From the NCBI GenBank assembly GCA_020073185.1, contig JAIQFT010000017.1, positions 1-64,000 on the forward strand: DNA of 64,000 nucleotides, in the 5' to 3' direction. Of the stretch, positions 1 to 64,000 are shown one piece after another (position 1 is the stretch's first letter; every line of letters begins with the position of its first letter). Position numbers and translations under genes: made by a program. Origin of the DNA: Terriglobia bacterium (GTDB lineage Bacteria; Acidobacteriota; Terriglobia; Terriglobales; Acidobacteriaceae). A model generated the notes under the pieces. That model was given only the letters and a program-made list of their open reading frames with translations, was not told the DNA's origin and did no database searches.

Positions 1-62
1 TCGCTTCGATAGACGCGGTAACCCGGCCACCCCAGAATCTTCGTCCACTCACTGTCGCTCAT
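1..62 (-). CDS. N-terminal fragment, possible transposase (cut by window edge)
   Basis: A minus-strand reading frame opens with ATG at 62 and runs off the left edge after 20 codons. It reads MSDSEWTKILGWPGYRVYRS. The LGWPGYRV stretch is what I remember from the start of ISL3-like transposases in acidobacterial genomes, but only the first 20 residues are visible, so the family is a guess. A stop codon lies just upstream in frame, so the start is probably right. The upstream DNA (63-351) is non-coding and carries hairpins, which would fit the end of an insertion sequence. Confidence 0.35.
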   Translation of the reverse strand, partial: MSDSEWTKILGWPGYRVYRS

Positions 63-351
63 CCCGCCGAGCGTACCGCCAAACCGCTACTCTGGAATCC
101 AGTAAATCCACGAGTTTTTCAGATTCCTGCGCAGAGCCCGAAAAAGGTTGTTTTATAGGTTCTTGGGACTGTTGGGTGGTAGCTAACATTGCTGACCTCC
201 TAATCCAGTTACGAGTCCATGAGTTTCGCCCGAGCCGGTTTCAGCCGGCGACCTGTTACCAGGTCGGCGCATGAGCCTTGGGGGCTTCCCCCTCGCAACA
301 CAATTCCGCGGTTTGACAATTCCGCAATCGTCAATCGTCAATCTGCAATCG
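63..351. other. Non-coding region between the transposase-like fragment and ftcD
   Basis: No convincing gene is visible here. The region holds two adjacent hairpins (234-249 and 249-266) and, at about 316-356, a run of short degenerate repeats of the form CAATCGTCAATC. A terminal inverted repeat of an insertion sequence could lie here, but its partner would be outside the window. Confidence 0.5.
234..266. repeat. Two adjacent stem-loops
   Basis: The first hairpin pairs GCCGG (234-238) with CCGGC (245-249). The second pairs CGACCTG (249-255) with CAGGTCG (260-266) around a 4-base loop. No T-run follows on either strand, so this is not an obvious intrinsic terminator. Confidence 0.5.
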
Positions 352-1830
352 TCAATGCCCGCGCAGCGCCGTTATCTTCTCCCTGACCTCTTCCGCGAAC
401 CTGGGCTCTTCCGCCTGCAATGACTCGAGGTTGATCTCGACGTTGGCGATCGCCCCCTCCATCGCCGCCCGCGCCAGCGCTTTAGCCACCCCTAAGTCCG
501 ACGCCATCCTCGGATTCGTCATCCCGCCCAGCTTCTCCGTAATCTGCCCCACCTCGTGCGCCCACTCCGCCACCGCCAGCGGGACGTTGGTCGCGTTGCG
601 CAGCGCTTCACACACCGCGCCGTTCCCGGCGGAATCTTTTGCCTGCTTGTAAGCAGCCACCACCGCCTCGTAGGACGCCGCGTCTTCATCAATCGCCGCC
701 TTCAGCACCTCGCGCAACAGCGCCAAGCGGGTGATGGCGTCGCCCAACTCGCGCTCGTACTGCACATAATTCTTTTTCCCGCGTGACATCGCCGCCACCA
801 TGTGCGCCAGCGCCGCCGCCATCGCTCCCGCTGCCGCCGCCGCGCTTCCCCCGCCCGGCGTCGCTGTGGGTGCGGCCAGTTGCTCGACAAACGGCTCAAC
901 TCCCGCGCGCAGCCCGCCGGCCGCCATCTTCCCGCTCATTACCGCCGCCAGCCGGTTTTCAAGAATAAGCGACGAATCGAAGTTCTCCACCTGCAGGAAC
1001 CACTCCGACGCGTCCTCCAGCGCCTTCTTCGGGACCAGCCCCACAATCTCGCTGAACGCCGGCAGCACTCCATAGCGCGCCGCCTCGCGCTTCACGTACT
1101 CAAATACGCGCGCGATCGGCGTCTGCTCGAAATCCGTCAGGTTCATCGAAACTTGTGCCAAGCCGCGCACCGGCAACCCCATGCCCTTCACGTGGCGCAG
1201 CCCGCCGTTGGAAAACCGCACCGCCTTGGCCACGTGCTTCGCGATTTCCGCGTCCGGCGTGTTCAGGTACACGTTGTATGCGATCAGGAATTTGCGTGCG
1301 CCCACCACCGTTGCACCCGCCGTGGGATGCACCCGCGGCTCGCCGAAATCCGGTTTTCGTGCCGGGTTGGTGGCGATCTCGTCGCGGATGTCCTCGAACT
1401 GCCCGCGCCGTATGTTCTCCAGGTTCTGCCGCTCCGGCGTGGTCGCCGCCGCCTCGTACAGGTACACCGGAATCTGGAACCGCCGCCAGATCTCTGCCCC
1501 CACCTTGCGCGCGATCGCGACGCAGTCCTCCAGCGTGACACCGTCAATGGGAATGAACGGGATGACGTCGGCGGCGCCCATGCGCGGGTGCGCGCCTTGG
1601 TGCTTGGTAAGGTCAATCAGTTCGGCGGCCTTGCCGACCCCGCGGATGGCTGCCTCGCCAATGTTTTCGCGGTCGCCGGCCAGGGTGATGACGCAGCGGT
1701 TGTGGTCGGTGTCCATCTCCCGGTCCAGCAGATAAACGCCCGGGACTTTCATGGCCTCGATGATGGCATCAATCTTCGCTTTGTCGCGGCCCTCGGAAAA
1801 GTTCGGCACACACTCAACCAGCGTGGACAT
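352..1830 (-). CDS. ftcD: Bifunctional glutamate formimidoyltransferase / formimidoyltetrahydrofolate cyclodeaminase
   Basis: This cytosolic enzyme transfers the formimino group of N-formimino-L-glutamate (the end of histidine breakdown) to tetrahydrofolate, then deaminates it to 5,10-methenyl-THF. The 492-residue protein is a fusion. Residues about 1-300 are the formiminotransferase half, opening with VECVPNFSEGRD and carrying the KHQGAHPRMGA segment that contains the catalytic histidine of this family. Residues about 315-492 are the cyclodeaminase half, with the glycine-rich TATPGGGSAAA turn and the DEDAASYEAV segment with the family's acidic active-site residue. Mammalian FTCD is about 540 residues, so this is a compact but complete fusion. 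No other hut gene is adjacent. The start ATG at 1830 opens directly into the conserved N-terminus. Confidence 0.93.
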   Translation of the reverse strand: MSTLVECVPNFSEGRDKAKIDAIIEAMKVPGVYLLDREMDTDHNRCVITLAGDRENIGEAAIRGVGKAAELIDLTKHQGAHPRMGAADVIPFIPIDGVTLEDCVAIARKVGAEIWRRFQIPVYLYEAAATTPERQNLENIRRGQFEDIRDEIATNPARKPDFGEPRVHPTAGATVVGARKFLIAYNVYLNTPDAEIAKHVAKAVRFSNGGLRHVKGMGLPVRGLAQVSMNLTDFEQTPIARVFEYVKREAARYGVLPAFSEIVGLVPKKALEDASEWFLQVENFDSSLILENRLAAVMSGKMAAGGLRAGVEPFVEQLAAPTATPGGGSAAAAAGAMAAALAHMVAAMSRGKKNYVQYERELGDAITRLALLREVLKAAIDEDAASYEAVVAAYKQAKDSAGNGAVCEALRNATNVPLAVAEWAHEVGQITEKLGGMTNPRMASDLGVAKALARAAMEGAIANVEINLESLQAEEPRFAEEVREKITALRGH

Positions 1831-1858
1831 AGCCGATTAGGATACATCTGGTTCTCGC

Positions 1859-1929
1859 TTTTCGGTTATTGGTTTACGGTTTCCATGGCGTGAATTGCTT
1901 ACCGTCAACCGCTAACCGATAACCGAAAA
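1859..1929. repeat. Imperfect inverted repeat of CGGTTA units
   Basis: TTTTCGGTTAT at 1859-1869 is exactly complementary to ATAACCGAAAA at 1919-1929. The DNA between them is made of degenerate CCGCTAACCGATAACCG-type units. It lies between the divergent ftcD and the next gene, and belongs to a family of similar degenerate repeats scattered through intergenic DNA of this window. Confidence 0.55.
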
Positions 1930-2081
1930 CCCGCCGTCCCTGTACTAAGGTGACCCGCGCATTTCCAACTCGGCAAACCGCCCGCACCATGATTTCCGCT
2001 ACAATGTGGGCAGAACCGGGTTCCAACCAGGAGCAGCTAACCACCATCGGGATGGTCTCGGAACCATTCTCAAGAGGTCTC

Positions 2082-3014
2082 ATGAAGCGCATCGTTATTT
2101 GTCTTTGCATGTTGTTGCTGGCTGGACTGCCGGCAATGGCCACGGCCCTGGGTACCTCGGCGCGGACCGTCATTCCCTCCGACATCCAACAAATCATTTC
2201 GGTTGACTATCGCGCCTTGAAGAACTCGCCCACCGCGCAGGCGCTGAAGGCGCGCGTCCTGCCCGAGCAGCTTAAGGAATTCGAGTCCTCACTCCGCGGC
2301 GTGGGCATTAACCCCGACACCGACGTCGAGCAACTCACCTTCGCCTCGTTCCGCTCCAAGAGCGGCGTCGAGATCATTGGCTTGGCGCAGGGTACTTTTC
2401 CCACCAAGAAGATCCTGGCGCGCATAAAGGCCAAGAAGGTCAAGGCCCTGAAGTACCGCACCAGCGACCTTTGGTCCATGCCCGGCGGCCAGCAGATGAC
2501 CTTCCTTGACGACTCCACCATGCTTTTCGGCCAGCGCGCCGCGGTGCAGTCGGCGCTTGATTCCCGCGACGGCGAAGCCCCCGCCCTCAACGGCAACTCC
2601 ACCATCGCCGATATGATCCAGGCCGTGGATTCCGGCCCGGTGTGGAGCGTGCTGGACGCGCAGGGCACGCAGAACATGCTGCACTCCACCCTCGGCGACG
2701 CCGCCAAGCTCGCCGATTACGAGGTGGTCCGCAAGCGTCTGCTCGGCTCGCGCTACACCATGGAGTTCAACAACGGCGTCAGCTTCAATCTCAGCGTCTT
2801 GACCTCGGACTCCATGACTGCCGCCACCCTTTCCTCCCTCATCCAGGCCGGCGTCCTATTCCGCAAGATGAACGCCCAAGGCGTGGAGAAGGCCGCGCTC
2901 GACAGCGTCACCGTGAACTCCGACAGCGCCAACCTGAAGCTGAACTTCAAGTCCGATGAGGCGAAGTTCCGGTCCCTGGTCCAGTCGGACCTGTTCGCGT
3001 CCGTGATTAAGTAG
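2082..3014 (+). CDS. Secreted protein of unknown function
   Basis: I do not recognise this 310-residue protein. It starts with MKRIVICLCMLLLAGLPAMATALG, a clear signal peptide, so it is exported. The rest is mixed alpha/beta with no cysteine in the mature part that I can see and no catalytic motif. An upstream in-frame start at 1950 exists, but ATG at 2082 is preferred: AAGAGG lies just upstream at 2072-2077 and the signal peptide begins there. The phrase IPSDIQQIISVDYRAL near the mature N-terminus is reminiscent of orphan secreted proteins common in Acidobacteria (from memory, not checked). It stands alone, divergent from ftcD. Confidence 0.8.
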   Translation: MKRIVICLCMLLLAGLPAMATALGTSARTVIPSDIQQIISVDYRALKNSPTAQALKARVLPEQLKEFESSLRGVGINPDTDVEQLTFASFRSKSGVEIIGLAQGTFPTKKILARIKAKKVKALKYRTSDLWSMPGGQQMTFLDDSTMLFGQRAAVQSALDSRDGEAPALNGNSTIADMIQAVDSGPVWSVLDAQGTQNMLHSTLGDAAKLADYEVVRKRLLGSRYTMEFNNGVSFNLSVLTSDSMTAATLSSLIQAGVLFRKMNAQGVEKAALDSVTVNSDSANLKLNFKSDEAKFRSLVQSDLFASVIK

Positions 3015-3029
3015 AAGTATTTCGCCTCA

Positions 3030-3044
3030 GCTCGCTCAGCGAGC
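3030..3044. repeat. Perfect 7-bp hairpin (GCTCGCT/AGCGAGC)
   Basis: GCTCGCT (3030-3036) pairs with AGCGAGC (3038-3044), 16 bases after the stop codon of the secreted protein. There is no T-run. Its shape resembles the hairpin at 3099-3114, so it may be a REP-like repeat rather than a terminator. Confidence 0.5.
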
Positions 3045-3098
3045 GGCAGAACCTAGCCCATGGTGTGAGCCGTGGGTCCACCTCTGCGCAGATGGCGA

Positions 3099-3114
3099 GC
3101 CCGCTTCAGCGGGC
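3099..3114. repeat. Perfect 7-bp hairpin (GCCCGCT/AGCGGGC)
   Basis: GCCCGCT (3099-3105) pairs with AGCGGGC (3108-3114) around TC. It shares its layout (GC-rich arm ending in CT, two-base loop, AG start) with the hairpins at 35218-35237 and 35259-35270. Confidence 0.5.
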
Positions 3115-3234
3115 GACAGAAGAAATCGGATAGTCCAACGCCTCAGTGCGATTCCCAAGTTGTCCAGCGACCTCACCGGCGACTGGAACCTGAAACTTTC
3201 CCCACGTTTTCGAATCCCATGAATCAGGCGAACC

Positions 3235-3843
3235 ATGCTTTTTGAAGGCAACGAGCGCAAGCGGCGCGAACGCGAAATGCGGCAGGCGGGACGCTTGCCT
3301 CCGGGGCAATCGCTCACCCTGAAATGGCCGGTGTTGCATTATGGCTCCGTGCCGCGCTTCGATCCCGCGAAATGGGATTTCCAACTGCGCGGGTTGGTCG
3401 AGAAACCGCTGCGGTTAAGCTGGGAGGAATTCAACCGCCTGCCGAAGTCGGAGGTCCACAGCGACTTCCACTGCGTCACGCGCTGGAGCCGCTTCGACAA
3501 CACGTGGACGGGCGTGCTCTTCCGCGACATGCTGCAACTGGTGCAGCTCAGGCCGGAAGCGAATCACGTGCTCGTGCACGGCGAGCAGGGCTACACCGCC
3601 AACCTGCCGCTGGCCGACCTTGATCGCGACAACGTGCTCTTCGCCACCCATCACGACGGCGAACCGCTTTTGCCCGACCACGGTTATCCGCTGCGGCTGA
3701 TTGTTCCGCACCTGTACGCGTGGAAGTCAGTCAAGTGGGTGCGCGGGCTGGAATTTCTCGATCACGATCAAGCCGGCTTCTGGGAGCAGAACGGATATCA
3801 CATGTACGGCGATCCGTTTAAGGAGCAGCGCTTCAGCGAGTGA
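3235..3843 (+). CDS. Sulfite oxidase-like molybdopterin-dependent oxidoreductase
   Basis: This 202-residue protein belongs to the oxidoreductase molybdopterin-binding family (sulfite oxidase/MsrP-like fold, single domain). Visible marks are the N-terminal basic helix, the LRGLVEKPLRLSWEEFNRLP segment, and DFHCVTRWS, where the cysteine (about residue 80) is the expected Mo ligand. HGYPLRLIVPHLYAWKSVKWV closes the cofactor pocket. There is no signal peptide, Tat motif or heme domain, so it is probably a cytoplasmic stand-alone protein like YuiH, not the periplasmic MsrP. The substrate is unknown. The ATG at 3235 is the only good start. It has no partner gene nearby. Confidence 0.85.
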   Translation: MLFEGNERKRREREMRQAGRLPPGQSLTLKWPVLHYGSVPRFDPAKWDFQLRGLVEKPLRLSWEEFNRLPKSEVHSDFHCVTRWSRFDNTWTGVLFRDMLQLVQLRPEANHVLVHGEQGYTANLPLADLDRDNVLFATHHDGEPLLPDHGYPLRLIVPHLYAWKSVKWVRGLEFLDHDQAGFWEQNGYHMYGDPFKEQRFSE

Positions 3844-3931
3844 ATGAAAGCCTTGGAATTAAGAATTAGGAAGTCGGAATGAAGAATGCCTGGCAAACCG
3901 TGTGGGCGCCTGCATTCTTCATTCTGACTCC

Positions 3932-4570
3932 TTACTTCTTCAAAATCGGGTTGTAGCCGTCGCCCGTCAATTTTGAGCGCATGGACTCTGCCTCTCTCAC
4001 GTCCCGGAACGGCCCGACCTGCACGTGATAGAACTTGTCCGTTGGCCCATTGGTGGTGAGGACCGGATAATTTTTCTTGCGTAGCGCGTTGACCAGCGCG
4101 TCGGCGTCATCCTGCTTGGTGACCGCCGCCACCTGTACCATGTATCCCACGCTCAGCGACACCGGCTTCGTCGCTTCAGGCGTTGTCGGCTTCGATTCGA
4201 TGGTCCTGGTTGAAGCTTGCGGCGCAGGCGGCTTGGCCGGAGACTCCAGCTTGGCCTTGGGCTCGTTCTGCTCGACCGCCTTGTAAAAGGTCAGCTCGTC
4301 GGAACTGGATCTCGCCCCGTTATCCGGTGGGCACTCACCCCCACTGGCGCAGTCAGGCTTGACGGGAGTCTCTGGCACTGTCGGCGACGGCTTGGTTGCG
4401 CCGCTGGTGTGGATCACTGCGGTCCCGGCCGCCAACACCGGTTCAGCCGCCGACTTCCGCCCCAGCGAAAAGCCCATGCTGAAGAACAGCGCGCAGACGA
4501 TCACCAACCCGAAGAACAGGCCCAGCAAGCGGCCCGTTCCCAACGTGACTTCCTGATCCTGAGAGTCCAT
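3932..4570 (-). CDS. SPOR-domain membrane protein
   Basis: The 212-residue protein has a short cytoplasmic N-terminus, one membrane segment (about residues 14-35, GLFFGLVIVCALFFSMGFSL), a proline/lysine-rich linker and a C-terminal SPOR domain (about 140-212, starting YMVQVAAVTKQDDADALVNA). SPOR domains bind peptidoglycan stripped of stem peptides at division septa, so a role in cell-envelope remodelling or division is likely but not specific. The gene follows the slipin gene on the same strand after a 61-base gap and may be cotranscribed with it. Confidence 0.85.
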   Translation of the reverse strand: MDSQDQEVTLGTGRLLGLFFGLVIVCALFFSMGFSLGRKSAAEPVLAAGTAVIHTSGATKPSPTVPETPVKPDCASGGECPPDNGARSSSDELTFYKAVEQNEPKAKLESPAKPPAPQASTRTIESKPTTPEATKPVSLSVGYMVQVAAVTKQDDADALVNALRKKNYPVLTTNGPTDKFYHVQVGPFRDVREAESMRSKLTGDGYNPILKK

Positions 4571-4631
4571 GTCTACTCCAAAATGCAGGCGTCAGGTAAG
4601 GCAAACCAGAAGCGCTGAAGCCTGAAGCCTG

Positions 4632-5423
4632 CTACGTTCCGCTTCCCGCCGGCGCCGCGCGATCCTTCATGCGCCTATCAATCAGCGACTGCAAGCCTTC
4701 CAGCAAATCCACCGGCAACGGGAAAACGATGGTGGTGTTCTTCTCCACCCCGATTTCGGTCAGCGTCTGCAGGTAGCGCAATTGAATGGAGACAGGCTCG
4801 GTGGCGAGCAGGTGTGCCGCGTCCACCAGGCGCTGCGCCGCCGAGAATTCGCCCTCGGCGTGGATGATCTTGCTGCGCTTCTCGCGCTCCGCCTCCGCCT
4901 GCTTGGCCATGGCGCGCAGCATGGATTCCGGCATGTCCACTTGCTTCACTTCGACGTTAGCCACCTTCACGCCCCAGGGCGCGGTGTGCTGGTCGAGGAT
5001 GCTCTGGATGCGCAAATTCAGCTTTTCGCGGTGCGACAGCAGTTCGTCGAGCTCGACTTCCCCCAGCACCGAGCGCAGCGTGGTCTGCGCAAACTGCGAC
5101 GTCTGGTAGAGGTAGTTCTTCACCTCGACCACGGCGCGCCGCGGGTCCACCACGCGCAGGAAGATGACCGCGTTCACCTTCAGCGTGACGTTGTCGCGCG
5201 TGATGATGTCCTGCGGCGGGACCTCCAGTGCCTCCTGCTGCAGCGAGACGCGGACCATTTTGTCCAGCGGCGCAAACACCAGGAAAATGCCGGGTCCCTT
5301 GGGCTCGGGCAGCAATCGCCCCAGGCGGAAGATGACGCCGCGCTCGTACTCGGGAAGAATCTTGATGGAGTTCAGGATGTACAGGACAAAGATGGCGATA
5401 GGAATGAATGTGAGCGGATTCAT
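4632..5423 (-). CDS. Slipin (stomatin-like SPFH protein)
   Basis: This 263-residue protein has an N-terminal membrane hairpin ([18 protein letters not shown]), then the SPFH/Band 7 domain beginning [16 protein letters not shown] and running to about residue 180. The C-terminal helix ([20 protein letters not shown]) is the typical oligomerising coiled coil. Slipins form ring-like membrane assemblies and usually pair with an NfeD-type protease. Here the nfeD-like gene is about 8 kb away (13742-15130), so the usual operon has been split. The exact role is unknown. Confidence 0.88.
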
Positions 5424-5657
5424 AGCAGTGTCCGCCTCCGCAGGCTCTCCAATTTGGATGTTTCTGCGCGAATTGTAACAGCTTTCGCGCAGCCTTCTAT
5501 GAGGGAATCACCGCATGGCAACCTTGGGAGTAACGAGGCACGACCCACCGGGTGATTCGCAATCATCGGTTGCCGCTGAGTCTCTTTGGCACGGCTTAAA
5601 TTTCAATGTAACCCGGTTGCTGCAAGTCGCATCTATCAGCCTCAGTACACGTTGGCC

Positions 5658-5984
5658 ATGAGATTTTCAAGTCTGGCGCGCAGAGATCGTGTTCCGGCCA
5701 CGGGCCTGCAGCGGCTCACCACGGCGCTGTGTCTCGTCCTGATGGTATTTGCGTCGAGTGCTGCGGTTATCCACACGCATCCCGACACAGCCCAGACCGG
5801 GCCCAAAGCCACCCACTGCCTGATCTGCGTTGCGGCGCATGCGCCCACAATTCTGGTTTCGACCGTAGCGGCAGCGCCAGCCGTTGCCGGAGTTCGCGCC
5901 ACCGTCAGCCTGCCCGATAGCGATCCGCACAGCCGCTTCCTTTCGCCCGATCTCTTCATCCGTCCTCCGCCCGCCACCGTCTAG
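5658..5984 (+). CDS. Small membrane or secreted protein with His/Cys motifs
   Basis: This 108-residue protein begins MRFSSLARRD and has one hydrophobic segment (TALCLVLMVFASSAAVI) followed at once by HTHPD and then HCLICVAAHA. The cluster of histidines and a CxxC pair just after the membrane segment suggests metal binding, as in small proteins of the DUF2946 kind, but I cannot assign a family firmly. ATG at 5658 is preferred to an upstream start at 5586 because the hydrophobic leader then sits near the N-terminus. It lies 115 bases before the TonB-dependent receptor on the same strand and may work with it, for example in metal uptake (inference). Confidence 0.6.
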   Translation: MRFSSLARRDRVPATGLQRLTTALCLVLMVFASSAAVIHTHPDTAQTGPKATHCLICVAAHAPTILVSTVAAAPAVAGVRATVSLPDSDPHSRFLSPDLFIRPPPATV

Positions 5985-6060
5985 TTCCGCGCAATAGTGC
6001 ACGCCCGATTCAAGCGAAACCGGGCCTGTCCCCATTTTGCGAAGGGAAAATGCCTTGTCG

Positions 6061-6078
6061 CCTATCCGTGTGGATAGG
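6061..6078. promoter_or_regulatory. Perfect inverted repeat upstream of the receptor gene
   Basis: CCTATCC (6061-6067) and GGATAGG (6072-6078) form a perfect 7-bp inverted repeat around GTGT, ending 21 bases before the receptor start codon. It could be an operator or an RNA hairpin in the leader near the ribosome binding site. No regulator is encoded next to it. Confidence 0.45.
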
Positions 6079-6099
6079 AACGGGTGGACGGAGAAAATC

Positions 6100-8826
6100 A
6101 TGAACGCTGTCGCTTCATCGCACTGGCATCCTGGCGCAACAACTCTGCGCAAGCTGTTCACAATTGTCACGGTTTTCCTGGCCATCGCAGGCACATCGTA
6201 CGGGCAACAACTTGGCGGCGCAGGGACCATCACGGGTACGGTCGCTGACCCCACCGGCGCGGTGGTTCCGGGCGCAACGGTAGCGATTCGGAACCCGGTT
6301 AGCGGCTTTGAGCGCACGACGGCTACGAGCAAGTCAGGGTCGTTCAGCGTCTCCAACGTTCCGTTCAACAACTATCATCTCACTGTCAGCGCGCCGGGAT
6401 TTGCTTCCTACGCTCAGGACATCGACGTGCGGTCGATCGTGCCGATGAATGTGGGCGCCGTTCTGAAACTGGGGAAGGCCGACATTAGCGTCACCGTGGA
6501 AGCCACGGCGGAAGACCTCTTGGAAAATACTCCGTCGTTTCACACTGACGTCGATCGTGCGGTGTTTGACAAGCTTCCTCTGGAAAGCCAGTCGTCATCC
6601 GTCAGTTCGCTGGTGACGCTGGCAACCCCCGGAATCGCAGCCGATTCCAACGGGAATTTCCACGGCATGGGCGATCATGCGGAAAATTCATTTTCGGTTG
6701 ACGGTCAGCCGATTACCGACCAACAAAGCAAGGTCTTTTCGAACCAGATACCGATTGATTCGATTCAGTCGCTGGAAGTGATCGCGGGCGCCCCACCCGC
6801 CCAGTTTGGCGACAAAACCAGCGTCGTAATCAACGTCACCACCCGTTCGGGACAGGGCCAGACTACGCCCAAGGGCGCGCTGACGACTTCCTACGGCAGC
6901 TTTGGCACTTCCAATGTCGATTTCAATCTTGCATACGGAGGTCAGAAGTGGGGGAATTTTGTCTCGTTGAGTGGGCTTAACAGCGGGCGTTTTCTCGATC
7001 CTCCGGAATTTAAGGTCATGCACGCCAAGGGCAACCTGGAGAATGTGTTCGACCGGCTGGATTTTCAGTTGTCCAACGCAGACTCCATTCACCTGAACCT
7101 GGGTTTTACCCGATCTTGGTTCCAGAACCCAAACTCTTTCGACATGCAAAACGCGACCGCATGGAACGGACTTGTGGTCAACAATAACGGGCTTGGGCCG
7201 GACGGCCTTCCAGTTGGTCCCACCGACCAGCGTTCGCAGATTAAGACATTCAACATCGCGCCGTCCTGGACCCGACTGTTGGGCTCCACGGCGGTTTTCA
7301 CGCTCGGCGCTTTTGTGCGGCGGGACCAGTATAACTACTACCCCAGCGGCAACCCGTTCTCCGATTTCGTTCCGGATCTTCAGTCACAGACGGTAGCTCA
7401 GGACAGGACGCTGACCAACGCGGGTCTGCGTTCCGATATTTCCTACGTGAAAGGGATCCACAACCTGAAGGCTGGAATCACGTATGAGCATACGTTTCTG
7501 AACGAGAATGACCACCTCGGGATCGTCGATCCCACCTTCCTGGGTTCACTCACGGGCGTGAATGGCAATCCGTGCGTGGATGCGAATGGGATCCCGGTTG
7601 CCGACCCGTGCACAACCCTTGCTCCTTTCGACCTCACGGCGGGAGGAAAACTTTTCGGATTTCGCGGGCACGCGGACGTGAAGGAGCTCGCGCTCTATCT
7701 GCAAGATGCGATCACGAAAGGAAGCTGGACTTTCAACCTCGGAATTCGCGGCGATTTTTACAATGGGCTATCCACCCACCGGGAGGCCGAGCCCCGCTTG
7801 GGAGTTGCCTATAACATCAAGCCAAGCAACACGGTTCTTCGCGTCTCCTATGCGCGACTCCTGGAAACTCCCTTTAATGAAAACCTCGTGCTCGCCAGCG
7901 TTGGGTGCGCGAACGCCGTCCTGAACCCATTGCTTGGCTGTTCTTCCGTGTCGACGACGCCTTTGAACCCTGGTTGGCGCAATGAATTTCATGCCGGGCT
8001 TGAGCAAGCCTTTGGCCGGCATCTGGTGTTCTCCGGCGAGTACATCTGGAAGTACACCCACAACGCCTACGATTTCAGCATCCTCGGCAGCACGCCGATC
8101 ACATTTCCGATTCAGTGGCATAACTCCAAAATCCCGGCCTTCGCCGGTCGCGTCAATCTGACCGACTTCCATGGCCTGACCGCCTTCACCGTCTTCTCCA
8201 CGGTCGCGGCGCGTTTCTTTCTGCCCCAGATGGGCGGAGCCGGCGCTACTCCATCGGCTCCCGGCGGAGTGTTCCGTATCGATCACGACGAGAGGTTCAA
8301 CCAGACGACGCACATTCAATACCAGCCTCGGAAGCGTGGACCGTGGATCGGTTTCAACTGGCGTTACGACAACGGTCTGGTCGCCGGACCCGTGCCGTGC
8401 GCCGGCGGAAATTGCAATAACGGACCCAACGGCAGCGATACTGTGGTCGATGTCTCCGGGCTTACTCCCGACCAGCAATTTCAGGCAGGATTGTTTTGCG
8501 GAGCGGTGCGCGCCACGCCTACCACCCCTATCAGTCCGACGAGCCTTTGTCCGGCTGCCCAGTACGGTTCCACGCTTATCTCAATACCGAAGCCGGGTAC
8601 CGAGGATGATGACCACAATCCGCCGCGGATCGCTCCCCGTAATCTCTTCGATCTGGCCGTGGGGCACGACAACCTCTTCAACGGTGACCGTTACAAGTGG
8701 AGTCTGAATCTCACGGTCATCAACTTAACCAACCGGGTGGCGCTGTACAACTTTCTGTCAACCTTCAGCGGCACGCACTACGCTTCCCCCCGCACCGTGA
8801 CCGCTCAACTGGGCTTCCATTTCTGA
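6100..8826 (+). CDS. TonB-dependent receptor with carboxypeptidase-regulatory-like domain (Oar-like)
   Basis: The 908-residue outer-membrane protein begins with a signal peptide (hydrophobic core LFTIVTVFLAIAGTSYGQ). Residues about 40-125 form a carboxypeptidase-regulatory-like beta domain (ITGTVADPTGAVVPGATVA). A plug domain follows (SLVTLATPGIAADSNGNFHG, then DGQPITDQ), and then a long beta-barrel ending in QLGFHF, with terminal phenylalanine as in outer-membrane barrels. This layout is typical of the very numerous Oar-like receptors of Acidobacteria; the ligand cannot be told. ATG at 6100 is chosen over an upstream start at 6037 because GGAG precedes it by 7 bases and the signal peptide starts there. 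A perfect inverted repeat lies just upstream, and a strong hairpin follows the stop. Confidence 0.9.
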   Translation: MNAVASSHWHPGATTLRKLFTIVTVFLAIAGTSYGQQLGGAGTITGTVADPTGAVVPGATVAIRNPVSGFERTTATSKSGSFSVSNVPFNNYHLTVSAPGFASYAQDIDVRSIVPMNVGAVLKLGKADISVTVEATAEDLLENTPSFHTDVDRAVFDKLPLESQSSSVSSLVTLATPGIAADSNGNFHGMGDHAENSFSVDGQPITDQQSKVFSNQIPIDSIQSLEVIAGAPPAQFGDKTSVVINVTTRSGQGQTTPKGALTTSYGSFGTSNVDFNLAYGGQKWGNFVSLSGLNSGRFLDPPEFKVMHAKGNLENVFDRLDFQLSNADSIHLNLGFTRSWFQNPNSFDMQNATAWNGLVVNNNGLGPDGLPVGPTDQRSQIKTFNIAPSWTRLLGSTAVFTLGAFVRRDQYNYYPSGNPFSDFVPDLQSQTVAQDRTLTNAGLRSDISYVKGIHNLKAGITYEHTFLNENDHLGIVDPTFLGSLTGVNGNPCVDANGIPVADPCTTLAPFDLTAGGKLFGFRGHADVKELALYLQDAITKGSWTFNLGIRGDFYNGLSTHREAEPRLGVAYNIKPSNTVLRVSYARLLETPFNENLVLASVGCANAVLNPLLGCSSVSTTPLNPGWRNEFHAGLEQAFGRHLVFSGEYIWKYTHNAYDFSILGSTPITFPIQWHNSKIPAFAGRVNLTDFHGLTAFTVFSTVAARFFLPQMGGAGATPSAPGGVFRIDHDERFNQTTHIQYQPRKRGPWIGFNWRYDNGLVAGPVPCAGGNCNNGPNGSDTVVDVSGLTPDQQFQAGLFCGAVRATPTTPISPTSLCPAAQYGSTLISIPKPGTEDDDHNPPRIAPRNLFDLAVGHDNLFNGDRYKWSLNLTVINLTNRVALYNFLSTFSGTHYASPRTVTAQLGFHF

Positions 8827-8833
8827 TTGCAAA

Positions 8834-8880
8834 AGGGTGAGGGAGCTACGGCCCAAGCTCGTAGCTCCCTCACCCTACTG
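8834..8880. terminator. 17-bp hairpin between convergent receptor and ku genes
   Basis: Bases 8834-8850 are exactly complementary to 8860-8876 (17 bp, 9-base loop). On the minus strand the stem is followed by TTTT, so it is a good intrinsic terminator for ku. On the plus strand there is no T-run but the stem is long enough to stall or protect the receptor mRNA end. The arms contain GGAGCTACG/CGTAGCTCC. Confidence 0.8.
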
Positions 8881-8911
8881 ACTGTTGGCGATGTTTACCC
8901 GCCGCTCGATC

Positions 8912-9775
8912 TCAGCCGGTCTTTCGCGCTCGCTTTGGTTTCGCGGCGGGCTCGGCTTCGGGCATCGCCTCCGCGGGTTGCTCCGCACTGACAACCGAGC
9001 GCACTGGTTTCTTGCCCAAGGCAAGGCTCGCCTTCAGCGCTTCCATGATGTCGATCACCGGAGCAAGTTGCTGGGTCGCGGGCGCCTCGACCACCTGCCG
9101 GCCCTGTACCTTGGCTTGGATCATCGCCATCAGGTTTTCGCGGTACGAGTCTTTATACTTGATCGGCTCGAACTCGGCGGCCAGCGAGTTGATCAGAGTC
9201 ATCGCCAGCTCCAGTTCCTTGTCCTTGACCAGTGAGCTGTCGGTGCGAAACTCCTCCATCTTGCGCACTTCATCCTCGTAGTACATGGTGTGCAGCAGGA
9301 TGCCGCGCTGGCCGGGACGCAGAATGACAATGTGCTCGCGGTTATGCATCGCGATCTTGGCGATGCCCACGTAGCCCGCGCGCTTCAGTGCCTCGAACAG
9401 CAGCGCATACGGCTTTTCGCCGGCATCGTCGGGCGCCATGTAATACGAGCTCTCGTAGTACACGGGATCAACCTGGTCGGACTTGACGAACTCCAGGATC
9501 TCCATCGTCCTGGACGAGGGCGGAGCCGCCTTCTTGATGTCATCCTCGCCGATGACGACGTACTTGTCCTTTTCGTATTCGTAGCCCTTCACCAGTTCGT
9601 TGCGGGCCACGGGCTTGTCCTCGGCCTGACAGAAAAGGACCTGCTTAACGCGGGAGTGATCAGTCGCGTGCAACTGGTTGAAGCTGACGGTTTCGCTGCG
9701 TGCCGCGCTAAAGAGTTTTACCGGTAGGGACACCAATCCAAACGTGAGGTGCCCCTTCCACACTGTGCTTGCCAT
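8912..9775 (-). CDS. ku: Ku protein, DNA end binding for non-homologous end joining
   Basis: Bacterial Ku forms a homodimer that threads onto DNA double-strand ends and recruits LigD. The 287-residue protein starts MASTVWKGHLTFGLVSLPVKLF, the classic Ku N-terminus, and keeps the core motif segments (KGYEYEKDKYVVIGEDDI, ILEFVKSDQVDPVYYE, LLHTMYYEDEV). The C-terminus from about residue 255 is a lysine/alanine/proline-rich tail, as in other bacterial Ku proteins where it affects DNA binding. It is divergent from ligD with 76 bases between the start codons, so the pair probably shares a control region. Confidence 0.97.
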   Translation of the reverse strand: MASTVWKGHLTFGLVSLPVKLFSAARSETVSFNQLHATDHSRVKQVLFCQAEDKPVARNELVKGYEYEKDKYVVIGEDDIKKAAPPSSRTMEILEFVKSDQVDPVYYESSYYMAPDDAGEKPYALLFEALKRAGYVGIAKIAMHNREHIVILRPGQRGILLHTMYYEDEVRKMEEFRTDSSLVKDKELELAMTLINSLAAEFEPIKYKDSYRENLMAMIQAKVQGRQVVEAPATQQLAPVIDIMEALKASLALGKKPVRSVVSAEQPAEAMPEAEPAAKPKRARKTG

Positions 9776-9851
9776 CCTACACCTCGCCAGAGCGTCGGGG
9801 GAGAAAGGGATAATAGAAGTATCATAGAATCAGCATATTGCCAAGCGCACC

Positions 9852-12323
9852 ATGCCCCTGGACGATTATTCCCGCAAGCGCGATTTTGCCCGCACCCCGG
9901 AGCCTAAGGCGGATGCCACACTTTCGGCGGCCCAGCGATTTGTCGTGCAGAGACACGCCGCCAGGCGTCTGCACTACGATCTTCGTCTGGAAATCGGCGG
10001 CGCGCTGAAGTCGTGGGCCGTTCCCAAGGGGCCCACCCTCGATCCGAAACAGAAGCGCCTGGCGGTTCATGTTGAGGATCACCCGCTGGAATACGGCGAC
10101 TTCGAAGGAACCATCCCGGCGGGTAATTACGGCGCCGGAGTAGTGACCGTGTGGGACTCCGGCACCTTCGAAACGCTGGGCGAACCCGCGGCCGAGCAAC
10201 AGCTTGAACGCGGCGACTTCAAGTTTCAACTGCACGGCAGCAAGCTCATGGGCAACTTTGCCCTGGTCAGGATCAAGAGCAGCAAGAAAGACGAGTGGCT
10301 GCTGCTGAAGAAGCCCGATTTCGCCGCCCAGGACGGGTGGAATGCGGAGGACCACCTGGAGCCGGTGCGCAGCCGAGGCGTGGATTTGTCGCTAGTTTCG
10401 GGGGCCAAGCTGGCTGCCATGCCGGAGCGGGTTGAGCCCATGCTGGCCACGCTGGCCGGCGCCGTACCCGAGGGCGGTGAGTGGGTGTACGAGATTAAGT
10501 GGGATGGATTCCGCGGGCTGTGCTTTGTGACCGGCGGCAAGCTTCGCCTCCTGTCGCGAAACGGTCATCTGCTGAACCGCCAGTTCCCGGAGTTGCAGCA
10601 CCTGCCGGAATTGATCACGGCCGATTCCGCCATCATCGACGGCGAGATCGTCGCCTTCGATGCCGGCGGCCGGCCCAGCTTCAGCCTGATGCAGCAACGC
10701 ACCGGCTTCGTCGCCGCGGAAAGCCGCAGTCGCGCGCCCGTCTCGCTGGTCGCCTTCGACCTGCTGTACCTGAACGGATACGACCTGCGCGATGTCGCCT
10801 TGAGCGAACGGCTCAAATTACTTCGCAGCGTGCTCCATACCGGAACGCACCTGCGGCTCTCGGAGTCCTTTTCCGGCACGGGCCAACGAGTGTTGCAGGC
10901 GGCGCGTGATCACGGCCTCGAAGGTGTGGTGGCGAAAAGACTCGACAGCAAGTACGAATCCGGCCGCAGCCGCTCCTGGGTCAAGGTAAAGTTTGCCACG
11001 CAACAGGAGTTTGTGATTTGTGGCTTCACCAGCGGCAGGCGGAAGCCTTTTTCCTCGCTCGTGCTGGGTTACTACGACAACGGCACGCTGACCTGGGCGG
11101 GAAATGTGGGGACCGGCTTCACCGACAAGTTGCTCGCCGAAATCTACTCACAACTGGAGAAGCTGGCGAGCAAGCGACGCGCCTTCCCGGCAGATGAAGA
11201 TATCCCCGATGTGACCTGGGTCGTTCCCCGGCTGGTCTGCTCGGTGCGATACAGCGGCTGGGGCTCCGACAATCATCTGCGCGCTCCGGTTTTCGTCGGC
11301 ATGCGTCCCGACCTGGATGCGAAAGATAGCGTACGCGAGTCGGCTGCCTTATCCCCTGCTGCGCCCGCGGACGACGCCAAGCTGTTGCCGCCAGGCAAGG
11401 CGGAAGTCACCCTCGAGGTGGGCGGACGACAGTTGAAGTTCACTAACCTGAACAAGGTGTTCTATCCCGCCGACGCCTACACCAAGCGTGACGTAGTCAA
11501 CTACTACCATGACGTCGCGGCGCTGCTGGTCCCCCATCTGGCTGGCCGGCCGCTCTCCCTCAAGCGCTATCCCAATGGCATCGACAGCGAGTATTTTTTC
11601 CAGAAGGATGCGCCGGCGTCGTTCGCATCGTGGCTGAACACGGAGAAAATCGCCGCCGAGGACAATGCGCCTGCCAAGCGTTTTGTCATTTGCGACGATG
11701 AGCCGACCCTGCTGTATCTCGCCAACCTCGGTTGCATCGACCAGAACCCCTGGTTCAGCCGCGTCGGATCGCTGGACTGCCCGGACTTCATCGTGCTTGA
11801 TCTTGATCCCTATCACTGCGGCTTCGACCGCATCGTGGACGCGGCGCTTCTGGTTCGCCGCAAGTTGGCGGATTTGGAACTGGAAGGCTATCCCAAGACC
11901 ACCGGCGGCGATGGCATGCACGTGTATGTGCCGATCGCGGCTGACTACACCTACGAGCAAGTGCGTACCTTCGCCGAAATCATTGCCCGGCTGGTGATCG
12001 CGGAGCGTCCGGGACTGTTCACCACCCCGCGCACCTTGACACAGCGCGAAAAGGGGAAAGTTTATTTCGACTACCTGCAGATTTCCTGGGGCAAGACCAT
12101 CTCCGCCCCGTACGTACTGCGCGCACACCCCAAAGCGCCCGTGGCGACTCCGCTGCGCTGGAGCGAAGTGCGGCCGGGATTGTCGCCGCTCGACTTCACG
12201 CTCGCCAACGTCCGCGCCAGATTCCGGGACTTGGGCGATATCTTTGCCCCGGTGCTGACCAATTCGCAACGCCTGGAGACGGCAATGCAACGGCTGGAAA
12301 AACTCTTCCACGCGCCGAAGTAG
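9852..12323 (+). CDS. ligD: ATP-dependent DNA ligase D (PE-ligase-polymerase)
   Basis: LigD trims, fills and seals double-strand breaks held by Ku. The 823-residue protein has three domains in the Pseudomonas order. Residues about 25-150 are the 3'-phosphoesterase (ARRLHYDLRLE, with the active-site His and Asp). Residues about 190-500 are the ligase domain, with the adenylated lysine in EIKWDGFRG (K216) and the OB-fold segment. Residues about 520-815 are the primase-polymerase domain, with LDCPDFIVLDLDP supplying the metal-binding aspartates and LSLKRYPNGID for nucleotide contacts. All key residues are present, so the Ku/LigD pathway appears intact. The ATG at 9852 leads straight into the family N-terminus. 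Confidence 0.97.
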   Translation: MPLDDYSRKRDFARTPEPKADATLSAAQRFVVQRHAARRLHYDLRLEIGGALKSWAVPKGPTLDPKQKRLAVHVEDHPLEYGDFEGTIPAGNYGAGVVTVWDSGTFETLGEPAAEQQLERGDFKFQLHGSKLMGNFALVRIKSSKKDEWLLLKKPDFAAQDGWNAEDHLEPVRSRGVDLSLVSGAKLAAMPERVEPMLATLAGAVPEGGEWVYEIKWDGFRGLCFVTGGKLRLLSRNGHLLNRQFPELQHLPELITADSAIIDGEIVAFDAGGRPSFSLMQQRTGFVAAESRSRAPVSLVAFDLLYLNGYDLRDVALSERLKLLRSVLHTGTHLRLSESFSGTGQRVLQAARDHGLEGVVAKRLDSKYESGRSRSWVKVKFATQQEFVICGFTSGRRKPFSSLVLGYYDNGTLTWAGNVGTGFTDKLLAEIYSQLEKLASKRRAFPADEDIPDVTWVVPRLVCSVRYSGWGSDNHLRAPVFVGMRPDLDAKDSVRESAALSPAAPADDAKLLPPGKAEVTLEVGGRQLKFTNLNKVFYPADAYTKRDVVNYYHDVAALLVPHLAGRPLSLKRYPNGIDSEYFFQKDAPASFASWLNTEKIAAEDNAPAKRFVICDDEPTLLYLANLGCIDQNPWFSRVGSLDCPDFIVLDLDPYHCGFDRIVDAALLVRRKLADLELEGYPKTTGGDGMHVYVPIAADYTYEQVRTFAEIIARLVIAERPGLFTTPRTLTQREKGKVYFDYLQISWGKTISAPYVLRAHPKAPVATPLRWSEVRPGLSPLDFTLANVRARFRDLGDIFAPVLTNSQRLETAMQRLEKLFHAPK

Positions 12324-12486
12324 GTTTGCGCGTAACCCGGTTCGCGTCCTCGAATCAACATAGCGACACTCCGTCCGCGCGCCGCGTTGGGGGTGCTTAC
12401 CTTGGTACATGTACTTTTGGTGCTGGACGGTGCCGCCCATCCGTGCCCAACATGAACGAAAGTCTTGCGTTCATTGAGGTGTTTGC

Positions 12487-13134
12487 TTGCCTGTGGAATG
12501 GATCAAAGTCATTTCGTCTTTACTTCTCTTTCTCGTGCCTGCAACCACCATGGCCACGGATGTAGTCGGCATGATTCATGTTTCCGGAAATGATGCCACG
12601 ATTGATGGCCATTCCTGCCGCGCCGTTGACGTGGGATACGATGGCGACCGGCTCGCCACCGGTGGCAACTCGAAAGCTGTCGTCACCGGCCGCGGCACAG
12701 TCGTTTCGCTGGCGTCGAACACCAGCGTGAAGCTCGGCGCCAAGGCGCTGGAGCTGATCGAAGGTTCGGTGGTCGTAAGCTCCGAATCCGGTGCCTCCAC
12801 CAAAGTCGACAATCTCACCATCTCGACGCCTCCCGGCGTGCGCGCCAGGTTCCTGGCCAAGCGAGGGAACGATGAATTGCAACTCCTCGCTCTGGAAGGC
12901 AAGGTTGATGTCAGCGATGGGCAGCAAACACAGCCCGTGCCCGCGGTCAGAGGTCTGAGAGTCAAGCTTCCGAAAGACAAAGACTCGGAGAACTCACCCA
13001 GGGGCGCGGCCAGGTGGAGTTGGTTGCACAATGACGATATCGGCATTCTGATCGTGGTCGCTGGCGCTGTCGCGGCCGGCGTAGCTGTGGGTCTCATCAA
13101 CTCCGAAAACGCCACGCCCGTGAGCGCACACTAG
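12487..13134 (+). CDS. FecR-like exported protein with C-terminal membrane segment
   Basis: This 215-residue protein has a signal peptide (VISSLLLFLVPATTMA), a beta-rich central part and a C-terminal membrane segment (GILIVVAGAVAAGVAVGLI, about residues 182-200). The pattern DGDRLATGGNSKAVVTGRGTVVSLASN resembles FecR-type domains, where a parameter of the form 'threshold set, then value at glycine-rich turns' recurs, but the similarity is loose. The likely start is TTG at 12487, with GAGGTG at 12475-12480; GTG at 12493 is an alternative. A 7-bp inverted repeat (ATGAACG 12452-12458, CGTTCAT 12468-12474) lies just upstream of that site. The function is unknown; it stands alone. Confidence 0.7.
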   Translation: MPVEWIKVISSLLLFLVPATTMATDVVGMIHVSGNDATIDGHSCRAVDVGYDGDRLATGGNSKAVVTGRGTVVSLASNTSVKLGAKALELIEGSVVVSSESGASTKVDNLTISTPPGVRARFLAKRGNDELQLLALEGKVDVSDGQQTQPVPAVRGLRVKLPKDKDSENSPRGAARWSWLHNDDIGILIVVAGAVAAGVAVGLINSENATPVSAH

Positions 13135-13293
13135 CGATTGCCGCCGCAATACCGGCCCGCCCCGCCCCTGCACAATAGAATGCCCTCGTGAAACCTATCT
13201 CCTGGCGAAAGCAACTGGTGTTCGTTGGTTTCGGGTACGCTGCTGTTTTGGCGTATGCGGCGGAACCCTGCGCGTCGCGCTTTGAGGCGGCGA

Positions 13294-13728
13294 TTACTTT
13301 GGCGACTTGCTCGCGCGCGCCTGTTTCGCGGCTGCCGCCGGCTCAATCGTCAGCTTTCGGCAATCGTCGTTCTTTGACGCCTTCCAGACATATCCGCCCA
13401 ACGTCGTGACGCTCTTCAGCGACACCTGTACTGGCCGCGGCGTGCCATCGGGGTAGGGATATCTCACCGTGTACTCGGTTCCCGGATAGAACAGGGCATT
13501 GTCCTCGCGGCAGACGAGTTGTCGTCGCGTTTCGCCGAGCCGAACCCGCATGACGTTGCAATTGAATTCCAGCCGCCGGATCGGAAGTTTGCCGGCGTTG
13601 CGGAACCTGAGGCTGATGCCGTCCGGCTCAGTTGCGCCGCTGACCAAGGTCACCGGGCAGGTGCCGGCAGCTTTCGCCAGCGACGTCATAGACATTGCCA
13701 GGATCGCGATTTGCATCGCTTTCACCAT
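13294..13728 (-). CDS. Secreted protein of unknown function
   Basis: The 144-residue protein opens MVKAMQIAILAMSMTSLAKA, a probable signal peptide, and continues as a beta-rich domain (ISLRFRNAGKLPIRRLEFNC, then YPGTEYTVRYPYPDGTPRP) with four cysteines in the mature part that could form disulfides. The C-terminus is alanine/lysine rich. I recognise no family. It follows the NfeD-like gene on the same strand after 13 bases and could be the last gene of that operon. Confidence 0.6.
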   Translation of the reverse strand: MVKAMQIAILAMSMTSLAKAAGTCPVTLVSGATEPDGISLRFRNAGKLPIRRLEFNCNVMRVRLGETRRQLVCREDNALFYPGTEYTVRYPYPDGTPRPVQVSLKSVTTLGGYVWKASKNDDCRKLTIEPAAAAKQARASKSPK

Positions 13729-13741
13729 CTATGACATCACT

Positions 13742-15130
13742 CTAGGTATGCGCCGGCTGATTCGGCGCGCGCTGGTCTGGGCTGCTGACGGTCACCGGTT
13801 CCACTTCGAGATGCAGGTCTGCCACGGCGCGGACGCGCACTTGCTCGCCGGCGTCAGCCGGAACGGAAGAGATCGCGTTCCATAGTTCGCCATGGACGAA
13901 GACTTTGCCCTGCGGCACGAGCGGGGTGCGGGCGATGGCGATTTCTCCGACCAGGCCTTGCGCCCCGGTCGTGATCTTGCCGCGCCGCGCCTTGAGCGCG
14001 ATGCCCATCAGGAACGTGCTGATCACGCCGAGCGGAATGGCGACCGCCAGCGCGGTCCAGAGCCGTACTCGCATCTCCGGGATGGGTGCGTCCACCAGCA
14101 GCAGCGCGCCCAACACCAGCGATGCGATGCCGGCGATGGTGAGAATGCCGTGCGAAACGAATTTCGCCTCCAGCGCAAAAAAGACGAACGCGACCAGGAT
14201 CAGTGCGAGCGCGGCGTAACGCACCGGCAGGATATTCAAGGCGAAGACGGCGAGCACGACAAAGAAAAACCCGACCACGCCGGGGACGATCGCGCCGGGA
14301 TGGTTGAACTCGACGTAGAGCGCCAGCAGCCCGATGGCGAGCAGCACGAACGCCATGTTGGGATCCATCAGGAAAGCCAAAATCTTCTGCTTCAGCGTCA
14401 TGTCGAACTCGCGCACCGGCTTGCCCGCCAGATGCAGGGTCACGGTCTCGCCGTTGAAGCGCGTGATGGTGCGGCCGTCGAGTTGCTTGAGCAGGTCTTC
14501 GTCGTTTTGCGCGACCACGTCAATCAGCTTGTCTTTTAGCGCTTCCTGGTCGGTGAACGATTTGGATTGCCGTACGGCGCTTTCCGCCACCTCCACGTTG
14601 CGTCCGCGCTTGGCGGCTACCGCGCGCATGAGAGCGGCGGAATCGTTCTCGATTTTCTCCGACATGATCTTGTCTGGCTGCCCGCCGCCGAGGGTCACCG
14701 GATGCGCCGCGCCGGTATTGGTGCCCGGCGCCATGGCCGCGATGTCGGCGGACTCCAGGATGAAGAATCCGGCCGAGGCGGCGCGGGCCCCGCTGGGCGC
14801 CACGTAGATGATGACCGGAACCGGCGAGGCCACGATCTGCTGGATGATCTCGCGCGTGGATTCAGCCAGCCCGCCGGGCGTGGAGATCCGGATGAGGATG
14901 GCGTCGGCGTGCTGCGCTTTGGCCTCGACGATGCCGCGCGTGATGTACTCCAGGCTGATGGGGTGGATGGTGTCGTGGACGTCGAGGCGCAGGATCTCGG
15001 CGCACGCCGGAGTGGCTGCGGATACCAGAAGCAGAAGCGCGAGCAGGGAAGTGAAGAATGAAAAACGCCTGGTGCGGCGCTGCTGTGCCCAATCCAAACC
15101 ATCCTTCGTTCTGACTTCTTCATTCTTCAT
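13742..15130 (-). CDS. NfeD-like membrane serine protease (ClpP-class)
   Basis: This is a long-form NfeD protein of 462 residues. A signal peptide (about 22-44) is followed by a ClpP/crotonase-fold protease domain. It shows ILIRISTPGGL and YVAPSGARAASAGFFI, where the serine of ASAG is the expected nucleophile, with a conserved lysine further on. Residues about 250-380 hold five or so membrane segments, and the C-terminus (about 395-450) is the OB-fold NfeD domain (GLVGEIAIARTPLVPQGKV). Such proteases act with slipins in membrane quality control. Its start overlaps the stop of the upstream TPR gene (ATGA, 4 bases), so the two are translationally coupled. Confidence 0.9.
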   Translation of the reverse strand: MKNEEVRTKDGLDWAQQRRTRRFSFFTSLLALLLLVSAATPACAEILRLDVHDTIHPISLEYITRGIVEAKAQHADAILIRISTPGGLAESTREIIQQIVASPVPVIIYVAPSGARAASAGFFILESADIAAMAPGTNTGAAHPVTLGGGQPDKIMSEKIENDSAALMRAVAAKRGRNVEVAESAVRQSKSFTDQEALKDKLIDVVAQNDEDLLKQLDGRTITRFNGETVTLHLAGKPVREFDMTLKQKILAFLMDPNMAFVLLAIGLLALYVEFNHPGAIVPGVVGFFFVVLAVFALNILPVRYAALALILVAFVFFALEAKFVSHGILTIAGIASLVLGALLLVDAPIPEMRVRLWTALAVAIPLGVISTFLMGIALKARRGKITTGAQGLVGEIAIARTPLVPQGKVFVHGELWNAISSVPADAGEQVRVRAVADLHLEVEPVTVSSPDQRAPNQPAHT

Positions 15131-16737
15131 TTCTGGATCTTCTCAGCGATGGTTCGCTTCAGTGCCAGCGCCGCGGAGTTTTCGGGTTCCAGGGCGAGGA
15201 CGCGGTCAACGTTTTCTTCGGCTGCCTGTGGCTGGTTGGATTTCAGGTCAAGGCGCGCCAGCACCAGCATAGCCTCGGTTGAGATCGGCTCCAGGCGCAG
15301 CGCGGCTTGGGCCTCGGCGCGCGCGCCGGCGTCGCTGATGTCCTCCAACGAGCGTGCCAGTCCGATGTGCGCGGCGGCGCTGGTCGGATCGAGCTGAATG
15401 GCTTCGCGGAAATCGCGCTCCGCCTCGGCGTTGAAGCCCTTGGCCAGAAACTCGCGCCCGCGCGTGACGTGAAACGCGGCGTGCGAGCGCGAGTCGGTCT
15501 TCGCCAGGCGCGCTTCGGCGGCGTTCTGGATTTCCAGCGCTAGCTGCTGGAAGGAAGTCTCGTCGTAGTTGCGCTTGATGCGCGCCATCGGGATCTTCGT
15601 GCGGCCACCCGAGTCAGAGACCCGAACCGCACCGTCGGTGGTCCGGGCCACGCTGCCGGCGGCGATGCTGTCGAGCAGCGTCTTGGCTTCGGAATCGGTC
15701 GGACGAAGCGAAAGCGTCTCGCGCAACTGGCGGGAAGCGCCGGCGAAATCGCCCGCACGATAGAGCGCGACCCCCAGGTTGAAGTGGTAGTCGGAATCGC
15801 TGCCATCGGCCTTGACCGCTTTCTGGAAGTAGTCAATCTCGGCCCGCTTGCCGCGCCGTCCGCTGACCGCGCCCAGGTTGTTGTAAACCTCGGTGAGCGG
15901 CAGCCGCGAGGCCACGAAGTCAAACGCCTCTTCCGACTTGGCGAAGTCGCCCAGGTAGTAGGCGGCCAAGCCCAGGTAGAAGTTGGCTTCGCGCGCCGCC
16001 GGATCGCTGCGCGGAACCCGTGCGAACCATGGCGCCGCCTGTTCGTAATCGCGCTCGTCGAAGTAGGTTCGCGCCAGTTGCAGCATGGCCATGGTGTAGT
16101 CGGGGCTGAGGCGGATAGCTTCGCGGAAATGTTTGATCTTGATCGGCCGCGAGGTCGCGATCACGCCACGAACATAATTTTCGAAAGCGTCGAGTCGGAT
16201 GGCGCCGGCGGCGGCCACGAATTGGTCGCGCGAGGGCGGCAGTTCGGGATTCACCAGCCGCAGCAGGTCCCAGGCGAGCGCGGTCTGGATGTCAATCAGC
16301 TTGACCAGCGTCCCTGATTCGACCTGCTCGGCGGACAGCCGCAGCGCCTTCATGTCGAGCAGTTGGGCACGCGCGGTGAACGTCTGGCCGTCGAAACTGT
16401 AGGCGCCGAGCACGACCAAGTCTGCGTCCATCTGCTCGGCGATGCGGTAGAGCGTGGCGCGTGAAAGATGAAGGTTGGCGGGAACGCCGGCGCGGTCGAA
16501 GGCGTAGCTGCGGTCTTCGCGCGACACGATGTAGAGCAGCGGCGATGCCAGACGCTTGCCCAGGATCTCGGGGAAGGATTCGCTGATCCACTCCAGCCCC
16601 GGCGCTTTCGAGGTGTTCTCGAAGGGAAGCACGACCAGGGTGCGGGCGGCAGGAATCGCCGGCCGCGTTTGCGCGGCTGCGCCGGTGCTCGGCAAGGAAA
16701 CCAGCAGCACGACAATGATGTGTCGAAGCAGCTTCAA
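15127..16737 (-). CDS. Exported TPR protein with FlgO-like N-terminal domain
   Basis: The 536-residue protein has a signal peptide (KLLRHIIVVLLVSLPSTGAAAQ). A domain at about residues 30-170 resembles FlgO/CsgG-like folds that predict the level of a protein with the phrase TLVVLPFENTSKAPGLEWI. Several tetratricopeptide repeats follow up to the end (for example YHFNLGVALYRAGDFAGASR and AHIGLARSLEDISDAGA). TTG at 16737 is chosen as start because GAGG lies five bases upstream and the signal peptide begins there; a start at 16842 would add 35 unlikely residues. The gene overlaps nfeD by 4 bases. It is probably periplasmic or outer-membrane associated; the partner is unknown. Confidence 0.8.
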   Translation of the reverse strand: MKLLRHIIVVLLVSLPSTGAAAQTRPAIPAARTLVVLPFENTSKAPGLEWISESFPEILGKRLASPLLYIVSREDRSYAFDRAGVPANLHLSRATLYRIAEQMDADLVVLGAYSFDGQTFTARAQLLDMKALRLSAEQVESGTLVKLIDIQTALAWDLLRLVNPELPPSRDQFVAAAGAIRLDAFENYVRGVIATSRPIKIKHFREAIRLSPDYTMAMLQLARTYFDERDYEQAAPWFARVPRSDPAAREANFYLGLAAYYLGDFAKSEEAFDFVASRLPLTEVYNNLGAVSGRRGKRAEIDYFQKAVKADGSDSDYHFNLGVALYRAGDFAGASRQLRETLSLRPTDSEAKTLLDSIAAGSVARTTDGAVRVSDSGGRTKIPMARIKRNYDETSFQQLALEIQNAAEARLAKTDSRSHAAFHVTRGREFLAKGFNAEAERDFREAIQLDPTSAAAHIGLARSLEDISDAGARAEAQAALRLEPISTEAMLVLARLDLKSNQPQAAEENVDRVLALEPENSAALALKRTIAEKIQK

Positions 16738-17133
16738 GATACCTCGATTATATCCGCTGCAGAGTGGGGAAAATGGACGAAGAGAGGGAGCAGAGCAGGT
16801 GGTTGGAAATTCTCGAATTCCGCATTGCTGCAGCAAACCCACCAGCCCCCCCTGGAGAAGTCTCCCTAGAGCAAATGTCGAGACGCGAACGCGGAGCTAA
16901 CAAGTCTTGCCCAGGCGGGATGCGATGCCTTCACGCTGGCGCGGATCGCGGGGCATAGCTCAATTGCCATCACGCAGCGGTAGATTCACCCTCAGGCCGA
17001 CGCGATTGAACGGGCCTTTGCCCCCGTTTGGAGCTGAGACAGTGTCCGCTTCGGAGAAACCGGATAAAACCCAGGTGGGCACAAAATTGGGCACAGCGAC
17101 GAAAAGCCTGAAACCGGCACCGCTGCAACTTGA
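16738..17133. other. Non-coding region downstream of tRNA-Leu
   Basis: About 400 bases without a convincing gene. Next to the 3' end of tRNA-Leu it contains GGGCACAAAATTGGGCACA (about 17077-17096), a direct repeat of GGGCACA. In plus-strand frame the area reads KTQVGTKLGTATKSL, which looks like the tail of some phage integrases. It may be the scar of an element once integrated at the tRNA, but this is a weak inference. The rest shows no structure I can name. Confidence 0.4.
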
Positions 17134-17218
17134 TGGTGCGAAAGGGGGGATTCGAACCCCCACGGGTTGCCCCGCCAGATCCTAAGTCTGGTGCGTCTGC
17201 CAATTCCGCCACTCTCGC
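17134..17218 (-). tRNA. tRNA-Leu (anticodon TAG)
   Basis: The 85-base gene reads on the minus strand from 17218. Acceptor GCGAGAG pairs with CTTTCGC, the anticodon arm CCAGA-CTTAGGA-TCTGG shows anticodon TAG, and a long variable arm (class II) precedes the T-arm GGGGG-TTCGAAT-CCCCC. CCA is encoded. It lies alone. Confidence 0.96.
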
Positions 17219-17440
17219 ACGCGGTAATGATAGCAACATTCCGGGCATCGGGCATCGCGGAAACGTGGCACCGCAAAGGCAAATTCACTGTTGATTCTGC
17301 AGATATCGCTGTGGACGGCCAAGAGGGGAGGCTCGTGGAGCAAGTGCGACGGTTCTCGCAGGCGAGAATTTCGTGGAAGCGCGCTGCTCGAGCCACGCTG
17401 AGGGTGCCACACTCACCCGTGCCCCCGTCGCGCCGGGAAG

Positions 17441-17716
17441 TTACTGGACGCGGCTGAGGCCCTCGTAAATCCACATGCCGGCGATAACAAGGATGAGCAG
17501 GCCGGAGGCGGCGCCAAGAATGCGAACCGGCAAATTCACCTTGTTGAGGCGAGCGATGACCTGCTGCTGCTCAATCTGCATGTGGGATTCGGATTCATTG
17601 AGGAAGAGCTGATCGTCCTCACGCATGGCCAGCGTGCTGCGGTAGATCAGCAGGATGACGAGAACTGCCGTGAGCACGCCCCACACGATCAGAAGATTAG
17701 TCAACGTCGATGACAT
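17441..17716 (-). CDS. Small membrane protein, two membrane segments
   Basis: The 91-residue protein has membrane segments at about residues 6-26 (LTNLLIVWGVLTAVLVILLIY) and 63-84 (VRILGAASGLLILVIAGMWIY). Between them is a charged helical segment (REDDQLFLNESESHMQIEQQ). No family is recognised. It is divergent from the Fe-S carrier gene. The fairly regular codon use and clear two-segment topology argue that it is real. Confidence 0.65.
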   Translation of the reverse strand: MSSTLTNLLIVWGVLTAVLVILLIYRSTLAMREDDQLFLNESESHMQIEQQQVIARLNKVNLPVRILGAASGLLILVIAGMWIYEGLSRVQ

Positions 17717-17937
17717 ACGTCACCCCGGTTGTTTGGTCGCCAGGTCCCGGCACGAGCCGGAGCCTTGCGGAAATTATATGCCTGAGGGCAAGTCGAAGCG
17801 GGGGATTTTTTTCAGGCCGCAGACTTCTGGCGCAAGGCCCACGGCGCAAGAACCGAGGACCCGTGGACCGGCGGAAAGTGCGACCCGGGGGTAGCGCGGG
17901 ACATCCAATCTGCTGGAATCAAACGAGCCAAGGGTTG

Positions 17938-17978
17938 GTCACACCAGGGTGTGACGAGACTCTGCGGAATGTTATAAT
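17938..17978 (+). promoter_or_regulatory. Promoter and operator of the A-type Fe-S carrier gene
   Basis: TGTGAC (17950-17955), a 17-base spacer and TATAAT (17973-17978) form a good sigma-70 type promoter 28 bases before the start codon. A perfect 8-bp inverted repeat, GTCACACC (17938-17945) and GGTGTGAC (17948-17955), covers the -35 box. Its core is TCACA-N6-TGTGA, also found upstream of icd and sdhC. Its position over the -35 box suggests repression. Confidence 0.75.
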
Positions 17979-18006
17979 CCGGCTCGAAAGGATCAGAGGA
18001 GACCAA

Positions 18007-18366
18007 ATGGCGACAACGACGACAACTCCGACCAAGACGGCGCCGATCAACATGACCCCGAACGCAATCGCCAAGGTAAAGGAAATCATGGCGCAGCAAA
18101 ACCCGGTCCCGGCAGGACTGCGGGTGGGCGTGGTGGGCGGAGGATGCTCCGGGTTCTCGTACTCGATGTCGTTCGAGAACGCGGCTGGGCTGATGGACAA
18201 GAGCTACGACTTCGACGGCCTGAAAGTGTTCGTGGACGCCACCTCCCTGATGTACCTGAACGGCGCCCAGATTGACTACATCGAGACGCTGGAAGGCGCC
18301 GGGTTCAAGTTCGAGAACCCGAACGTGAAGAGCACCTGCGGGTGCGGGTCGTCGTTCAACGTGTAA
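18007..18366 (+). CDS. A-type iron-sulfur cluster carrier (IscA/ErpA/HesB family)
   Basis: This 119-residue cytosolic protein hands Fe-S clusters to apo-enzymes. The HesB fold starts at about residue 15 (INMTPNAIAKVKEIM). The three ligand cysteines are visible: one in GVVGGGCSGF and two in the C-terminal TCGCGSSF. The N-terminal threonine-rich stretch (ATTTTTPTKTAP) is an extension. ATG at 18007 follows AGAGGAG closely and is preferred to the longer frame from 17710. Its promoter carries a perfect inverted repeat over the -35 box. Which of IscA, ErpA or SufA it is cannot be told; no isc or suf gene is adjacent. Confidence 0.95.
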   Translation: MATTTTTPTKTAPINMTPNAIAKVKEIMAQQNPVPAGLRVGVVGGGCSGFSYSMSFENAAGLMDKSYDFDGLKVFVDATSLMYLNGAQIDYIETLEGAGFKFENPNVKSTCGCGSSFNV

Positions 18367-18405
18367 GAAGCTATTGGCCTTTAGTCGTTAGCCAGAACAA
18401 ATTCT

Positions 18406-18438
18406 AAGAGCCTCGCGGAGACGCGGGGCTCTTTGTTT
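18406..18438 (+). terminator. Intrinsic terminator after the Fe-S carrier gene
   Basis: AAGAGCCTCGCG (18406-18417) pairs with CGCGGGGCTCTT (18422-18433), with one G-T pair and a 4-base loop, followed by TTTGTTT. It separates this gene from the convergent pilus operon. Confidence 0.85.
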
Positions 18439-18490
18439 GAGCGGCGGGTGGTTCGTAGCCAGTGGTTCGCTGAGAACCAAGGCGCCGTAA

Positions 18491-19096
18491 TCAGGGGGCG
18501 GTGAGGGGAATGGTCTGGCGGTGATTGCTGAGGACGTCCTCGATGTCGACCGAATTGGGATTGATCTTCACAATCTTGTAGCGGCGGTTGACGATGTCGC
18601 CTTCGCCGGCGACGAAAACGTCTTCGCCGGTGCCGAGAAATATCTTGGTCGGCTCGCCTTTGCGGCTGGCCAAGCCGAAGAATTTCAAGTTAATAGGCGG
18701 CGGAGGGGGAGGGCCGGGTGGCGGGGGCGGGGGCGTATTCTCGGCCTTCTTGATCGGGCTTTCGATCGGCTTGGGAATTTCGGCTTCGGCGAGGAAGATG
18801 TTGCGGCCGGTGCCGGTGTAGTCGGTGTGCTCGCTCCGGGTGAGGAGATCGAGGCGCAGGCGCGGGTCGAGCGGCGCCAGTGTGGTTGTATCATGACCTC
18901 CAGGGGTGTGGCCGCGGGCACGGCGTCCGCGCGGGGACTGAGGAGCGGCGGCGGCCGCAGCCTGAGTGGTGGTGGGAGTAGCGGCAGCAGCGGGGCGGCC
19001 TCCTCCGGACCACATGCGCGCCAGCAGGAAGATGGCAACGAGAAACAGCACGCTCGCAACGATCGTGGTCGTCCGATTTTCCGTGCCCAGCTTCAT
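18491..19096 (-). CDS. PilP-like type IV pilus assembly protein
   Basis: The 201-residue protein has one N-terminal membrane segment (TTTIVASVLFLVAIFLLARMW), a long alanine/proline-rich linker including an uninterrupted proline run near residues 123-132, and a C-terminal small beta domain (LKFFGLASRKGEPTKIFLGT, then GEGDIVNRRYKIVKINPNSV) like the PilP/GspC homology region that contacts the secretin. It is the last gene of a pilM-N-O-P order and overlaps pilO by 4 bases. Classical PilP is a lipoprotein; this one is membrane anchored. The assignment comes mainly from position and fold pattern. Confidence 0.7.
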   Translation of the reverse strand: MKLGTENRTTTIVASVLFLVAIFLLARMWSGGGRPAAAATPTTTQAAAAAAPQSPRGRRARGHTPGGHDTTTLAPLDPRLRLDLLTRSEHTDYTGTGRNIFLAEAEIPKPIESPIKKAENTPPPPPPGPPPPPPINLKFFGLASRKGEPTKIFLGTGEDVFVAGEGDIVNRRYKIVKINPNSVDIEDVLSNHRQTIPLTAP

Positions 19097-19635
19097 TGCG
19101 CTCCACTCTTCAGGTAAGTCTCCAGGCTGACAGCAAGGCGGACCTGGCCGGCCTGCTGCTCGCCCAAGCTGACGCTATCAATAATGAAAAACACTTTGTC
19201 GCGCTCGATGGCATTGATGAACTTGACCGCGGCGAGATAGTTGCCGGTAATATTGGCGCCAATCCGCAGGTGGTTGAGGTTGGGGAGGTCGGAATCTAGT
19301 TCTTCGTACTTGGCGGAGTTGAGGTTAACGCCGTTAGAGGACGCGAGCTTGCCGATCTCGGCGGTGAGAGCGGCGGCGCCGGAGGCGAGGCGCTGCTCGT
19401 AGAAGGCATCAATCTGGGTACGCGCCTGGTCCACGCGGGTCTGGACCTGGTCGGGCGGAATGACGATCTGCATTTTCTGCTGTACTTGGCGGCGCACGGC
19501 TTCGAATTCCCGGCCGCGCGCGGCGCCGGCGCCCGCGATGGGGGTGAGCAGCACGAGGGCGGCGGCGATGTCCACACCCAGCAGCACGCCGAGGACGACG
19601 TAAATGCGTTTGCGCGCCAGTCGAAGGTTCGTCAT
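19093..19635 (-). CDS. pilO: Type IV pilus inner-membrane protein PilO
   Basis: The 180-residue protein has a short cytoplasmic tail, one membrane segment (IYVVLGVLLGVDIAAALVLL), a periplasmic coiled coil (about 40-100) and a ferredoxin-like C-terminal domain (LNHLRIGANITGNYLAAVKFINAIE). This is the PilO architecture. PilO pairs with PilN to link the motor platform to the periplasmic part. It overlaps pilN by one base at its start and the next gene by 4 bases at its end. Confidence 0.85.
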   Translation of the reverse strand: MTNLRLARKRIYVVLGVLLGVDIAAALVLLTPIAGAGAARGREFEAVRRQVQQKMQIVIPPDQVQTRVDQARTQIDAFYEQRLASGAAALTAEIGKLASSNGVNLNSAKYEELDSDLPNLNHLRIGANITGNYLAAVKFINAIERDKVFFIIDSVSLGEQQAGQVRLAVSLETYLKSGAQ

Positions 19636-20246
19636 TACTGGCCGCCCCCTTCCTGCGCGGCGGCCGCGACCGGCACATATTGCGCGGTAATTTCAAACTG
19701 CACGGTGTCGCCGGGCTGAGCGCCACCGCCTTGGCGGGCTGTGCTGCTTTCGGACAGCACCTGAGCGTGGCGGAACTCGCGAGACTTCTCCATGTTCTGG
19801 ACCAGCTCGATGGCCTTGTCGCGAGAGTCGCCGGCGACCACCATGTGGATCTCGATCTCATTATTAATATCGAGCTGCGGAGCGATGGAGATGACGTGCA
19901 GGCGCGTCGGCACGAGGCGCTCCAGGTCGGCGAAGATCAGGGTCCAGGAGAATTCCTTGCGCAGGATGAGGCTGTTGAGCACCTGGGATTTGTCGCGGAC
20001 CTCGCGGTTGCCGGGCTTGTTGAGGACGGCAAGGTCCTGCTGCTCCAGCCGGTTGAGCTTTTCCAAGGTGGATTTTTCTACTGCGATCCTTTGATTGACC
20101 GCGTGCGTATGGCGCCAGCCGGCTACGGCGCCGTAAACGAGGGCGGCGGTGAACAGCGTGGCAGCCAGCAGTGCGGCGCCCCAGAGCAGGAAAAAACGCT
20201 GGGCGTTTTCGTAGGGCTGGCTGGCCAGATTGATCTTGAACTTCAT
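19635..20246 (-). CDS. pilN: Type IV pilus inner-membrane protein PilN
   Basis: The 203-residue protein begins MKFKINLASQPYENAQR, the short cytoplasmic motif (INLA.P) by which PilN docks into the groove of PilM. A membrane segment (FLLWGAALLAATLFTAALVYG), coiled coil and C-terminal ferredoxin-like domain (LHVISIAPQLDINNEIEIHM) follow. It lies between pilM and pilO in the usual order, 64 bases after pilM. Confidence 0.88.
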   Translation of the reverse strand: MKFKINLASQPYENAQRFFLLWGAALLAATLFTAALVYGAVAGWRHTHAVNQRIAVEKSTLEKLNRLEQQDLAVLNKPGNREVRDKSQVLNSLILRKEFSWTLIFADLERLVPTRLHVISIAPQLDINNEIEIHMVVAGDSRDKAIELVQNMEKSREFRHAQVLSESSTARQGGGAQPGDTVQFEITAQYVPVAAAAQEGGGQ

Positions 20247-20310
20247 CAGTAACCAGCCTCTGCCCCTCGGCCGTTGGCCGTTGGCACGCGGCGATTCAGT
20301 ATTCCGTTAA

Positions 20311-21189
20311 TCATCCGAGCAAGGCTCCTACCACGCCGGCGAAGAGCGTAGGCGCGAGATTTCCCTGCGCTCCGACCTGGGAAGCGGATATCAGGTCGGC
20401 GACGCGAGCGCCCGTCTGCGATTCCAGGGCGGGGCCGATTTCGCGCGCCGAGGCCAGTCCGCCGAGCAGGATGCGGTCCACCTTCATGCCGTAGTTGTCC
20501 TGGAAGAACACGAGCGAAGGATAAATGTCGTCGGCCAGGGCGGCGGCATCCAGGCGGTTGCCGTGCGGGTTCTCCAGCGTGCGGTAAAGCAGCACATCCT
20601 CGGGCTGAACGATGGCGACGGTGGTGGTGGTGACGTCCACCTTAAGGACCAGCGTGGGGCTCTCGGCGTCGACGGCGCCGAGCGCGGCCAGCATCGAAGG
20701 CAGCACCACGCCCGGGCTGTAGCCGGCGTCGCGGATCAGCGTTTCGTATTCCGTGAGCACCGCGGGAGGAGTAACAGCGGCGATGACCTTCACGTTGCCG
20801 TTGGCCCGCCGGACGTCATAGGAGAGCGCGGCCTGCTCGGCGTCGAAGGGCAGCGACTTCTTGAGACGAAAGCGAACGACAGGGTCGGTGTCCTGGCGGC
20901 GCTCGGGAAGCTCCTCGAAATCGAGCAACACGATGCGAATGGCGGCGTCGGGCAGGATGACGATGACGTCGCGCGAGCGCGCGCCGACGGCGGTGAGAGC
21001 CTCGGAGACAGCTTCGCGGACCGCGCCCGCGTTGGCGACATTGGACGCGCCAAGACCGGGAGCCAGACTGCCCGGAGGGATGCTGCGGGCGGAGACGGCC
21101 TCCACGGCGCCGGAATCGGCGGCGCGAGCGGCGATGACGCGCTCGGAAGTGAGTTCGCAGGCGATACGCGGTTTGTCGGAAGCGGCCAT
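20311..21189 (-). CDS. pilM: Type IV pilus actin-like protein PilM
   Basis: The 292-residue cytoplasmic protein has the FtsA/PilM actin-like fold: VIVILPDAAIRIVLLDFEELPE near residues 75-97, FRLKKSLPFDAEQAALSYDV, the second phosphate-like loop around LVLKVDVTTTTVAIV, and ILLGGLASA at about 240. PilM binds the N-terminus of PilN and connects the platform to the ATPases. It is somewhat shorter than Pseudomonas PilM (354) and the N-terminal half is divergent. It follows pilB after 52 bases. Confidence 0.82.
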   Translation of the reverse strand: MAASDKPRIACELTSERVIAARAADSGAVEAVSARSIPPGSLAPGLGASNVANAGAVREAVSEALTAVGARSRDVIVILPDAAIRIVLLDFEELPERRQDTDPVVRFRLKKSLPFDAEQAALSYDVRRANGNVKVIAAVTPPAVLTEYETLIRDAGYSPGVVLPSMLAALGAVDAESPTLVLKVDVTTTTVAIVQPEDVLLYRTLENPHGNRLDAAALADDIYPSLVFFQDNYGMKVDRILLGGLASAREIGPALESQTGARVADLISASQVGAQGNLAPTLFAGVVGALLG

Positions 21190-21241
21190 TGGCTCTAGTT
21201 CTCAGCAGGAGGATCGCACGCGGGTGCGCGCGTGCCACACG

Positions 21242-22903
<1,662 letters not shown>

Positions 22904-22904
22904 G

Positions 22905-22992
22905 GGTCGTCAGTCGTGGGTGGTTAGTTGTTGGTTTCATTGCTCGTTGATCGTTGGCAAACTCGAAAGTCGATGGTTCATGGTCGACGGCA
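22905..22992. repeat. Degenerate GTTGGT-type short repeats between pilC and pilB
   Basis: The gap holds loose repeats such as TGGTTAGTTGTTGG and TCGTTGATCGTTGG, like those at 1862-1930, 24385-24415 and 25316-25377. They have no clear unit length and no coding capacity. Confidence 0.4.
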
Positions 22993-23093
22993 AAAGCAAT
23001 TTCTCCCCTTCCGCTTCGCGTCAGGGTCGAAATCATAAGTGCTACAAAGAATGTGTTTCCTCAACAAGAACGGAGAACGGGACAGAACTTGCA

Positions 23094-24311
23094 TCATCGC
23101 ACGCCTCCGGCGCCGAGGGTGAAGATCGGCAGGTAGAGCGAAAGGAGCACGAAGGCGACGATCACGCCCATGACAATGAGGATCGCCGGTTCGATCAGCG
23201 ACATAGCAGCGGTAAGCGCGGTCTGCACGTCTTCTTCATAGAACTCGGCGACGGAAGTCAGCATGGCCGGGAGCGCGCCGGTGGATTCGCCGACCTCGAT
23301 CATCTCGACGGCGAGATCGGGGACAGAGCCGGTCTCCTCCAGGCTCTTGGAAAGCGATGCGCCCTCGCGTACGCGGTTTGCGGCACGCGCCAGGGCCGAG
23401 GCCATCAGGCGGCTCTGCATCGAGCTGCCGGCGGTTTCCAGTGACGGCACCAAAGGCAAGCCGCCGGCGAGCAGGGTAGCCAGCATGCGCGCGAACATCG
23501 CAACCTGGTACTTCAAGGAGATCTCGCCGAACAGCGGTATGCGGGCGCGCAGCCGCTCCAAGGCAAATCCGCCGGCCTGGGAATGACTCCATCGCCAGAC
23601 CAAAGCGAAGACGAGCAGCAAGAAGGCCGCCGCGTGGATGGCGTAATGCTGGGCGCCGACGCCGATGGCCAGCATGAACTGCGTCAAAGGCGGAATAGCG
23701 TCGGCGCGGCCAATGGCGGTGTACAGGGTCGCGAACTGCGGGATGACGTAGGTCAAAAGGAAGGCGAGCATTACGACCACCAGGGTCGCCAGCAGAGCGG
23801 GGTAGATCAGGGAAGCGATCAGCTTCTTGCGAAAGGTCATGGCTAGGCGCTGGAAGGAGATGTAGCGGTTCAGCACCTCTTCCAGGTTGCCGCTTTTCTC
23901 GCCCGCCAGCAGCGTGGTGGTGTAAATGCGCTGGAAGGCGCCCTGCGCGGCGAACGCATCGGAGAGCAATTCGCCGCTCTTGACGCGGTCGCGCACGTTT
24001 TGTAGCAAAGTGCGGAAATAGAGATTGCGCTGGCGCCGAATGAGCAGGTCCAGCGCGGTCAAGATGGGCAGGCCAGCGCGAATCAGCGTGACGAACTGCT
24101 GATTGAAGACGACGAACGTGTCCATCCTGATCTTGCGCCGCCGCGGCAGCTGGATCTGGCCCCCGACCAGGAGGCCGCGCGGCTTGACCCAGTACACCAT
24201 GTAGCCCAACTGCGAGAAGCGCTCGCGGACCTCGTTGGGCGAAATGCCGTTCTCGGTCTGTTCGAGGACGTGGCCGTGCTCGTCGGCCATTTTGATGACA
24301 AATTCAGCCAT
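23094..24311 (-). CDS. pilC: Type IV pilus platform protein PilC (GspF family)
   Basis: The 405-residue inner-membrane protein has two GspF domains, each a cytoplasmic helical bundle followed by membrane segments. The first is LNRYISFQRLAMTFRKKLIASLIYPAL and the second is FEDVQ-like at the C-terminus (EDVQTALTAAMSLIEPAILIVMGVIVAFVLLSLYLP). A small N-terminal domain of about 65 residues (DEHGHVLEQTENGISPNEV) precedes them, as in PilC. It converts ATPase motion into pilus growth. It is first in the pilC-B-M-N-O-P gene run. Confidence 0.93.
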   Translation of the reverse strand: MAEFVIKMADEHGHVLEQTENGISPNEVRERFSQLGYMVYWVKPRGLLVGGQIQLPRRRKIRMDTFVVFNQQFVTLIRAGLPILTALDLLIRRQRNLYFRTLLQNVRDRVKSGELLSDAFAAQGAFQRIYTTTLLAGEKSGNLEEVLNRYISFQRLAMTFRKKLIASLIYPALLATLVVVMLAFLLTYVIPQFATLYTAIGRADAIPPLTQFMLAIGVGAQHYAIHAAAFLLLVFALVWRWSHSQAGGFALERLRARIPLFGEISLKYQVAMFARMLATLLAGGLPLVPSLETAGSSMQSRLMASALARAANRVREGASLSKSLEETGSVPDLAVEMIEVGESTGALPAMLTSVAEFYEEDVQTALTAAMSLIEPAILIVMGVIVAFVLLSLYLPIFTLGAGGVR

Positions 24312-24459
24312 TCGACGCTGTTGATTCTACTGCCGCACAAGGGAGGCAATTTGCTATCAGTGTAACACTGCGACTCAGGATCGGAGCAGTCGTTAGTCGT
24401 TGGTCGTTCGTCCTCGGCAAGCCCCGTGCAGGCCGATAGTCTTGTCCGAATCGTAGCTG

Positions 24460-25140
24460 CTACTGAGAAATCTCGGTGGCCTCGACAGTTTCGACTCCGG
24501 GGGGAGGGGTGAAGCGGAATTGACTGTCTGCGATATAGATGCCTGGCTTCTGATCAGAGAAGCGGAATTCTGTGGTGGAGCCGTCGGCTTGCTCGATGGT
24601 GATGGCGCGAATCTTGGAGTCGGACGTGATCTCCAGCAAGACCTGGGTGACGCGGTCCTCCAGTCCCTTGGGCACACCGCGGAGGACGACATCGGCGGCA
24701 TCGAACGGCTTGACGTCGGGGGCGATGGACAGGCCGGAGAACTCTCTTTCCAGCTTGGTTTTTCCCAGCAGATACCGCAAGGGCGAGCGCAGGTCGTCGA
24801 GTTTCTTGACCGAGGCCCTGCGGACCTGCTGGTCGCCGGGGACGTAGAACCACGCGGTCTTGCCGTCGCTGATGAAGAGCTTGGGGCGGGGCTGGCGATA
24901 ATCCCAGCGCATTTTGCCGGGGCGCTTGAGCCAGAGCGTGCCCGATTCGTTGCGGCTCAGGCCGGCGCCGCGGTAGGTCTCGGTGAATTGCGCTTCCAGC
25001 GACTGCAGGTTGTTGTAGCGACGGTCCACGGACAGCGCGAGCTGGTGAATATCGGTCTGAGCGAGCGCCGTCGCGCTAAGGACAAGAAAGATTGCAGCAC
25101 GGAGCAGAAGGGGCATGGTTCTTAGATCAGGAATCGGCAC
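24460..25140 (-). CDS. lolA: Periplasmic outer-membrane lipoprotein carrier LolA
   Basis: The 226-residue protein has a signal peptide (LLLRAAIFLVLSATALAQ) and the LolA fold: QSLEAQFTETYRGAGLSRNESGTLWLKRPGKMRWDY, then FISDGKTAWFYVPGDQQV. LolA carries lipoproteins from LolCDE to the outer membrane, in agreement with a diderm envelope. There is no LolB or LolCDE nearby. It lies on the minus strand before pilC but separated from it by a 148-base gap, so a shared transcript is uncertain. The ATG at 25140 is 18 bases upstream of the hydrophobic stretch; a start at the second Met (residue 7) is possible. Confidence 0.88.
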   Translation of the reverse strand: MPIPDLRTMPLLLRAAIFLVLSATALAQTDIHQLALSVDRRYNNLQSLEAQFTETYRGAGLSRNESGTLWLKRPGKMRWDYRQPRPKLFISDGKTAWFYVPGDQQVRRASVKKLDDLRSPLRYLLGKTKLEREFSGLSIAPDVKPFDAADVVLRGVPKGLEDRVTQVLLEITSDSKIRAITIEQADGSTTEFRFSDQKPGIYIADSQFRFTPPPGVETVEATEISQ

Positions 25141-25315
25141 GAATGACTCAGTCTTCCGTCGTCAGGACTTCGTTTGCCTTAGGAACTGGCAGCACTCATG
25201 CGGTGTCTGTACCTTCTTGCGCCCATCACGGTCCGGCATCTTCGTTCTGCGCCCTCCTGCACTCGTGATCAACGCCTGGTGCCCCACATCTGCCCGCCTT
25301 TGGCAGATGTGGGAA

Positions 25316-25377
25316 TCGACAACCGCAAACCGACAACCACTAATCGCCAACCGCTAACCGACAACCGACAACCGTGT
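25316..25377. repeat. Degenerate CCGACAACC short repeats
   Basis: About seven loose copies of a 7-11 base unit (ACCGACAACC, CCGCTAACC, TCGCCAACC) occupy the gap between the ABC-linked TPR gene and lolA. They resemble those at 1862-1930, 22905-22992 and 63541-63575. Confidence 0.5.
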
Positions 25378-25387
25378 CCCCTTCAAG

Positions 25388-26311
25388 CTACAGGCCGCGA
25401 GTACCAGACTCTCGCGGCTTTTTTCCCGCCGGCAGGCCCTGGTTGATGAAGGGCAGGGAATCGGGATCGGCGACTTCGATGCGGCCGTCGGACATGAGCT
25501 TATACGGTTTACCAAGCGGATCAACCGGAATGCCCCGTAGCAGGCCGGCGTCGATCAGTTCCCCCCATCCGCTCGCCGGGCGTCCGCTGCGGCGTTGGAA
25601 CTCGGCGGCGAGTTCTTCCAACTTAGGCACGTCTTCATCCACCTTGAGCGCGCGGAGGTGTTTGAAGGCATTGGCGCGGATCGTACTGTCCTCCGTGGTT
25701 TCGTAGGTGGTGGTCCAGAGCAGGCGAGCGGTTGCGATCTGGCCGGCGTGCTGCGCCATAGCCGCGGCGAGCACTCTCAGAAACGGGTGCGCGCCGGGAA
25801 TCTTCGATCCGCGCTCGAAGGCGCGAGCGGCAGCGGCGGGATCGTGCAGCTCCATATATTGCAGGAATCCGAGTTCATAGTAAAGCTGCCATCGATTGGG
25901 ATTGGCCCGGATGCCGCACTCCACGAGCGCGACGGCCTTGTCGGGCTGGCCGGCGCCTTCCGGCGGTTTCTGCGCCAGGAACGTAGAACCAAACTGATAC
26001 GCGACGATGAGGTGCGGGTCGAGTTCGGTGGTGACGTCGAGCAGCGGCGCCAGGAGTTGGTACTGCATGGCGCGGGCGCGATGTTTGGCGCCAAAATACT
26101 GCACCGCGCGGGTCCAGTAAACGTCAGCGAGCAGGCCGTTGTAGCCGAGGCTCATGCGCTTAAGGACCTTCGGCGAAGGGATGTAGAGAACCTCTTCCAA
26201 CGTGCCGCCGGAGCGCATGCCATCGATGCGGCGGAGAAGCAGGACGGCGGAGGCCAGGCACGCTCCCATCACCGTGGCGAGCGTGACGGTAATGGCGGCG
26301 CGATGATTCAT
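25388..26311 (-). CDS. Membrane-anchored TPR-like protein next to ABC-2 transporter
   Basis: The 307-residue protein has an N-terminal signal anchor (TVTLATVMGACLASAVLLLRRID) and a mainly helical repeat region with TPR-like phrases (RAVQYFGAKHRARAMQYQ, CGIRANPNRWQLYYELGFLQ, AAARAFERGSKIPGAHPFL). The C-terminus has a small domain (IPVDPLGKPYKLMSDGRIEV) that looks like pilin or prepilin C-terminal patterns ending in a processed-lysine context, but this may be chance. It is the third gene of the ATPase-permease operon (64-base gap), so it may assist the transporter. The function is unknown. Confidence 0.7.
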   Translation of the reverse strand: MNHRAAITVTLATVMGACLASAVLLLRRIDGMRSGGTLEEVLYIPSPKVLKRMSLGYNGLLADVYWTRAVQYFGAKHRARAMQYQLLAPLLDVTTELDPHLIVAYQFGSTFLAQKPPEGAGQPDKAVALVECGIRANPNRWQLYYELGFLQYMELHDPAAAARAFERGSKIPGAHPFLRVLAAAMAQHAGQIATARLLWTTTYETTEDSTIRANAFKHLRALKVDEDVPKLEELAAEFQRRSGRPASGWGELIDAGLLRGIPVDPLGKPYKLMSDGRIEVADPDSLPFINQGLPAGKKPRESGTRGL

Positions 26312-26375
26312 GATCTATCGCGTGATCGGGCGATTTGAAGAGCTTTGCCGATTGCGGATTTGTTATGGCTTAGGC

Positions 26376-27152
26376 TCATTTGAGGTTCCGGTGCTCAAAG
26401 ATCAAAGCGGCGGCGGAAATCGCGGCAGCGGCGTAAAGCAGCGCATAGCCGGTGTTGTAGGCGACCAGCGTGCGCGCCACCGGCTCTTCGTGAGCGACCG
26501 AGGAGATGACGTTAAGCGCCGAGAAATTCGGCACCAGGTAAGCGGCGGCGGTGGCGATCCAGCCGGCGGGTCCGTGGGCGAGGGCAGCAAAGGAGCGCAG
26601 GTCTTCGGCAAACGTCCCGATGATGAACAGGGCGAAGGCGAAAACGGCCGAAAGCAATGGCGAGGAGAACGAGGAAAACAGTAAGGCAAGCGCAGTCGCG
26701 ATCACGAATTGGAGGACGATGAAATAGAGCGCCACCAGCAAATAGGTGTCGCTGCGCTGGAAATGATGGACGAGGTAAAGGAGCGCGGCGAAAAATCCGA
26801 TCGCCATGAAAATGGTGTTGACCACCAGCGTGCCCACCAGGCCGAAAAACTTCCCCAGAATGAACTCCCAGCGGCGAACCGGGCGCGCCAGGACGGTGTA
26901 GAGCGTGCGCTTGTCAATTTCTTTCGAGACCAGGCCGATGCCGATGAAGATGGCGATCACGATGCCGAAGATGGAAACCGCGGTCAGCCCGAGGTTAATG
27001 AGAACCATGCGCTCGATACCGATGGATATCTGGCCGAACAAGAGCGCCGAGGCGACCAGCAGGAGGGCAAAAAAGATGAGGTTGTAGAGAACGCGGTCGC
27101 GGACGGCTTCGCGGAAGGTGTTGAACGAGATGGCGGCGACGCGGTTGATCAT
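26376..27152 (-). CDS. ABC-2 type transporter permease
   Basis: The 258-residue protein has six predicted membrane segments, beginning RDRVLYNLIFFALLLVASALLF and ending YNTGYALLYAAAAISAAALIF, with the conserved cytoplasmic KEIDKRTLYTVLARPVRRWEFILGKF loop of ABC-2 permeases. It overlaps the ATPase gene by 4 bases. With the ATPase it forms a two-gene exporter of unknown substrate, in the class used for Gld-like, antibiotic or envelope-lipid export. Confidence 0.9.
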   Translation of the reverse strand: MINRVAAISFNTFREAVRDRVLYNLIFFALLLVASALLFGQISIGIERMVLINLGLTAVSIFGIVIAIFIGIGLVSKEIDKRTLYTVLARPVRRWEFILGKFFGLVGTLVVNTIFMAIGFFAALLYLVHHFQRSDTYLLVALYFIVLQFVIATALALLFSSFSSPLLSAVFAFALFIIGTFAEDLRSFAALAHGPAGWIATAAAYLVPNFSALNVISSVAHEEPVARTLVAYNTGYALLYAAAAISAAALIFEHRNLK

Positions 27153-28084
27153 CGCGCTACCTCCACCGGTGTATCGTTCAGCTTTTCAAGGAAGTAGTCT
27201 TCCAGGGAAGCGCGCACCGGGGTGATCGACATCAGGCGGCCATGGGCACGGCGGATGGCGTCAGTGGCCGCATCGAGTTGAGCCTGCGGCAAGACGGCGC
27301 GGATGGTTTCGCCGGTGAGGTGACATTGGCAGCCGAGCGCCTGGAGAGCGGGGATAGCGGCAGCGCCGTCCCAGATGATCTCGACGTTGCCGCTGAAGCG
27401 CGCGAGCAGGTCCTGCATGACCCCGACGCCGCGCAGCTCGCCCTTGTGCAGTACAGCGACTCGGTCGCAGAGGGCCTCGGCGTCGGCAAGGATGTGGGTT
27501 GAGAAGAAAACGGTCTTGCCGTCGTCTTTGAGAGACTGGATCAGGTCGCGGACCTCGCGGCGGCCGATGGGGTCGAGGCCGGACATAGGCTCGTCGAGAA
27601 AGACCAGCTTGGGGTCGTGAATGATTGCCTGGGCGATTCCTACGCGCTGCAACATTCCCTTGGAGAATTTGCGGAGTTGGGTATGACCGGCTTCAGGCAG
27701 ACCGACGCGCGCCAGCACTTCGCCGATGCGGCGGCGGCGCTCGCGGGCAGGCACGCCGGAAAGCTGGGCGTAGTAATCGAGCAGTTCCGAGGCGGTCAGA
27801 TAATCGTAAAAGTACGGCTGCTCCGGGAGAAAGCCGATGCTGGCTCTGACCTCCGGATCGCGCCAATCCCCACCGAGAATTCTTGCCGAGCCGCCGCTGG
27901 GGAAGATCAGGCCCATCAGGAGCTTGAGCGTAGTGGTCTTGCCGGCGCCGTTGGGGCCAAGGTAGCCGAAGACCTCGCCATCAGGTACGGTGAGGGTGAG
28001 CGGCTTGAGCGCGATCTTGGGGCGCTTGCGCACGAAGCCGGCCAGATAGGTCTTTTCGAGCGCGAAGGTTTCGATGGCGGCCAT
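27149..28084 (-). CDS. ABC transporter ATP-binding protein
   Basis: The 311-residue protein is a complete nucleotide-binding subunit: Walker [14 protein letters not shown]-loop FLPEQPYF, signature [14 protein letters not shown], Walker [16 protein letters not shown]-loop [11 protein letters not shown]. The C-terminal 90 residues form the extra domain common in ABC-2 drug/lantibiotic-type ATPases. I start it at ATG 28084 ([17 protein letters not shown]) where homology begins; an in-frame ATG at 28123 would add 13 residues, and neither has a strong Shine-Dalgarno sequence. It is coupled to the permease. Confidence 0.92.
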
Positions 28085-28207
28085 GTTCGTCTTGGACAGC
28101 GTAATTATATGTGGGGGCGCCATGGAAGTACCCAGGCGGTAGCGGCCAGAGGCTGGGTTCAGGGGTAAGATAACGAGATACCTCCAACCAAGCTCCGGGG
28201 AGATCGT

Positions 28208-30013
28208 TTGTCAGACGCGGCGGCGGAAACGTCGGTAACGAGGAAGATCAACGCAGAAGAAGCGGGCAGGCGGAGCCGTCGGACTGCGGTGTCCTCGGGC
28301 ACCGGACCGGATGCGGCGCGCGTGCTGTTGGTGCTGGCTCTGGCGCTTACGGTACTGGCGTATCTAAACACGCTACGCTTCCAGTTTGTCTATGACGACC
28401 TGCCGCAGATCGTCAACAACCCGCGAGTGCATACCTGGGTTCACAGCGAGCGAATATTCGTGGAGCACGTCTGGAGCCAGCTCGCCGGCCAGCCAGGGAA
28501 TTACTATCGCCCGCTGTTCATGTTCTGGCTGATGGCGAACTACTCGCTGTTTGGGCTGCATCCCATGGGCTGGCACGCAACCGCAGTCCTGCTGCACCTG
28601 GCAACAATCGTTCTGGTGTACATGCTGCTGCGCCGCGTCCTGGGCAACCGGGTGGCGGCAGCCATGGGCACGATGATCTGGGCCGTCCATCCGACCCATA
28701 TTGAAACTGTCGCATGGGTGTCGGGGACGCCAGATTCGCTGCTGGGGGTGTTCGTGATCGGCAGCGTGCTGACATTTGCGCGGGCCCGAGAGGACGACGT
28801 TCGCCGCGCGTGGTGGGCGGCGGCTTCGGTCGTGCTCTACGCGCTGGCGATGATGTCGAAGGAAACCGGGGTCATGCTGCCCCTGCTCCTGTTCGCCTAC
28901 GACCGGCTGCTGGTCACGCGGCGCAGCGACCAGAGTGAATCCCTGGCCAAGATCATCTGGCGATACCTGCCGTACGCCGCAGCGGGGGTCGCTTACCTGA
29001 TCGTGCGGCGGTTGGTGTTGGGGCACCTCAGCTCTCCCGATGAGAAGCCATGGACGAACGTTTTGCTCACGCTGCCATCACTGCTGTGGTTCTACGTCAA
29101 GGAACTCTTCTGGCCGGCGAACCTGTCGGTATTCCATGACACGCCGCTGGTGGAGCATCCGGGGCTGACCAATTTCGTGCTGCCGCTGATGGGGGTATTG
29201 GCCGCGGCGGCGGGGGCCGTGTACGTGTCGCGGCGATCCAAGGCGGCCTGCTTCGGTTCGTGGTGGCTGGTGGTGCTGATGGTGCCGCCGATCATGGGGC
29301 TGTACAGCTTTATTGTCGAAGACCTGGTGCACGACCGTTACCTTTACCTGCCAACCATCGGATTGGCCATTGTGTGCGCCTGGGCGATCCGCAAAATCCC
29401 GTCATCAGGCCGGCAATTGTTTGGAGCGCCGAGCGCGCAGATGGTGATCGCTTTGGCGCTGGGCGTGATCATGGCCGCGAGTACCGCGGTGCAGCTCGTC
29501 TATTGGACCAACGATCTGATCCTATACGCCCACGCCGTGCAGATCGCACCCCGCAACGTGATCGCCATCAATCACCTCGCCAACGAGTTTTACAAGCGTA
29601 AGGACCCGAACAAGGCACTGGCCTTGTACAACCGATCGTTGCAGGTGAAGCCACACTGGGGCACACACTTCGCCATGGGGATTACGCTCTACGAACTGGG
29701 CGATCTGCCGCAGGCGCAAAAGCACCTGGAAAGGGCGATTCCGCTGCTCCCGGGCAATGCCGACGAGTATTACTACCTCGGGCTGGTGCACATGGGGCAG
29801 GGTCAATACGCCGAGGCGGAGCCGTATTTCCGCAAGGCCATGTCGCTATTTGTCAAACCGGGATACCACTGGGCGCTGGCGATGTCGCTGGAGAAGCAGG
29901 GCAAGCTGGAAGCAGCGCGCGATGAGCTGCAGGCGGAGCTGAGAAATAATCCTGCGCCGGAGGTAAGGCGGGAGCTGGAAAGGGTGGACAAGGCGGTGGC
30001 AGGCACCCGGTAG
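28208..30013 (+). CDS. TMTC-like membrane protein with C-terminal TPR domain
   Basis: The 601-residue protein has a cytoplasmic tail and about ten membrane segments (first VLLVLALALTVLAYLNTL), followed by TPR units from about residue 440 (AINHLANEFYKRKDPNKALALYNRSL, then FYRKAMSLF-like repeats). The first periplasmic loop has FVYDDLPQIVNNP, the acidic DD position of GT-C type O-mannosyl/arabinosyl transferases, so a lipid-linked sugar transferase (TMTC/DUF1736-like) is likely. The acceptor is unknown. The start is TTG at 28208 with GGGGAG upstream. It is divergent from the ABC ATPase gene. Confidence 0.8.
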   Translation: MSDAAAETSVTRKINAEEAGRRSRRTAVSSGTGPDAARVLLVLALALTVLAYLNTLRFQFVYDDLPQIVNNPRVHTWVHSERIFVEHVWSQLAGQPGNYYRPLFMFWLMANYSLFGLHPMGWHATAVLLHLATIVLVYMLLRRVLGNRVAAAMGTMIWAVHPTHIETVAWVSGTPDSLLGVFVIGSVLTFARAREDDVRRAWWAAASVVLYALAMMSKETGVMLPLLLFAYDRLLVTRRSDQSESLAKIIWRYLPYAAAGVAYLIVRRLVLGHLSSPDEKPWTNVLLTLPSLLWFYVKELFWPANLSVFHDTPLVEHPGLTNFVLPLMGVLAAAAGAVYVSRRSKAACFGSWWLVVLMVPPIMGLYSFIVEDLVHDRYLYLPTIGLAIVCAWAIRKIPSSGRQLFGAPSAQMVIALALGVIMAASTAVQLVYWTNDLILYAHAVQIAPRNVIAINHLANEFYKRKDPNKALALYNRSLQVKPHWGTHFAMGITLYELGDLPQAQKHLERAIPLLPGNADEYYYLGLVHMGQGQYAEAEPYFRKAMSLFVKPGYHWALAMSLEKQGKLEAARDELQAELRNNPAPEVRRELERVDKAVAGTR

Positions 30014-30078
30014 TCCGTAGCTGGTAGCTGGGCCGGACCGAGATTCTCCGACTCCCAGCTACGAGCGACCAGCTACCC
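30011..30078. repeat. Hairpin repeat TAGCTGGTAGC type
   Basis: GTAGCTGGTAGCTGGG (about 30018-30033) is imperfectly complementary to CCCAGCTACGAGCGACCAGCTAC (about 30055-30077). The start, TAGTCCGTAGCTGGTAGCTGGGCCGGA in sense, closely resembles the element at 50910-50964. It lies just after the stop of the TMTC-like gene and may act as a terminator, but no T-run follows. Confidence 0.55.
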
Positions 30079-30118
30079 TGCAGCCGGAAGAACGGATGCG
30101 GACCACCGGCCACGAATC

Positions 30119-30703
30119 CTAATCAAAAATGAAGATGGCGGCGGCGATGACCGTCGTCCATTTGCCCATCTTGTCGCCGACGGCGGATTGGGTGACGTTC
30201 ATCGTCCGCACGATCTTGTTTGACAGCCGGTAAACTTCCTTCTTCTCGTCCCAGGATTTGTCGGGGTCGAACTCGACGTCCAGCGTGGTGGCCAGCATTT
30301 CGGCAGCGAGTTCCTCGGCGTAGTCGCCCGCCTGGTCGTCGGTCTCGCCAAAGGAATGATGCTCGCTGAGGTAGCCGTAGGTGGAGCGATCTGCGGGAAT
30401 GGCCAGGCCGATGCTGGCGGCCAGCAAGCGGTGCGGCTCGTGGGTGGAATTCTCGGCGACCACCGCGAACACTACCTCGCCGTGGTCCAGGTGCTTCAAC
30501 CCCAGCGCGCGCGGAATGACCCTGCATTGTGGCGGAAAGATGGAGGAGACGCGCACCAGGTTTTGCGACGCGATGCCGGCGTCGCGCAGTGCCAACTCAA
30601 ACGATGTCAGCCGTTCCTTGTGCTTGCCAACGCCCTTGGTCAGGAAGATCCGCCGCGGGACCATGTTTTTTCCCAATTCGCTTGCCTCCACCATTTGCGA
30701 CAA
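30119..30703 (-). CDS. Pyruvoyl-dependent arginine decarboxylase
   Basis: This enzyme makes agmatine from arginine with a self-made pyruvoyl group and leads to polyamines. The 194-residue proenzyme has the family start [19 protein letters not shown] and the cleavage site in VRVSSIFPP: the bond between Ser53 and Ser54 is where chain cleavage makes the pyruvoyl group. The C-terminal half has [25 protein letters not shown], including the acidic residue expected at the active site. The start at 30703 gives a 13-residue extension; starting at the Met of MVPRR (30664) would match homologues better. It is common in archaea and in Chlamydia, Acidobacteria and relatives. Confidence 0.9.
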
Positions 30704-30870
30704 GAATGGTCAGAAAATAACACGGTGTTGCGGGCGTAGTGCAGGCAAAAATGCGAGCCACGGAAATTTTTTTTGGCGTTCACATTCGGTGGCGCCCAGC
30801 GCCCGCCGCAGCGTGGCCCGGTTGCTGCTCGGAGGCAGCCGCGACAGGACGCCGGAGCCGGGAGGTCGAG

Positions 30871-31206
30871 CTATTTGGACTTCTTGGCGGCGGCTATGGA
30901 ACTTGCCTGGATGGTGGTTCCGGACAGCTTGCCGGTGACGGCAGCCTGCTGGCCGGCGAATTTGTCCAGGTCGGACTTGTTGCCTTTGAGAGTGTAAACC
31001 TTGTTACCGACCACCAGCGCGTAGTCGATTCCGGCCTTGACGCAGGCGCGAACGCACTCCGCGTCGGGCTTGCCGGGCATCATCGTGTGATGGGCGCCGC
31101 ACATGGTGTCGCTGACGGTGCCGGTGAAGGTCTGGTCGTTGGCGCCCGCCGCGAAAAGGCCGGTGCACAACAGCAGACCCACTGCAAAGGTGCGAAGAAA
31201 TTTCAT
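30871..31206 (-). CDS. Small secreted protein with conserved Cys residues
   Basis: The 111-residue protein has a signal peptide (FLRTFAVGLLLCTGLFAAGA) followed by TFTGTVSDTMCGAHHTMMPGKPDAECVRACVKAGIDYALV. Three cysteines sit in the first half of the mature chain. The rest is a small beta domain (NKVYTLKGNKSDLDKFAGQQAAVTG) of an OB-like pattern. This family is, as far as I remember, frequent in Acidobacteria with unknown function. It is followed by a K-rich C-terminus. It stands alone. Confidence 0.75.
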   Translation of the reverse strand: MKFLRTFAVGLLLCTGLFAAGANDQTFTGTVSDTMCGAHHTMMPGKPDAECVRACVKAGIDYALVVGNKVYTLKGNKSDLDKFAGQQAAVTGKLSGTTIQASSIAAAKKSK

Positions 31207-31248
31207 TGGGCTCCTCCCCCCCGAATTAGTGATCTGCTTCAGTATACG

Positions 31249-32148
31249 TTACGAAGTGGCGAGCTTGGCGGGCTTCAGTTTGACGGCGATGTCAATGAAG
31301 GCCAGCGCGGCACGGGACAGGGCCTTGTCCTTGCGAAAAACCAGGGCGAGATCGCGGCGGATAGCAGCATCGGCCATGGGTAGGGCCACTAGGGCGCCGG
31401 CCAGGACATCCTCCTGGACGTGGGAGCGGGCAATGAACCCGATCCCAATATCGGCGGCTACGAAACGTTTAAGTAGTTCGGTGGAATCAAGTTCCATGGA
31501 AACATTTAACTTTAACTTGCGATCGTTGAAGAGCTGCTCGATGGCATCGCGGGTGTGCCCGGTTTCGGGGACGAGCAGCGGGTACTGGGCGGCCTCGGCG
31601 ATGGCTGCCGACTTCGATTTCGCCAGCGGATGCCCCGGCGCAGTGATGACAACGAGCTCGTCCCGGTGAATCTGAACCACCGTGAGGCGGTTGTCATTCA
31701 CCGGTAACGACACGATGCCGAAGTCCACCGAGTTATCGATGACCGACTCCAGGATGCCGGCCGATTCCAACCGGTTGATGTTCACCGCGACGCCGGGGTA
31801 CTGCTTCTTGAATTGGGCAAAGACCTCGGGGAGGATGTGCAGGCAGGTACCCTCATTGGCGCCGACTACGATTTCGCCGCGGGGCACCCGTTCCATTTCC
31901 GCCAGCGCGGTGATGATGCCGCGGCGGGCCTGGAGGGATTCGTCGGCGTACTTCTGAAACGCCTTGCCCGCGGCGGTGAGCGAAACCTTGCCGCCGGAGC
32001 GGTCCAGCAGTTTGGCGCCAACCTCCTCCTCGAGGGCGCGAATCTGGGCGGAGACCGCCGGCTGCGTGCGAAAACGCCTCTCCGCGGCGCGGGAGAAGCT
32101 GGCGAGGCGCGCCACTTCGAGGAAGGTTTCCAGTTGGTCGAAATCCAT
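31249..32148 (-). CDS. LysR-family transcriptional regulator
   Basis: The 299-residue protein has the N-terminal winged helix-turn-helix (FDQLETFLEVARLASFSRAAERRFRTQPAVSAQIRALEEEVG) and a periplasmic-binding-type effector domain (about 90-290). The effector part recalls CysB/CynR-like regulators, with GIVSLPVNDNRLTV in the first lobe. LysR regulators usually control a divergent gene: upstream lie 351 bases and the acetyltransferase gene, but the DNA between them is crowded with repeats, so the target is uncertain. Confidence 0.92.
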   Translation of the reverse strand: MDFDQLETFLEVARLASFSRAAERRFRTQPAVSAQIRALEEEVGAKLLDRSGGKVSLTAAGKAFQKYADESLQARRGIITALAEMERVPRGEIVVGANEGTCLHILPEVFAQFKKQYPGVAVNINRLESAGILESVIDNSVDFGIVSLPVNDNRLTVVQIHRDELVVITAPGHPLAKSKSAAIAEAAQYPLLVPETGHTRDAIEQLFNDRKLKLNVSMELDSTELLKRFVAADIGIGFIARSHVQEDVLAGALVALPMADAAIRRDLALVFRKDKALSRAALAFIDIAVKLKPAKLATS

Positions 32149-32203
32149 AACGGAGAGCTTTTAGCTTAGCTATTTAGCCGCTTTCACTTTTTATGTAGCC
32201 GAT

Positions 32204-32286
32204 GTCATCCCGAGCGAGGGAGGGCTCCCGCGCGTTTTTCCCAGCGCCAGAAACCCGAGTCGAGGGATCTCGGTTTTCCTCTCTCG
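32204..32286. repeat. TGTCATCC...GTCGAGGGATCTC intergenic repeat
   Basis: The piece starts TGTCATCCCGAGCGAGGG and ends CGAGTCGAGGGATCTCGG, with a variable middle. From memory, copies of this layout (tcatcctgagcgag...gtcgaaggac) are dispersed in many acidobacterial genomes. Only one copy is in this window, so the assignment is by recall. Confidence 0.45.
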
Positions 32287-32345
32287 GCTACACTAATCCT
32301 GAGACTGCAATTAGCTGCTGGCGCGCTCCGGCCTCGCCCGTGCCG

Positions 32346-32448
32346 CATAAGCGATTCTATTGTGGCGATAAGAACAATCAATTTCCCGCCGCTGCATGGC
32401 GGGTCTATGCTCATCTGTTTCGGCGGTGGCCGCCAGAATTGTAGCAGC
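32346..32448 (+). promoter_or_regulatory. Repeated leader element, copy 1 (upstream of acetyltransferase)
   Basis: This 103-base element aligns over its whole length with 33554-33658. Shared anchors are CATAA-GCGAT, CGATAA, AATTTCCCGC (32380-32389), TATGCT (32406) and ATTGTAGCAGC (32438-32448). Just after AATTTC it forms the hairpin CCCGCC-GCTGCAT-GGCGGG; the other copy forms a different sequence with the same 6-bp stem. It ends 51 bases before the start codon. It may be a promoter or an RNA leader. Confidence 0.6.
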
Positions 32449-32499
32449 GGTAGCGCAGGAAAGATAAACCCAGTGGCCGCAACACCCGAGGGCGCAGAG

Positions 32500-33021
32500 A
32501 TGAACCCAACTAAGACGAGCCGGGCAACGGTCAGCGTAGGTGCGATGGTTCCGAGCGATTGGCCGGACGTGTCGGCCATTTTTCTGGAGGGAATCGCCAC
32601 CGGCAACGCGACCTTTGAAACCCTGGCGCCCACATGGAATCAGTGGGACCGGGCACACTTGCCGGTCGGACGGCTGGTGGCGCGGAAGGGGCGGACGATC
32701 GCCGGGTGGGTGGCGCTCAGCCGGGTATCGCAGCGGTCCTGCTACGCGGGCGTGGCTGAGATGAGCGTGTACGTGGCCACCTGGGCCCGCGGGCAGGGAG
32801 TCGGCGACGCCCTGATGAAGGCGGCGATCAAGGAGTCCGAGGCGGCCGGGATCTGGGCACTCCAGGGGGTTTTGTTTCCCGAGAACATGTCCAGTCTGCG
32901 CCTCTGTGAGGCCAACGGCTTCCGGGTAGTCGGGCGGCGGGAGCGCATCGGCAAGCGCGACGAAGTGTGGCGGGATACGATGCTGGTGGAGCGGCGCAGC
33001 ACAGTAGTCGGAATCGACTGA
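32500..33021 (+). CDS. GNAT-family N-acetyltransferase (phosphinothricin acetyltransferase-like)
   Basis: The 173-residue protein has the GNAT acetyl-CoA site in VYVATWARGQGVGDALMKAAI (Q/RxxGxG/A type) and the PAT-like phrases DVSAIFLEGIATGNATFET and EAAGIWALQGVLFPEN followed by LCEANGFRVVGRRERIG. Enzymes of this type acetylate small amines such as phosphinothricin or methionine sulfoximine, which inhibit glutamine synthetase. It is notable that glnA lies one gene downstream and that both genes carry the same upstream element. The start is ATG 32500; the longer frame from 32362 would run through the repeat element and is rejected. Confidence 0.88.
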   Translation: MNPTKTSRATVSVGAMVPSDWPDVSAIFLEGIATGNATFETLAPTWNQWDRAHLPVGRLVARKGRTIAGWVALSRVSQRSCYAGVAEMSVYVATWARGQGVGDALMKAAIKESEAAGIWALQGVLFPENMSSLRLCEANGFRVVGRRERIGKRDEVWRDTMLVERRSTVVGID

Positions 33022-33087
33022 TCTGTCGCCACGACTCCGGAAACCCAAGGCCTGGATTCGCACCCTCGCTGGGACATCCGCATTCAA

Positions 33088-33531
33088 TCAGGTATCCGAG
33101 TTCAGCGACTGCACGCTGAGCGCCTGCTTGCGGCGCGCCTCGGTCTCCCGCAGAATGCGCCGGTACAGGGCGTAGTAGCGAACCAGTTCCGGGATACCGC
33201 GGGCTTCCAGTTCCTTCTGGATGGTTTCGTGATCGCCCAGCGCAACGAGATCGAGGACCTGCTGGAATTCCCGGTCTTGCTCACCGCGGCGGCGGCATTG
33301 CTGGATCAGATCGTAGTCCTTCTGCGGTACAAACGAAGCCAGTGCGATGTACATCGCCTGCAGGGATTCGGCGCGGACGGGTTCGTGGACGTGCGCGATT
33401 TCTTCCAGCAGCGCCTTCTCCAGCATGTACTTCGCCCCGCTGAAAAAGGAGTCGGAACTGAAGCGCTCCTGGCGTTGCGAGAGAATCTGCTCGTACTGCC
33501 GAATCAGCTTATCGGTGGCGCCGGTGTCCAT
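33088..33531 (-). CDS. Conserved helical protein of unknown function
   Basis: The 147-residue protein is almost entirely helical and rich in Arg, Glu and Gln (ATDKLIRQYEQILSQRQERF, then YALYRRILRETEARRKQALS). No signal peptide, membrane segment or enzyme motif is visible. It lies convergent with the acetyltransferase and divergent from glnA. I do not recognise a family. Confidence 0.6.
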   Translation of the reverse strand: MDTGATDKLIRQYEQILSQRQERFSSDSFFSGAKYMLEKALLEEIAHVHEPVRAESLQAMYIALASFVPQKDYDLIQQCRRRGEQDREFQQVLDLVALGDHETIQKELEARGIPELVRYYALYRRILRETEARRKQALSVQSLNSDT

Positions 33532-33553
33532 AACAGTCCTTTCCGTAGTTGGA

Positions 33554-33658
33554 CATAAAGCGATCTTATCGGCCCGATAAAAAGTATGAATTTCCCGCTG
33601 GCGAAGCGCGCCAGTTATGCTTCAATGGTGGCGCTGTAATCGCGAGGATTGTAGCAGC
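33554..33658 (+). promoter_or_regulatory. Repeated leader element, copy 2 (upstream of glnA)
   Basis: This copy has CATAAAGCGAT, AATTTCCCGC (33589-33598), TATGCT (33616) and ATTGTAGCAGC (33648-33658) in the same order and almost the same spacing (59 versus 58 bases between the last two anchors) as 32346-32448. The stem here is CTGGCG-AAGCG-CGCCAG. A perfect 7-bp inverted repeat, TTATCGG/CCGATAA (33566-33580), lies in its first part. It ends 98 bases before the glnA start. Confidence 0.6.
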
Positions 33659-33756
33659 CGCCCGACATAGTACTTATCCCAAATACCGATTCAGCCGCGC
33701 TGGATCGCGGTTGAAATCTGAGCGGACACGCGCCCGCAGCGGCGCAAGGAGAAAAC

Positions 33757-35169
33757 ATGGCCAATGCGAAAACTGTCCTGGAGTTCGCCCAGCAGAATGG
33801 CGCGAAACTTCTGGACCTGCGCTTCACAGACCTGCCCGGGCTGTGGCATCACGTGACTTATCCCATGGACCAGGTGGACGAGAGCTCGTTCGAGGAAGGG
33901 TTCGGCATGGACGGCTCGTCCATCCGCGGCTGGGCCGCCATCCACGAGAGCGACATGCTGCTGATCCCGGATCCGGCGTGGTCCATGATGGACCCCTTCA
34001 CCGAGATCCCCACGCTGGTGATGATTGCCGACGTGCAAGACCCGGTCACCAAGCAGCGCTACGACAAAGATCCGCGCTACATCGCCAAGAAGGCGGAAAT
34101 GTTCCTCAGCTCGACCGGCATAGCCGACACCGCGTTCTTCGGCGCCGAGGCCGAGTTTTTCATCTTCGATAACGTGCGCTTCGATCAGCGCGAGCAGCAC
34201 GGCTTCTACTTCATCGACGCCGAGGAGGGCCGCTGGAATTCTGGCCGCAAGGAAAACAACCTTGGATACCGCCCGCGCTATAAGGAAGGCTATTTCCCGG
34301 TGCCGCCCACCGACCACTACCAGGACCTGCGCAGTGAAATGACGGTGACGATGCAGAGCTGCGGGTTGACCGTGGAGTGCCACCATCACGAGGTGGCCAC
34401 GGGCGGACAGACGGAAATTGACCTGAAGTTCGATTCGCTGCTCGTTTCCGCCGACCACATGATGCTCTACAAGTACATCGCGCGCAACGTCGCCAACCAG
34501 TACGGCAAGACGGTCACGTTCATGCCGAAACCGCTGTTCCAGGACAATGGCAGCGGCATGCATACGCACCAGTCGCTGTGGAAGGGCGGCAAACCGCTCT
34601 TCGCCGGCGACGGCTATGCGGGATTCTCGCAAATGGGGTTGTGGTACATCGGTGGGCTGATCAAGCACGGGCCGGCGTTGGCGGCCATCATTGCGCCGAC
34701 CACCAATTCCTACAAGCGCCTGGTGCCCGGCTTCGAAGCCCCGGTGAACCTGGCGTACTCGCGGCGCAACCGCTCCGCGGCCTGCCGTATCCCGATGTAC
34801 TCAGCGTCGCCGAAAACCAAGCGCGTCGAGTTCCGGCCGCCCGATCCGAGCTGCAATCCCTACCTGGCGTTTGCCGCCATGCTGATGGCCGGGCTCGATG
34901 GGGTGGAGAACAAGATCGATCCCGGACAGCCGCTGGACAAGGACATCTACGATCTGGGTCCGGAGGAGCTGGCCAAGGTGCCGTCCATGCCGGGCTCGCT
35001 GGAGGATGCCCTCGACGCTCTCGATCGCGACCACCAGTTCCTGCTCAAGGGCGACGTCTTTACCGAGGCGCTGCTCGATACCTACATCAAATACAAGCGC
35101 GAAAAGGAAGTGGACGCCATTCGCCTGCGCCCGCATCCCTACGAGTTCGCGCTGTATTACGACATTTAG
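33757..35169 (+). CDS. glnA: Glutamine synthetase, type I
   Basis: This dodecameric enzyme makes glutamine from glutamate, ammonia and ATP. The 470-residue protein has GSI marks: [23 protein letters not shown], the metal-binding [12 protein letters not shown], the ammonia/glutamate site segments ([18 protein letters not shown]), ATP site ([23 protein letters not shown]) and [22 protein letters not shown]. Tyr398 in IYDLGPEEL is at the position of the adenylylation tyrosine of E. coli (Tyr397), and a glnE gene follows 5 kb downstream, so control by adenylylation is likely. The start follows a purine-rich AAGGAG. A terminator follows at 35298. Confidence 0.98.
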
Positions 35170-35217
35170 AAGACGGGAGTTTGTGGGAACTGGTTTCAAG
35201 AATTGGCTCTTGGGTAG

Positions 35218-35275
35218 GGCGCGGCTTTAGCCGCGCCGCTCGAGGCCTCAAGAATAGTGGGCTTTAGCCCCTGAG
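35218..35275. repeat. Two REP-like hairpins after glnA
   Basis: GGCGCGGCT (35218-35226) pairs perfectly with AGCCGCGCC (35229-35237) around TT. GGGCT (35259-35263) pairs with AGCCC (35266-35270) around TT, flanked by CCTCA (about 35246-35250) and TGAGG (35272-35276), which extend the stem with a gap. Both have the form (GC-rich)CT-TT-AG(GC-rich), also seen at 3099-3114. Confidence 0.6.
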
Positions 35276-35297
35276 GTATATTTTTCGTGAGGAACAT

Positions 35298-35324
35298 GGC
35301 CCGGCAGCGATACCGGGCCTTTTT
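35298..35324 (+). terminator. Intrinsic terminator downstream of glnA
   Basis: GGCCCGG (35298-35304) pairs with CCGGGCC (35313-35319), loop CAGCGATA, followed by TTTTT (35320-35324). Confidence 0.85.
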
Positions 35325-35530
35325 GTCTCTGGTCGTTTCCAGGATTTCCTCCGTGACGCCAGAATAGGAAGACAACAATCGCGCCCGCAACTCCCACTTC
35401 CCATCTTTTCTCAAAGCACGTCGGTAGTCTCATGAATAATTTATTAGTTTGATCTGTTGCCTAGCCAACAGGAAGTGCCCGCCACTATGTCAAGTGCCCA
35501 GTGAGTAAATAGTTAGTTTTCGATTGCACT
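35325..35530. other. AT-richer leader of the six-gene cassette
   Basis: This stretch becomes AT-rich from about 35430. It holds a direct repeat of AAGTGCCC (35473-35480 and 35492-35499, 19 bases apart) and AT-rich blocks (AATAATTTATTAG, GTAAATAGTTAGTTTT). A promoter for the cassette must lie here, but I cannot pick a convincing -35/-10 pair. The direct repeats could be operators for the small DNA-binding proteins encoded next. Confidence 0.45.
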
Positions 35531-35821
35531 GTGGCTGACACACCTGCTCTACTGTTGTTTATGCCGCTCTCAACAAATGCGGAAAATGAGTTGCTAGAAA
35601 ACGTCAACAGAAATCTCGAAGTAATTATTGGCCTGCTGCTCCGCAATTTGCCCGATGCGGACGCAGCCAATTCCCGTGGCCGAATCCTCATGCTCAGCGA
35701 AATGGGGGTGAGACCGAGAGACATAGCCAGGCTGTTGGGAAAAACCGAGAATCACGTGAACGTTACGCTGTCTCAGAGTCGCAGCGCGAAGAAAAAGAAA
35801 AACAAGAGGAGCCGCGAATGA
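35531..35821 (+). CDS. Mini helix-turn-helix protein A of the accessory cassette
   Basis: The 96-residue protein has a hydrophobic N-terminal helix (NRNLEVIIGLLLRNL), a central helix-turn-helix like sigma-factor region 4 (LSEMGVRPRDIARLLGKTENHVNVTLSQSR) and a lysine/arginine-rich tail (AKKKKNKRSRE). It is clearly related to protein C two genes on, which shares NL-VVI-LLLR and the same layout. The start is a GTG at 35531 without a clear Shine-Dalgarno; ATG at 35561 is an alternative. Its stop overlaps the next start (ATGA). It is probably DNA binding; whether it is a regulator or a structural part is unknown. Confidence 0.7.
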   Translation: MADTPALLLFMPLSTNAENELLENVNRNLEVIIGLLLRNLPDADAANSRGRILMLSEMGVRPRDIARLLGKTENHVNVTLSQSRSAKKKKNKRSRE

Positions 35822-36012
35822 AAAACTCTACTACCACGGAGCAGCTCCTGGCGGCACAGCTAGACCTTTTGAAAGACATGTTTATTGCTGAGCTGGCGCT
35901 GGCGGGCCTTCCACAGTTGGAAATCGCCAGGATTGTCCGAGTGGACCTGAATCGGGTGAATCGGATTGGCAAGTCGCTCAAGAGAAGAAAAACTGTGGCG
36001 GGAGAAAAGTGA
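35818..36012 (+). CDS. Mini helix-turn-helix protein B of the accessory cassette
   Basis: This 64-residue protein is a shorter version of the same idea: an N-terminal amphipathic helix (LLAAQLDLLKDMFIAELALAG), a sigma region 4-like helix-turn-helix (LPQLEIARIVRVDLNRVNRIGKSL) and a basic end (KRRKTVAGEK). It is coupled to its neighbours by ATGA at its start and TGATG at its end. Like A and C it seems to be a small DNA-binding subunit. No named family is recognised. Confidence 0.7.
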   Translation: MKNSTTTEQLLAAQLDLLKDMFIAELALAGLPQLEIARIVRVDLNRVNRIGKSLKRRKTVAGEK

Positions 36013-36260
36013 TGGCCGAAAACAAAGATGTGCCGGAGGAGCAATCGCGGAAACTGAATGTGGTTATCGCTTTGCTCTTGCGTCAATTGCTAGGGGACGC
36101 GGACTTCACGACAAAGAAAAGGAAAGGGACCGGTGAATTGGCCGTTTACCTGGACAGGGCTGGTCTAACCTACCAAGACATCGCGTCAATTCTTGATTCG
36201 CCAGTGGCCAGCGTTCGGGAGTTGGTTTCCCGTAGCAAACGGAAGAAGAAAAGTAGATGA
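36012..36260 (+). CDS. Mini helix-turn-helix protein C of the accessory cassette
   Basis: The 82-residue protein has an N-terminal helix (RKLNVVIALLLRQLLGDADF), a charged linker (TKKRKGTGEL), a helix-turn-helix (LDRAGLTYQDIASILDSPVASVRELVSRS) and a basic tail (KRKKKSR). It resembles protein A. ATG at 36012 shares its first base with the stop of gene B (TGATG), and its own stop overlaps the next start (ATGA), so gene order and dosage are fixed by translation coupling. Confidence 0.7.
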   Translation: MAENKDVPEEQSRKLNVVIALLLRQLLGDADFTTKKRKGTGELAVYLDRAGLTYQDIASILDSPVASVRELVSRSKRKKKSR

Positions 36261-37189
36261 CGGTTCAGGCGGTATCGGAATTCCCGGCAACAGCGCCCGA
36301 GCAGATAGAGCACTTTGCGAAACTGCTCAGCAAGTCGGAAGACAAGCGGCGTGTTTTTGGACAGATATATCGAGGCCAGAGCCAGAAGCCAAAAACTGCG
36401 GCGGAAATTGCGAAGGAGCTTCGAGGATTGACCGCCAAGCGCGTTTTGGAGATTGCGTCTCCGCTTGCGGCAAACCATCTGTTTGAGAAAACAAAAATTA
36501 ATGGTTCGATCGCTTACAAGAAGCGCTCTTCCATCAATACGGTCAAGCAGCGCATCCTGGCGCTGGCGACAAACCGCAAAAAGCTTCGTGAACATGTGAC
36601 CGTCAGAAATCCTGGTGTTCGGTCGGAGATAGTAAGAATCGAACTTGCCCCTCAATCCAGAGATGTCGCAATTGATGTGAAACATATCACCGTGGACGAC
36701 ATTGATAATTTTTCACGGGTTCGCTCGCTCAAGCACGGAAACGTGCCACAGGCGATGGACCCGGCTCGCTTACCAGAGAAAGCATTTAAGCTGGGAATCA
36801 AACGCATCCTCGGGAATCACGGTACATTTCGAGATTGGGGTGGAGAAACAAATGACCTCTTCACCACGCACATCAGAGTTAAGGGCAAGAGATACGCGGC
36901 TGCTTTTGGATTCAAAGGGCCGGGCAAGTCCGGCCTTCTCACTCCGGGTAAGATGGGCAAGAACGGCGATCAAATCCAGCGATTGTTTGAATCCACGGCA
37001 CAGGTGATGATTGTGCAATACGAAGGTGAAATCGCGGAAAGTGTTCTCACGCAGATGCAGAAACTTGCTATTGCAAATTCTGTTTCAGGGAAACAGCGGA
37101 TATTTTATGGCGCGATTGCTCTTGAAGATTCGTACCGCTTGCGACTGAAATACAGAAATCAGTTTAGGGAGCAACGGGCGCGCCGTTAG
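36257..37189 (+). CDS. Winged-helix protein with nuclease-like C-terminal half (accessory cassette)
   Basis: I do not recognise a named family for this 310-residue protein. Residues about 17-90 look like a winged helix (EQIEHFAKLLSKSEDKRRVF, TAAEIAKELRGLTAKRVLEI). Residues about 180-295 carry a conserved-looking core: FRDWGGETNDLF (D193, E197, D200), then KRYAAAFGFKGPG (K220) and KMGKNGDQIQRLFES. Acidic residues followed about 20 residues later by a lysine at the end of a hydrophobic strand would fit a degenerate PD-(D/E)XK nuclease, with the glutamate of ExK missing at the usual place. So a DNA-cutting or DNA-binding role is an inference only. The gene overlaps protein C by 4 bases. Codon use is less GC-biased than in flanking core genes. 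Confidence 0.72.
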   Translation: MTVQAVSEFPATAPEQIEHFAKLLSKSEDKRRVFGQIYRGQSQKPKTAAEIAKELRGLTAKRVLEIASPLAANHLFEKTKINGSIAYKKRSSINTVKQRILALATNRKKLREHVTVRNPGVRSEIVRIELAPQSRDVAIDVKHITVDDIDNFSRVRSLKHGNVPQAMDPARLPEKAFKLGIKRILGNHGTFRDWGGETNDLFTTHIRVKGKRYAAAFGFKGPGKSGLLTPGKMGKNGDQIQRLFESTAQVMIVQYEGEIAESVLTQMQKLAIANSVSGKQRIFYGAIALEDSYRLRLKYRNQFREQRARR

Positions 37190-37222
37190 CGGTTGGGGAA
37201 TTCTGTACCGAGGCTTGTGCTG

Positions 37223-37699
37223 ATGGACTGGTTTTCTTGGACCGGCAGTGCCGCCAGCATCGCGGGATTGATTGTGAGTGCGTTTGCACTCTACTTTGCC
37301 AAGTCTGCAAGTGAGGCAGCACGGGCCGCTAGAACGGGTGTGCGGAAGGCAAACGCCAGCGAAGCGCTTAGCAGGATAGGAGACACGGCTAATCTCTTAC
37401 AGGCGTGTGTAGAAAACGACCAACGTCACGAAGCAGTTCTGAGGGCTAGGGATTTGGTTTCTGACGTTAGTCGCTACAAACTCCGTTATGACCGTTTTCT
37501 TGATGCGGGCAGCAAAGCGCGGCTTGATGAATCGCGGGACCAGATTAGCGTTATCTCCCGATTCCTGGCCACGCGGGGGGTTCCAGAAACGCCTGCTGAA
37601 AAAAATCGTCTGCTCCGAATTTGTCACAACGATGTCGTGGCGGTCCTGAATGAAGAGTCCGCTAGAATTGTCGCTGCCATCGAGAAGGAAGACGAGTGA
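37223..37699 (+). CDS. One-pass membrane protein of the accessory cassette
   Basis: The 158-residue protein has an N-terminal membrane segment (WFSWTGSAASIAGLIVSAFALYFA, about residues 3-26) followed by an all-helical soluble part (EAARAARTGVRKANASEALSRIGDTANLL, then RFLATRGVPETPAEKNRLL). The layout, a membrane anchor plus a cytoplasmic helical domain, is typical of small effector or sensor subunits in defence islands, though no family is recognised. ATG at 37223 is preferred to an earlier TTG at 37193 because GAGG precedes it by 9 bases. Its stop shares one base with the next start. Confidence 0.7.
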   Translation: MDWFSWTGSAASIAGLIVSAFALYFAKSASEAARAARTGVRKANASEALSRIGDTANLLQACVENDQRHEAVLRARDLVSDVSRYKLRYDRFLDAGSKARLDESRDQISVISRFLATRGVPETPAEKNRLLRICHNDVVAVLNEESARIVAAIEKEDE

Positions 37700-38049
37700 T
37701 GCCTAACTACGACCCAGTGATTAACAAGCTGCTCGATAAGACTGAAGCAGGGACGCTGCCGTGGAAGCCTACCTTCGACGAAGACACGTTCATTGTGGCG
37801 CTGGAGGGCGAAGTCACCTTTGAAGTCTCTCGTGTCGAAGATGGCGGGTTTGCGTTTTCGATGAAGGATAAGGACGGCAAGAAAATCATAGATATGACGA
37901 GCCACAAGCGAGAACAGTACCACCAAGATTACGTTCCAGATGACGGCTATTTCGAGAAAATCAGCCGATTATTTGAGGCTGCACGTGTGACCGCTCTCGA
38001 AGTCGAAAAGAAGCTAAACGACGCCCAATCCTTGCTCGATAAATTCTGA
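37699..38049 (+). CDS. Small acidic protein of the accessory cassette
   Basis: The 116-residue protein starts MPNYDPVINKLLDKTEAGTLPWKP. A beta-rich first half (DTFIVALEGEVTFEVSR, GGFAFSMKDKDGKKI) is followed by a helical C-terminus (YFEKISRLFEAARVTALEVEKKL). I have the impression of related stretches in proteins near restriction or defence genes, but cannot name a family. It is joined to the membrane-protein gene by TGATG. It closes the cassette; pepD begins 28 bases later with core-genome base composition. Confidence 0.68.
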   Translation: MPNYDPVINKLLDKTEAGTLPWKPTFDEDTFIVALEGEVTFEVSRVEDGGFAFSMKDKDGKKIIDMTSHKREQYHQDYVPDDGYFEKISRLFEAARVTALEVEKKLNDAQSLLDKF

Positions 38050-38077
38050 CTGCGCGGAAATCGAAACGGAGCTGCCC

Positions 38078-39538
38078 ATGACACCTGCACTGCAAAATCT
38101 TGAACCGAAGCGGTTGTGGAAACACTTTGACGCCCTCGCTGCCATTCCCCGCGCGTCCACCAAGGAAGCCGCGGCGCGCGACTATGTTCTGGCGCAAGCC
38201 AAGCGGGTTGGCCTCACTGCCGTTCACGACCAAGTCGGCAACACCGTCATCAGCAAGCCGGCACGCCCCGGCCGCGAGAATGCGCCCATGGCCATCTTGC
38301 AGGGCCATCTCGACATGGTCTGCGAGAAGAACGAAGGAACTCCCCACAATTTCGATACCGATCCCATCAAGGTAGTACGCGATGGCGATTGGCTGAAGGC
38401 CGACGGAACCACGCTCGGCTCCGACAACGGCATCGGCGTCGCGGCAGCGCTGGCGGTGATGGAGAGCGACGACATTGCTCACGGCCCCCTGGAGTTCGTG
38501 TTCACCATTGACGAGGAAAGCGGGCTGACCGGCGCCACCGAATTTCCCGGCGGTTTGCTCAAGTCCAAGTACTTCCTCAACCTGGACAACGAAGAAAGAG
38601 GCACGCTGTGCATCGGGTGCTCGGGCGGTATCAATACCACGGCGCGCCGCAAGGTGACGCTTCGCCAACCCCGGCCGGGCGCGGCGTGGCGGATCAAGAT
38701 CTCCGGGCTGCAAGGCGGCCACTCCGGCGTGGACATCCATCGCGGCCGCGGCAACGCGGTGCGCATCCTCGGACTCGTCCTGCAACGCCTGCTCGACCGC
38801 CTTCCCATCGAGATTGCCGACCTGAAGGGTGGAAGCGCGCGCAACGCCATTCCGCGCGAAGCCGCTGCGGTGGTCGTGTTGGACGCCGGCCGTGAAAAAG
38901 AATTGCGAACGCTGCTGGCCGAATTGCAGTCCGAGATACAGTCTGACCTGGGCGGATTCGATCCCGGGCTGCAATTAGCGCTGGAAAAAGACAAAGCCAA
39001 AGCCGAAGGCGCCCCTCAGGTGCTGGACGCATCCGACGCGCGGCCAACGGTCGACCTGCTGGCCAGCCTGCATCACGGTGTGCTGGCGATGAGTCCCGAC
39101 ATCGCGGGGCTGGTCCAGAACTCAACCAACCTGGCGACGGTTGCCATCAAGGATGGAGTGGTCGAGATTGGCACCAGCCAGCGCAGCGCGATCGAGAGCA
39201 GCAAGCTTGCTGCCGCCCGCTTGGTGGCGACGGTGTGCCGCCTGGCGGGATTCGACACCGAGCACTCGACCAGTTATCCCGGATGGAAGCCGGATCCAAA
39301 CAGTGAAATCGTGCGCAAGCTGCAGTCGGCCCACCAGGAGGTATTCGGCCAGCCCGCCAAGCTGATTGCCATGCATGCCGGGTTGGAGTGCGGCGTGATC
39401 GGTGATAAGTACCCCGGAATGCAAATGATCTCGTTGGGGCCGCAAATCGAAAATCCGCACAGCCCGCACGAGCGCGTGCAGATTTCATCGGTGGAGACTT
39501 TCTGGCGCCTGCTGCGCACGGCACTGGAACGGATGTGA
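38078..39538 (+). CDS. pepD: Aminoacyl-histidine dipeptidase (peptidase M20, PepD)
   Basis: The 486-residue zinc dipeptidase cleaves Xaa-His and other unspecific dipeptides. M20 marks are LQGHLDMVCEK (first metal ligand His and Asp), GTTLGSDNGIGVAAAL (bridging Asp), FTIDEESGLTGA (general base Glu and Glu ligand), LNLDNEE (Asp ligand) and a late His in HAGLECGVI. The lid domain with GLQGGHSGVDIHRGRGNAV lies between about residues 195 and 380. The protein is full length. It begins 28 bases after the accessory cassette but looks like a core gene. Confidence 0.94.
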   Translation: MTPALQNLEPKRLWKHFDALAAIPRASTKEAAARDYVLAQAKRVGLTAVHDQVGNTVISKPARPGRENAPMAILQGHLDMVCEKNEGTPHNFDTDPIKVVRDGDWLKADGTTLGSDNGIGVAAALAVMESDDIAHGPLEFVFTIDEESGLTGATEFPGGLLKSKYFLNLDNEERGTLCIGCSGGINTTARRKVTLRQPRPGAAWRIKISGLQGGHSGVDIHRGRGNAVRILGLVLQRLLDRLPIEIADLKGGSARNAIPREAAAVVVLDAGREKELRTLLAELQSEIQSDLGGFDPGLQLALEKDKAKAEGAPQVLDASDARPTVDLLASLHHGVLAMSPDIAGLVQNSTNLATVAIKDGVVEIGTSQRSAIESSKLAAARLVATVCRLAGFDTEHSTSYPGWKPDPNSEIVRKLQSAHQEVFGQPAKLIAMHAGLECGVIGDKYPGMQMISLGPQIENPHSPHERVQISSVETFWRLLRTALERM

Positions 39539-39574
39539 ACTAAGGTTCAACAAGTTCATCGGAGGCGGGGTTGA

Positions 39575-40021
39575 ATGCCCGAAGTCACGCTTACCGAACG
39601 CACCGCTCGTATACCTACACGCTTCAGGTGTTTGCTGTTCGCGCTGATTGCAGCCGCGCTGGAAGCCGGGCTGTCGACGGTGCAAGTAATGCTACCCGCC
39701 AATCATCGGCTCGCTTGGACTGTGGGAACATTCGACACTCTGTCGATCGGTGGGTTGGTGTGGGTACTGATGCTGCGCTCCCGTCAACAGCGCTTGCTGA
39801 CCAACCACCGTTTCCGCGTGATCGCTGACTGCAACCACCACATTCGGAACGCCATCCAAGTCATGTTTGTGGACACGGAAGACACCATCGCAGTGCGCCA
39901 GCAAGTTGACCGCATTGACTGGGTGCTGCGAGAAGTGCTCCCGATGACAGCGGATGAAGTCATTCGCCAGAGCAAGCGCCAGCCGCCACCGGCGCAGGAA
40001 CCGCGGCGCGATCTGACCTAG
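39575..40021 (+). CDS. Small membrane protein with histidine-kinase-like H-box
   Basis: The 148-residue protein has two membrane segments (FRCLLFALIAAALEAGLSTVQ and FDTLSIGGLVWVLML) followed by FRVIADCNHHIRNAIQVM, which resembles the phospho-acceptor helix (DHp) of some sensor kinases, with histidine in NHHIRNAIQ. There is no ATP-binding domain after it, so it cannot phosphorylate by itself. It could be a dimerising or phosphate-accepting remnant. It lies between pepD and glnE; no response regulator is near. Confidence 0.65.
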   Translation: MPEVTLTERTARIPTRFRCLLFALIAAALEAGLSTVQVMLPANHRLAWTVGTFDTLSIGGLVWVLMLRSRQQRLLTNHRFRVIADCNHHIRNAIQVMFVDTEDTIAVRQQVDRIDWVLREVLPMTADEVIRQSKRQPPPAQEPRRDLT

Positions 40022-40116
40022 ACTTCCCGTTTGCGTGCTTCAACGGAACGGACCACGTCTTCCCCACACGCGCGCCCAACCTGCATGACGCGGCGTGCTA
40101 TGCTTCGCACGGAACC

Positions 40117-43100
40117 GTGCCCAAACTCGTCCATGGAGTCCCGGATCTGCCGCACGCATCGTTCCGCGATCCGGAAGCTGCCCGCCGCAATCTCGCGCGT
40201 ATTGCCGAACGGGTGCCCGCCGGAGTGGCCCGGGCGATCCCGCCGCTGCTGACCGACCTGCCCGACCCCGATGCGGCGCTGAATCTTTTTGAGCGGCTGA
40301 CGGAAAGCGCGCCGGCAGAGTCGTTCCGCGCCTTCGACCGCGACCGCGTGCTGGTGCACTACGCGCTTGCCGTCTTCGGATTCAGTCACTTTCTTGGCGA
40401 AACCCTGATCCAGAACACCGACCTGTTCCAGATCCTGCAGCGCGACAAGATCCTCGACCGGTCGCACTCGCGCGAGGAGTACCGCGAGGCCTTTGCGCGC
40501 TACCGCTCGCGCTCCTTCGAGACCGACATCGCGCTGCTGCTGGCCCGCTTCAAGCGCCGCGAGTACGTGCGCATCATGCTGCGCGACGTGCTCGGAACCG
40601 CCACCCTGGCGGAAACGACCAATGAAATCTCCGCTCTGGCCGATGTGCTGATCGATGTGGCGCTGCGCGAGACCGATGCCGCCTTCCGCAGCCGCTACGG
40701 CCCGCCACAGCATGTCGACGCCGAAGGCCGCCTGCTCGATGTGCCGGTAGCGGTGTTGTCGCTAGGAAAACTGGGCGGCAACGAACTCAATTACAGCTCC
40801 GACATTGACTTGCTGTTCCTCTATGGCGACGGCAATGACGCGGGGACAACGTCGATCTCCATCCGCGAATATTTCGTCCGCCTGGCGCAGAGCGTCACCG
40901 GTACGCTCTCCCGCATGACGCGCGAAGGCTCGGCCTTCCGCGTGGACTTGCGCTTGCGCCCGCAGGGAGGGGAGGGCGAGCCGGCGGTTGGATTAACGCA
41001 GGCACTCGAATACTACGGCCATACCGCGCACGACTGGGAATTGCAGGCCATGATTAAGGTGCGGCATTCGGCCGGCGACCTGGCGCTGGCGCGGCGCTTC
41101 ATTCGCGGCGTGCAGCCGTTTGTGTATCGCGGTGAAGCGGCGGATGCCGATCCTTCGTCCTCGCTGCGCTCAGACTCAGAATCTGGGCAGGCGGATTCCC
41201 GCCTCGACGAACTCGGTGTCACGCCGCCTGCTCGCCTCAACTTCGCGGCCATCGAAACGGCGCTGGCGGCGCGCGATCGCATTGGCGCAAGGCGCAGGGT
41301 GGCGGCGGCACGCGGCGGGACCACCGATGTCAAACTCGATCGCGGCGGCATTCGCGATATCGAGTTCCTGGTGCAGTGCCTGCAGCGCGTCTACGGCGGC
41401 AAGGAGCGGTGGCTGCGTTCCGGCGGAACCCTGTTTTCCCTGCAAAAGCTGCACGACAAGGGACACCTCACCGGCCGTGACTTCAACGAGCTGACCATCG
41501 CCTACGAATTTCTCCGCAAGCTGGAGCACCGCCTGCAACTGCGGCAAGGCCAGCAGACCCACAAGCTGCCGAAATCGAAGGACGAGCTGGCGGTGTTGGC
41601 GCGCTGCATGACGAGCGGACAGGCAGCGCTGCCGTCGGCAACCATTGTCGACCTGGTGCAGCGGCGCATGGCGGCGGTGGCGGAAATCTATAACCGCATC
41701 ATTCATCATCAGCAATGGCAGCAGCAGCGCGAGACGCCCGACTTCCGTCTGGAAAGCGCCGAATTGGCCCAAGACCAGACGGAGCGGCAAATGATGGCGC
41801 GCCTGGCGGCCGATTCGCCCGCCTTACACGAGGTGCTAAGCAGCGCTGAAATGGATGTGGCGGGGCGGAGAAATCTTCATCGCTTCCTCTCGGCCGCCTT
41901 CACCAGCTCCGAGCGATATGCGGCCGTCGCGCACGCGCCCCAGGCGGTCCGCCAGGCCTTGCAGATTTTTCGCCTCAGCGATTACCTGACCGATATCCTC
42001 ACCCGTCACTCGGAGGAGATTGTCAGCCTTGCCGGGGAGTTGGGCGCCGCCACGCACGACGGGATCGGTCACCTGTTCGAGGAAGAAGTCGAGGATCAAC
42101 GGGCATTTGGCGATCCCGTCTTCTCGTACCTGGCTTCCGCCGATGTGCCCCACACCGAGAAGCTGGCGCTGCTGCGCCGGCACTATCGCCACCGTGTCTT
42201 TGCTTCGGGAGCCTGTGACGTGGTGAAGGGCCGGAAGGTGTACGAGTCGCTGACGGAGACCACGGGAGGGGCGGACGAAGCCATCGCCGCGGCGCTGGCG
42301 ATCGCGGGACAGCCCCAAGGTTTGACCGTACTTGCGCTGGGGCGGCTCGGAACCGGCGAGTTCGATCTGCTCTCCGATGCGGACCTGATTTTCGTTCGCG
42401 ACGACTCGCTGGATCCGCCGCCGGCCATCAAAGCCGCCGAACAACTGATGCAGGCGCTGTCCGCCTACACGCGCGAGGGTACGGTCTTTCCCGTGGACGC
42501 CCGCCTGAGACCGCGCGGCACCGAGGGCGAACTGGTGATGACCGTTGCCTACATCGAGGAATATTTCCAGCGCGAAGCCCAGGCGTGGGAAGCGCTGAGC
42601 TTTACCAAGCTGCGGCACATTGCGGGATCGAAGGAAACCGGACGGCGGGTGCGGCAGGCTGCGCAAGCCTGGATGTCGCGCTGCGCCGGCGATGCCGGTT
42701 TTATCAACGACGTGCGCGCCATGCGCACCAAGCTCGCTAAACCCGAAGCTGGCGGCCCGAACCTCAAGACCGGGGCGGGCGCCATGTACGATATCGATTT
42801 TGCCGCCTCCGCGCTGGCGGTCAAGCACGATGTTGTCCTCCGCGGGAACATGCGGCAAAGGCTGCGCGCATTGTGGAGCGCGCGCCGGCTGGACGACGCC
42901 CAATTCACGCTGCTGGACGAGGCTGCCGAGTTTTATCGTGCGCTGGAGCACGCCATCCGCCTGGTCACCGGCCGCGCGCGCAAGACGCTGCCGGTCGGCG
43001 AGCATGCCCGCGGCGCCATCGAGGAGCTGACTTCGCGCATGCTGGGCCGGAACTTTGCCGGCGGAGTGGAGGCAGAATTAGTGGGTACCTTGTCCGCGAC

Positions 43101-43131
43101 CCGGTCCATGTATGAGCACCTGGTGGTGTGA
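40117..43131 (+). CDS. glnE: Glutamine synthetase adenylyltransferase / adenylyl-removing enzyme
   Basis: This enzyme adds and removes AMP on the GlnA tyrosine according to nitrogen status. The 1004-residue protein has two nucleotidyltransferase domains with the GlnE pattern: LGKLGGNELNYSSDIDLLFLY (about residues 208-228) and LGRLGTGEFDLLSDADLIFV (about 745-765). Both carry the G-x-x-E/F-x(4)-SDxD type metal ligands. Regulatory helices follow each domain. It is longer than E. coli GlnE (946). The start used is GTG at 40117; no better ATG is close. No glnB or glnD gene is in the window. The substrate GlnA is encoded about 5 kb upstream. Confidence 0.95.
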   Translation: MPKLVHGVPDLPHASFRDPEAARRNLARIAERVPAGVARAIPPLLTDLPDPDAALNLFERLTESAPAESFRAFDRDRVLVHYALAVFGFSHFLGETLIQNTDLFQILQRDKILDRSHSREEYREAFARYRSRSFETDIALLLARFKRREYVRIMLRDVLGTATLAETTNEISALADVLIDVALRETDAAFRSRYGPPQHVDAEGRLLDVPVAVLSLGKLGGNELNYSSDIDLLFLYGDGNDAGTTSISIREYFVRLAQSVTGTLSRMTREGSAFRVDLRLRPQGGEGEPAVGLTQALEYYGHTAHDWELQAMIKVRHSAGDLALARRFIRGVQPFVYRGEAADADPSSSLRSDSESGQADSRLDELGVTPPARLNFAAIETALAARDRIGARRRVAAARGGTTDVKLDRGGIRDIEFLVQCLQRVYGGKERWLRSGGTLFSLQKLHDKGHLTGRDFNELTIAYEFLRKLEHRLQLRQGQQTHKLPKSKDELAVLARCMTSGQAALPSATIVDLVQRRMAAVAEIYNRIIHHQQWQQQRETPDFRLESAELAQDQTERQMMARLAADSPALHEVLSSAEMDVAGRRNLHRFLSAAFTSSERYAAVAHAPQAVRQALQIFRLSDYLTDILTRHSEEIVSLAGELGAATHDGIGHLFEEEVEDQRAFGDPVFSYLASADVPHTEKLALLRRHYRHRVFASGACDVVKGRKVYESLTETTGGADEAIAAALAIAGQPQGLTVLALGRLGTGEFDLLSDADLIFVRDDSLDPPPAIKAAEQLMQALSAYTREGTVFPVDARLRPRGTEGELVMTVAYIEEYFQREAQAWEALSFTKLRHIAGSKETGRRVRQAAQAWMSRCAGDAGFINDVRAMRTKLAKPEAGGPNLKTGAGAMYDIDFAASALAVKHDVVLRGNMRQRLRALWSARRLDDAQFTLLDEAAEFYRALEHAIRLVTGRARKTLPVGEHARGAIEELTSRMLGRNFAGGVEAELVGTLSATRSMYEHLVV

Positions 43132-43301
43132 CAGAAAGCACCGGTTGACGGTGCAAGGCCGTTCACCCATCGCATCCGGGCGACCCGAGCTGCAATGGGC
43201 CAGGGGACATGGGACCGCTATTTCCGGCCCTTTTCGACAGTCCGGCCGCTCCGCCTGGAACCGCGGTATGATTGCCGGTGGCGGACCCCGCTGTTCACTC
43301 G

Positions 43302-43357
43302 TCACATGCTTTTGTGATCTAGGTCATGCCCCGATGTACGGCTGATTCGCCTATAAT
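43302..43357 (+). promoter_or_regulatory. icd promoter with TCACA-N6-TGTGA operator
   Basis: TATAAT at 43352-43357 is the likely -10 box; no good -35 lies 17 bases upstream, which suggests activation. TCACATGCTTTTGTGA (43302-43317) is a 5-bp inverted repeat with a 6-base spacer, centred about 45 bases upstream of the -10 box. An overlapping second palindrome, TGTGATCTAGGTCATG (43313-43328), resembles a CRP/FNR site and is centred near -42 to -43 from the predicted start. The same TCACA-N6-TGTGA element lies upstream of sdhC at almost the same distance. Confidence 0.7.
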
Positions 43358-43390
43358 GGCGGGTCTCCGAAACTCCTGAGGAGGTGGTTG

Positions 43391-44815
43391 ATGGCGGATT
43401 CATACAATGGCCTGCCCTTGCCCAAGGACGGCGCCCGAATTACCTACAGCAATGGCAAATACACAATTCCCGATAATCCCATCATTCCGTTCATCGAAGG
43501 CGACGGAACCGGCCGCGACATCTGGAAGGCTTCCGTGCGCGTATTCGACGCGGCGGTGAAGAAGGCCTACGGCAACAAGCGCCGCATCGTGTGGTACGAA
43601 GTCTTCGCCGGCGAAAAAGCGATGGCCAAGTTCAAGAGTTGGCTTCCCGACGGCACCATCGAAGCGCTGAAGGACATGCGCGTCAGCATCAAGGGCCCCC
43701 TGACAACCCCCGTGGGCGGCGGCATCCGTTCGCTGAACGTCGCCCTGCGCCAGATCCTGGACCTGTATGACTGCGTGCGCCCGGTGAAGCACTACGGCGC
43801 CCCTTCGCCGGTAAAGCACCCCGAGCGCATGAACGTGATTATCCACCGCGAGAACACGGAAGACGTTTACGCCGGCATCGAGTGGGAGCAGGGAACCGAC
43901 AAGGTCAAGAAGCTGATCAATTTCCTGAACAACGAAATGCTGGCCGGCACCGGCAAGAAGATCCGCGAGGACAGCGGCGTGGGCATCAAGCCGATCTCGG
44001 TCACCGGCACCAAGCGCTTGGTCCGCAAGGCGATCCAGCATGCGCTGGAGCTGGGACGCAAGAAGGTGACGCTGGTGCACAAGGGCAACATCCAGAAGTT
44101 CACCGAAGGCGCGTTCCGCGCCTGGGGCTATGAGTTGGCTACCACCGAGTTCCGCGACAAGGTGGTCACGGAACGCGAGAGCTGGATCCTCGACAACAAG
44201 GACAAGAACCCGAACATCACCATCGAGCAGAATGCCGCCCTGGTCGAGCCCGGCCTCGAGTACGCCGCGCACGACTTCCAGCAGACCATCTACAAGGAAG
44301 TGAAGGACTGCCTGGATGCGATCTACAAGACGCACGGCAACGGCCAGTGGAAGAAGAAGCTGATGGTCAACGACCGCATCGCGGATTCGATCTTCCAGCA
44401 GGTCGTCACGCGTGCCGACGAATACGAAATCCTGGCCACCCCCAACCTGAACGGCGATTACATCAGCGACGCCTGCGCCGCGCAGATCGGCGGCCTGGGC
44501 ATCGCAGCCGGCGCCAATATCGGCGATGGCTATGCCATCTTCGAAGCGACGCACGGCACGGCCCCGAAGTATGCCGACCTGGACGTCATCAATCCGACCT
44601 CGGTGCTGCTGTCGGGCGTGATGATGTTTGAGTTCCTCGGCTGGAAGGAAGCGGCCAAGCTGATCGAGGACGGCGTCCGCAAGACCATCGAGCAGAAGAA
44701 GGTCACCTACGACTTCCACCGCCTGATGGAGGGCGCCACCAAGGTGAAGTGCAGCGAGTTCGGCACCTACATCATCGAGAACATGAACGCCGCCAATTCC
44801 GCGGCTGCCGACTAG
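43391..44815 (+). CDS. icd: Isocitrate dehydrogenase (NADP+)
   Basis: This TCA enzyme decarboxylates isocitrate to 2-oxoglutarate. The 474-residue protein has the isocitrate site [20 protein letters not shown] with the serine that is phosphorylated in E. coli, the metal ligands around [20 protein letters not shown], and the coenzyme segment [17 protein letters not shown]; Lys and Tyr in APKYAD are the NADP-selective positions. It is of the homodimeric E. coli-like subfamily. ATG at 43391 follows GGAGG closely. A strong terminator follows, and mdh lies next under a separate leader. Confidence 0.97.
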
Positions 44816-44846
44816 CCGCAGCACTTACGGGCAAGGCAATCAGGGG

Positions 44847-44880
44847 GGTGGGGCGGGTCACGGGCCCGCCCCGCCTTTTT
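44847..44880 (+). terminator. Intrinsic terminator of icd
   Basis: An 11-bp stem (44847-44857 with 44865-44875, one T-G pair) around a 7-base loop is followed by TTTTT (44876-44880). Confidence 0.9.
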
Positions 44881-44983
44881 GACCGGCAAGCGTTCTAAAA
44901 CCGCCCCATCTGGCGTAGACTAATCCGTTTTCATCCATCCGCTGGCGGCGCCCAGCGCGTCAGCCTCAGAAAGGATTCCTACC

Positions 44984-45910
<927 letters not shown>

Positions 45911-45925
45911 CGGCGGCAGAAGATT

Positions 45926-46006
45926 GGCCACGGATTAGCTCGGATACACACGGATGAAGAATTCAGAAAATCTGTGGCGATCCGTGCAAATGCGTGGCCT
46001 TGTTTT
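45926..46006. repeat. Long imperfect hairpin with GGCCACGGATT ends
   Basis: Bases 45926-45945 and 45980-45999 are inverted copies (about 17 of 20 positions match), starting GGCCACG and ending CGTGGCC; the interior has CGGATACACACGGAT. A T-rich run (TTGTTTTT) follows on the plus strand. The CCACGGATT-CACGGAT wording is a widespread intergenic repeat in several phyla, as far as I know. It lies between the convergent mdh and SRPBCC genes and may end both. Confidence 0.65.
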
Positions 46007-46549
46007 TCAGCGGGAAGATTTCGCGACTCCGGCGAGGTAGCCGCCAATGGACTCTTTCCAATGCGCCATCTTCGTGGCGTAGGCGGATTCCGTGAGGCCT
46101 TCGACGAACGAGTTGCCTTGGGCCGACAGGCCGACGTAGGAGTCCGTCACCGTCACGTCGGTGCGATTCGCCCCCACCGCCAAACAGCGAATTTCGATCT
46201 GCCGCACCAGCATGCCCTGCGCAACGATGTTGTACGCGATCGTGCGCTTTGCAGGATCGTAGCGCGTCACGGTCCAGACGTGCTCCACGCCTTCTTGCGT
46301 GCGGAACACCATGCCTTCGGCCACATCGTGATCGCGCGGGAAGAGAATCTCCGGATTCCAGCCTTTCGCCCAATGCTTTTCGCCCAGGGGGGTAAACAAC
46401 GGAAAAACAGCTCCGATAGGCGCCTCAAACTGCAAATGGCCGGTTCGAGCAACTCCTTCGGCCTTGAACCCGGTTCCGGTGGTAGTAGACTGGGCCAACG
46501 CAGTGCTCACCAGGACAAGCGCCAGCGTCGCCAGCAATTGAGTGGTCAT
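46007..46549 (-). CDS. Exported SRPBCC-domain protein
   Basis: The 180-residue protein has a signal peptide (MTTQLLATLALVLVSTALAQ) and an SRPBCC/START-like fold: LQFEAPIGAVFPLFTPLGEKHWAKGWNPEIL, VWTVTRYDPAKRTIAYNI and a long C-terminal helix. Such proteins bind hydrophobic ligands; the ligand is unknown. The start is ATG at 46549, with GGAAGGA just upstream; a longer frame from 46666 would add 39 unlikely residues. Confidence 0.75.
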   Translation of the reverse strand: MTTQLLATLALVLVSTALAQSTTTGTGFKAEGVARTGHLQFEAPIGAVFPLFTPLGEKHWAKGWNPEILFPRDHDVAEGMVFRTQEGVEHVWTVTRYDPAKRTIAYNIVAQGMLVRQIEIRCLAVGANRTDVTVTDSYVGLSAQGNSFVEGLTESAYATKMAHWKESIGGYLAGVAKSSR

Positions 46550-46702
46550 TCCTTCCTCCAAAAGAAATCGCCCGCACGCGCCGAACGCGTACGGGCGGAA
46601 TTTGTCTCTCAAGTGAAAACGCCCGCGCGGCATGGCCGCTCGGGGGTGCAACATAATCATAAGCAACTATTCGGGTTGGCGCAACCCATAACTCGCACCC
46701 GC

Positions 46703-47230
46703 TCAGCACCTCTCGATCTTCACCGCCTTCACCGTCACATCCTTCACTGGCTTGTCCTGCGGATTGCGCGGCACGCTCACGATCTTGGTCACCACTTCCT
46801 GCCCCTCGACCACCTCGCCAAAGATGGTGTGATTGCCGGTCAGCCATGGCGTTGCCGCCACGGTGATGAAAAACTGGCTGCCGTTGGTGTTCGGGCCGGC
46901 GTTGGCCATGGCGAGCTTTCCCGGCTTGTCAAACTTGTACGGCGAGCCCTTGGTCTCGTCTTCGAAGCGGTAGCCGGGACCGCCGAAACCGGTGCCCGCC
47001 GGGTCGCCGCCCTGGATCATGAAATTGGGAATCACGCGGTGAAAGATCGTTCCGTCGTACAGGCGATTGCTGGATTTGGCGTGCGTAACCGGATGCGTCC
47101 ACTCGCGCTTGCCCTCGGCGAGGTCCACGAAGTTCTGCGCGGTTTTCGGCGCTTCCTTTTCAAACAGACGACAGACGATCATCCCTTCCGACGTTTCAAA
47201 CGTCGCGTACGTGCCGGGTTGGCGTGCCAT
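46703..47230 (-). CDS. Cyclophilin-type peptidyl-prolyl isomerase (cytoplasmic)
   Basis: The 175-residue protein catalyses cis-trans isomerisation of proline bonds. It has the cyclophilin core [50 protein letters not shown] and HTIFGEVVEGQEVVTKI, including the catalytic Arg of FHRVI. There is no signal peptide. It lies 19 bases after a second cyclophilin gene that is exported, so the pair probably serves cytoplasm and periplasm from one transcript. Confidence 0.95.
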   Translation of the reverse strand: MARQPGTYATFETSEGMIVCRLFEKEAPKTAQNFVDLAEGKREWTHPVTHAKSSNRLYDGTIFHRVIPNFMIQGGDPAGTGFGGPGYRFEDETKGSPYKFDKPGKLAMANAGPNTNGSQFFITVAATPWLTGNHTIFGEVVEGQEVVTKIVSVPRNPQDKPVKDVTVKAVKIERC

Positions 47231-47249
47231 AGAGATCCTTTCTATCCAA

Positions 47250-47876
47250 CTATTTCTTGGGTTCGGGTTTTTTCTCCGCAGCGGGAGCCGCCGCCCCGGC
47301 CTGCACGATTTTGATGTGCGTGATCTTCACCGCCTGAAACGGCTTATCGTTGTTCTGATCGCGCGGCACATGGGTGATCTTGGTCACCAGCGACACCGGC
47401 TCGCACTGGCCAAAGATCGTATGCCGTCCATTCAGGTGCGGCGTGGGCACCTCGGTGATGAAGAACTGCGACCCGTTCGTGTTCGGGCCGGAGTTGGCCA
47501 TCGCCAGGCGGCCGGGCCGGTCGAACTTCAGCGACGGATCGAATTCGTCCTTGAACTTGTAGCCGGGATCGCCGGTGCCGTTGCCGGCCGGATCGCCACC
47601 CTGGATCATGAAACCGGGAATCACGCGATGGAAGATGGTGCCATCGTAAAGCGGCGTATTGTGCTTTTTGGCGCCCGAGACCGGATTCTTCCAATCCTTC
47701 GTGCCTTCCGCCAGACCGATGAAATTCTCCACCGTGACCGGCGCCTTGTCCTTGAACAACGTGCAGTTGAAATTGCCGAGTGTGGTTTCGATCACCGCCT
47801 TGGGATTTCCGGCGGCGTCAGCGGCGAGGAGCAGGGAAGGAACGAGCAACAGCATGATGGCCATCAGTTTTCGCAT
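47250..47876 (-). CDS. Cyclophilin-type peptidyl-prolyl isomerase (exported)
   Basis: The 208-residue paralogue has a signal peptide ([20 protein letters not shown]) and the same core: [52 protein letters not shown]. The C-terminus is lysine/proline/alanine rich. It acts in periplasmic protein folding. It is the first gene of the tandem pair. Confidence 0.94.
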
Positions 47877-47963
47877 AGTCGCACCTTGGAAAATCAGATG
47901 TTGGTTGTTAGTTGTCAGTTGTCAGCATCAGCAGCGTGGTTCCACGGCTCGGAACGACACATT

Positions 47964-49315
47964 TTACTCGCCGCCCGCTGGAATTTTCTGCTCTGCCTGC
48001 AATTCGCGGCTGACTTTCTCCACGCGGCGAAACACGCGCAACAGGTTTCCACCGAGGATCCCCTTGATCTGGTCCTTGGTATAGCCGCGCTCGAGCAAGG
48101 CCTGCGTAATCTTAGGCAGGTCGGCGGCGGAATCCATTCCCTGCGGCATCGCCGGATTTCCGTCGAAATCGGAGCCCAGGCCCACGTGCTCCACGCCCGC
48201 CACTTTCGCGATGTGATCGATGTGATCAATCAGCACTCTGAAGGGCGGCCGCGGCAGCTTGGCGGCCCACTCCTTTTCTACCGCATCTTCCACTGCGGCA
48301 TAGTTCAGTGGCTTGCCCTCGGCCTTTAGCTTCGCTTCGTTGGCTCTGACTGCGGCCTCGCGTTCCGGAGCTTGCTGGTCGAATTCACGCCGCCACGTCT
48401 CGTCCAGGAAGGCATCGAAGAAATTTACCATCACCACGCCATCATTTTTCGCCATTGCCTTCAGCATGTCATCGGTCATGTTTCGCGGAGCATTCGTCAG
48501 CGCCCGCGCCGAGGAATGGGAGGCTATCACCGGCGCCTTGGTCGCCGCGATCGTGTCCCAAAACGTCTTGTCCGCGACGTGCGAGATGTCCACCATCATG
48601 CCCAGCCGGTTCATCTCTTCCACCACCTGCTTGCCGAACGGTGTGAGCCCGTTGTGGTGTTGCACTTTCGCGTTGTTGATATCGCCGGAGGAGTCCGCCC
48701 ACTCGTTGGTGTTTTGGACCAGGTTAGCGTCATGTAGCGCACGCCGAGCCGATAAAAATCCCGCAGCACGTGAATGTCGTTCTCGATGGCGTGCCCGCCT
48801 TCCAGTCCCAGCAGCGCGGCAAACTTTTTGTTGGGACCGGTGCGCGCGCGCACGATGTCATCGGCGCTGTAGGCCATCGCCATCTGCTTGGGATGACGTC
48901 GCGCCTGCTCGTACACCGAATCAATCAAGTCCATCGCCCGCTGGGCGTAGTGACCGTCGAAGTAGCCGGGCTCGACCCAGATGGAGAAAAACTCGGCGCC
49001 TAAATTTCCCGCGCCTGCCTTCTGCAGATCAATGCTGCCCGTGCCCGCGGAAGTACCGATATCGAAGCCCTCGTCGAGGAAGCGCTGCGGCGTATCGGCG
49101 TGCGTGTCGATGACGATGGCGGAATCGTGAATCTGGCGCGCCTTCGCCGAGACCTTCGGCCCTGCGTCAGGCGCATTCTGCGCGCCGGCGGTCAGGCACA
49201 GCGACAGCGCGAGCACCGCCAGGATGGTTGGAGGATTGTGTCTGTTACTGCGCGTTAACCGAGCTGCCGGGCGCGTGCCGGCCGTGCGGAGCGGTGGCGA
49301 GCTTTTCGCTATCAC
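47964..49315 (-). pseudogene. Membrane dipeptidase (peptidase M19) with a frameshift
   Basis: An exported zinc dipeptidase of the renal dipeptidase family is split by one frame change. The first part (from 49315) has a hydrophobic leader (TILAVLALSLCLTAGAQ), the metal motif DTHADTP and the Glu in LLGLEGGHAIE. It reads up to LTWSK and then leaves frame. The second part (to 47964) resumes at TNEWADSSGD and carries the HVADKTFWD, HSSAR and GLGSDFDGNP residues. The break is at a run of four T (48712-48715; four A in sense); one more A would restore WSKNTNEWADSSG. All catalytic residues survive, so it may be a real recent inactivation or a homopolymer error. The true start is uncertain and overlaps the neighbour. 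Confidence 0.85.
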
Positions 49316-49988
49316 GCCACGCAGTATAACGGTCGGAGACCATTACGTGAAAGCAGGCCTGGCGGCGCTCCTCGACCGCTTCCACCAGCCCGAGGTTATG
49401 CATGTTGACCAGGTAGCCCTCGACGAACGCCCGCTGCCGGCGCGTCATGCCCTTCTTGGCGATGTCGACCGTGAGGCCGGCGAGATGGGAGGAAGCAGTT
49501 TCGCCTTCGGCGGGAGCTGCATTGTGATTGTAACGAGTCAGCCTCTCCTGCTGCTCGACCGTGCGCACCGCCGAATTGACCTGGACGGCCTGCTTGAATT
49601 GCTTGTAATACGCCTGGCTGAAATCCTCCAGGAAGTTGCGCGTCCACGGGCGGCAGTAGCGCCGCGAGGGCTCGATGCGCGGATCGATTCGTATCGCGTG
49701 ATTCTCGGGCAGCGCAACCAGTTCGTCGCGTGCAATCATTTCTTCCAGCGCCTGGTCGTTCTGGATGCGCGGCAGCTGCAGGCGATCGATCTCTGCGTTC
49801 TGCCGCAGCAGAGAATCGTGCGAGCCTTTCAGCAGGACCGGCGTCCAGCGCAGATGCCTCGCATGACGATACGTAGTCCGGTGATACCGTGCCTTGATGG
49901 TGGCGGCATACGAGCCGGTGAACAACACCAACACCAGAAGAGTTACGGCGAAGCTGGTCCGATACGTGGCGCGCAAACGGCCCCCCAA
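49245..49988 (-). CDS. M15-like (DUF5715-type) periplasmic protein
   Basis: The 247-residue protein has an N-terminal anchor (FAVTLLVLVLFTGSYAATI) and a C-terminal domain with SSHLAGLTVDIAKKGMTRR and CFHVMVSD, matching the HxxGxxxD...H zinc ligands of D-Ala-D-Ala carboxypeptidase/M15 and DUF5715 proteins. The central part has EEMIARDELVALP. A role in peptidoglycan trimming is likely. It overlaps the start of the frameshifted dipeptidase frame by 71 bases if that frame starts at 49315. Confidence 0.75.
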   Translation of the reverse strand: MGGRLRATYRTSFAVTLLVLVLFTGSYAATIKARYHRTTYRHARHLRWTPVLLKGSHDSLLRQNAEIDRLQLPRIQNDQALEEMIARDELVALPENHAIRIDPRIEPSRRYCRPWTRNFLEDFSQAYYKQFKQAVQVNSAVRTVEQQERLTRYNHNAAPAEGETASSHLAGLTVDIAKKGMTRRQRAFVEGYLVNMHNLGLVEAVEERRQACFHVMVSDRYTAWRDSEKLATAPHGRHAPGSSVNAQ

Positions 49989-50080
49989 ACTCGACAGTTA
50001 GTTCGTTGACATCTTGTTACTGACTGTAAACCCGGATTTCGCCCGGTTGATTTACATTTTTGCCATGAGGGACCAACAAA

Positions 50081-50115
50081 GGCAAGAGCCCCGAGGTCAC
50101 TTCTCGGGGCCTTGA
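50081..50115 (-). terminator. Terminator after sdhB
   Basis: GCCCCGAG (50088-50095) pairs with CTCGGGGC (50103-50110). In minus-strand reading the stem is followed by TCTTGCCTTTG, a weak T-rich tract. It ends the sdhCAB operon. Confidence 0.7.
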
Positions 50116-50127
50116 GAGTTACGAAAG

Positions 50128-50877
50128 TTACCGGTGGAAGAGATCGGCGAAGGCTTGCTTCATCACCGCGCCCCCGACCTCGGCAATCGAGCGCGTCAGC
50201 GGGATGTCCTTGGGGCAGACTTCGATGCAGTTCTGGGCATAGCCGCATTCGTGGATGCCGCCGTCGCCCATGAGCGCGTGCAGCCGTTCGCTCTTGAGCG
50301 CTTTGCCGGTCGGGTGGGTGTTGAACAGTCGCACCTGCGAGATGGTCGCCGCCCCCACGAACCCGGTGGACTGGTTGAACTGCGGGCAGGCCTCCATGCA
50401 GCAGCAGCAGGAAATGCAGCGCGACAGCGGGTACGCCGCCTCCTGCTCCTCCGGCAGCATGCGCGGACCGGAGCCGAGGTCATAGGTGCCGTCGATCGGG
50501 ACCCACGCCTTCACCGCCTTCAGGTTCTCGAACAGCACGCTGCGGTCCACCGCCAGGTCGCGCACCACCGGGAACTTGCTGAAGGGCTCCAGCACGATGG
50601 GTTGGTCGAGTTGGTCCACCAGGGCGGAGCAGGCCATGCGGGTGCGCCCGTTGATGCGCATGGCGCAGGAGCCGCATACCTCCTCCAGGCAGTTGGAATC
50701 GTAGAAGATGGGCGTGGTCGGCTTGCCCTCGCGCGTAACCGGGTTGAGCGCGATCTCCATCAGCACCGAAATGACGTTCATCTTCGGCCGGTACGGAATT
50801 TCAAACTCTTCCCAGGTGGCCGCGTGCTGCGGGTCGCTCTGGCGCTTGATTTTAAGAAGGATCGATTTGTGTGCCAT
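50128..50877 (-). CDS. sdhB: Succinate dehydrogenase iron-sulfur subunit
   Basis: SdhB passes electrons from FAD to quinone through three clusters. The 249-residue protein has the [2Fe-2S] cysteines in CLEEVCGSCAMRINGRTRMAC, the [4Fe-4S] set in CISCCCCMEACPQ and the last cysteines in CGYAQNCIEVCPKDIPLT. The CCCC run after CIS is unusual but keeps the ligand spacing. It is third in the order sdhC-sdhA-sdhB; 142 bases with a hairpin repeat separate it from sdhA. Confidence 0.96.
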   Translation of the reverse strand: MAHKSILLKIKRQSDPQHAATWEEFEIPYRPKMNVISVLMEIALNPVTREGKPTTPIFYDSNCLEEVCGSCAMRINGRTRMACSALVDQLDQPIVLEPFSKFPVVRDLAVDRSVLFENLKAVKAWVPIDGTYDLGSGPRMLPEEQEAAYPLSRCISCCCCMEACPQFNQSTGFVGAATISQVRLFNTHPTGKALKSERLHALMGDGGIHECGYAQNCIEVCPKDIPLTRSIAEVGGAVMKQAFADLFHR

Positions 50878-50909
50878 GTATGAGTACCAGTTTCAATCGA
50901 GCTTGCTGG

Positions 50910-50964
50910 TAGTCCGTAGCTCGCAGTCCGGGCCGGAGTACCGGCTACTGACTACGGGCTACAG
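50910..50964. repeat. Hairpin repeat GTAGTCCGTAGC type
   Basis: The element starts GTAGTCCGTAGCTCGCAGTC and ends CGGCTACTGACTACGGGCTAC, which are imperfect inverted copies. It resembles 30011-30078 (TAGTCCGTAGCTGG, GGGCCGGA). It lies between sdhA and sdhB and may shape the mRNA between them. Confidence 0.55.
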
Positions 50965-51019
50965 CACATCCTGCGCCTTAGCTCGAAATGATTAAGTAAT
51001 CCAAAATCTATTTCGCCGC

Positions 51020-52789
51020 CTAGTACTTGCGTGCACGCGGGGGAATCAATGATGTATCCACCGCCTCGAACTCAAACCGCGGCTCATCCGCGTCGGGCGC
51101 GAAGGACGCCTTGGTCGTCTTAAGAAAATTCTTGTCGTCGCGCTCGGGGAAATCCGGTTTGTAATGCGAGCCGCGCGATTCGTTGCGCAGGGCCGCTCCT
51201 TGTACGATCACGCGCGCCAGTTGCAGCATGTTGTAGAGCTGGCGGGCGAAGGCGAAGGTGCTGTTGGCCCACACGGTCTTGTCGCTCAGGTTCACGCGGC
51301 GGAATCGCTCCAGTAATTCCACCAGCTTGACGTCGGTCTCCTGCAGGTTCTTGTTGTAGCGGATGACCGTGCAGTTACGCGTCATGATATCGCCGAGTTC
51401 GCGCCAGATCTTGAACGGGTTTTCATCGCCCTGGTTGTTGATGAGCATGGCATTGGCCTCATCTTGGCGCGTGCGCTCGGCGTCAAAAGCGCCGTTGCTG
51501 GCAGCCGTCTGCTGCGAGCGCGCGTACTGCACTGCTGCCGGGCCGGCCACGAATCCGCCCCAGATGCACGACAGGAGCGAGTTCGCGCCCAGGCGATTGG
51601 CGCCGTGATATTGGTAATCGCACTCGCCCACGGCATACAGCCCGGGGATGTTGGTGGCCTGCTTGTAATCCACCCACATGCCGCCCATCGTGTAGTGCAC
51701 GCCGGGGAAAATCTTCATCGCGACATCGCGCGGATCGTCGCCGACGAACTTTTCATAGATCTCAAGAATGCCTTCAAGTTTTCGATCTAATACCTTGCGA
51801 TCAATGTGGGTTAGATCGAGGTACACCATGGGACCGCTGTCGATGCCCAGGCCATCTTCGTAGACTACCTTGTGAATCTCGCGGGTGGCGATGTCGCGCG
51901 GCACCAGGTTCCCGTACTTGGGATATCTCTCCTCTAGGAAGTAGTAGCGCTCGTTTTCCGGGATGCTCTTGGGATCGCGCTTGTCTCCCGGTTTCTTCGG
52001 CACCCAGACGCGTCCGCCTTCGCCGCGCGCCGATTCTGACATCAGGCGCAGCTTGTCGTCGCCGGGAATGCAGGTGGGGTGCACCTGGATGAACTCGCCA
52101 TTGGCGTAGTACGCGCCCTGCTGGTAGAGCGCCGACTGCGCCGAACCGGTGCACACCACCGAGTTGGTGGATTTGCCGAAGATGGCGCCGATGCCGCCGG
52201 TGCAGATGATGACTGCGTCGGCCGGGAAGGTGACCACCTGCATGGAGTGCAGGTCCATGGCACAGATGCCCCGGCAGATCCCCTTGGTATCGATCACCCC
52301 CGACAGGAATTCCCAGTGCTCGTACTTCTTGACCTTGCCCTCCGACTCGTGGCGGCGCGCCTGTTCGTCGAGGGCATAGAGAAGCTGCTGGCCGGTCGTG
52401 GCGCCGGCGAACGCGGTGCGGTTGTACAGCGTGCCGCCGAAGCGACGGAAGTCGAGCAGTCCTTCCGGAGTGCGGTTGAAGGGAACGCCCATGCGGTCCA
52501 GCAGGTCTATGATCCCGGGGGCGGCTTCGCACATGTCCTTCACCGGCGGTTGGTTCGCCAGGAAATCACCGCCGAAGACGGAATCGTCGAAGTGCTGCCA
52601 GGTGGAGTCGCCCTCCCCTTTCAGGTTCTTGGCTGCATTGATGCCGCCCTGGGCGCAGACCGAGTGCGACCGCTTGACCGGCACGATGGAAAACAAGTCC
52701 ACCTGCCCGCCCATTTCGGCGATCTTGATGACGGCCGAAAGACCCGCCAGACCGCCGCCTACCACGATGATTCTAGGATTTGATGCCAT
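51020..52789 (-). CDS. sdhA: Succinate dehydrogenase flavoprotein subunit
   Basis: The 589-residue subunit oxidises succinate. It has the FAD dinucleotide fold IIVVGGGLAGLSAVIKIAEMGG, the histidine region HSVCAQGGINAAKN (covalent FAD), GEFIQVHPTCIPGDDKL, ARGEGGRVW with the catalytic Arg, and VHYTMGGMWVDYKQATNIPGLYAVGEC. The capping and C-terminal helical domains are complete. It is closest to the B-type (Bacillus/Wolinella-like) enzymes. It starts 27 bases after sdhC. Confidence 0.97.
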   Translation of the reverse strand: MASNPRIIVVGGGLAGLSAVIKIAEMGGQVDLFSIVPVKRSHSVCAQGGINAAKNLKGEGDSTWQHFDDSVFGGDFLANQPPVKDMCEAAPGIIDLLDRMGVPFNRTPEGLLDFRRFGGTLYNRTAFAGATTGQQLLYALDEQARRHESEGKVKKYEHWEFLSGVIDTKGICRGICAMDLHSMQVVTFPADAVIICTGGIGAIFGKSTNSVVCTGSAQSALYQQGAYYANGEFIQVHPTCIPGDDKLRLMSESARGEGGRVWVPKKPGDKRDPKSIPENERYYFLEERYPKYGNLVPRDIATREIHKVVYEDGLGIDSGPMVYLDLTHIDRKVLDRKLEGILEIYEKFVGDDPRDVAMKIFPGVHYTMGGMWVDYKQATNIPGLYAVGECDYQYHGANRLGANSLLSCIWGGFVAGPAAVQYARSQQTAASNGAFDAERTRQDEANAMLINNQGDENPFKIWRELGDIMTRNCTVIRYNKNLQETDVKLVELLERFRRVNLSDKTVWANSTFAFARQLYNMLQLARVIVQGAALRNESRGSHYKPDFPERDDKNFLKTTKASFAPDADEPRFEFEAVDTSLIPPRARKY

Positions 52790-52816
52790 AGGAAATTTCC
52801 CGCCGGGCCGATGCGC

Positions 52817-53596
52817 TCATGAATTCAGTGCCGGCAGCACATAGGACGCCTCTGCATGCTGCAACTGCCGGAACTCCTGCATATTCGGCACCTGGCTCTC
52901 CGGCGTGCTGAGGAATGCGTACACTGAGCCTGCGGCCATGCCGGCCAGCGCCAGCCCGATCACCAGGCACACGTAGCCAAACTTCCTGCGGCCCTGCTCG
53001 CCGACAATCAATCCCCACTTTGCCGCAAACAGCCAGACTCCGTAGGCGAAATGCCATGACGCGGCGGCCAGCCCGATGAAATAGAGCGCCACGATCCACG
53101 GGTTCTGGAGTTCAGCCCACACCTTCGCGTAGGCGACTTCCGAATGCGTGAGAATGTGGGCGCCGCTGAAGCGCATGGTCCAGGTGTGGTAGCCGATGTA
53201 GAAAAAGGCCACGATCCCGCTGTAGCGCTGCAGGGTGTACATCCAGTTGCCCAGCCAGGGATAGTCGCCGACGTTGGAGTCGCCGCGCCACCAGATCCAA
53301 AAACCGTAGCCGGCGTGGAAGGCCAGGGGAATGTAGATGAAGAGGATCTCCAGCGCGAGCACGAACGGAAGCCCGGTCAGGAAACGCACGTTCTCGTTGT
53401 ACGCCGCGCCGCCGTTGGTGGCGAAGGCGTTGGAGAGGAAGTGTTCGACCAAGAACGCGCCGATGGGAAAAATCCCACTCAGGGAATGAAGGCGCCGCCA
53501 CAGGAACGAATTTCCCTCGCCCGCACGAAGTGCCGGAACGCCTGCGGAAACTTTGATCGCGCTTGCCGCTGCCGGAGAACTGACCGATGCTGCCAC
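52817..53596 (-). CDS. sdhC: Succinate dehydrogenase cytochrome b558 subunit
   Basis: The 259-residue membrane anchor has five membrane segments with histidines in HSLSGIFPIGAFLVEHFLS, LAFHAGYGFWIWW, YHTWTMRFSG and SWHFAYGVWLF, which supply the di-heme ligands of the B-type single-subunit anchor. It passes electrons to menaquinone (known for the family). It is the first gene of sdhCAB; the promoter with the TCACA-N6-TGTGA operator lies just upstream. Confidence 0.93.
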   Translation of the reverse strand: MAASVSSPAAASAIKVSAGVPALRAGEGNSFLWRRLHSLSGIFPIGAFLVEHFLSNAFATNGGAAYNENVRFLTGLPFVLALEILFIYIPLAFHAGYGFWIWWRGDSNVGDYPWLGNWMYTLQRYSGIVAFFYIGYHTWTMRFSGAHILTHSEVAYAKVWAELQNPWIVALYFIGLAAASWHFAYGVWLFAAKWGLIVGEQGRRKFGYVCLVIGLALAGMAAGSVYAFLSTPESQVPNMQEFRQLQHAEASYVLPALNS

Positions 53597-53642
53597 GGTT
53601 CAGCTCCTTATAAGAACATGAAAATGTAAAAACGGACCGCCC

Positions 53643-53697
53643 ATTATTGGCCCGCCGCGTCACCAAGTCAAGGAATGCCGGTCACATGACAATGTGA
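53643..53697 (-). promoter_or_regulatory. sdhCAB promoter with TCACA-N6-TGTGA operator
   Basis: On the minus strand TTGACT (53671-53666), a 17-base spacer and AATAAT (53648-53643) form a good promoter. The inverted repeat TCACATGACAATGTGA (53682-53697, plus-strand reading) is centred 44 bases upstream of the -10 box centre. The matching repeat upstream of icd is 45 bases from its -10 box centre. Confidence 0.72.
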
Positions 53698-53839
53698 TGC
53701 GAGATGGACGGGCGCGGGCTGGCGCGAAAAACTCGCAATCTTCCGTCACCACCAATCGTGGTCGTGCCCGGAGTGCATCGTGCGCGGCGTTCCATCGTGG
53801 AACGCGAGGCGCTGGCCGCACGAATTCCGCTCTCCGGCG

Positions 53840-53868
53840 TTGGTCGAGGCCTCCGCGCTGGATATAAT
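53840..53868 (+). promoter_or_regulatory. Promoter of the GAF-domain gene
   Basis: TTGGTC (53840-53845), 17 bases, then TATAAT (53863-53868), 35 bases before the ATG at 53904; AGGAG precedes the start. Confidence 0.75.
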
Positions 53869-53903
53869 GGCGCGCGGTCATCCCCCGGGCCCAGGAGAAC
53901 ACT

Positions 53904-54446
53904 ATGATGGCGACAACCGCGCTGTCGTTTGCGCAACTGGCCAGCCAATGCGAACCCGAGGGGCTCAGCCCCAGCAATGCCGAAAAAATCGGGCATGAAC
54001 TGGCCAAGACTTTCGGCGTGAAACAGGACGAGGTCGGAATCCTTCGCGTCGAACGGCGGAACCTGGTGTTCTGCTACCCGGTGAAGCTGCACAACGTGGG
54101 CACCATCCCGCTGAACACTTCGACCTCGGTCGCTGTGCGCACTGCCAATTCGCGCCGCGCGGAAGTCATCAACAACTTCGCACAGGTCAAGCACACCAGC
54201 GTGTTCGAGGCGGTGGAGTTGTCGGAGCACAAGGAGGCGGCTGCCTGGGGCGAAAGGTCCGATCATCACGTGCACGTCATCCAGAAACTGATGTCGGTGC
54301 CGGTAGTCGGGCAGTCGGGAACCCTGGGCGTCATCCAGGTTTCGCGCAAGGGAACGACAGCGCCTTCTTCCGGACCCGATTTCACGCCCGCCGATTTGCA
54401 GAAGCTGGTGGCGTGCGCGGCCGCGCTGCTCAAGTGCTTTATGTAG
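53904..54446 (+). CDS. GAF-domain protein of unknown function
   Basis: The 180-residue protein looks like a single GAF domain: GLSPSNAEKIGHELAKTFGVKQDEVGIL, SVAVRTANSRRAEVINNFAQVKHTSVFEAVELSEH, VIQKLMSVPVVGQSGTLGVIQVSRKG, and FTPADLQKLVACAAALLKCFM at the end. GAF domains bind small ligands or nucleotides. No output domain follows. ATG ATG at 53904 is preceded by AGGAG, and a clear promoter lies upstream. Its stop overlaps the stop of the convergent rdgB by 8 bases. Confidence 0.78.
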   Translation: MMATTALSFAQLASQCEPEGLSPSNAEKIGHELAKTFGVKQDEVGILRVERRNLVFCYPVKLHNVGTIPLNTSTSVAVRTANSRRAEVINNFAQVKHTSVFEAVELSEHKEAAAWGERSDHHVHVIQKLMSVPVVGQSGTLGVIQVSRKGTTAPSSGPDFTPADLQKLVACAAALLKCFM

Positions 54447-55065
54447 CGCGTTCCGATCGGCTGCTGAGTTCGTACCACGCGAGAAATTTTCCAAACGCCG
54501 CGCCCCGGTGACTGACCAACGCCTTTTCTTCCGGCGCGAGTTCCGCAAAAGTTTTGCCGAGAGAAGGGAAGTAGAAGAGCGGATCGTAGCCGAAGCCGCC
54601 GCTGCCGCGCGGCGCCCGGAACAGTTGGCCGAGCGCTTCTCCGCGGAAAGTGGCCAGCGTGCGCCCGTCGCGCGCCGCGGCAATGACGCACACGAACCGC
54701 GCCCCGCGGCGGGAATCGTCCACCTTCTCCATCTCGCCTAACAGGCGCGCGTTGTTCGCGAGGTCGGAAGAATTTGACTGTCCGTGTCCGGCGGCGTAAC
54801 GGGCGGAGCGGACTCCGGGCGCGCCGCCGAGCGCGTCCACGGTAAGACCGGAGTCGTCGGCGAGCACGATTTCGCCGGCGACGTGGCGGCTGTAGTGCTC
54901 GGCTTTTTTGCGCGCGTTGGCTTCGAATGTCGCGCCGTCTTCCACGACTTCGGGCAGTTCGACCAAGCGCGGGACCGCCGCCACCTCAATCCCATGCGCG
55001 GCGGCAGCGGCGGCAAAATCGCGCAGCTTACCGGGGTTCGAGGTGGCGATCAGGACGCGGCGCAT
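54439..55065 (-). CDS. rdgB: Non-canonical purine NTP pyrophosphatase (RdgB/HAM1)
   Basis: This cytosolic housekeeping enzyme removes ITP, dITP and XTP. The 208-residue protein starts RRVLIATSNPGKLRDF, with SNPGK the nucleotide-binding motif, and has VLADDSGLTVDALGGAPGVRSARYA, GSGGFGYDPLFYFP and KALVSHRGAAFGKF. All family motifs are intact. tRNA-Arg lies upstream on the same strand, 41 bases away. Confidence 0.95.
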   Translation of the reverse strand: MRRVLIATSNPGKLRDFAAAAAAHGIEVAAVPRLVELPEVVEDGATFEANARKKAEHYSRHVAGEIVLADDSGLTVDALGGAPGVRSARYAAGHGQSNSSDLANNARLLGEMEKVDDSRRGARFVCVIAAARDGRTLATFRGEALGQLFRAPRGSGGFGYDPLFYFPSLGKTFAELAPEEKALVSHRGAAFGKFLAWYELSSRSERAT

Positions 55066-55106
55066 GGGCGTATACCAGGCGGCGCTTGGGTGGGCGCGCA
55101 GAAGAA

Positions 55107-55183
55107 TGGCGCGCCCTGAGAGATTCGAACTCCCGACCTTCTGGTTCGTAGCCAGACGCTCTATCCAGCTGAGCTAAGGGCGC
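55107..55183 (-). tRNA. tRNA-Arg (anticodon ACG)
   Basis: The 77-base gene reads on the minus strand from 55183. Acceptor GCGCCCT pairs with AGGGCGC, the D-arm has GCTCAGCTGGATAGAGC, the anticodon arm TCTGG-CTACGAA-CCAGA shows ACG, the T-arm has GTTCGAAT, and CCA is encoded. Confidence 0.96.
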
Positions 55184-55286
55184 GCTACGCTGATTATAGC
55201 GGACCCCGCGCCCCCAGCGCCACCCGAGGGGATGCAGGCTTTATCTCCCGTTTACAATGGTCGGCCCGCCTCGTGGGCCGATTCCT

Positions 55287-56690
55287 ATGTCCCGACTCGA
55301 AGTTCCTCCTGAACAATTCTGGCGCGTCGCCGGATACATCCTCGGACTCGCAAAGGATTTCCTCGGCGAACTCGATACGCTCCCCACATTCCCGCCCGGC
55401 GTCACCGGCCTGGAAGTGCAGCAAGCGTTTGCCGCACCGCTGCCGCAGGAAGGCGAAAAGGAAGACGCGCTCGCCGATCTGATGGCCGTGCTGCAATGGT
55501 CGCGCCCGCCTAGCCCGCGCTTTTTCGGCTACGTGCTCGGCTCCGGCGATCCCATCGCCGCCTGCGCCGATCTGCTCGCCGGCGTAATGAACCAGAACGT
55601 CACCGCTTGGCGCTCGGCCCCAGCGGCGGTTGCTATCGAGCGCGTGGTTGTAGGCTGGCTCGCCGAGGCGGTCGGGTGCGCAGGCTTCACCGGAAGCCTT
55701 ACTGGTGGCGGGTCTTCGGCCAACACCATGGGGCTTGCCATGGCCCGCGAAGCCAAATCGCCGGCCAACGAGGACGGTGCGCGGCCTGCCATCGTGTACG
55801 CATCGGACCAGGTCCACATGTCCATTCCGAAAGCGGTGGCGCTGCTCGGGCTGGGCAGAAAGAATCTGCGCCTCATTCCCACCGACGAAAACTTCCGCAT
55901 GGTCCCGGCTGAGCTGGAAAAGGAAATCGCCGCCGACACGCGGGCAGGGAAGAAGGCGATTGCCGTGGTCGCCTCTGCCGGCAGCGTAAATACCGGCGCC
56001 ATCGACCCGCTGCCGGAGATCGCCGACATTTGCCGGCGCCACAATCTATGGCTGCATGTGGACGGCGCTTACGGTGCGCTGGCCGCCATTGCCGCGCCGG
56101 AAAAATTCCGCGGCTTGGTGCGCGCCGACTCGCTCTCGCTTGACCCCCACAAATGGCTTTACCAGCCACTCGACTGCGGCTGCTTGCTCTTCCGCGATCC
56201 GCAGCACGCCCACACCGCCTTCGCCCACAGCGGCGACTACGCGCGTGTCCTCAGCCAGGATCCGATCGAGGGCTTTGCATTCTTTGAGGAATCGCTGGAA
56301 TTGTCGCGCCGCTTTCGCGCGCTGAAAGTGTGGTTGTCGTTGCGCTATCACGGTCTCAACGCGTTTCGCGAAGCCATCCGCGCCGACCTTGCGCACGCTC
56401 AGCAACTCGCCGAACTGGTCCGCGCCAACGACAAGCTCGAACTGCTGGCGCCGGTGGAGTTAAGCGCGGTCTGCTTCCGCCACCTGCGCCCGGGCGCATC
56501 CGACGCGCAGCTTGACGACATGAACGCGGCGATTCTCAAGCAGGTCATCCGGCGCGGGCGTGTGTACATCTCCAACGCGTCGATCCGCGAGAAATTCGCG
56601 CTACGCGCCTGCTTCGTGAACCATCGCACCAGCGACGAAGACGTGCGCGCCGTGGTGGAAGAAGTGCTCGCCACCGCCGCGGGGGCCTAA
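55287..56690 (+). CDS. PLP-dependent decarboxylase (group II, aromatic amino acid type)
   Basis: The 467-residue protein belongs to the group II PLP decarboxylases (DDC/GAD family). Marks are FFGYVLGSGDPIAACADLLA, TGSLTGGGSSANTMGLAMARE, VDGAYGALAAIAAPEKFRGL and the PLP lysine in SLDPHKWLYQPLDCGCLL. The substrate cannot be told; aromatic amino acids or related compounds are typical. ATG at 55287 is preferred to an upstream start at 55257. It starts a cluster with a GHMP kinase and a CPBP protease, 49 bases before the former. Confidence 0.9.
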   Translation: MSRLEVPPEQFWRVAGYILGLAKDFLGELDTLPTFPPGVTGLEVQQAFAAPLPQEGEKEDALADLMAVLQWSRPPSPRFFGYVLGSGDPIAACADLLAGVMNQNVTAWRSAPAAVAIERVVVGWLAEAVGCAGFTGSLTGGGSSANTMGLAMAREAKSPANEDGARPAIVYASDQVHMSIPKAVALLGLGRKNLRLIPTDENFRMVPAELEKEIAADTRAGKKAIAVVASAGSVNTGAIDPLPEIADICRRHNLWLHVDGAYGALAAIAAPEKFRGLVRADSLSLDPHKWLYQPLDCGCLLFRDPQHAHTAFAHSGDYARVLSQDPIEGFAFFEESLELSRRFRALKVWLSLRYHGLNAFREAIRADLAHAQQLAELVRANDKLELLAPVELSAVCFRHLRPGASDAQLDDMNAAILKQVIRRGRVYISNASIREKFALRACFVNHRTSDEDVRAVVEEVLATAAGA

Positions 56691-56739
56691 ATCGGACAGC
56701 GCCCAATTTCGGATCTTGGGTTCGTGATACAAAAGCGTC

Positions 56740-57783
56740 ATGCCATCTCAACCTGATCGCCAGGCGGTCGTGGCCCAGGCCCCTTGCCGCGCCGACCTGG
56801 CGGGCGCAACCATTGACCTGTGGCCGCTGTATCTGTTTCATCCCGGGTCAGTTACGGTCAACTTCGCGCTCAGCATCCTGACCACCTGCCGCCTCACGCC
56901 GCTCACCGGTAAGGCCATTCACCTGAAGTCGCTGGACACCCGGCACGAGGAGCGCTTCCCCGACTTGGAGGCTCTGTGCTGCGCCAAGAAGTTCAAGCAC
57001 CCGCTGGCGGCGCGCCTGGTGCAGTTCTTCCAGCCGGAAGGCGGGTTCGCACTGGAGACGACCTCGGAGTCGCCCGCGGGCGCGGGCATCGCAGGCTCGT
57101 CGGCGCTGATGATCGCCACTACCGGAGCGCTGGCGCGTTATACCGGCCGCCGCATGGGGCGCGAGGAGATGCGCGTGCTGGCGCAGAACGTGGAGGCGCA
57201 ACTGATCAACGTGCCCACCGGCTGCCAGGATTACTACCCCGCGCTCTACGGCGGCGTGAGCGCAATTCATCTCGACATCGACACGGTGCGGCGCGAAGCG
57301 TTGCCGGTGGCGCCGGAGGAGATCGAAGCGCGCTTCCTGCTGGTCTATACCGGCGCGCCGCGCGCTTCCGGCATCAACAACTGGGAGGTGTTCAAGGCGC
57401 ACGTGGACGGCGACCAGAAGGTGATCCGCAACTTCGAGCGCATGGCGCAGATCTCGCGCGCCATGCACGGCGCGCTCTCGCGGGGTAACTGGGACGAAGC
57501 AGCGCGCCTGCTGCGGCAGGAGTGGCAGTTCCGCAAGAGCAATTACGCGCGCATTTCGACGCCGTTGATCGACAAGCTGGTTGCGGTGGCGGCGAAAAAC
57601 GGCGGGCGGGCGGCCAAGGTGTGCGGCGCCGGCGGTGGCGGCTGCGTGGTGTTCATGGTCAGAGAGGATGCCAAGCAGCGCGTCGCCGAGGCGCTGCGTG
57701 AGACGGGCGCCCGGCTCTTGCCCTTTCGCGTGGCGCGCGACGGCCTGGTGATCTCCGCAGTCAAGCCGGGAGAAGGTGCGTGA
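56740..57783 (+). CDS. GHMP-family sugar kinase
   Basis: The 347-residue protein has the GHMP pattern: VAQAPCRADLAGATIDLWP at the N-terminus, ESPAGAGIAGSSALMIA (phosphate loop) and KVCGAGGGGCVVFMV at the C-terminus. It resembles sugar kinases such as heptose-7-phosphate or galactokinase-like proteins, but the substrate is not clear. It overlaps the CPBP gene by 4 bases (GTGA), so the two are translationally coupled. Confidence 0.88.
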   Translation: MPSQPDRQAVVAQAPCRADLAGATIDLWPLYLFHPGSVTVNFALSILTTCRLTPLTGKAIHLKSLDTRHEERFPDLEALCCAKKFKHPLAARLVQFFQPEGGFALETTSESPAGAGIAGSSALMIATTGALARYTGRRMGREEMRVLAQNVEAQLINVPTGCQDYYPALYGGVSAIHLDIDTVRREALPVAPEEIEARFLLVYTGAPRASGINNWEVFKAHVDGDQKVIRNFERMAQISRAMHGALSRGNWDEAARLLRQEWQFRKSNYARISTPLIDKLVAVAAKNGGRAAKVCGAGGGGCVVFMVREDAKQRVAEALRETGARLLPFRVARDGLVISAVKPGEGA

Positions 57784-58703
57784 ATCCCTGGTTGAGCGAC
57801 GACGGCCGGTTGCGCCCGGCCTGGCGCTTCCTGCTGGGAGCGCTGGCCGCCTTCGTCGCCAACTTTCTCGCCATCGGCGTTGCCGAGTCGGCGGCGCATG
57901 GCCGGCTGAGGCTGCTGGAGGCTGTATATCGTTCCACGACATTATTGCTGTTGCTGGCCGCTTTTGCCCTGCTGCTGATCGCCGCCGACCAGGTGCACGA
58001 GGGGCTGCTGCGGGCCATGGGGCTGGGGCGGTTTCCCGGCTGGCTGCGGCAAGCGGGGCTGGGAATGGCTATGGGAACGGCGTTGGTGTGCGTGGCCGTC
58101 GCATGGATCGCGGCCACCGCCGACTTGGCGGTGAAAGTTGACCTCGGCGCCCGCACGCTAACGCTGGCGATGGCGGAGTTATTCATTCTGGCGACCGGCG
58201 CCATGGCCGAAGAAATGATGTTTCGCGGCTATCCCTTTCACCGCTTGCTGGAGGCGGCTCCGGCGCCGCTTGCCGTGGTCGTCATGTCGGCGCTGTTTGC
58301 CGCCGCGCACGGCGCCAACCCGCACGCCTCGAAGCTGGCGATGGTGAACACCTTCGCCATCTCCGTGCTGCTGTGCGTGGCGTATCTGCGGACGCGCGCG
58401 TTGTGGTTGCCGTGGGGAATTCACTTTGCGTGGAACACCGTGCTGGGCACGGTTTTCGGGCTGCCGGTCAGTGGCCTGACCGACTTCGCGGTGATTGTGA
58501 AGACGCGCGCGCGCGGGCCGCGCTGGGTGACCGGAGGCGCATACGGCATTGAGGGCAGCGTGGTGGGCGCTATCGTGATCCTGCTGGGTTTCATCCCCGT
58601 GCTGCTGCTGACGCGCAAGGATGCAGCCGCGCTGGCGCATCCCGGCCACTGGGACGAACAGGGTTCACCCGACCCGTCATCCACGGGCCGCATCCAAATG
58701 TAA
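57780..58703 (+). CDS. CPBP-family intramembrane metalloprotease
   Basis: The 307-residue protein has about eight membrane segments and the CPBP (Abi/CAAX-like) motifs: EEMMFRGYPFHRLL (glutamates and arginine), FAAAHGANP (His) and WGIHFAWNTVLG (His and Asn). It cleaves prenylated or membrane substrates in other systems; the target here is unknown. The start is GTG at 57780 overlapping the kinase stop. Confidence 0.9.
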   Translation: MNPWLSDDGRLRPAWRFLLGALAAFVANFLAIGVAESAAHGRLRLLEAVYRSTTLLLLLAAFALLLIAADQVHEGLLRAMGLGRFPGWLRQAGLGMAMGTALVCVAVAWIAATADLAVKVDLGARTLTLAMAELFILATGAMAEEMMFRGYPFHRLLEAAPAPLAVVVMSALFAAAHGANPHASKLAMVNTFAISVLLCVAYLRTRALWLPWGIHFAWNTVLGTVFGLPVSGLTDFAVIVKTRARGPRWVTGGAYGIEGSVVGAIVILLGFIPVLLLTRKDAAALAHPGHWDEQGSPDPSSTGRIQM

Positions 58704-58798
58704 CCGGCGGCGGTTCCACTCCACGACCAGCCTGCTTCTGGGGACCCCGCGAAGGCGGCGCGGAAGACTATAATTGAGTCGCCACCTGCCAGGTGCCC

Positions 58799-59815
58799 AT
58801 GAAGTCGCTTCGCCGTGCGTTCACCATCCTCGCAGTGCTGATCTGCACAACGCTGCTGTTGGCCGATGATGCGCACAAGTCCGCTTCCGACAAGTCGTCC
58901 ACGTCCGAGATGAGCGAGCTCAAGCGCATGGAGGTGATCCGCTCCCTGAACGCCGAACTGGTGTACATCCGGCGCCCGTTTCCGATCGGCCAGAAGGGGC
59001 TCACGATCAAGAACGGAAAGGTGCGGCCCGACGAGGAAACGGTGGCGCGGATGATCGCGACGTACGGGCCGGCGGTCAAGCCGGGTGATCGGGCACGCAT
59101 CACCGACGTCAAATTCAAGGGCAACGACGCCATCATCTTCGTGATCAACGGCGGGCCGACCAAGAAGAAGAGGTGGTACGAGCATATCGAGATTTCGGGC
59201 ATGGGAGGCGCGGCTACGCCCACCGACCCCACAGCCGACGACCGGGCTAACATTCGCGGCACCTTCGTTGTCCTCGCATTCGACAAGCACATGCCTGACC
59301 TGTCCATCGAGCAGATTAAAGCGATGCTCCGGCCGGTGTTCGACTTCAATGCCAAGTCGGCGGCGGAGGCTTACCTGGACACGCTGCCGCCCAAGGTGAA
59401 AGAGGCGATCAAGAACCACGAAGTGCTGGTGGGAATGAACCGCGAGATGGTGACCGACGCCCTGGGACGGCCGCCGAAGAAATATCGCGATCGTGACGGA
59501 CAAACCGACTACGAAGAGTGGATCTACGGCGAACCGCCCAAGGACGTGCAGTTCGTGCGCTTCGTGGGCGACGAGGTGGTGCGCCTGGAAATCATGAAAG
59601 TAGACGGCGACAAGATCGTTCGCGACAAGAAAGAGTTCGACATGGTGAAGCCGCCGACCTCGCAGGCGCAAGCCCGCGAGCTGTCGCCGGACAACACCCC
59701 CAAACCGGCAAACGCGCCCACCCTGCGCCGTCCCGGGGAACCGGCGCCCGCTGCCGAACCGCTGCCTAGGGGTGGCGTGGACGGGCCCGACCCCAAGAGC
59801 CTACCGCCGAGGTGA
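58799..59815 (+). CDS. Secreted protein with BamE/SmpA-like segment
   Basis: The 338-residue protein has a signal peptide (AFTILAVLICTTLLLADDA). A central part has VKPGDRARITDVKFKGNDAI. A segment at about residues 200-240 (NHEVLVGMNREMVTDALGRPPKKYRD, then DYEEWIYGEPP) resembles BamE/SmpA proteins that bind outer-membrane assembly factors. The C-terminus is proline-rich and disordered. This kind of protein recurs in Acidobacteria as far as I remember. ATG at 58799 is preferred to GTG at 58793. Confidence 0.75.
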   Translation: MKSLRRAFTILAVLICTTLLLADDAHKSASDKSSTSEMSELKRMEVIRSLNAELVYIRRPFPIGQKGLTIKNGKVRPDEETVARMIATYGPAVKPGDRARITDVKFKGNDAIIFVINGGPTKKKRWYEHIEISGMGGAATPTDPTADDRANIRGTFVVLAFDKHMPDLSIEQIKAMLRPVFDFNAKSAAEAYLDTLPPKVKEAIKNHEVLVGMNREMVTDALGRPPKKYRDRDGQTDYEEWIYGEPPKDVQFVRFVGDEVVRLEIMKVDGDKIVRDKKEFDMVKPPTSQAQARELSPDNTPKPANAPTLRRPGEPAPAAEPLPRGGVDGPDPKSLPPR

Positions 59816-60024
59816 AGCCGGTACTTGGCAGTTGGGAGTTAGTAATTGGCGGGTAGCCCAGTCCTCTTGAGCCGCTTTGCGAATTCCTCATGGCTCAACA
59901 CGCAGCCTTTCCGCATCTACTCAAGTCCCTTGCGCACGAGCGCGTCCTGGTAGGCGTACAGCTCGATAACATTCGCGCTGATCCGTCTTGGGGAGTTGCG
60001 CATTGGATAGCCTCCTCGATCTTT

Positions 60025-61692
60025 TCAGACCCGCAAATCCGCCGTGGCCGCGAATTGCGGCGGCTTGCGGTGGTGTGTCGCCTGCTCGAATGAGTACGCC
60101 AGCTTGATCAAGACAGGCTCCGACCAACCCCGGCCGAAGAAGGAAATTCCCACCGGCAATCCGAACACGAAACCGGCGGGCACGGTGATGTGCGGATAGC
60201 CTGCGATGGCGGGCAAGCCGGAGCTGCCTCCGCGCCCGCGGTCACCATTGAGCAGGTCGGTGGTCCAGGCGGGACTGCCCGACGGCCCGATCAGCGCATC
60301 GAGCTTGTGTTTGTCCATCACCTCGTCAATGCCCTTGGTGCGGGAAAGCTCGCGGTTTTTCTCCAGCGCGACGAGGTAGTCCTTGTTGGTCAGCGGCCCC
60401 TTCTCTTCCGCCTTGGTGAACAGGTCCTGGCCGAAGTAGGGCATCTCCTGCCGGCTGTGACGTTGGTTGAACTCGATCACTTCCTTGAGCGACTTCACCG
60501 GCGCCTTAGGGCCGAGGGCAGCGAAGTAGGCGTTGAGGCCGGCTTTGAGTTCGGTCAGCAGGACCTCCAACACGCCCTCGCCGAAGCTGGTTGCGGAGAC
60601 CTCGACGGGATCAATCAGCTCGGTGCCCTGGCGCTTCATCTCCGCGATGGCGTCCTCCATCAGGCGATCCACTTGATCGCTGATCCCAAAATTCTTGCGC
60701 AGCACGCCGATGCGAGCGCCGCGCAGCCCGGCAGGATCAAGGAAGCGGGTGTAGTCGAGTGCGGGCTTGTCGCGCAGCCGAGCGGTGGCGGTGTCTTGGG
60801 GATCATACCCGGCGATCGCGGAGAGCAGCGCGGCAGCGTCGGCCACGGTGCGCGTCATTGGCCCGGCCGTGTCCTGGGTGTGGGAGATTGGAATGATGAC
60901 GGAGCGGCTGACCAGCCCGACGGTGGGCTTGATGCCGACGATGCCGTTGGCGTTCGACGGGCAGATGATGGAGCCGGAGGTCTCGGTTCCGATCGCGACC
61001 GCGCAGGCATTCGCCGACACCGCCACGCCGGAGCCGGAACTGGAACCGCAGGGATTGCGATCCAGCGCATAGGGATTTCTGGTGAGGCCGCCGCGCCCGC
61101 TCCATCCGCTGGCAGAACGGTTGGAGCGAATGTTGGCCCACTCGCTGAGATTGCTTTTGCCGAGCAGGACGGCTCCGGCATCGCGCAGCTTGCGAACCAG
61201 AAACGCGTCCTGGAGCGGGATGGAACCCAGCAGCGCCAGCGAGCCGGCGGTGGTCATCATGCGGTCGTTCGTCCCAATGTTGTCCTTGATGAGCACCGGG
61301 ATGCCGTGTAGTGGGCCGCGCGGGCCTTTGCTGCGGCGTTCTTTGTCCAAGGCGTCGGCGATCTGGAGGGCGTCAGGATTGATCTCGATCACCGCATTGA
61401 CGGCCGGTCCGCGTTTATCGATGGCGTCAATGCGCGCGAGGTATTTTTCCGTCAGGCTGCGAGCGGTGAATTTCCCGGACGCCAAGCCTTTCTGCAGGTC
61501 GGCAATGGTCAACTCGTCCAGTTCAAACGCCGCAGGCTTTTCGGGCGCACTGGTTGACGCGGCGCGCGCCGGCTCCAAGGAGATCGCAGGCGCGAGCACG
61601 GCAGCAGCACCGGCCATCACGGTGGTTTTCAGGAAGTTTCTACGGTCGCGCTCGCGGTGGTCGGTCGGATTCAGAGACTCAGGCTTGTTCAT
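60025..61692 (-). CDS. Exported amidase (amidase signature family)
   Basis: The 555-residue amidase has a twin-arginine signal (ERDRRNFLKTTVMAGAAAVLAPAI), so it is exported folded. The catalytic triad is complete: Lys in PVLIKDNIG, the cis-Ser in CGSSSGSG and the nucleophile Ser in GTETSGSII. The substrate, some amide or peptide amide, is unknown. The start is one of two adjacent ATGs (61692 or 61695) with GGAG just upstream; 61692 gives better spacing. Confidence 0.93.
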   Translation of the reverse strand: MNKPESLNPTDHRERDRRNFLKTTVMAGAAAVLAPAISLEPARAASTSAPEKPAAFELDELTIADLQKGLASGKFTARSLTEKYLARIDAIDKRGPAVNAVIEINPDALQIADALDKERRSKGPRGPLHGIPVLIKDNIGTNDRMMTTAGSLALLGSIPLQDAFLVRKLRDAGAVLLGKSNLSEWANIRSNRSASGWSGRGGLTRNPYALDRNPCGSSSGSGVAVSANACAVAIGTETSGSIICPSNANGIVGIKPTVGLVSRSVIIPISHTQDTAGPMTRTVADAAALLSAIAGYDPQDTATARLRDKPALDYTRFLDPAGLRGARIGVLRKNFGISDQVDRLMEDAIAEMKRQGTELIDPVEVSATSFGEGVLEVLLTELKAGLNAYFAALGPKAPVKSLKEVIEFNQRHSRQEMPYFGQDLFTKAEEKGPLTNKDYLVALEKNRELSRTKGIDEVMDKHKLDALIGPSGSPAWTTDLLNGDRGRGGSSGLPAIAGYPHITVPAGFVFGLPVGISFFGRGWSEPVLIKLAYSFEQATHHRKPPQFAATADLRV

Positions 61693-61844
61693 CATTGGCT
61701 CCAAAGGGAAGGCGCGAATTATACGTCAGGGTACGAGCCAGACGAGCGTGTCGCAGCGCGCGGAGGGGCGCATGTGCCAGACGAGTAAGGTGTGCCACAT
61801 GGAGTGTTCTTGGCGTGCGGCGGCCAGGGCTTTAGACTGAAGAG

Positions 61845-63485
61845 GTGAAGATTGCGCTCGGCCAGATCGATACCACCATAGGCGACTTTACCGGAAATTC
61901 CGGCAAGATCATCGATTTCTCTCGACGCGCCATGTCAGCCGGGGCGGGACTCATCATGTTTCCCGAGCTGTCGGTGTGCGGCTACCCGCCGCGCGACCTG
62001 GTGGAGAACCCCGCGTTCGTCAAACGCAATCAGGAGGCGCTGCAGCGAATTGCTGGCCAGACCCAGGGCATCGCCGTGATCTGCGGCGTGGCGACTCCGG
62101 CCAACGCCGAGACGGGGAAGCGGGTCATGAACTCGGCAGCCCTGCTCAAGGACGGGCGGGTGGCGTTTCTGCAGTCGAAGATGCTGCTGCCGACCTACGA
62201 CGTCTTCGACGAGTCGCGCAACTTCGCGCCCGCCTCGAAACAGGAGTTGCTGCCGTTTTGTGGCCGGCAGGTCGGGCTTACCATCTGCGAGGACGCGTGG
62301 AACGACAAGAGTTTCTGGAACCGGCGGCTGTACGGCTTCGATCCGGTCGAGGCCCTGATGGGTCAGGGCGGTAAATTCCTGCTCAACATCTCCGCGTCGC
62401 CGTTCTACGTCGGCAAACGCGAGTTGCGCTACAACATGCTGGCGGCGCTGGCGAAGAAATACTCGGCGCCGGTGGCAATGGTCAACCTGGTGGGCGGCAA
62501 CGACAGCCTGGTGTTCGACGGCTCCAGCCTGGTCATCGCGCCCGACGGGCGGCTGGTGGCGCAGGCGAACTCGTTCGAGGAAGACTTGGTGCTGTTCGAC
62601 GCCGACGCCCTCGCCGGAGACATGCACCCGCAGGTCGATAACATCGAGGCCAGCGCCTACGCCGCACTGGTGCTGGGCACGCGCGACTACGTGCGCAAGT
62701 GCGGGTTTCATCGCGTGATCGTCGGGCTGAGCGGCGGTATCGATTCGGCGCTGACGGCGGTGATCGCCTCGGACGCGCTCGGCGCGCACAACGTGATCGG
62801 CGTCGGCATGCCGGGGCCGTACTCATCGCGCGGCAGCCTTGACGACGCGCGCGCGCTGGCGGGCAATCTTGGCATCCGCTTCGAGACCATCAGCATCACG
62901 GAGATTTTCGAGGCCTACCTGAAAGCGCTGAAGCCGGCGTTCGCCGGCAGCGAAGAGGATGTCACGGAAGAGAACATCCAGGCGCGCATCCGCGGGGCGC
63001 TGCTGATGGCGCTTTCCAACAAGTTCCAGGGCCTGGTGCTGAGCACGGGGAACAAATCGGAACTGGCGGTCGGCTATTGCACACTCTACGGCGACATGGT
63101 GGGCGGGCTGGCGGTTATTTCCGACGTGCCCAAGACGATGGTCTACCGGCTGTCCCACTATGTGAACGGGCGCAAGCCGGTGATCCCGCTTGCCACCCTG
63201 GAAAAAGCTCCATCGGCGGAGCTGCGGCCGAATCAAAAGGACAGCGACACGCTGCCGCCCTACGAGGTGCTGGACATTATCCTCGAAGATTTCATCGAGG
63301 ACAGCAAGAGCGCGGAGCAGATTGCCGGCGAGAGCAACTTGGATATTGCCCTGGTGCGCAGAGTGATCCGCATGGTGGAGCGCGCCGAGTACAAGCGCCA
63401 ACAGGCCGCACCCGGGCTGAAGATTTCCGAGAAAGCGTTCGGGGTGGGACGACGGTTCCCGATCGCGGCGAAGTCGGAAAGTTGA
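61845..63485 (+). CDS. nadE: Glutamine-dependent NAD+ synthetase
   Basis: The enzyme makes NAD from deamido-NAD, ATP and glutamine. The 546-residue protein fuses an N-terminal nitrilase-like glutaminase (Glu in MFPELSVCGYPPRD, Lys in LQSKMLLPTYDVFDE, Cys in GLTICEDAWN) to the synthetase domain with the ATP pyrophosphatase loop GLSGGIDSALT and GNKSELAVGYCTLYGDM. It starts with GTG at 61845. It is the common form in bacteria that use glutamine rather than ammonia. Confidence 0.96.
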   Translation: MKIALGQIDTTIGDFTGNSGKIIDFSRRAMSAGAGLIMFPELSVCGYPPRDLVENPAFVKRNQEALQRIAGQTQGIAVICGVATPANAETGKRVMNSAALLKDGRVAFLQSKMLLPTYDVFDESRNFAPASKQELLPFCGRQVGLTICEDAWNDKSFWNRRLYGFDPVEALMGQGGKFLLNISASPFYVGKRELRYNMLAALAKKYSAPVAMVNLVGGNDSLVFDGSSLVIAPDGRLVAQANSFEEDLVLFDADALAGDMHPQVDNIEASAYAALVLGTRDYVRKCGFHRVIVGLSGGIDSALTAVIASDALGAHNVIGVGMPGPYSSRGSLDDARALAGNLGIRFETISITEIFEAYLKALKPAFAGSEEDVTEENIQARIRGALLMALSNKFQGLVLSTGNKSELAVGYCTLYGDMVGGLAVISDVPKTMVYRLSHYVNGRKPVIPLATLEKAPSAELRPNQKDSDTLPPYEVLDIILEDFIEDSKSAEQIAGESNLDIALVRRVIRMVERAEYKRQQAAPGLKISEKAFGVGRRFPIAAKSES

Positions 63486-63592
63486 GCTTGGTTGATCCCG
63501 CGGAAATGGGGTTATCTGGTTCCGGCAAAATCCAGACCGGACAAGCGTGAACCGAGAACCGACTACCGACAACTTGCATTGGAAAGGATTGC

Positions 63593-64000
63593 ATGCGCCG
63601 TTACTTCGGATTGTTGTCTCTGGTATGGATCGCAACACTCACAGTCGCCTTGGGCCAGGAGGCCAGGCCGCACCGCGCGGGCACGGCCGGAGGGTCGCTG
63701 CCGTCACGCGCGACGGTCGGGTCCTTCCTCAAGCACATGTTCGGCTTCGATCCCAGTATTTCGTGGACCATCTCCGGCATCAAGCCCTCGCCGGCGGCCG
63801 GAATTGCGGAAATCACGCTGGACGTGAAGACGCCGCAGAAAAGCGGCCAGCAAAAGATCTACGTTCTGCCCGGAAACAGGCAGACGATTTTGGGCGAGAT
63901 GATTCCGTTTCCCGGTGAGCCCGGCGCGCCCAAACCGTCGGATAGCTCCATCAACAGCTTCGTACGGCAGGCGACCGGAGGGGTGAATCCCGCCATCACG
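63593..64000 (+). CDS. Secreted protein, cut by right edge (possible DsbA/DsbC-type)
   Basis: The frame opens with ATG at 63593 and runs to the window end (136 codons). It has a signal peptide (YFGLLSLVWIATLTVALGQ) and a beta-rich region (ISWTISGIKPSPAAGIAEIT, then QKIYVLPGNRQTILGEMIPF). This start is, as I remember, like the N-terminal domain of acidobacterial thiol-disulfide isomerases, whose thioredoxin part would follow outside the window. No CxxC is visible here, so the call is tentative. Confidence 0.6.
   Translation, partial: MRRYFGLLSLVWIATLTVALGQEARPHRAGTAGGSLPSRATVGSFLKHMFGFDPSISWTISGIKPSPAAGIAEITLDVKTPQKSGQQKIYVLPGNRQTILGEMIPFPGEPGAPKPSDSSINSFVRQATGGVNPAIT

Follow-up and report, generated by a model that had tools for sequence, protein, structure and literature searches.

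The 310-aa protein encoded near the middle of the window, which is the whole 64,000-nucleotide stretch of Terriglobia bacterium DNA that we analysed, is probably a divergent branch of a known fold: an N-terminal winged helix precedes a C-terminal domain that likely has the PD-(D/E)XK fold and most of its active site, and that may cleave DNA in a metal-dependent manner. We propose that this protein, with a predicted active site of E174, E197, D200 and K220, would be the effector of a small mobile cassette. Its partners would be one to five mini-proteins, each predicted to hold a single sigma-region-4-like helix-turn-helix (HTH) behind a short hydrophobic helix, that bind DNA beside the nuclease and probably jointly with it. 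Together they would form a composite DNA-reading surface setting the place and time of the cut, and the target would most likely be invading phage or plasmid DNA. The cassette, carried here by a soil-type bacterium, is probably a defence or self-control device. To the whole reading, in which a two-domain nuclease using E197 as an acid is aimed by mini-HTH modules at foreign DNA, we give even chances.

The cassette occupies an insert flanked by glnA (33757-35169) on one side and a peptidase gene (38078-39538) on the other. Homology to the congener G001 ends at 35324, and it returns for both G001 and a second congener, G002, from 38059. The insert has a GC content of 0.51-0.52 per kb against about 0.61 in its surroundings, and a GC3 of 0.54-0.62 against 0.77-0.85 in both flanking genes. 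Six same-strand frames fill positions 35531-38049, each abutting or overlapping the next (Table 1), and that of the nuclease is a single open frame whose mirror on the opposite strand is interrupted by stops. Compared with Pfam, PADLOC and NCBIfam, three short proteins of the six gave weak HTH-type matches and the rest nothing usable. The last two frames lie within the insert and outside the conserved core. The 168-aa frame had no Pfam match at E 1 and the 117-aa frame a weak one only (E 0.27); neither was matched in plasmids or clustered with a frame from another locus. Upstream of the operon, a search for operator repeats returned just short two-copy repeats, and the upstream DNA showed no convincing similarity to that of locus L006. 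No sigma-70-type promoter-like site was found, and terminators scored no better than in shuffles.

Table 1. Features of the inserted segment, with positions in the window and the basis of each assignment.
Feature	Positions	Strand	Basis
Inserted segment in the glnA-peptidase gap	35325..38058		Break in homology to congeners, GC, GC3
Mini-HTH, type alpha, 96 aa as listed; ATG at 35561 a plausible true start	35531..35821	+	Pfam HTH_23 and Sigma70_r4_2, below cut-off
Mini-HTH, type beta, 64 aa; start overlaps alpha stop	35818..36012	+	Mini-HTH model
Mini-HTH, type delta, 83 aa; start overlaps beta stop	36009..36260	+	Sigma70_r4_2, E 5.9e-5, 23.1 bits (cut-off 25.7)
Winged-helix and PD-(D/E)XK-like nuclease protein, 310 aa; 4-base overlap with delta gene	36257..37189	+	Frame, predicted structure
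Winged-helix domain, residues 13-105	36293..36571	+	Best VIA match, ArsR-type repressor 6j05, Z 9.8 over 91 residues
Nuclease-like domain, residues 141-310	36677..37186	+	C-domain model, structure comparison
E174 codon, first core helix	36776..36778	+	Invariant in 42/42 and 17/17 rows
E197-x-x-D200	36845..36856	+	Invariant in 42/42 and 17/17 rows
K220 codon, end of second core strand	36914..36916	+	Invariant in 42/42 and 17/17 rows
D238-Q239, start of helix after the K220 strand	36968..36973	+	42/42 rows; not kept as such in L121 and L125
168-aa frame, N-terminal hydrophobic stretch; outside conserved core	37193..37699	+	Frame
117-aa frame; outside conserved core	37696..38049	+	Frame

The model of the whole protein (pLDDT 90, pTM 0.60) begins with a winged helix of four helices and two strands (H13-24, H28-37, H48-54, H60-72, E77-81 and E84-88; block pLDDT 92-98). 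As winged helices swamped the structure search with the whole protein, the C-terminal domain was folded alone (pLDDT 92.3, pTM 0.88). Its predicted core comprises helix 174-185, strands 201-208 and 211-220, helix 235-243 and strand 250-255, the first core strand being left unassigned by DSSP; D200 stands just ahead of strand 201-208 and K220 closes strand 211-220. The structures aligning best in a comparison with VIA were AF1548 (Z 8.2, 109 residues, 3.1 A), FokI (Z 7.8, 124 residues, 4.3 A), Avs4 (Z 7.5, 130 residues), AspBHI (Z 7.0) and MspJI (Z 6.9), and by the tool's own note a best Z of 7-8 is usual for models without a clear match. This result covers the structure list of VIA, and families outside that list may still match. 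By title, the best 50 rows comprise 15 restriction, nicking or repair endonucleases, 26 RPB5-type polymerase subunits, which are non-catalytic, three Cdn1/Can2, three CD38, and one each of AF1548, Avs4 and a CdiA toxin complex. The restriction-endonuclease fold is shared by RPB5, by Cdn1/Can2 and by Avs4 in its front domain. Foldseek found no match with E below 0.001 for this domain, and its three top BFVD rows are annotated as restriction endonucleases (best E 0.006). Given these modest Z and E values, the assignment draws on the consistency of the list together with the residue pattern, and a restriction-endonuclease-like fold is likely.

These models bear out most of what the initial annotation had read from the sequence: a 310-aa protein with a winged helix at residues 17-90, then D193, E197 and D200 in DWGGETND, K220 at the end of AAAFGFK, and a helix behind that strand. 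Every one of these positions was recovered, and the helix is present and carries D238, Q239 and R242. The comparison with PD-(D/E)XK folds that it had called for found a predicted alpha-beta core with restriction-endonuclease-like enzymes heading the list, at a Z that does not exceed 8.2 and with 26 of 50 rows of RPB5 type; its view of the domain as divergent and PD-(D/E)XK-like is supported by both the fold list and the residue conservation.

Profile searches place the domain at a distance from named families. In a Pfam scan, the window nuclease and three relatives matched neither Mrr_cat (PF04471) nor the FokI cleavage domain (PF09254), while the fold similarity to FokI (Z 7.8) stays, and searches of the nuclease against Pfam, NCBIfam, PADLOC and PDB profiles gave no usable match. 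Designed armadillo repeats, the best PDB profile match (E 0.008), were judged spurious. Mrr as the parent family was rejected by profile, since hhalign against seven Mrr_cat domains yielded a Prob of 3.3 and hence no profile-level link. A family search with the FokI cleavage domain as a candidate parent gave zero matches in 199 genomes, but 14 controls likewise gave zero, so that search is uninformative. With FokI and the Mrr-like fold (Avs4, AspBHI, MspJI; the Mrr pattern being taken from the seven aligned domains), our protein probably has in common the alpha-beta core, and it shares a glutamate in helix 1, an aspartate at the start of one strand and a lysine at the end of the next. It differs from them in that the place of the ExK acid is taken by a hydrophobic residue (by Q in 1 of 42 rows), in an E197 three residues before the aspartate and in the lack of profile similarity to Mrr.

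Conservation of the putative site was followed in two alignments of the C-terminal domain, one of 42 rows with the window included and one of 17 rows that reaches the remote relatives L121 and L125. Left out of the former were L016 and L022 (both with an internal stop), L024 (front part missing), L053 (a remnant), L046 (broken) and the loci judged to be near copies (L041-L043, L045, L047); L002-L004 are absent from the 42-row alignment. All 42 rows share F152, E174, D193, G195, G196, E197, D200, K220, G221, G234, N236, D238, Q239 and R242. Part of this invariance is imposed, because the scan that yielded most rows demanded one of two motifs, one of them GKNGDQ. As 32 of the 42 rows fit GKNGDQ alone and 3 fit neither motif, D193 and E197 were not imposed by the scan in these rows, and D200, K220, E174 and R242 belong to neither motif. 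Relatives found free of any motif, namely three from tblastn and the profile finds L117, L118, L123 and L124, keep D193, E197, D200 and K220, and the four profile finds also retain D238, Q239 and R242. N236 is replaced in L123, and G195 and N236 are both replaced in L124, so the invariance of these two residues is partly imposed.

At 17 and 19% identity, L121 and L125 retain F152, E174, E197, D200, K220 and G221; both have H at the D193 position, and D238 is not kept in either, the alignment being uncertain there. E174, E197, D200 and K220 form the likelier core of the site because D193 is lost in these two remotest relatives. The homologue alignment suggested by the initial annotation thus found its four residues, D193, E197, D200 and K220, invariant in 42 of 42 rows; E197, D200 and K220 hold everywhere, D193 does not, and the conserved set is larger, with E174, D238, Q239 and R242. 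Its observation that the ExK glutamate is missing extends to the family, for residue 218 is A in 22 rows, L in 10, G in 6, I in 2 and V and Q in one each, and never D or E.

We therefore do not file the domain as an orthodox PD-(D/E)XK member: D200 and K220 (42/42, 17/17) supply the aspartate on one core strand and the lysine on the next, but the acid or glutamine two residues before the lysine is replaced by A, L, G, I or V in 41 of 42 rows and is Q in one. From the alignments, E197, three residues before D200, is the likeliest stand-in for this acid, and we read E174, in the first helix, as the additional acid usual in such sites. Our first idea was that the missing acid had migrated to D238, which occurs in 42 of 42 rows; it was dropped in favour of E197 because L121 and L125 do not keep D238 (the alignment is uncertain at this point). 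In PMC1189080, the PD-(D/E)XK superfamily is described as including variants with a lost, moved or replaced acid; PAB2104/COG1395 and NgoMIV likewise pair the fold with a lost or moved ExK acid, and PAB2104 also has an HTH domain. For PAB2104, that source proposes an acid in the helix after the strand, whereas here E197 is the better candidate, D238 being absent from the remote relatives.

The absence of the ExK acid from all 42 rows, taken with the 26 of 50 structural rows that are RPB5-type, would also suit a catalytically dead, RPB5-like domain used for binding only. We consider this improbable, as E174, E197, D200 and K220 persist over identities ranging from 76% to 17% and behind N-termini of different kinds, and we continue with an active, metal-dependent enzyme as the preferred reading.

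Relatives of the nuclease fall into two groups that differ in their N-termini and in their company. A tblastn search with the nuclease found relatives on two plasmids from actinobacteria and on one unannotated scaffold of a phage collection, and a scan of genome contigs with the alignment of these relatives yielded 48 loci. Group A (L006-L027) matches along the protein, except L024, which matches over residues 86-304 only; group B (L028-L052) matches mainly in the C-terminal domain and has a different N-terminus, and L053 is a broken remnant. A motif-free profile search added six places (L117, L118, L121, L123, L124 and L125). Among viral contigs, a first scan with the window nuclease alone found no relative, and later scans found L005, L055 and L056, all on the branch without mini-HTHs. 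At L055, an HTH frame (E 0.00085) lies at a distance of 3.9 kb; with 160 aa, it exceeds the 150-aa size limit of our counts.

Short ORFs beside the group A nucleases encode single-HTH proteins resembling sigma-70 region 4. A mini-HTH model built from 20 sequences of 11 loci was run on 4576 short frames of all loci, counting frames of at most 150 aa within 3 kb at E below 0.01; the training set and the type seeds were picked by eye. With the window counted among the 23 group A loci, 22 of them hold 70 mini-HTHs in all: 3 loci have a single one, 4 have two, 7 have three, 2 have four and 6 have five. The sole exception is L024, whose nuclease lacks its front. Among loci outside the training set, 11 of 12 were positive, with L009 weak (E 0.0028), the match of L015 1.2 kb away and L006 encoding a protein 75% identical to that of the window. 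Group B had mini-HTHs at none of 31 loci under the same size and E limits. In a blind test, three group A loci found later each had three or more mini-HTHs (the readable nuclease frame of L124 covering the C-terminal domain only), and one new group B locus had none. The initial annotation had already named the cassette; that the HTH genes are a conserved part of the system went unstated there and emerges from this linkage.

The arrangement is compact and ordered. At 21 loci, mini genes lie upstream and point the same way as the nuclease; in 20 of these, the distance from the last such gene to the nuclease frame is -7 to +39 bases. Leave-one-locus-out models sorted the mini-HTHs into five types, of which alpha occurs at 14 of 22 loci, delta at 13, gamma at 11, and beta and epsilon at 8 each; none is universal. 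A single linear order of the types fits 57 of 69 pairs, compared with a mean of 44.5 and a maximum of 56 in 1000 shuffles, each given its own best fit. Mini-HTHs and nucleases diverge in a correlated way, though weakly when L006, of the closest pair, is set aside, and this counts against the favoured reading; without L006, the Mantel r is 0.24 for alpha, 0.25 for delta, 0.33 for gamma, 0.47 for epsilon and -0.02 for beta, which shows no correlation. In 14 homologue genomes, the type-alpha model produced 28 matches in 12 genomes; 27 coincide with the cassette and the remaining one is about 100 kb distant. The mini-HTHs thus look like sigma-region-4-type units keeping company with the nuclease, and their being encoded together in near-fixed order suggests that the two kinds of protein form a complex. 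At L019 (4542-5768, Nitrosopumilus), more small proteins lie upstream of the cassette; by eye they are winged-helix-like, and they fall outside the five types.

Toxin-antitoxin systems offer another way to read this gene order. The nuclease would then poison its own cell, the mini-HTHs would act as repressors or antitoxins, and infection or loss of the cassette would free the nuclease, an idea that overlaps with targeting. A small upstream, overlapping HTH gene with the effector last is the classic layout of type II toxin-antitoxin loci, and our cassette has this layout. The same glnA-peptidase gap carries MqsR/MqsA plus an HTH_37 gene in G002, and a Gp49/HTH_37 pair followed by a duplicate of the glnA 3' end in G001; the lack of a methyltransferase match in the window cassette also fits. 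The content behind glnA varies within the genus, with toxin-antitoxin-type genes in two of three congeners and the nuclease cassette in the window; the third, G003, had no glnA match within the 14 kb fetched. No second glnA 3' end was found beside the window cassette, though G001 has one. The stretches concerned are L064 7632-7822 against window 34990-35180, L062 8524-9817, and L064 6749-7501.

Like type II toxin-antitoxin loci of the MqsR/MqsA and HigBA type, the cassette has small HTH genes overlapping an effector, appears mobile and shares a gap with them in congeners. It departs from them in having, in place of one dedicated antitoxin gene, one to five different mini-HTH genes with no universal type, and in its effector, which is of the winged-helix nuclease type. 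Four of the mini-HTHs in L008 and L017 even lie on the opposite strand. A toxin-antitoxin-like function is possible, but we find it doubtful. Since the number of mini-HTHs varies and none of their types is indispensable, we favour interchangeable DNA-reading modules that may target the nuclease over modules that merely restrain it.

The resemblance to sigma factors raises a transcription-linked alternative, in which the mini-HTHs would behave like free sigma region 4, bind promoters or RNA polymerase, and so recruit the nuclease to the promoters of phage or host. Several mini-HTHs match Sigma70_r4_2 (PF08281) in Pfam, 2 of the 11 scanned with scores above its cut-off (L022, 29.1 bits; L117, 25.9 bits). 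In 247 genomes of the window's phylum, 58 match the type-alpha model at E 1e-4; the window's own E values are 7e-25 and 1e-8 and the best elsewhere in the phylum is 3e-8. Most of these other matches fall in frames that, at about 165-255 aa, are as long as ECF sigma factors (judged by size only). A 93-aa frame in G141 is also among the type-alpha matches in the phylum. HTH similarity over so short a length is weak evidence, and the cassette occurs, by title, in archaea (L007, L019, L026); archaea have no bacterial sigma factors. We therefore rate a transcription-linked role as very improbable, and retain DNA reading by the mini-HTHs as the preferred function.

No methyltransferase family match was found in the six window cassette frames with Pfam, PADLOC or NCBIfam. 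The cognate methyltransferase that characterises type II restriction-modification is thus missing, and the type IIG systems at L009 and L020 are neighbours rather than a shared part. With no methyltransferase, host DNA would have to be spared by the absence of sites, by modification-dependence or by restraint. Modification-dependent (type IV-like) restriction, in which a modified base is what the winged helix recognises and the mini-HTHs just regulate expression, would draw on AspBHI and MspJI among the structural matches and on known winged-helix fusion endonucleases; according to PMC11037411, fusions that read N6-methyladenine mostly have no neighbouring methyltransferase. These DpnI-like enzymes share with our protein a winged helix, a nuclease domain and the usual lack of an adjacent methyltransferase, but differ from it in that the catalytic motif here is divergent and the mini-HTHs are near-constant companions (PMC11037411). 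Mini-HTHs at 22 of 23 loci, in up to five copies, exceed simple regulation, and we regard this alternative as unlikely.

For the favoured reading, aimed cleavage through several HTH units, BREX and related systems offer a parallel: according to PMC12839542, their multiple HTH units, of which one in BrxL is sigma-HTH-like, are proposed to form an extended DNA-binding surface. Here, by contrast, the HTH units are separate mini-proteins and the window cassette has no ATPase, PglZ or methyltransferase matches. Tentatively, the cassette could represent a new class: an ordered operon of interchangeable sigma-region-4-derived mini-HTHs with a winged-helix nuclease (E-x2-D...K), recognising either an extended composite site or a signature conserved in invaders, with no modification enzyme.

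The cassette is rare and patchy in the samples searched. It was found in 1 of 297 genomes of the window's phylum and 1 of 100 relatives, both being the window's own genome. In three other samples, the C-domain profile matched 3 of 398, 3 of 326 and 4 of 329 genomes, counts that take in the centre genomes and the remote relatives. Record titles, from which our phylum names are taken, assign group A to Acidobacteria, Thaumarchaeota, Alphaproteobacteria, Planctomycetes, Ignavibacteria, Verrucomicrobia, KSB1, Nitrospirales, Armatimonadetes, Chloroflexi, Doudnabacteria and Chryseolinea. Most of these genomes are MAGs, while the titles of L017 (Afipia) and L021 (Chryseolinea serpens) are not. In a tree of 20 group A nucleases from nine phyla, the phyla are partly mixed, with weak support and possible binning errors; horizontal transfer of the cassette is suggested.

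Neighbouring genes of a defence type were hand-picked by eye. They include type IIG restriction-modification at L009 and L020, an REase_II match at L011 and AbiEii at L014 in group A, and SIR2-HerA at L004 in group B. Among ten group A neighbours scanned, three had no Pfam match and others were ordinary, for instance a helicase and a phospholipid methyltransferase-type protein. PADLOC-DB 2.0.0 gave no match at E 1 for the six window proteins; of four nuclease relatives, one matched JetD (E 0.03).

The arrangement of the cassette turned up in none of our library and open-access literature searches. Titles and abstract beginnings contained no description of it, and the strings DWGGE, GKNGDQ and MGKNGDQ led, by title among the matches listed, to no nuclease paper. 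If active, the protein would define a nuclease family with a rearranged catalytic site, missed by the Pfam, NCBIfam and PADLOC 2.0.0 models and tied to modular mini DNA-binding proteins in bacteria and archaea. The cassette would be a candidate for defence overlooked by finders built on those models and, at two to six short genes, a small testable system for how separate HTH units aim or restrain a nuclease.

Relatives of the domain occur in other settings. In L121 (1492-3429, from the phylum sample around Chryseolinea), the nuclease domain is fused to a ResIII/Helicase_C helicase, possibly a single-chain restriction-like enzyme. Nine actinobacterial group B loci (L037, L039-L043, L045, L047 and L051) have the nuclease downstream of a protein of about 1030 aa with no Pfam match (tested in L041), and eight of the nine have a 456-aa-type protein in between, which in L041 is a protein kinase. 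The protein of about 1030 aa, the 456-aa-type protein and the group B nuclease may represent a second conserved system. At L004 (2196-6403) and L028 (357-4695), the group B nuclease adjoins HerA-type helicase genes, with SIR2 as well in L004.
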